DNA from: Chloroflexota bacterium
GTDB lineage: Bacteria > Chloroflexota > DTOL01 > JACQYG01
Assembly (NCBI GenBank): GCA_016208345.1
Contig: JACQYG010000117.1
Coordinates: 1 to 16,529 of the forward strand
Direction: 5' to 3'
Length of the DNA stretch: 16,529 nt
Within the stretch, counting starts at the first letter, position 1, and every line of letters starts with the position of its first letter. The notes beneath the pieces were generated by a model that saw only the letters and a program-made list of their open reading frames with translations, had not been told where the DNA came from and ran no database searches. The position numbers were made by a program, and so were the translations under genes. Below are positions 1 to 16,529 of this stretch, piece after piece.

Positions 1-594
1 CTCCACCATCCTTCGAGTGGCAGAGCCATCGGTGTAATCGCCACGTGCCAAGGCTTCGTACAGCGTCCTGGTCTTGGCCGACACGTCCACCGGCGGCACG
101 GCCAGGACCAGCCAGGAGGGAGCTGGCCGTGGCAGCGGAGTCACCCTCTCGCCCCTCCCCTGAACCAGGGCCGTGCCCCCCGTCAGAAAAAACGGCACGT
201 CTGAACCCAGGCGCGAAGCCAACTCCGCCAGCCTGTCCTGGCCCAACCCCAGCCTCCAGAGTGCGTTCAGCCCCAGGAGCGCACAGGCGGCGTCGCTGGA
301 GCCACCCCCCAGCCCCGTGGCCAGCGGTATGCGCTTGGTCAGCCTGACCCGGGCCCCCTGGACACCACCCATCTCCCGGTGCAATAACTCCGCCGCCCGG
401 TGCACCAGGTTGTCCGGCCCCGCCAGGCGCCGGTCGCTGCAGTCTATACAGAGCCCCTGCCCTCGGGAAAAGACCAGGGTATCGTGTAGGGAGATGGCCT
501 GCATCACCGAGGCGATCTCGTGGTAGCCATCGGGGCGCCTGCCCAGGATATCCAGTGTCAGATTGATCTTGGCGTAAGCGAAGCGGGTGAACAT
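1..594 (-). CDS. ispE: 4-diphosphocytidyl-2-C-methyl-D-erythritol kinase, C-terminus beyond window
   Basis: IspE is a GHMP-family kinase that phosphorylates the 2-hydroxyl of CDP-methylerythritol in the MEP isoprenoid pathway, in the cytoplasm. My translation of the minus strand from the ATG at 594 starts MFTRFAYAKINLTLDI and is open for 198 codons to the window edge. It carries the IspE N-terminal signature AYAKINL, then GRRPDGYHEI, the glycine-rich ATP loop PLATGLGGGSSDAAC near residue 100 and GSDVPFF, whose Asp is the family catalytic residue. Family members are about 280-300 aa, so roughly 90 C-terminal residues lie outside. The start overlaps the end of rsmA by 37 bases and has only a poor ribosome site (AGG directly before ATG), so translational coupling is likely. 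It is the third gene of a yabE-like/rsmA/ispE run, an order also known in Bacillota. Confidence 0.95.
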   Translation of the reverse strand, partial: MFTRFAYAKINLTLDILGRRPDGYHEIASVMQAISLHDTLVFSRGQGLCIDCSDRRLAGPDNLVHRAAELLHREMGGVQGARVRLTKRIPLATGLGGGSSDAACALLGLNALWRLGLGQDRLAELASRLGSDVPFFLTGGTALVQGRGERVTPLPRPAPSWLVLAVPPVDVSAKTRTLYEALARGDYTDGSATRRMVE

Positions 595-1436
595 CCTGAA
601 GCTATCCGTTCGTACACCCTGACCCATTCCTCCACCGACAGGTTTTGGGCCCGGGCCTGGGGGTCCACGCCGGCCGCGGTCAAAGCAGCGGCCAGCTCTT
701 GGGCAGGGCGTTCCAGGCCTAAAACCAGGGCGTTTTTGAGCTGCTTGCGCTTCTGTCCAAACCCCGCCTGAACCACCCGGAAAAAACCGGCGCTATCAGC
801 CACCCGATAGCGCGGCTCCCGATCCACCGCCAGGCGCACGATGGCCGAGTCCACCTTTGGCCGGGGATAGAAGGCACCGGCCGGCACGTATGAGACCAGG
901 GTTGGCCGGGCGTAGAACTGTACCGAGACCGCCAGGAGGCTCATCTGTCCCGGCCCCGCCACCAGGCGCTGGGCCACTTCTTTCTGGACCATGAGGACCA
1001 TGAGCGCCGGCCTGGCCGCAGACTCCAGGAACCGTCGCAGGACCGCTGAGGTGATGTAGTATGGCAGGTTGGCCACTACTTTGTAAGAAAAGGCAGGCGA
1101 GCTGGGCTCCATACTCGCCTGCCGCCAAAGCCCTGGGATGTCCACCTGCAGGATGTCCCCTAATACGACCTGCAGATTTGGACAATCTGCCAGTTTTTCC
1201 TGGAGCAACGTCACCAGGCGGCGATCCAGCTCCACAGCTACGACCCGGCGGGCGTGCTGGGCCAACTCCCTGGTCAGGAAGCCCAGGCCAGGCCCCACCT
1301 CGAGCACCAGGTCCTCAGGACCAAGCTCTGCCGCCGCGATGATCCTGGGGAGCACCGTCTCATCGGCCAGGAAATTCTGGGCCAGACCCTTGCGGGGGTA
1401 CAGGCCGTATTGCCGGAGGAGCGATTTGATCTTCAC
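558..1436 (-). CDS. rsmA: 16S rRNA (adenine1518-N6/adenine1519-N6)-dimethyltransferase
   Basis: RsmA (KsgA) uses S-adenosylmethionine to dimethylate two adjacent adenines in the 3'-terminal hairpin of 16S rRNA during 30S maturation. The 292-residue product shows AQNFLADE near residue 19 (the family's G/AQNFL signature), SAM motif I EVGPGLGFLT at about 46-55, the acidic strand VVAVELD, GDILQVD, catalytic motif NLPYY at about 123-127, and GAFYPRPKVDSA in the C-terminal part. The start chosen is GTG at 1436 (MKIKSLLRQYGL), which leaves 2 bases after the stop of the upstream yabE-like gene and gives a family-normal length. The frame is open further up to 1556, but that would overlap the upstream gene by over 100 bases. 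In Bacillus an RNase M5 gene sits between yabE and ksgA; it is absent here. Confidence 0.96.
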   Translation of the reverse strand: MKIKSLLRQYGLYPRKGLAQNFLADETVLPRIIAAAELGPEDLVLEVGPGLGFLTRELAQHARRVVAVELDRRLVTLLQEKLADCPNLQVVLGDILQVDIPGLWRQASMEPSSPAFSYKVVANLPYYITSAVLRRFLESAARPALMVLMVQKEVAQRLVAGPGQMSLLAVSVQFYARPTLVSYVPAGAFYPRPKVDSAIVRLAVDREPRYRVADSAGFFRVVQAGFGQKRKQLKNALVLGLERPAQELAAALTAAGVDPQARAQNLSVEEWVRVYERIASGCSPASLTPRSI

Positions 1437-1438
1437 CC

Positions 1439-3094
1439 CTACCGTCGTCTTTCCACGGGGTAATCGGGGAGGATATATGCTATCTTGCCAGGGGAGGACA
1501 CCGGCGGCAAAAGGTAGATGGTCACCCATCCCAGGTGCCGGGGATTGGGGTCCCATTCGTCGTAGGCCAGGTCTATGTGCATCCCGCGGATCCAGCCCCC
1601 GGTATCCTCGGCCACGCCGAAGCCGTATCCCGGCACGTAAAGCCTGGTGTGCAAGGGTATCACCTTAGGGTCCACCGCCACGATGCCTTTGGTGGCGCGC
1701 AGCCCGGTGCGGGTGATCCCATAGCTCGGATGGCCCTTGACCTTGCCCGAGGTGGCCGCGGTATAGTAGGTAGAGAGCACTCGCATGGCGCGCCAGTACT
1801 GGACCTTGCCGTCAGGGGTGTCGGCCTCTTTCAGTACCACCTTGGTGCCGAAGGCGATGACCTTATTCACCGGCGCCTTGTCCACCCATTCCTTTTCCAG
1901 TACCCGGCGCAGCTCCTTGCCGTTCTCGTAGTAGATGTGGATGTTGCGCTTGCGCACCCCGTTCTGGCCCTCCTGAGCCACCCGCCGCAGATCGAGCTCC
2001 AGATTAGGATCGGGTTGCCAGACCGTCTTGAAGGGGATTGGTTCCTGTTGGGTGACCACCTCTTCCTTCACCCGGATCACCCTCACCGTCAGGTTGCTCG
2101 AGATGGTGGAGGTGATGGCGGGGCTGGTGTAGTCCTTGCCCACCAGGTTGACCCCCTCCTCTTGCAAGAGCTGGTAGATGCTGGTGCTCTGGGTTCTGGT
2201 TTTCCAGATGCGGTCATCCACCAGGATGGTGACGGGCTTAGCCCGCACGATGTGCACGTTCATCCCGGGCCGGAGCGGCGTCGTGAGCGGAGGGGCGACC
2301 CGGTCACCCAGGTATACCGGGATGTTCTCGCGCTCCAGCGCTTCGCCCACCGTTTCCGCTGCCGAGAAGATGGTGGAAAAGGCCGTCCCATCGTGCACCT
2401 GCAACGGCACAGCCCGCTTGATGGAGATCGTGACACTGGCTGGGCCCAGGTCAGGGGAAGCTTGGGGGGAGAGCTCTAAGGCGGGGAACAGCGGGGCTCG
2501 AGATGCTTCCACCCATAAACGGCCCTCTTTGGCCGGCGCCCTGGCCATGGCGCTGGAGCCACGAACAGCGATCGAACCGTTGATCCCCAGGGCACGCTCC
2601 AGCGGCGCAGCCACTACCGGCAACTGGGAAAGCGAGGAGGCCGCCGCGCCGCTCAGGGAAACCTCGTCGTGAGGTTGCAATGTCAGGCCAGCCTGGCCCA
2701 GGGCCTCCCGGACGGTTTTGGACTGAGTGCGCAGGTGATAGGTTTGGCCATCGGCATGGATCTCCACCAACAGGGCGCGCTGGATAACGATCTTGCCGTT
2801 GCCGTCGATTTTGGTTTCCAGGGGAGGGAAGACCCTGTCTTCAGGGTAGAGCCCTATCCCCGCCTCCTCCAGGATGTTCCTGACTGAGGATTGATGCGTA
2901 TAAAAGGGACGGGAGAAGTCGTCGATGCTGATCTCGATCCTTTTTTGGGTTACCACATAGCCACCGGCCAACGCCGCGGCACAGGTCAGCGCCAGGAGGG
3001 CCCTTTGGCCCAGCCAGGCCCACGGCACCCGGCCCAGGGCAACGAAGGCCTTAGCCCTCAGGGCCCCAAAGGATGATCGATCCGGCGGGTTCAA
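1439..3094 (-). CDS. YabE-like cell-wall protein: DUF348 repeats, G5 and 3D domain
   Basis: This is a predicted secreted or membrane-anchored peptidoglycan-active protein of 551 aa. A short cytoplasmic head is followed by one hydrophobic segment at about 31-48. I then see four ubiquitin-like DUF348-type units (about 51-107, 108-150, 221-285, 286-342), a G5 domain (about 340-420) and a C-terminal 3D domain (about 436-528). The three aspartates that name the 3D domain are visible: Asp475 in VDPKVIP, Asp497 in AEDTGG and Asp508 in HIDLA. The 3D domain has an MltA-like barrel fold, and relatives include Bacillus YabE and the actinobacterial resuscitation-promoting factors. The start is TTG at 3094, supported by AGGAGAGG six bases upstream; no good ATG is nearby. 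Substrate cleavage is inferred from the family. Transcription probably continues into rsmA and ispE. Confidence 0.9.
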   Translation of the reverse strand: MNPPDRSSFGALRAKAFVALGRVPWAWLGQRALLALTCAAALAGGYVVTQKRIEISIDDFSRPFYTHQSSVRNILEEAGIGLYPEDRVFPPLETKIDGNGKIVIQRALLVEIHADGQTYHLRTQSKTVREALGQAGLTLQPHDEVSLSGAAASSLSQLPVVAAPLERALGINGSIAVRGSSAMARAPAKEGRLWVEASRAPLFPALELSPQASPDLGPASVTISIKRAVPLQVHDGTAFSTIFSAAETVGEALERENIPVYLGDRVAPPLTTPLRPGMNVHIVRAKPVTILVDDRIWKTRTQSTSIYQLLQEEGVNLVGKDYTSPAITSTISSNLTVRVIRVKEEVVTQQEPIPFKTVWQPDPNLELDLRRVAQEGQNGVRKRNIHIYYENGKELRRVLEKEWVDKAPVNKVIAFGTKVVLKEADTPDGKVQYWRAMRVLSTYYTAATSGKVKGHPSYGITRTGLRATKGIVAVDPKVIPLHTRLYVPGYGFGVAEDTGGWIRGMHIDLAYDEWDPNPRHLGWVTIYLLPPVSSPGKIAYILPDYPVERRR

Positions 3095-3127
3095 CGCCTG
3101 CCTCTCCTGGGGTTATTGGCCGAACGC

Positions 3128-3147
3128 TTTCTTTACTAGTAAAGAAA
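3128..3147. repeat. 20-base perfect AT-rich palindrome between SRP RNA and yabE-like gene
   Basis: The sequence tttctttactagtaaagaaa equals its own reverse complement. It sits inside a wider imperfect inverted repeat (gaacg at 3122-3126, cgttc at 3153-3157). It lies 34 bases upstream of the TTG start of the yabE-like gene and downstream of the SRP RNA, and on the minus strand a run of five T's directly precedes it. It could be an operator, a weak terminator for the SRP transcript, or an end of a repeat, since shorter relatives of the motif occur elsewhere in the window. Confidence 0.6.
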
Positions 3148-3207
3148 AACCTCGTTCCCGCGCCTGACGGGCTTGGGGCTGGGCCCCAGCGCCACTAGAG
3201 CCAAGAC

Positions 3208-3477
3208 TGGTCGTGCACCCTCTTTTGACCCAGACCTCCCAGCTTGCCGTCGTCAGCCAGCTCCGACCAGGCAGCCCTGCGGCACCCAGAAGGAGATGCT
3301 GACCGTTGCTTTCTTCCGAACCTGGCGGGGTTGGGCATGCTTCTGCCGCGCAGGACCCAATCTTCAATGCCGCTTGACGGCAGCAGTCCTGACAGGCCCG
3401 ACCGGGAGAGGGAATTCGACCCCGCTATAGCGGGTTGCGGGTACAGGGCACCGCTAGCTCCCCATCTAGCACGACCA
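3208..3477 (-). ncRNA. ffs: Signal recognition particle RNA, large bacterial type (6S/scRNA)
   Basis: This is the RNA scaffold of the signal recognition particle; it binds Ffh and targets nascent membrane and secreted proteins. On the minus strand the 5' Alu-domain block (gtgctagatggggagctagc, then ggtgccctgtacccgcaa) closely follows the Bacillus-type scRNA. The Ffh-binding hairpin is present with its symmetric loop and GGAA tetraloop (caggttcggaagaaagca around 3324-3307), followed by gtgccgcagggctgcctggt. The ends pair with each other: tggtcgtgc near 3477 with gcacgacca ending at 3208. The length, about 270, is normal for the large class with an Alu domain, found in Gram-positive and some other phyla. 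The 5' end is inferred from a near-consensus promoter directly upstream; the 3' end is inferred from the terminal helix. Confidence 0.93.
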
Positions 3478-3483
3478 CAGGCT

Positions 3484-3512
3484 ATAGTAACCCATGAGCT
3501 ATCAATTGTCAA
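3484..3512 (-). promoter_or_regulatory. Sigma70-type promoter of the SRP RNA
   Basis: Read on the minus strand, a perfect -35 TTGACA (3512-3507), a 17-base spacer and a -10 TACTAT (3489-3484) end about 7 bases before the first base of the SRP RNA. It lies between the stop of the 91-aa membrane gene and the RNA. Confidence 0.8.
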
Positions 3513-3518
3513 GCGAAG

Positions 3519-3794
3519 CTAGGCCGGCTCGCCGGACAACTGGAGGGCCGAGGCCAGGGGGACGATGATCTGGAGCGGCGCCCAGCAGACGCCGCCCAGG
3601 CCACCGGTGAAGAAGGTCAAGGCTGCCAGGGCGAACATCAAACCCCACCAACCCAACAGGTAAAGCAACCCCCTCAGGATATTGCCCGACACCATCCAGC
3701 CAATGCCCAGGAAACCCAAAAACCCGCAGACGAACTCCACCACCGACAGGCAGCCGAAGCCTTTGGTACGGGTTACGTACACCGGGACCGCCAT
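3519..3794 (-). CDS. Small hydrophobic membrane protein, unknown function
   Basis: This is a 91-residue protein that I do not recognise. It begins MAVPVYVTRTKGFG and is otherwise mostly hydrophobic, with about three likely membrane segments (around residues 15-33, 38-62 and 66-85) rich in Gly, Leu, Phe and Trp. The ATG at 3794 is preferred because GGAGGTGA lies about 7 bases upstream; a GTG at 3803 in the same frame overlaps that ribosome site and is less likely. It ends 7 bases before the -35 box of the SRP RNA, so it is probably a separate unit transcribed the same way. It resembles small TM2-like or YqaE-like membrane proteins in size only, and I cannot assign a role. The good ribosome site and compact position argue that it is real. 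Confidence 0.6.
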   Translation of the reverse strand: MAVPVYVTRTKGFGCLSVVEFVCGFLGFLGIGWMVSGNILRGLLYLLGWWGLMFALAALTFFTGGLGGVCWAPLQIIVPLASALQLSGEPA

Positions 3795-3912
3795 CTCTTT
3801 CACCTCCAGCCAGTAATAGGGAGTGTTGGAAAACTAGTTCGCATGTTTGCCCACCTTTTCAACACCTTGGTAATACGCAAAATCCTGCGGCAAGGTTGCA
3901 ACCACCGAGGGA

Positions 3913-3941
3913 TTTTCAGACCGGCGATTTTGTGGTAACAT
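3913..3941 (+). promoter_or_regulatory. Possible promoter of the transketolase-like gene
   Basis: A weak match: TTTTCA (3913-3918), 17-base spacer, TAACAT (3936-3941), both four of six to consensus, ending 49 bases before the GTG start. A 10-base palindrome ggttgcaacc (3894-3903) just upstream could be an operator. Both are guesses from position. Confidence 0.3.
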
Positions 3942-3990
3942 AAGGCGGTCATGTGCCCAGGCATTTCTATCGAGAAAGGAGCACCACGCG

Positions 3991-6345
3991 GTGAGTCAAT
4001 CAGCAGAAGACAGGATTGCCAGGCCCTACCAAGAAGAGGCCATGCATTTCGAACATTGGGAGAAGGTCAAGGACCTCATTGACCAGTTCATCGACCTGAG
4101 CCTGAACCTCCGCCAAAGCGGCCATCCCGGCGGCTCTCGCTCCAAGGTCCACGCCCTGGTGGTGGTCCTCCTGAGCGGGGTGATGCGCTGGGACATCCGC
4201 CACCCAGAGAAACGCTTCGCTGACCGCTTCATCCTGGTGGGCGGCCACACCGTCCCCCTGGTCTATGCCACCCTGGCCGTGCTTAACGCGGCCATGCGCA
4301 TCAAGTACCAGGAAACCGGCGACAAGAGATACTACGTCGAAAATCCGCCCAAAGGGGCGGTGTTCCCCGAGGACCTTTTAGACCTCAGGCACAATGGTGG
4401 CCTGCCCGGCCACGCCGAGATGGCTGGAAAAACCCTCTTCCTGAAGTTCAACACCGGCCCCTCGGGCCACGGCTCACCTGCTGCGGCAGGCCAGGCCCTG
4501 GCATTGAAGCTGGCCGGCGCCGATCAGGTCAGGGTCTTCGCTTTCGAAGGCGATGGGGGTCACACCCCCGGGGCCAACCACGATACTAAGAATTCCGCCT
4601 GGGGCCTGGGGCTCAGCAACCTCTACTACGTCCTGGACTGGAACGACTTTGGCATCGACAACCACCCCATCAGCTCCGTGGTCCACGGCACGCCCAAGGA
4701 CTGGTTCGAGCCCTACGGCTGGCGGGTTACCGGCACCGAGCAGGGCAGTGAATGGGGCCCGGTAACCAGGGCGATATTGGAAATGGTGCAGGGGCCCAAT
4801 CCTGATGGGGTGCCTTCCATATGCTGGGCCAAGACCCGCAAGGGACGGGGCTACGGCGTCTACGACAATAAATCCCACGGCGTCCCCCATGCTCCCATGA
4901 ACAGCCCTCTCTTCTGGGAAACGAAGAGGCCCTTTGCTGAGAAGTATGGCGTCCAGTTCGAGGGCTTCGGCCTGCCCGCCCCGGCCACTCCCGAGGCCCA
5001 GAGGGCCCAGACCGCCGCCAACATCGCCAAGGTGGTAGAGGTGCTCAGGAGGGACCGGACCCTGGTGGACTACCTGGCGGACACGCTGGTCAGATTGGGC
5101 GACCAGGTCCCGGAGGATGTACCCACCTTCCGCTTCAACACTAAGGCCAATCCCCTCAACGATCAAAGGCTTTACGACTTCGAGCATTACCCGCCCCAGA
5201 TGTTCGTCCCTCCCGGCACGCTCATCGCCAATCGAGCTGCCCTGGCCAAGTTCGGCGCCTGGGTCAACGCCTTCAGCCATAAGAACTACGGCCGGCCCCT
5301 GTTCATCGTCTGTTCCGCGGACCTGGCCGAGTGCACCAATATCGCCGGCTTTGCCAAGGAGTGGGAGGATTTCTCGGGCTACGGCGTGTACCATCGCCAC
5401 CGCAACACCCAGGGTGTGCTCTTGCCCCAGGAGATCACCGAGTTCGCCAATGCCGGGATCATGGCCGGCTTGACCACCGTGAACTTCGCCGACGACCCCT
5501 ACCGCGAGTTCAACGGCTTCCTGGGTGCCTGCTCCACCTACGGCTCCTTCGCCTATCTTAAATACGGTCCCATGCGGCTTTTCAGCCAGTTGGCCCAGGA
5601 CTGCGACCTGAAGGTGGGCAAGGTCATCTGGGTGGCCGGCCACTCCGGGCCCGAGACCGCCGACGACTCTCGCACGCACTTCGGCATCTTCTCCCCTGGG
5701 ACCACCCAGCTCTTCCCCGAGGGCCAGATCATCAATTTGCATCCTTGGGAGCACAACGAGGTGCCGGTGGTTCTGGGGGCCGCCTTGAGGCTGGACGCGC
5801 ACATCATTGCCCTGCACCTGACCCGCCCGCCCATCGCCGTGCCGGACCGCCAGGCCCTGGGCATGGATTCGCACTTCGCCGCAGCCCGAGGGGCCTATCT
5901 CATCCGTCCCTTCAAGGCCGGGAAACGGCCCATGGGCACCGTCATCGTCCAGGGCACCAGCACCACGGCCAATATCGTGAAGATCCTGCCGGAGCTGGAC
6001 CGGGAAGGCCTGAACGTAAAGATCGTTGCTGGCATCAGCCCTGAGCTCTTTGCCCTCCAGCCCCAGGCCTACCGCGACCGAATACTGCCCTGGCACGAGT
6101 GGCTGGACTCCATGACCATCACTAATGGCGCCCGCCGGTTGATGCACGATTGGCTCTGCCACAAGGTAGCCGAGGAGTACTCATTGTCCTCGGACTGGGA
6201 CAACCGGTGGCGCACCGGCGGCACCGTGGAGGAGCTCACCGAGGAGGCCCACCTCTCGCCGGAGTGGATACTGAAAGGGATCGAACGCTTCGTCCGGGAC
6301 CGGGGAAGGCGGCTGCAAAGGCTGAAAGAGGCGTTCTTTGACTAG
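3991..6345 (+). CDS. Transketolase-family thiamine-diphosphate enzyme
   Basis: This 784-aa cytoplasmic enzyme belongs to the transketolase family, which moves two-carbon units between sugar phosphates using thiamine diphosphate and a divalent metal. The N-terminal cofactor domain has SGHPGGSRSK near residue 42, GPSGHGSPAAAGQALALKLA around 155-175 and the cofactor/metal signature starting FEGDGG near 186 and closing with LSNLYYVLDWND. A pyrimidine domain follows (RPLFIVCSADLAECTN near 435). Glu484, in EFANAGIMAG, aligns with the proton-relay Glu of the family. A C-terminal domain follows. It is about 100 residues longer than ordinary transketolases (roughly 630-670 aa) and its signatures are diverged, so the substrate could be a different ketose or a 2-oxo acid. 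The GTG start at 3991 has AGGAG nine bases upstream. It stands alone between divergent and convergent neighbours. Confidence 0.8.
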   Translation: MSQSAEDRIARPYQEEAMHFEHWEKVKDLIDQFIDLSLNLRQSGHPGGSRSKVHALVVVLLSGVMRWDIRHPEKRFADRFILVGGHTVPLVYATLAVLNAAMRIKYQETGDKRYYVENPPKGAVFPEDLLDLRHNGGLPGHAEMAGKTLFLKFNTGPSGHGSPAAAGQALALKLAGADQVRVFAFEGDGGHTPGANHDTKNSAWGLGLSNLYYVLDWNDFGIDNHPISSVVHGTPKDWFEPYGWRVTGTEQGSEWGPVTRAILEMVQGPNPDGVPSICWAKTRKGRGYGVYDNKSHGVPHAPMNSPLFWETKRPFAEKYGVQFEGFGLPAPATPEAQRAQTAANIAKVVEVLRRDRTLVDYLADTLVRLGDQVPEDVPTFRFNTKANPLNDQRLYDFEHYPPQMFVPPGTLIANRAALAKFGAWVNAFSHKNYGRPLFIVCSADLAECTNIAGFAKEWEDFSGYGVYHRHRNTQGVLLPQEITEFANAGIMAGLTTVNFADDPYREFNGFLGACSTYGSFAYLKYGPMRLFSQLAQDCDLKVGKVIWVAGHSGPETADDSRTHFGIFSPGTTQLFPEGQIINLHPWEHNEVPVVLGAALRLDAHIIALHLTRPPIAVPDRQALGMDSHFAAARGAYLIRPFKAGKRPMGTVIVQGTSTTANIVKILPELDREGLNVKIVAGISPELFALQPQAYRDRILPWHEWLDSMTITNGARRLMHDWLCHKVAEEYSLSSDWDNRWRTGGTVEELTEEAHLSPEWILKGIERFVRDRGRRLQRLKEAFFD

Positions 6346-6385
6346 TAGAGAAGGCTACTTGGTGGACTTCTCACTGGAGTGAAAC

Positions 6386-6421
6386 CCTGTGGCCCCGGGC
6401 ATCCGTATCCGGGGCTACAGG
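6386..6421. terminator. Inverted repeat between convergent genes, possible two-way terminator
   Basis: cctgtggccccgg (6386-6398) pairs with ccggggctacagg (6409-6421): 13 base pairs with one G-T wobble, around a 10-base loop. It lies between the stop of the transketolase-like gene and the end of the convergent gamma-carbonic-anhydrase gene, and that gene's stop codon is inside the right arm. No U-run follows on either side, so terminator function is inferred from stem strength and position. Confidence 0.45.
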
Positions 6422-6954
6422 ACCGAGGGCACCGGGAGCTCTTTCAACCCTTTAGGATACCGCCGGGCCAGGTCCACGTATGTCGCCTTGAAGTTGCGCC
6501 ATTCCTCCTGGTACTCGGGCGTCACCTGGCCGATGACCTTGGCCGGCACACCCACCGCTACCACTTTAGGCGGGATCTCTTGACGGTTCTTCACCACGCA
6601 CCCCTCGGCCACCGCCGCCCACTCCATCACGTGGGCCCAGTCGCTGACAATGGCCCCCATGCCGATCACCGCCCAGTCATCCACCGTGGCATTGTGAATG
6701 ATCGCCCCGTGGCCGATGGTCACGTGATCGCCGATGCGGGTGACGTCGCCGGGCCGGGCGTGGACCACGCAGTTCTCCTCGATACTCGTGCCACTGCCGA
6801 CGACGATCTCCCCGTAATCACCCCGGAGGCTGGCCCCCGGGCCGATCCAGCACCCCTGGCCGATAGTCACCCTGCCCAGCAGGCTGGCCTCAGGGTGCAC
6901 GAAAGCCTCCGGATGGACCTGGGGCACCCGCCCCTCGAACTCATACACGGACAT
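6415..6954 (-). CDS. Gamma-carbonic-anhydrase-like hexapeptide-repeat protein
   Basis: This 179-aa left-handed beta-helix protein belongs to the gamma-carbonic-anhydrase/PaaY/YrdA family, whose members form trimers with a metal at each subunit interface. Hexapeptide turns run through about residues 13-140 (VTIGQGCWIGPGASLRGD, VVVGSGTSI-like turns, VTIGHGAIIHNATV). The three metal-binding histidines of the family are in place: His65 (VVHARPGD), His82 (TIGHG) and His87 (IIHN). The family's LRGD motif (Arg44-Asp46) is also there. True carbonic anhydrase activity is proven for few members, so the reaction (CO2 hydration) is inferred. The ATG at 6954 is preferred because GAGGAG lies six bases upstream and it gives the family length; the frame is open to 7080 without a better start. 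A possible -10 box TATCAT is at 7002-6997 on the minus strand, but I see no clear -35. Confidence 0.9.
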   Translation of the reverse strand: MSVYEFEGRVPQVHPEAFVHPEASLLGRVTIGQGCWIGPGASLRGDYGEIVVGSGTSIEENCVVHARPGDVTRIGDHVTIGHGAIIHNATVDDWAVIGMGAIVSDWAHVMEWAAVAEGCVVKNRQEIPPKVVAVGVPAKVIGQVTPEYQEEWRNFKATYVDLARRYPKGLKELPVPSVL

Positions 6955-7141
6955 GTCATACTCCTCGTCGGTGGAATCAGCTCCTGGCTGCGCCGAATGA
7001 TAACATGTTTGAGGGGAAAATTCGAGTTCTTTGACTAGGAAAAGTTTGGAGTACGACGACCGCCGTCGGCGCCAGAGCATCCCCCGATCGTAGTTCTGCT
7101 AGAGGCATCGGTTTGCAAGCTGGGAATCTTCGCCCCTCGCA

Positions 7142-7184
7142 CTCTCCTGATGTCCCGGAGTTCAACTCCGGGACATCAGGAGAG
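7142..7184. repeat. Palindromic element A, copy 1 (intergenic)
   Basis: A near-perfect palindrome with 21-base arms around a single C at 7163. Its inner part, cctgatgtcccggagtt and its complement, recurs as copy 2 at 8577-8613; over 35 bases the two copies differ only at the two central positions. This copy is in the gap between the gamma-carbonic-anhydrase gene and the CBS-domain gene, about 50 bases upstream of the CBS gene's -35 box. No U-run follows, so it does not look like a simple terminator. Confidence 0.9.
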
Positions 7185-7235
7185 ACCCCAGTGGGGAACA
7201 TCGATCTTCGTTCAACACCCTCCTCGCGCTAAAGT

Positions 7236-7264
7236 TTGCGTCGCTCCCACCAGTATGGTAAGAT
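7236..7264 (+). promoter_or_regulatory. Promoter of the CBS-ACT gene
   Basis: TTGCGT (7236-7241), 17-base spacer, TAAGAT (7259-7264); each box matches four of six. Transcription would begin near 7271, leaving a leader of about 30 bases with GGAGG at 7290-7294. Confidence 0.55.
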
Positions 7265-7300
7265 ATTTTGGAATCCCAAATCCATTCTTGGAGGACCGAG

Positions 7301-7945
7301 ATACTGGTAAGTGAAAGGATGAGCCGCCATCCGATAACCATCACCGACGATACCCCCATCGCCGACGCCCTGAAGACCATGAGGGAACAGAAGGTCCGGC
7401 GCCTGCCGGTCTTGAACAAAGACGGAGAACTGGTGGGCATCGTATCGGAGAAGGACCTGCTCTATGCTTCACCTTCCCCAGCCACCTCGCTGAGCATTCA
7501 CGAGATCCACTACCTGCTGGCAAAGATCACGGTCAAGGAAGTGATGACCAGGAAGGTCATCACCATCGAAGAGGACTGCCCCCTGGAAGAGGCGGCCCGT
7601 ATTATGGTAGACAGCAAGATCGGCGGGTTGCCGGTGGTCCGAGACGGCATGCTGGTGGGGATCATCACCGAGACCGACCTGTTCAAGATCTTCCTGGAGC
7701 TCCTGGGTGCCCGGGAGAAAGGCGTGCGCCTGACCCTCCTGGTGCCCGAGCAGAAGGGAATGCTGGCCAAACTCACCGGCGAGTTCACCAGGCTGGGCGG
7801 TAACATCGTTGCCCTGGGCACCTTCCTGGGCGAGGACCCCACTAACCGGCTGGTGGCGGTGAAGGTGTCCGGCGTCGCCCAGCCCACCCTGGTGCAGGCA
7901 GCCAAGGCCGCTCAGTGCCAGGTGATCGACGCCCGCGATGCCTGA
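7301..7945 (+). CDS. Tandem CBS-domain and ACT-domain protein (AcuB-like)
   Basis: A cytoplasmic ligand-sensing protein of about 214 aa. Two CBS domains (about 5-60 and 72-130, each opening with an ERM/EVM-S/T-R-x-x-I-T-I motif) normally form one Bateman module that binds adenine nucleotides. An ACT-type domain follows (about 140-214, RLTLLVPEQKGMLAKLTGEF), a fold that often binds amino acids or small metabolites. The same layout is seen in AcuB-like proteins, whose exact job is not settled. The start is uncertain. GGAGG at 7290-7294 points to the ATA at 7301 (reading MLVSERMS, as expected of the family) or the CTG at 7304. A TTG at 7268 lies upstream of the predicted transcription start, and the ATG at 7319 has no proper ribosome site. 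A good terminator follows, so it appears monocistronic. Confidence 0.88.
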   Translation: MLVSERMSRHPITITDDTPIADALKTMREQKVRRLPVLNKDGELVGIVSEKDLLYASPSPATSLSIHEIHYLLAKITVKEVMTRKVITIEEDCPLEEAARIMVDSKIGGLPVVRDGMLVGIITETDLFKIFLELLGAREKGVRLTLLVPEQKGMLAKLTGEFTRLGGNIVALGTFLGEDPTNRLVAVKVSGVAQPTLVQAAKAAQCQVIDARDA

Positions 7946-7965
7946 CAGCTTCACCGCTTAACCCG

Positions 7966-8003
7966 GCACACGGTCGCCTTTTCTTCGGCGGCCGCGTGCT
8001 TTT
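7966..8003 (+). terminator. Intrinsic terminator after the CBS-ACT gene
   Basis: gcacacggtcgcc (7966-7978) pairs with ggcggccgcgtgc (7987-7999), 13 pairs with one mismatch and one wobble, loop of 8, followed by TTTT at 8000-8003. It starts 20 bases after the stop codon. Confidence 0.8.
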
Positions 8004-8081
8004 GGCTTATTCAGGGTGAACCCAGCTTTTCTTTAGTAGGCACCTTCATGGGACCGATCTTTAACAAATGAGACAAGATTT

Positions 8082-8110
8082 TCGGGACGGCAGTTGAACT
8101 GCCGTCCCGA
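8082..8110. repeat. Palindromic element B with 14-base arms
   Basis: tcgggacggcagtt (8082-8095), a central G, then its exact complement (8097-8110). Near-identical direct repeats flank it: gacaagattt at 8072-8081 and gacaaggttt at 8109-8118, nine of ten equal. The centre (agttgaact) and the cgggac/gtcccg blocks recall element A, arranged in the opposite order. Function unknown; no U-run. Confidence 0.8.
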
Positions 8111-8120
8111 CAAGGTTTAA

Positions 8121-8227
8121 CCACTAAGCCATGAAGGCACGAAGGATGTAGACAGAAGCCAGGTTTCTCGGAGAAGCCTGGCTTCTGGGGTAGTCCTTTA
8201 ATCTTCGCGTCTTTGTTTCGTGGTAGG
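8121..8227. repeat. Interspersed hairpin repeat C, copy 1
   Basis: About 107 bases matching copy 2 at 11181-11290. Left flank (taagcca..gaaggcacgaaggatgtaga) and right flank (ggggtagtcctttaat, cttcgcgtctttg) are shared, and the two outer ends are partly inverted copies of each other. Between them is a hairpin core (8154-8186, 15 pairs with one wobble, loop cgg). The core sequence differs from that of copy 2, although both begin and end with a ccag/ctgg pair. It is probably a non-autonomous repeat; no coding potential seen. Confidence 0.8.
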
Positions 8228-8292
8228 ATGGCGGCGGATGCTCTCGTCGGTTTGAGGCGAAGCTTAGTAAAGAAGGCTAAAACCGGAGAATC

Positions 8293-8455
8293 CCTGGTAA
8301 AAACCAGGCTTTACATTGAGAGGCAGTTTGGGGGGTTCGCCGGATGACGCTCCGACACCGCACGCCGCAAGAACAAGGGTGTCCGTGTCTCAACTTGTAG
8401 AGTGATACCCACGACCTTGTGTCGTGGGAAGCTCGCCAGCCAGATCCAACCCCCT
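8293..8455 (+). other. Structured segment resembling an IS200/IS605 right end or a structured RNA
   Basis: Several stems stack in order: cctggt/accagg (8293-8298 with 8303-8308); a long-range closing stem gggggtt/aaccccc (8331-8337 with 8448-8454); inside it gacacc/ggtgtc (8354-8359 with 8378-8383) and an 8-pair stem cccacgac/gtcgtggg (8408-8415 with 8421-8428). The block agtgataccc plus this stem and gggaagctc resembles, from memory, the right-end hairpin and omega-RNA scaffold of IS200/IS605 elements. No tnpB or tnpA coding region remains nearby. The structure is seen in the sequence; the identity is a guess. Confidence 0.4.
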
Positions 8456-8479
8456 CCAGTGAACGTGAAGAAGTCCACA

Positions 8480-8508
8480 TGGACAGCGCTGATGTTTTAT
8501 GCTAAACT
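8480..8508 (+). promoter_or_regulatory. Promoter of the PP2C phosphatase gene
   Basis: TGGACA (8480-8485, five of six), 17-base spacer, TAAACT (8503-8508) preceded by TGC as in extended -10 promoters. It lies 45 bases before the ATG. Confidence 0.6.
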
Positions 8509-8553
8509 GGCGTCACCAGGCCCAGCCGGATTTCGCCCCTGGCGAGGAGGGAA

Positions 8554-10110
8554 ATGAGCGATAGGTTCGCCCCCGCCCCTGATGTCCCGGAGTTGCACTC
8601 CGGGACATCAGGGCTGCGGCTGACACTGGAGGTGGGCGCGGTCAGCGACGTGGGCGCGGTGCGCCAGAGCAACGAAGATAGCTACGGCTTGGCCGAGGAC
8701 TATGCCGCCAAGCTCACCTCCGCCCCTCAGGAGCTCCTGGAGCGCAAGGGTCGATTGTACGCCGTGGCCGACGGCATGGGCGGCCACGCCTCCGGGGAGA
8801 TAGCCAGCCGACTGGCCATCGAGCGCACGTTCACCGACTATTATGGCAACCCCACCACCGATGTCCCCTCCGCCCTGCAGGCGGCCATACAACAAGCCAA
8901 CCTGGCCATCATCACCCAGGGCCAGGGCGAAACCGATCTCCTGAAGATGGGCTCCACCATAGTGGCCGGCCTCTTTCGCGCCGACCAGCTCTGGGTGGCC
9001 AACGTGGGTGACAGCCGCGCATACTTGTTTAGGGCGGGGCAGGCCAGACAATTGACCGTGGACCACTCCTGGGTTGCCGAGCAGGTGCAGGAAGGCATTC
9101 TATCTCCCGAGCAGGCCAAGACCCACGCCCTGCGCAACGTCATCACCCGGTCACTGGGCACCCACCCGGAGGTCCAGGTCGACATCTTTCGAGAGACCCT
9201 TCAGCCCGGTGATGAGGTGCTTCTCTGTTGCGACGGCCTGACCGGCGAGCTTCCCGATGAGGACGTCAGCGCCATCGTCGCCATGGGCGGCACCTCTCAG
9301 GAGATCGCCCAGCGGCTGGTGGGCACAGCCAAGGAGCGCGGAGGACGTGACAACATCACTGCCATCTTCATTAAGGCTCAACCGAGCACCGAACCCACCC
9401 CAGCTCCCGCCGCTGACCTGACGCCAGAGACGGAAATTCCGGAGGAGACCGTGCCCTTCGCGGCCATGGTGGCCATCTCGCTCCTGAGCGTTTTCCTGGG
9501 GCTGGCCCTGGTAGGGCTGTGGCTGTTCGCACGAATGACACCGCAACTGCCTCCCATCGCTGCTCAAGCCTCCTTGGCCACGCCTTCTCCCACCGTATCG
9601 TTCACGCCAACCCCGCCCGTCACCGCCACCATCGCCATCTCCGCCTCGGTAACGCCTTCGCCGGTGCCAACCGAGATAACCGCCACCGTCCTGGTTGACG
9701 ACATGAGCCCTGGGTTTCAGAAGGGCGGCCCCGAGGAGTTCTGGGGAGCGGAGCCCAGCGGCTACGGCCAGCACTTCTTCTGGACCAGGAATGCCACCGA
9801 CAAGACCGAGAACTTCGGGAAATGGACGCCCAGCCTCCCCAAACCGGGGAAATATGAGGTGTACGCCTTCATCCCCGAAAAGCTGGCCACCACCTCCAGC
9901 GCGCGTTACCGTATCAATTTCAGCGGACAGTGGAAGGTGGCGGTGATCAATCAAGGCAGAGCACCGCGAGACTCCTGGGTGAGCCTGGGGGTCTACACCT
10001 TTGCCGCCGATGGCAAAGAATACGTGGAGCTCTCGGACGCCACCGGCGAGCCGTACAACTCCGAGTACATCGCCCTTGATGCCGTGAAGTTCGTATACGT
10101 CGGGCCCTGA
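8554..10110 (+). CDS. Membrane PP2C-type Ser/Thr protein phosphatase with extracellular golvesin-like domain
   Basis: A 518-aa metal-dependent phosphatase of the Stp1/PrpC class, which reverses Ser/Thr kinase signalling. The cytoplasmic catalytic domain (about 22-275) keeps the family motifs: SNED (39-42), ADGMGGHASGE (72-82), NVGDSRAY (150-157), the CDG Asp at 227 and RGGRDNIT (262-269). A Pro/Thr-rich stretch leads to one membrane segment (about 301-327) and a second Pro/Thr/Ser-rich linker. The C-terminal domain (about 378-518), with LVDDMSPGF, WTPSLPKPGKYEVYAFIP and DAVKFV, resembles golvesin C-terminal-like domains found in secreted bacterial proteins; it should lie outside the cell. Residues 8-20 are encoded by palindrome A copy 2, an insertion before the usual start of the domain (LRLTLEVGAVSDVG). 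The ATG at 8554 has GAGGAGGG just upstream. No kinase gene is in view. Confidence 0.92.
   Translation: MSDRFAPAPDVPELHSGTSGLRLTLEVGAVSDVGAVRQSNEDSYGLAEDYAAKLTSAPQELLERKGRLYAVADGMGGHASGEIASRLAIERTFTDYYGNPTTDVPSALQAAIQQANLAIITQGQGETDLLKMGSTIVAGLFRADQLWVANVGDSRAYLFRAGQARQLTVDHSWVAEQVQEGILSPEQAKTHALRNVITRSLGTHPEVQVDIFRETLQPGDEVLLCCDGLTGELPDEDVSAIVAMGGTSQEIAQRLVGTAKERGGRDNITAIFIKAQPSTEPTPAPAADLTPETEIPEETVPFAAMVAISLLSVFLGLALVGLWLFARMTPQLPPIAAQASLATPSPTVSFTPTPPVTATIAISASVTPSPVPTEITATVLVDDMSPGFQKGGPEEFWGAEPSGYGQHFFWTRNATDKTENFGKWTPSLPKPGKYEVYAFIPEKLATTSSARYRINFSGQWKVAVINQGRAPRDSWVSLGVYTFAADGKEYVELSDATGEPYNSEYIALDAVKFVYVGP
8577..8613. repeat. Palindromic element A, copy 2 (inside the phosphatase reading frame)
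   Basis: ccctgatgtcccggagt (8577-8593), a three-base loop tgc, then its exact complement (8597-8613). It begins 23 bases after the A of the ATG start codon, keeps the frame open, and encodes the peptide PDVPELHSGTSG. Copy 1 at 7142-7184 matches 33 of 35 central bases. In the mRNA it would form a very stable hairpin just inside the coding region. Confidence 0.92.
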
Positions 10111-10112
10111 AA

Positions 10113-10364
10113 GTGCTGCCTCCGTCTCTCATCCTGTCGTTGCTCTTGGCCAGCATCTACGCCTTTGCGTTCTACCTGCTCTTTGGCCGCAGAGAGCGCA
10201 GCCTGGCCTATTCCTGGCTCGTCAGCCTGGTAGCCTTCTTCGGCAGCCAGCGACTGCCACTGCTGGAGGCGCTGGACCGCTTCGCCATAGGCGACGTCCA
10301 GCCGGTCACCGGGGCCGTTATCTGCCTGGCCGCGCTATTCGTTGCCAATCTGGTCCGGTTGTGA
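10113..10364 (+). CDS. Small membrane protein, unknown function
   Basis: An 83-residue hydrophobic protein that I do not recognise. It has an N-terminal membrane segment (about 4-24, LILSLLLASIYAFAFYLLFG), a short basic loop (GRRERS), a second segment (about 31-44) and a third near the C-terminus (about 63-82). The GTG start at 10113 follows the phosphatase stop by 2 bases and has no clear ribosome site, which fits translation coupled to the phosphatase gene. Its last bases overlap the promoter of the next gene. Its reality rests on tight spacing, an open frame and a coherent membrane pattern; it could be a minor partner of the phosphatase. Confidence 0.5.
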   Translation: MLPPSLILSLLLASIYAFAFYLLFGRRERSLAYSWLVSLVAFFGSQRLPLLEALDRFAIGDVQPVTGAVICLAALFVANLVRL

Positions 10365-10370
10365 TATAAT
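10342..10370 (+). promoter_or_regulatory. Strong promoter of the DUF948/YtxH pair
   Basis: TTGCCA (10342-10347, five of six), 17-base spacer, perfect TATAAT (10365-10370), then GGAGGTGA at 10380-10387 and the ATG at 10394. It overlaps the end of the 83-aa gene, so the next two genes can be transcribed independently of the phosphatase. Confidence 0.78.
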
Positions 10371-10393
10371 CCTTGCCAAGGAGGTGAGAAGGC

Positions 10394-10789
10394 ATGAAGA
10401 ACGAGACGGTGGTCGCGGTGGTCACCCTGATCGTCCTGGCTGCCATCGTCTTCGCTGTCGTCCAGATCTACCCTGCGATTGGCCTGGCCGGCCTGCGCGA
10501 TATCGCCATCATCATCCTGGTGCTGGAATCCTTCATCGTAACCTTGCTCCTGGCCATCGTGGTGGTGCTCCTGTGGCAGCTCGTCACCATGCTCAAGAAG
10601 GAGATCAAGCCGGTCCTGGCCTCAGCCCGGCAGACGGCCGATACGGTTAAAGGTACCACCACCTTTGTTTCCGACGGCCTGGTGGCTCCGTTGATCAAGG
10701 CTTATAGCCTGTCTTCCGGTGTGCTGGGCACCTTCCGGGGACTAATTCGCAAAATGGGTAGGAAAGGGGGAAAAAGCCATGTCCGATAA
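10394..10789 (+). CDS. DUF948-type (YtxG-like) membrane protein
   Basis: A 131-aa protein with two strong membrane segments (about 5-30 and 36-64) followed by a cytoplasmic or surface tail KKEIKPVLASARQTADTVKG and a second mildly hydrophobic stretch. Two helices and an amphipathic tail, directly ahead of a YtxH-type gene, match the DUF948 family; in Bacillus subtilis ytxG (DUF948) and ytxH are adjacent general-stress genes. Biochemical function is not established for the family. The ATG has a perfect GGAGGTGA six bases upstream and its own strong promoter. The coding end overlaps the next start by 11 bases, which suggests coupled translation. The assignment to DUF948 is from pattern and neighbourhood and is less certain than that of its neighbour. 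Confidence 0.72.
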   Translation: MKNETVVAVVTLIVLAAIVFAVVQIYPAIGLAGLRDIAIIILVLESFIVTLLLAIVVVLLWQLVTMLKKEIKPVLASARQTADTVKGTTTFVSDGLVAPLIKAYSLSSGVLGTFRGLIRKMGRKGGKSHVR

Positions 10790-11114
10790 CGATAGAGGTA
10801 CCGCCTTCCTGGCTGGCTTCCTCTTGGGTGGCATCGTGGGCGCTGCGGTGGGATTGCTCATAGCCCCGCAGCCCGGCGAGGAGACCCGCGAGCAACTCCT
10901 GGAGAAAAGCATCGAGCTCAAGGGCAAGGCCCAGGAGGGGCTGGTCAAGGCCAGGGAAGAGGCCGAGGAGCTACAGGCCAAAGGCCGGATCGTGGTCCAG
11001 GAAAAGACCGCCGCTGTCAAAGAGGCCCTGGAAGAGGGTCGGGAGGCCGCGGCCAAGACCACCAAGGAGTTGCAGGCCAAGCTCCGTAAAGCTCGCGGTG
11101 AAGCTGAAGGCTAG
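10779..11114 (+). CDS. YtxH-domain (GvpP-like) protein
   Basis: A 111-aa protein with the YtxH signature: a glycine-rich hydrophobic helix (about 8-28, FLLGGIVGAAVGLLIAPQPG) with small residues spaced for close helix packing, ending in the typical APxxGxETR motif. The rest (about 35-111) is a charged, alanine- and glutamate-rich helix, probably a coiled coil. Members are general-stress or gas-vesicle-associated proteins attached to the membrane; no enzymatic role is known. ATG at 10779, with a purine-rich AAAGGGGG upstream, overlaps the end of the DUF948-like gene, so the two form one operon. Confidence 0.85.
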   Translation: MSDNDRGTAFLAGFLLGGIVGAAVGLLIAPQPGEETREQLLEKSIELKGKAQEGLVKAREEAEELQAKGRIVVQEKTAAVKEALEEGREAAAKTTKELQAKLRKARGEAEG

Positions 11115-11180
11115 GTGGCTTTGCCAGGCGGCTCAAGGGGCACAGTTCAACCGGGGGTTAGGGGGCAGACCCGCCTTATC

Positions 11181-11290
11181 AAATAAGCCACGACGACACG
11201 AAGGATGTAGATAGAAACCAGTCCCGACTGGTCGGGACTGGTTTCCGGGGTAGTTCTTTAATGTTCGTGTCTTTGCGTGTTCGCGGTAGG
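11181..11290. repeat. Interspersed hairpin repeat C, copy 2
   Basis: Matches copy 1 (8121-8227) in its flanks: taagcca, cacgaaggatgtaga, ggggtagt, ctttaat, ttcg.gtctttg and a final gcggtagg. The core (11214-11245) is a different perfect hairpin: gaaaccagtcccga pairs with tcgggactggtttc around ctgg. The 311-base stretch 11115-11425 between ytxH and the sigma gene consists mainly of this repeat and the terminator below. Confidence 0.8.
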
Positions 11291-11355
11291 AAGAACAGGG
11301 GGATGAGGGGGGTTGCCCTTTATTACAAACTGAGTGGTCTGGCTTTCGCTTGCCC

Positions 11356-11402
11356 AGGGTCTTGCTGTTGGTCGGCTCCAGCCCAAAGCAAGGCCCTTTT
11401 TT
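11356..11402 (+). terminator. Strong intrinsic terminator or attenuator in the sigma-factor leader
   Basis: agggtcttgct (11356-11366) pairs with agcaaggccct (11387-11397), 11 pairs with one wobble; after a bulged G the stem continues with ttgg/ccaa. Six T's follow (11397-11402). It ends 23 bases before the ATG of the sigma factor. It may end the DUF948/YtxH operon, or control read-through into the sigma gene. Confidence 0.8.
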
Positions 11403-11425
11403 GTTCACGCTTACCCCGTGGTGAC

Positions 11426-12151
11426 ATGTCAGAGAAAAAGAAGCCCCGATCAGCCTATAGTGACTCCGCTGGAGAGGATGCCGAGCTTTTCGCCCAGTAT
11501 TCCCGCACGCGTTCACCGGAGATCAGAGAAAAGCTGATCGTCCGACAGTTGGGTTGGGTGGCACAGCTGGCCCGTCGGCTGAGCTATCGCCCGGAACATC
11601 TGGATGACCTGATCCAGGTGGCCTATCTGGGTTTGATCAAGGCCATCGACCGCTATGACCCCAGCCGAGGCGTGCCCTTCAAGGGCTACGCCGTGCCCAC
11701 GGTCGTGGGCGAGATACAAAGATACTATCGCGACAAGGCCTCCGCCCTGAGGACGCCTCGCCTGAGGTCAAAAGCCTCTTTTCCCCCGGCCGCTGATACC
11801 AGCAACGGCGTTGCATCAGGCCGCCCGGGAAGGGAGACCGGGCAAAGCGACCTCTTCCTGATCCGCATCCTATCCCTGGATCAACCAGTGGAGGGGGGCG
11901 CCGAAGGCACGCCTCTGGAGGAACAGCTCAGCCAGGAGGATCGGGCCATCGCCGAATTTGAGGACCGGGCCACCATCTCCCAGATCATCTCCCGGCTCTC
12001 CCCCAGGGAACAGATCATCCTCTATCTGCGCTTCTATCGGGGGCTCTCCCAGGCCCAGGTGGCCCAGCGCCTGAATATCTCTCAGATGCACGTCTCCCGA
12101 CTGCAACGCCGGGCCCTGGAGAAGGTCAAGCAGGCCATAGAGAGGGATTAG
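11426..12151 (+). CDS. Sigma-70 family RNA polymerase sigma factor, SigB/SigF/SigG type
   Basis: A 241-aa group 3 sigma factor. Region 2 (about 20-95) has the core-binding DDLIQVAYLGLIKAIDRYDP and the -10 recognition block VPFKGYAVPTVVGEIQRYYR. Region 3 is short. Region 4 (about 185-240) has LSPREQIILYLRFYRGLSQA and the helix-turn-helix VAQRLNISQMHVSRLQRRAL for -35 recognition. Group 3 sigmas drive general-stress or sporulation regulons and are often held by an anti-sigma factor, none of which is in the window. The ATG at 11426 (MSEKKKPRSAY) is chosen because the frame upstream runs through a terminator and repeat C; the ribosome site is weak (GGTGA next to ATG). The stop overlaps the stop of convergent nnr. 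Location behind the DUF948/YtxH pair suggests a stress module. Confidence 0.92.
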   Translation: MSEKKKPRSAYSDSAGEDAELFAQYSRTRSPEIREKLIVRQLGWVAQLARRLSYRPEHLDDLIQVAYLGLIKAIDRYDPSRGVPFKGYAVPTVVGEIQRYYRDKASALRTPRLRSKASFPPAADTSNGVASGRPGRETGQSDLFLIRILSLDQPVEGGAEGTPLEEQLSQEDRAIAEFEDRATISQIISRLSPREQIILYLRFYRGLSQAQVAQRLNISQMHVSRLQRRALEKVKQAIERD

Positions 12152-13704
12152 AGCGCCCGGACCTGCTTCAAAGCCAGGGGGAGGGCCGGTAAAAGATCCC
12201 CTGCCACCATGCCCATGTCCCCCTTTTCCTGCCGCACCAGCTCACCAGCCAGCCCGTGGCAGTATGCCCCGGCCTTGGCCGCGGCGTACGGCGGCATCCC
12301 CTGGGCCAGGAATCCAGCGATCGCTCCCGCCAGGACGTCGCCGGTGCCAGCGGTGGCCAGGCCCGGGTTAGCGAAGGGGTTGATTGAAACCTGGCCCTGG
12401 GGCGTGGCCACGGCGGTGTAGGCGCCTTTCAGCACCACCACCTCTTTCCACTTGCCAGCGGCCTTCCGGGCGATCTCCAGCCGCTCCCCCTCCACCTCAG
12501 CCAGGGGAATGTCCAGAAGCCGCCCCATCTCACCGTGATGAGGGGTCAAGATCCCTTCATCCGGCAAGGCCTCCCACCAGCTTTCGGCACCGGCCAGGGC
12601 GTTCAACCCATCGGCATCGAGCACGAAGCGCTGGGGTCCGATGCAGGTGACCAGGCTGCGGATGAGTCTCACTGTGGCCGGGTGGCGGCCAAGACCGGGG
12701 CCGGCCAGGACTACGTCGTAGCGGTCCAGGGCCTCGCGCAGGAGGCCCAGGCCCTCCTCTCCCAGGTGTCCAGGTTCCGCCTCCGGCAGCGGCAGAAACG
12801 TGATCTCGGCCAGCTTCGCCGCCAGGATCGGGTATAAACTCTGGGCCACCGCCAGGGTCACCAGCCCGGCCCCCACCCGGCTGGCCGCGCTGCAGGCCAG
12901 ATAGGCCGCCCCGGTATAGTTCAAGGAACCGGCGATCACCAGCGCCTTCCCGAAAACCCCCTTGTGGGCACCCAATGGCCGCCGGGGTAATGTGGCACTC
13001 ACCTCTCCCGGCGTGATCAGCTCGGTGCGAATGCCCTGGGCCAGGTCCTGGGGGATGCCGATATCGGCCACTACCAGCTCGCCCACGTATTCGGCGCCCG
13101 GGAAAAGGTATAGCCCCCGCTTAGGATAGGCGAAGGTGACGGTGATGTCGGCAGGCAAGGTGAGAGGGTCCACCCCTCCCGTATCGCAGTTCATCCCTGA
13201 GGGCAGGTCCACCGCCACGATCAGGGGCGCGGCCGAGCGCGGCAGGCCCTTCAGCTCCTGGTGGACAGTCTGCAATACTTCGGCCAGGGGCCCTTGAATG
13301 GGCCGGGAGGCGCCGGTGCCCAGGAGGGCGTCTACCAGCACCCGGCACCATACCACTGCCTCCTTGAGCCGGCCGTGGCCTTGGTCGCTAGCCTCCTCCA
13401 CCGCCGGTATCTTCAACTCCCGGGCCAGGCGGTAGTTCTGGTCCTCGGCCACGCGCCGGTTCCACAGATACAGGCTTACATCGGCACCTGCCTCCTTCAG
13501 ATACCGGGCTGCCACCAGGCCATCGCCGCCGTTGTTCCCGGGCCCGATCAGGATCAGAATAGGCAGCTCTTTCACTTTTCGCCGGCGTTTGATCTCCTCG
13601 GCCACCGCGTGGCCGGCGCTCTCCATCATCATGACGTAGGAGACACCCGCAGCATCGGCGCCCTGTTCCATCTCTCTCATCTCCCGGGCGTTGACGACCT
13701 TCAT
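12148..13704 (-). CDS. nnr: Bifunctional NAD(P)H-hydrate epimerase / ADP-dependent NAD(P)H-hydrate dehydratase
   Basis: Nnr repairs damaged NADH and NADPH: the N-terminal half epimerises R to S hydrates, and the C-terminal half dehydrates the S form using ADP. The 518-aa product has the epimerase (YjeF_N) domain at about 1-225, with GPGNNGGDGLVAARYL (54-69) and AVDLPSGMNCDTG (164-176). The ribokinase-like dehydratase domain is at about 235-515, with GKALVIAGS, GPGLG, DADGLNAL, TPHHGEMGRL and the catalytic-site TAGTGDVLAG (451-460). The length is usual. The ATG at 13704 has GGGAGG eight bases upstream, and the frame extending to 13845 overlaps the upstream gene. Only 4 bases separate it from the 70-aa gene before it, so they form one operon. 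It converges with the sigma gene, their stop codons overlapping. Confidence 0.96.
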   Translation of the reverse strand: MKVVNAREMREMEQGADAAGVSYVMMMESAGHAVAEEIKRRRKVKELPILILIGPGNNGGDGLVAARYLKEAGADVSLYLWNRRVAEDQNYRLARELKIPAVEEASDQGHGRLKEAVVWCRVLVDALLGTGASRPIQGPLAEVLQTVHQELKGLPRSAAPLIVAVDLPSGMNCDTGGVDPLTLPADITVTFAYPKRGLYLFPGAEYVGELVVADIGIPQDLAQGIRTELITPGEVSATLPRRPLGAHKGVFGKALVIAGSLNYTGAAYLACSAASRVGAGLVTLAVAQSLYPILAAKLAEITFLPLPEAEPGHLGEEGLGLLREALDRYDVVLAGPGLGRHPATVRLIRSLVTCIGPQRFVLDADGLNALAGAESWWEALPDEGILTPHHGEMGRLLDIPLAEVEGERLEIARKAAGKWKEVVVLKGAYTAVATPQGQVSINPFANPGLATAGTGDVLAGAIAGFLAQGMPPYAAAKAGAYCHGLAGELVRQEKGDMGMVAGDLLPALPLALKQVRAL

Positions 13705-13708
13705 CCGG

Positions 13709-13921
13709 CTAGCCTCCCAGGAAATCCACCAGGTCCCGTTCCCTGAGCATCCGCCGCCGCCAGTTGTTGATCTCGGGCACGATGAAAGGCAGAAGCCGGA
13801 GGGTGTAATAGGGCGGCAGCACCGGCACGCCCAACAGGTCTCCAAAGCTGATCAGGATGAACAGGTGCTCCCGGCTGGCCCGTTCCCGCAAGACATCTCG
13901 CGCGATGCCGTGCAGGGTCAT
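13709..13921 (-). CDS. Small protein upstream of nnr, unknown function
   Basis: A 70-residue protein starting MTLHGIARDVLRERASRE. It combines a charged N-terminus, a hydrophobic middle (HLFILISFGDLLG, then VPVLPPYYTLRLLPFIV) and a basic tail (NNWRRRMLRERDL) ending DFLGG. It could be a short membrane-associated or helical adaptor protein; I do not recognise a named domain. The ATG at 13921 has AGGTG nine bases upstream; a GTG at 13933 in the same frame overlaps that site. It ends 4 bases before the nnr start and lies downstream of an almost consensus promoter, which supports its being translated with nnr. Confidence 0.65.
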   Translation of the reverse strand: MTLHGIARDVLRERASREHLFILISFGDLLGVPVLPPYYTLRLLPFIVPEINNWRRRMLRERDLVDFLGG

Positions 13922-14033
13922 GCCGTACCACACCTAGCCTACGGCGCGCTTGAGAGCGCCCAGTGATTTCCCAACCTCCCCGGCCGGTGAGCTCATCGTC
14001 CTACCCACCCTCTCATGGCTTCTGGTTGGCGCC

Positions 14034-14062
14034 ATTGTAGCAAGGCCGACAGCGTTTGTCAA
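14034..14062 (-). promoter_or_regulatory. Near-consensus promoter of the 70-aa gene/nnr operon
   Basis: On the minus strand: TTGACA (14062-14057), 17-base spacer, TACAAT (14039-14034). Transcription should begin near 14027, giving a leader of about 105 bases before the 70-aa gene. Confidence 0.82.
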
Positions 14063-14123
14063 AGAAACTCACGCGGTCTATGGCGAGATTTCGGCAGTCC
14101 ACGGCCTGCCATAAGCCATCAGC

Positions 14124-14152
14124 TAGACTCCGGGACCCGAATCGGCTATAAT
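14124..14152 (+). promoter_or_regulatory. Promoter of hisS
   Basis: TAGACT (14124-14129, four of six), 17-base spacer, perfect TATAAT (14147-14152). It ends 38 bases before the GTG start and is divergent from the nnr-side promoter, about 60 bases away. No T-box motif is visible in the short leader. Confidence 0.72.
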
Positions 14153-14190
14153 TGCCCCCACATTGCCATTCTCGAGACAGGAGGAAGACC

Positions 14191-15459
14191 GTGTACAGAG
14201 CACCCCGGGGCACCCAGGACCTTCTTCCGGAGGAAGCCCCCTACTGGCGCCACGTGGAGGGGGTGATCCACCAGGTGTGCCGGCGCTACGGCTACCGGCT
14301 CATTGCCACGCCCACCTTCGAAGAGACCTCGCTCTTCGTGCGAGGGGTTGGCCAGGGCACCGACATCGTCGAGAAAGAGATGTATTCCTTCGAGGACAAG
14401 GGTGGGGAAAGCCTTACGCTGCGCCCCGAGGCCACCGCCCCCGTGGTTCGGGCCTACCTGGAGCACGGCATGCACGCCCTGCCCCAGCCGGTGAAGCTGT
14501 ACTCGATAATCTCCATATTCCGGTACGAGCGGCCCCAGGCCGGTCGCCTCCGGGAGGCCCACCAGCTCAACGTGGAGGCCATCGGCGAGATGGACCCGGC
14601 CTTGGACGCCGAGGTGCTGTGTCTGGCCCTGGATTTCTACCGGGAGCTGGGGATCTCGGGCCTGAGCCTGCAACTGAACAGCACCGGCTGCCCCCAATGT
14701 CGCCCGGCCTACATAGAGGAGTTAAAAAGATACTACCAGGGCCACCTGGGGCAGGTCTGCGCCGACTGCCAGGTGCGGTACGAGAAGAACCCCCTGCGCC
14801 TCTTGGACTGCAAGGTGGACCGGTGCCAGCCCATCCTGGCTGGCGCGCCCAACATCCGCAGCCATCTTTGCCCGGAGTGCGCTGGCCACTTCGTTCAGCT
14901 TTTGAAGTACCTGGACCTCTTGGGGCTCCCGTACACCATCAACCCGCGCCTGGTCCGGGGCCTGGACTACTATGCCAAGACCGTGTTCGAGATCTGGGCC
15001 CCAGGCATCGGCGCACAGAACGCCGTGGGGGGCGGCGGCCGCTACGATGGCCTGGCCCAGGAGTTGGGTGGGAGGCCCACGCCGGGCATCGGCATCGCCA
15101 TGGGCATCGAGCGCATTATAATGACTATGAAGAGCCAGGGCATCGCCGTCCGGCCGGAGGAGCCGCCCCGGGTCTTTCTGGCCTACCTGGGCCAGCCAGC
15201 TAAGGAGGCGGCCCTGCGGCTCTCCTCCACCCTGCGGGCCTCTGGCCTCAGCGCCCTCTGCTCCTTCGGGAACCGCAGCCTCAAGGCCCAGCTAAAACAG
15301 GCGGGCAACTCCGGCGCGGCCTACGCGGTTATCCTGGGCGAAGAGGAGTTGAAACGCGGTCTCGTTACCCTGCGCGACATGGCCCGGAGCCAGCAGGTGA
15401 GCGTGGAGATCGAGGACTTGCCCGACCGGTTGAGGCCGACAGAAGCGGAGAACGTATGA
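14191..15459 (+). CDS. hisS: Histidyl-tRNA synthetase
   Basis: HisRS is a class II synthetase that charges tRNA-His in two steps through histidyl-adenylate, in the cytoplasm. The 422-aa product begins MYRAPRGTQDLLPEE, as the family does. It shows TLRPEATAPVVRAY (about 76-89), motif 2 FRYERPQAGRLREAHQLN (110-127), the histidine-specific signature LVRGLDYY (254-261), GGGGRYDGL (280-288) and motif 3 GIAMGIERI (301-309). The insertion domain carries paired cysteines (CPQC 167-170, CADC 190-193, CPEC 227-230 and single Cys 207 and 212), seen in many bacterial HisRS. A C-terminal anticodon-binding domain follows from about 327. The GTG at 14191 is preferred because AGGAGGA lies upstream; the ATG at 14152 overlaps the promoter -10 box. 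Apparently monocistronic. Confidence 0.97.
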   Translation: MYRAPRGTQDLLPEEAPYWRHVEGVIHQVCRRYGYRLIATPTFEETSLFVRGVGQGTDIVEKEMYSFEDKGGESLTLRPEATAPVVRAYLEHGMHALPQPVKLYSIISIFRYERPQAGRLREAHQLNVEAIGEMDPALDAEVLCLALDFYRELGISGLSLQLNSTGCPQCRPAYIEELKRYYQGHLGQVCADCQVRYEKNPLRLLDCKVDRCQPILAGAPNIRSHLCPECAGHFVQLLKYLDLLGLPYTINPRLVRGLDYYAKTVFEIWAPGIGAQNAVGGGGRYDGLAQELGGRPTPGIGIAMGIERIIMTMKSQGIAVRPEEPPRVFLAYLGQPAKEAALRLSSTLRASGLSALCSFGNRSLKAQLKQAGNSGAAYAVILGEEELKRGLVTLRDMARSQQVSVEIEDLPDRLRPTEAENV

Positions 15460-15529
15460 CCGAGTCTGGCCCTTTCCTGCCCAAAGGCCATCGGCAAGGA
15501 GATTGGCTTGGTGAGCCGGGCGCTGGCTA

Positions 15530-15701
15530 CCCCTGAATCAAGGCAGCACTCAATGGCAGCTTGCGCGTAGTACTTGGCTGCGCCGACCTTGATGGGGTCT
15601 GCCAGAAAGTCGTCACGGCTCACGGTGGCGAGCCCACCCAGATACCCGGTGTACTGCCGCAGATTGCCCAGGATGCCTTGCAGCTTTTCCAGATCGACCA
15701 T
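15530..15701 (-). pseudogene. hepT: Truncated HepT-like HEPN toxin
   Basis: The first 56 codons from the ATG at 15701 match the start of a HepT (DUF86) HEPN ribonuclease: MVDLEKLQGILGNL, then DDFLADPIKVGAAKYYAQAA and IECCLD. After that the expected continuation (the SxHI-type helix and the RNxxxHxY active-site motif) is missing; the frame runs on as unrelated sequence into the antisense of the hisS end at 15321. It is therefore a C-terminally deleted remnant with no RNase active site. The break lies about 70 bases from the hisS stop. Intact HepT toxins cleave tRNA and are blocked when MntA adenylylates a tyrosine in that missing motif. Confidence 0.78.
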
Positions 15702-16134
15702 GTAGTCCCATTTCTCGCAGATCAGCGAAGAAGGCCTGGCGCAAACGCCGAGCCACCGGCTGGTAGTCGAAATAGGCGTCGCGCGTGGCCGTCTCAAAGT
15801 CCACCCGGCTGGCCTCATCGCGAGCATAGAGCAAGATACCACGGCAGGCTACCAGCCCGCGCAACGCCAGCGGTGCATGGTTGATTACCCGTGCCTCTAC
15901 CTTGCGGACACCGGTTTGCTCCGCGATCTCTGTCGTCAGGCGCAGGCCCAGGCGGAGTTGCTGGAGAGGCGTGAGATCGCCATCCACTACCAGGGCAATA
16001 TCCACATCGCTCAGCGGTGTGGAATTGCCGATAGCCACCGAGCCATAGACATACGCCACGCGCACCGGCCGATTTTTTAGGATGCTCCCAACGCTTGAGC
16101 GCAAGCGTTCCACAGTCATGGCATCGGATTGCAT
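15613..16134 (-). CDS. mntA: MntA-like nucleotidyltransferase antitoxin
   Basis: A minimal nucleotidyltransferase (MNT) of 173 aa. It carries the active-site signature GS-x10-DVD at 31-45 (YGSVAIGNSTPLSDVD), where Asp43 and Asp45 bind metal. Members of this family adenylylate the HepT toxin using ATP and so neutralise it. The frame runs 89 bases into hepT, past the toxin's start codon; residues after about 145 (HGRSGKAARH...) are low-complexity and look like read-through, so an original stop near the hepT start was probably lost. The ATG at 16134 has GAGGG five bases upstream and a promoter before it. With the toxin truncated, this gene has no evident partner here. Confidence 0.85.
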   Translation of the reverse strand: MQSDAMTVERLRSSVGSILKNRPVRVAYVYGSVAIGNSTPLSDVDIALVVDGDLTPLQQLRLGLRLTTEIAEQTGVRKVEARVINHAPLALRGLVACRGILLYARDEASRVDFETATRDAYFDYQPVARRLRQAFFADLREMGLHGRSGKAARHPGQSAAVHRVSGWARHREP

Positions 16135-16163
16135 TTCTGCCCTCGTTCCAGCCTTCTGACAGG

Positions 16164-16192
16164 ATTATATCACAGGAGGAATTCGCTTGGAA
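16164..16192 (-). promoter_or_regulatory. Promoter of the mntA/hepT locus
   Basis: On the minus strand: TTCCAA (16192-16187, weak), 17-base spacer, perfect TATAAT (16169-16164), about 30 bases upstream of the mntA start. The remaining gap to the permease stop (16193-16258) shows nothing else I can name. Confidence 0.6.
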
Positions 16193-16258
16193 ATCCCCTG
16201 GCTATTCGGCCCGTGCACGTCTTTCGATTTGCGGTTTTGGATTGAGGGGCAATCGAAC

Positions 16259-16529
16259 TTACACTCTTAACCTTGGATCCAGGGCATCGCGCAGACCATC
16301 TCCCAGCAGGTTGAAGGAGAGCACCGTGACCAGAATGGCCAGGCCGGGGGTAGTGGCCACGTGCGGGGCGATGGTCAGGTATTGCCGGCCGTCGCTGCGC
16401 ATGGCGCCCCATTCTGGCGTAGGTGGTTGCGCACCCAGCCCCAGGAAGCTGAGGCTGGCAGCGGTGAGGATCGCCGTGGCGATGCGCAGCGTGGCGATAA
16501 CCAGGATAGGGGCCAGGGCATTGGGCAAC
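16259..16529 (-). CDS. DppC/OppC-type ABC transporter permease, N-terminal part beyond window
   Basis: The C-terminal 89 residues of a binding-protein-dependent permease for peptides, nickel or other small solutes. It reads [20 protein letters not shown], then [39 protein letters not shown] and ALDPRLRV. The FLGLG..PPTPEWG and [14 protein letters not shown] blocks are hallmarks of the DppC/OppC subunit, the second of the two permeases in these importers. At least two membrane segments lie in this part. The rest of the protein, with the EAA coupling loop and the upstream importer genes, must lie beyond the right edge, since the frame is open at the window end. The stop is TAA at 16261-16259; no ATPase gene of the importer follows, as the next gene is mntA. 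Confidence 0.93.

Follow-up and report, generated by a model that had tools for sequence, protein, structure and literature searches.

How does a perfect palindrome come to lie just inside the start of a protein-coding gene without breaking its reading frame? The window analysed here, by which we mean the whole 16,529-nt stretch of Chloroflexota DNA, poses this question with a palindrome near the start of a phosphatase gene. The features concerned are as follows:

7142..7184, no strand assigned: family A palindrome between genes, 43 nt, arms of 21 and loop of 1
8544..8551, plus strand: likely ribosome-binding site of the phosphatase gene, GAGGAGGG, judged from the sequence and from a leader conserved in a sister genome
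8554..10110, plus strand: Stp1/IreP-type PP2C phosphatase gene with a C-terminal extension, 518 codons (NF033484)
8577..8613, no strand assigned: family A palindrome within the gene, arms of 17 and loop TGC (CCCTGATGTCCCGGAGT-TGC-ACTCCGGGACATCAGGG)

A palindrome lies in frame near the start of a phosphatase gene

The initial annotation placed a palindrome in frame at the N-terminus of the phosphatase, 23 nt inside the gene, and its description was borne out: the 17-bp arms enclose a loop of 3, the ATG at 8554 lies 23 nt upstream of the palindrome at 8577-8613, and the peptide encoded is PDVPELHSGTSG. The phosphatase scores 236 bits against the NF033484 profile (cut-off 230). Its ATG at 8554 is a credible start because GAGGAGGG is found at 8544-8551, because the leader is conserved in a sister genome of the same genus (95 of 98 bases), and because the sister protein, P0001, likewise begins MSDRFAPA. 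Since leader, ATG and likely ribosome-binding site are all conserved in the sister, the palindrome in the phosphatase gene is most likely translated. The 37-nt hairpin alone has a predicted RNA fold of -34.1 kcal/mol, and the predicted fold of the surrounding 121 nt has a z of -4.82, with 0 of 200 shuffles as stable. A mild effect of the putative hairpin on early translation of the phosphatase is possible and physically plausible; the effect on the protein of PDVPELHSGTSG, which stands ahead of the catalytic domain, is most likely close to neutral.

The palindrome is one copy of a dispersed repeat

A near-identical intergenic copy had been noticed at 7146-7180, and the match holds at 33 of 35 bases (94%); these positions are the core of the 43-nt perfect palindrome at 7142-7184. 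The core might, as the initial annotation allowed, have been found nowhere else in the genome. When the host genome (2.1 Mb in 366 contigs, 74% complete) was searched, 29 sites emerged, 27 matching a 31-nt core and 29 a 23-nt core with at most 3 mismatches, and control sequences read backwards gave 0 core matches; a chance origin of the copies is excluded. Base counts over the 58 arms of the 29 copies define the unit, which we call family A, as CCTGATGTCCCGGAGTT-N-AACTCCGGGACATCAGG, 35 nt long and with sharp ends. Over these 58 arms no base is conserved beyond CCTGATG...CATCAGG, and neither a GTAG nor a CGTC tag borders the stem; because this unpaired tag is absent, we do not classify family A as a tagged REP. 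In length and copy number family A is REP-like (35 nt, 29 sites, 4 of the 29 inside proteins), and by eye its copies are single, apart from nesting at one locus, rather than arranged as REPINs (two inverted REPs and a spacer). At that locus (L004, G000:C58, about 1500-1620) the nested palindromes are a family A copy, an A-like unit with centre CCCCCGCTTTCGCGGGGG and then, directly, a copy of family B, described below. At another (L011, G000:C192, around 1501-1531) a family A copy marks a fold-back of the contig, with about 115 paired positions and 2 mismatches across the centre. Its two arms correspond to a single place in the sister, and the structure may be a genuine inverted duplication or an artefact of assembly.

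The sister genome holds 2 core sites, one of them exact, and 59 further genomes of the phylum hold none. An exact scan of GTDB contigs, among which the host's own records may be left out, returned only the sister, a mine-metagenome assembly. Carriage by phage was rejected, with 0 exact matches in a viral collection. When arms of 12 or longer and loops of 5 or shorter were required, 8 palindromes were counted in 175.6 kb of the host and 23 in 292.9 kb of the sister, versus 0 and 1, respectively, in one Markov-shuffled control each, in samples that were partly chosen: the window and two contigs already known to have copies are part of the host set, and the sister set consists of contigs met in earlier searches. 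Judged by the names of close matches, the relatives are Chloroflexota; the sister records (DYIS01; L046 and L047) are labelled Ktedonobacter racemifer, several named close HemW matches are Anaerolineae, and the label may be wrong.

Copies lie inside and at the ends of genes

Four copies are read in frame, as DVPE[LF][NH]SGT, in the phosphatase, in HemW, in an LCP transferase and in an ATPase that resembles SpoIIIAA yet scores far under the cut-off of the SpoIIIAA model. Entry of a small palindrome into genes in frame, apparently without breaking them, is thus seen in four genes, and two of the inserts recur in homologs from other assemblies. In particular, the HemW insert sits mid-protein, straight after DLIYGLPG, and relative to the sister it is a net gain of 14 residues (ten, read by hand, in the ATPase). 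In an alignment of 30 HemW proteins (the query and 29 of 120 listed), the insert is confined to the query and a metagenome protein, P0122, with the same EGY at its right, and 28 of the 30 lack it, including the sister protein P0123 and P0121. The insert displaced QD/QT, residues that the homologs keep, which argues that it was gained. Among 11 aligned LCP proteins the query has the insert in common with P0242, a protein of a different Chloroflexota assembly; the other nine, which are distant and have a variable linker, lack it, and no empty sister site was found for this copy. Matching homologs in other assemblies imply that the HemW and LCP inserts persist, and since they appear to have outlived about 10% protein divergence they can be argued to be tolerated. 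Of the four copies, those in the phosphatase, the LCP protein and the ATPase are placed close to N-termini or within linkers, regions in which an insert is cheaply tolerated. Taken together, mobility and tolerance of family A are well supported, and so is the central part of the initial annotation's reading. The DVPE frame is used by all four counted internal copies; with two of the three frames open the odds of this are 1 in 16, and we do not claim a frame preference.

Other copies reshape the ends of genes. Butyrate kinase has gained a C-terminal tail from a copy, a copy provides the stop codon of a permease-like protein (named by eye), a radical-SAM-like protein with a copy ends in LMSRS, and HisH has an altered tail. 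Excluded from the four genes were L011, where a YchF-like protein has the palindrome in frame at its C-terminus, at the fold-back of the contig, and PriA, YlxR and an epimerase, whose frames cross a palindrome lying before the probable start; another six long frames overlapping copies gave no Pfam match. Two HemW homologs, P0155 and P0234, have in-frame repeats of other kinds close to this loop (a repeated ALRLCSGQ and a PELVEG-like stretch), which may therefore be a site where coding repeats commonly land.

Most sites in the sister genome are without the palindrome

The phosphatase genes of host and sister are identical at 1478 of 1507 aligned bases (98%). Where the host has 36 nt (8578-8613) the sister has 9 nt (GCAGCACAA), a net difference of 9 codons that keeps the frame. 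It had been allowed that all orthologous phosphatases might share the peptide; the closest ortholog, that of the sister, has neither peptide nor palindrome. We looked up 27 of the 29 copies in the sister, the phosphatase copy included and L034 and L043 left out. Seventeen align on both flanks, of which 16 are without a palindrome there and 1 is filled, and the remaining ten have one flank, a weak match or none. The single copy filled in both genomes lies between genes that we take to be atpA and atpG.

At 15 of 18 measured sites the sister carries 3-56 nt of other sequence (median 17) in the place of the palindrome, the flanks of the other three being overlapped or unplaceable, and most sites therefore look like replacements rather than clean additions. 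Chemistry of the IS200/IS605 kind is expected to join cleanly without target loss. Here HemW has lost two residues, and replacement is apparent at these 15 sites, for which the comparison set is just 3 other insertions, too few to serve as a control. The sister phosphatase site is itself a small hairpin (GCCGCAG-CACAA-CTGCGGC), and the sister site of L038 has a terminator-like stem. Over 16 sister sites the mean longest stem is 4.5, versus 3.95 (sd 0.28) in random windows, and the observed mean was attained in 14 of 300 control sets; this is suggestive of small hairpins as preferred targets, which we do not claim.

Related palindromes bracket RAYT transposase genes

Y1 transposase genes are present in both genomes. 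That of the sister is IS200-like and has a TnpB-like frame downstream. In the host, a gene for a RAYT (an HUH single-tyrosine enzyme) at C295 scores 114.5 bits against NF047646 (cut-off 80), a second at C94 scores 75.9 bits, just below that cut-off, and a third at C39 has an internal stop (TGA). The C94 gene is bracketed by AGACTCCCGGAGTTTTGGAAACTCCGGGAGTCT, which includes the family A inner half-arms CCCGGAGTT and AACTCCGGG, and by AGACTCCCGGTGTCTGGCAGACACCGGGAGTCT, a copy of family B, which is dispersed over 8 host and 14 sister sites. Seven sites with GGAGTTGCACTCC or GGAGTTGTACTCC at their centre surround the C295 gene (four precede it and three follow), and GGAGTTGCACTCC is also the centre of the phosphatase copy. 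The dispersed repeat that flanks a RAYT gene is thus family B, at C94, family A sharing just its centre (C295) or inner half-arms (C94). With two RAYT genes bracketed by related palindromes, we read family A as an untagged, perfect-palindrome REP/TIR element. In the sequence examined no family A copy was seen adjoining a RAYT gene, and for that reason we infer, rather than observe, that a RAYT is the enzyme that moves family A, which is likely. A further palindrome family, TTCAGGAGTTNNACTCCTGAA, has 14 host sites and 0 sister sites at the setting used, and forward matches to the centre GGAGTTNNACTCC number 44 in the host, 6 in the sister and 0 in controls.

Three palindromes in G001 (L151, 4561-4593; L161, 168-202; L169, 1959-1996) have common outer arms, ATCCTCCCGC, around different centres, as if the tip of a hairpin had been exchanged. 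One of the three is found, in the sister, close to the position before priA that in the host is occupied by a family A copy (L037/L109).

Family A resembles known repeats and departs from them

The nearest resemblance is to the REP/TIR repeats that go with RAYT or TIRYT proteins. Passages of PMC3733652 (Di Nocera 2013) describe palindromes of 20-40 nt in tens of copies, mostly outside genes and some in frame within conserved ones, as in family A; they also describe in-frame REPs in genes, REPs that are themselves part of palindromes, stop codons provided by repeats, RAYT-type genes with self-complementary repeats on their flanks, and GTAG repeats within small palindromes in the Chloroflexi species T. 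roseum. Compared with the REPs in Table 1 of that paper, family A has arms of 17 bp rather than 5-13 bp and is without a GTAG/CGTC tag or an adjoining RAYT gene. In-frame intragenic REPs are thus already published there, and family A departs from them by lacking the tag and by its long arms. The Group 3 REPs of TnpAREP, in portions of Corneloup 2021 (PMC8266576), share with family A a perfect palindrome and a short loop, and they are found beside an HUH transposase gene; unlike family A they have a GTAG motif, and stems of 5-8 bp in the two models studied.

The initial annotation had likened the palindrome to the Rickettsia palindromic elements, which passages of PMC2229807 present as in-frame palindromic repeats inside conserved proteins, a Rickettsia guanylate kinase with an insert being reported there as active. 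The likeness stands for behaviour (in frame, in four genes) and fails for membership: those elements are 105-146 bp long and belong to Rickettsia, whereas family A is 35 nt long, in Chloroflexota, and nearest in kind to REP/TIR repeats with a RAYT. Coding palindromes in Nematomorpha mitochondria are, like family A, perfect inverted repeats within translated genes; unlike in family A, their arms encode conserved parts of proteins, and no dispersed family is described in the abstract of PMC6649704. Homogenisation of arms by template switching is described, in parts of PMC8604942 and PMC8794818, for yeast genes and RNA genes, whereas family A is a dispersed bacterial repeat. The literature searched, which largely excluded subscription journals, yielded no untagged, long-armed, RAYT-linked palindromes in Chloroflexota.

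The centre base is usually flipped between paired copies

In copies paired by both flanks the arms agree, save for one base in L034, and at the DNA level the centre is flipped in 3 of 4 pairings. The flips are in L172/L177 and in the group L181 and L185 versus L080 and L184, both of family B, and in L008/L034 of family A, a pair within G000 that may reflect strain variation or duplication; the centre is unchanged in the atpA-atpG pairing of family A. These four derive from 16 pairs (7 of family A, 9 of family B). Seven one-sided pairs (L002/L009, L003/L009, L035/L037, L035/L041, L037/L041, L179/L180 and L184/L093; 4 flips, 3 the same) were dropped, and the six pairs among L181, L185, L080 and L184, which share a common longer repeat, were merged into one comparison, in which the centre is the same within the G000 pair and within the G001 pair, and the flip separates the genomes. 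Of 20 locus alignments, two were short and the remaining 18 gave a background divergence of roughly 3-9%. Exchanges of Phe/Leu between HemW and P0122 and of Leu/Phe between the LCP protein and P0242 would fit two more flips, read from protein only, which would bring the count to 5 of 6. Matched arms with a flipped centre are as template switching predicts, sections of PMC8604942 and PMC8794818 giving matched arms and spacer inversion, coding DNA included, as its products. These observations raise the tentative possibility, which we hold to be rather doubtful as a whole, that an untagged palindrome is moved as a hairpin by a RAYT, replaces a short target on entering genes and then flips its centre by template switching, toggling Leu and Phe (TTG/TTC) in the added protein loops with arms unchanged. 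If true, centre flipping would amount to a mobile element bringing its own small mutator into proteins.

Origin of the phosphatase palindrome

We consider it probable (roughly 0.7) that the phosphatase palindrome is a copy of a 35-nt mobile, REP/TIR-like, non-autonomous repeat whose movement would depend on a RAYT. The enzyme would take family A as a single-stranded hairpin and join it elsewhere, insertions that keep the frame would survive as short protein loops, and later arm-to-arm template switching would keep the arms alike and flip the centre base. This reading is supported by the 29 sites versus 2 in the sister, the empty phosphatase site, in-frame residence in four genes and the related palindromes that bracket RAYT genes. 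Counting against it, RAYT adjacency and a tag are not seen, most sites look replaced rather than cleanly entered, one of the four pairings shows no flip, and three of the copies in genes occupy regions in which inserts are easily tolerated.

It is unlikely that the family instead spread mainly by errors of replication (template switching, fold-back copying) without a transposase, its association with RAYT genes being incidental. Flipped centres with matched arms are products of template switching in parts of PMC8604942 and PMC8794818, and symmetric changes in three copies (for example CGATG/CATCG), the replaced target stretches and the fold-back beside L011 all speak for such an origin. Template switching is local, however, and leaves unexplained both how one 35-nt sequence with sharp ends reached 29 unlinked places and why related palindromes bracket two RAYT genes. 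A strong predicted hairpin so near the phosphatase start codon could also suggest an adaptive gain, a regulatory element selected to tune translation; we judge this very unlikely, given that the same element occurs in three unrelated proteins (in HemW midway along the chain) and in many intergenic stretches, so that its presence in the phosphatase needs no cause specific to that gene. Slightly less probable still is that the palindromes are ancestral and were lost in the sister, as the atpA-atpG copy common to both genomes and the small hairpin at the sister phosphatase site might suggest: sixteen independent losses would be required, and 28 of the 30 aligned HemW proteins are without the insert and keep the displaced residues. 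Least probable by our estimate is an assembly artefact, which the 366 contigs, 74% completeness, copies near contig ends and the fold-back at L011 might favour, because the atpA-atpG copy is also in another assembly, the HemW and LCP inserts recur in proteins of other assemblies, and the phosphatase copy is mid-contig with its frame intact.

Filled and empty orthologs of one gene in two close genomes are material with which to measure the cost of a coding palindrome to protein and mRNA. Should the link between family A and RAYT hold, the range of RAYT-linked repeats would come to include perfect palindromes of Chloroflexota that have long arms and no tag, and the centre base would offer a natural readout of template switching in bacteria.

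Other features of the window

One further palindrome lies between the two family A copies:

8082..8110, no strand assigned: palindrome TCGGGACGGCAGTTGAACTGCCGTCCCGA, with the similar centre AGTTGAACT, of a family that is not expanded

With one site in each genome, it was ruled out as a second expanded family. Two copies of a 46-nt direct repeat, at 8117-8162 and 11176-11221, are 83% identical, and each has a palindrome nearby (8082-8110 and 11214-11245, respectively). In an Rfam search of the window the sole match at gathering score was a bacterial large SRP RNA at 3211-3474 on the minus strand (177.7 bits), away from the palindrome.
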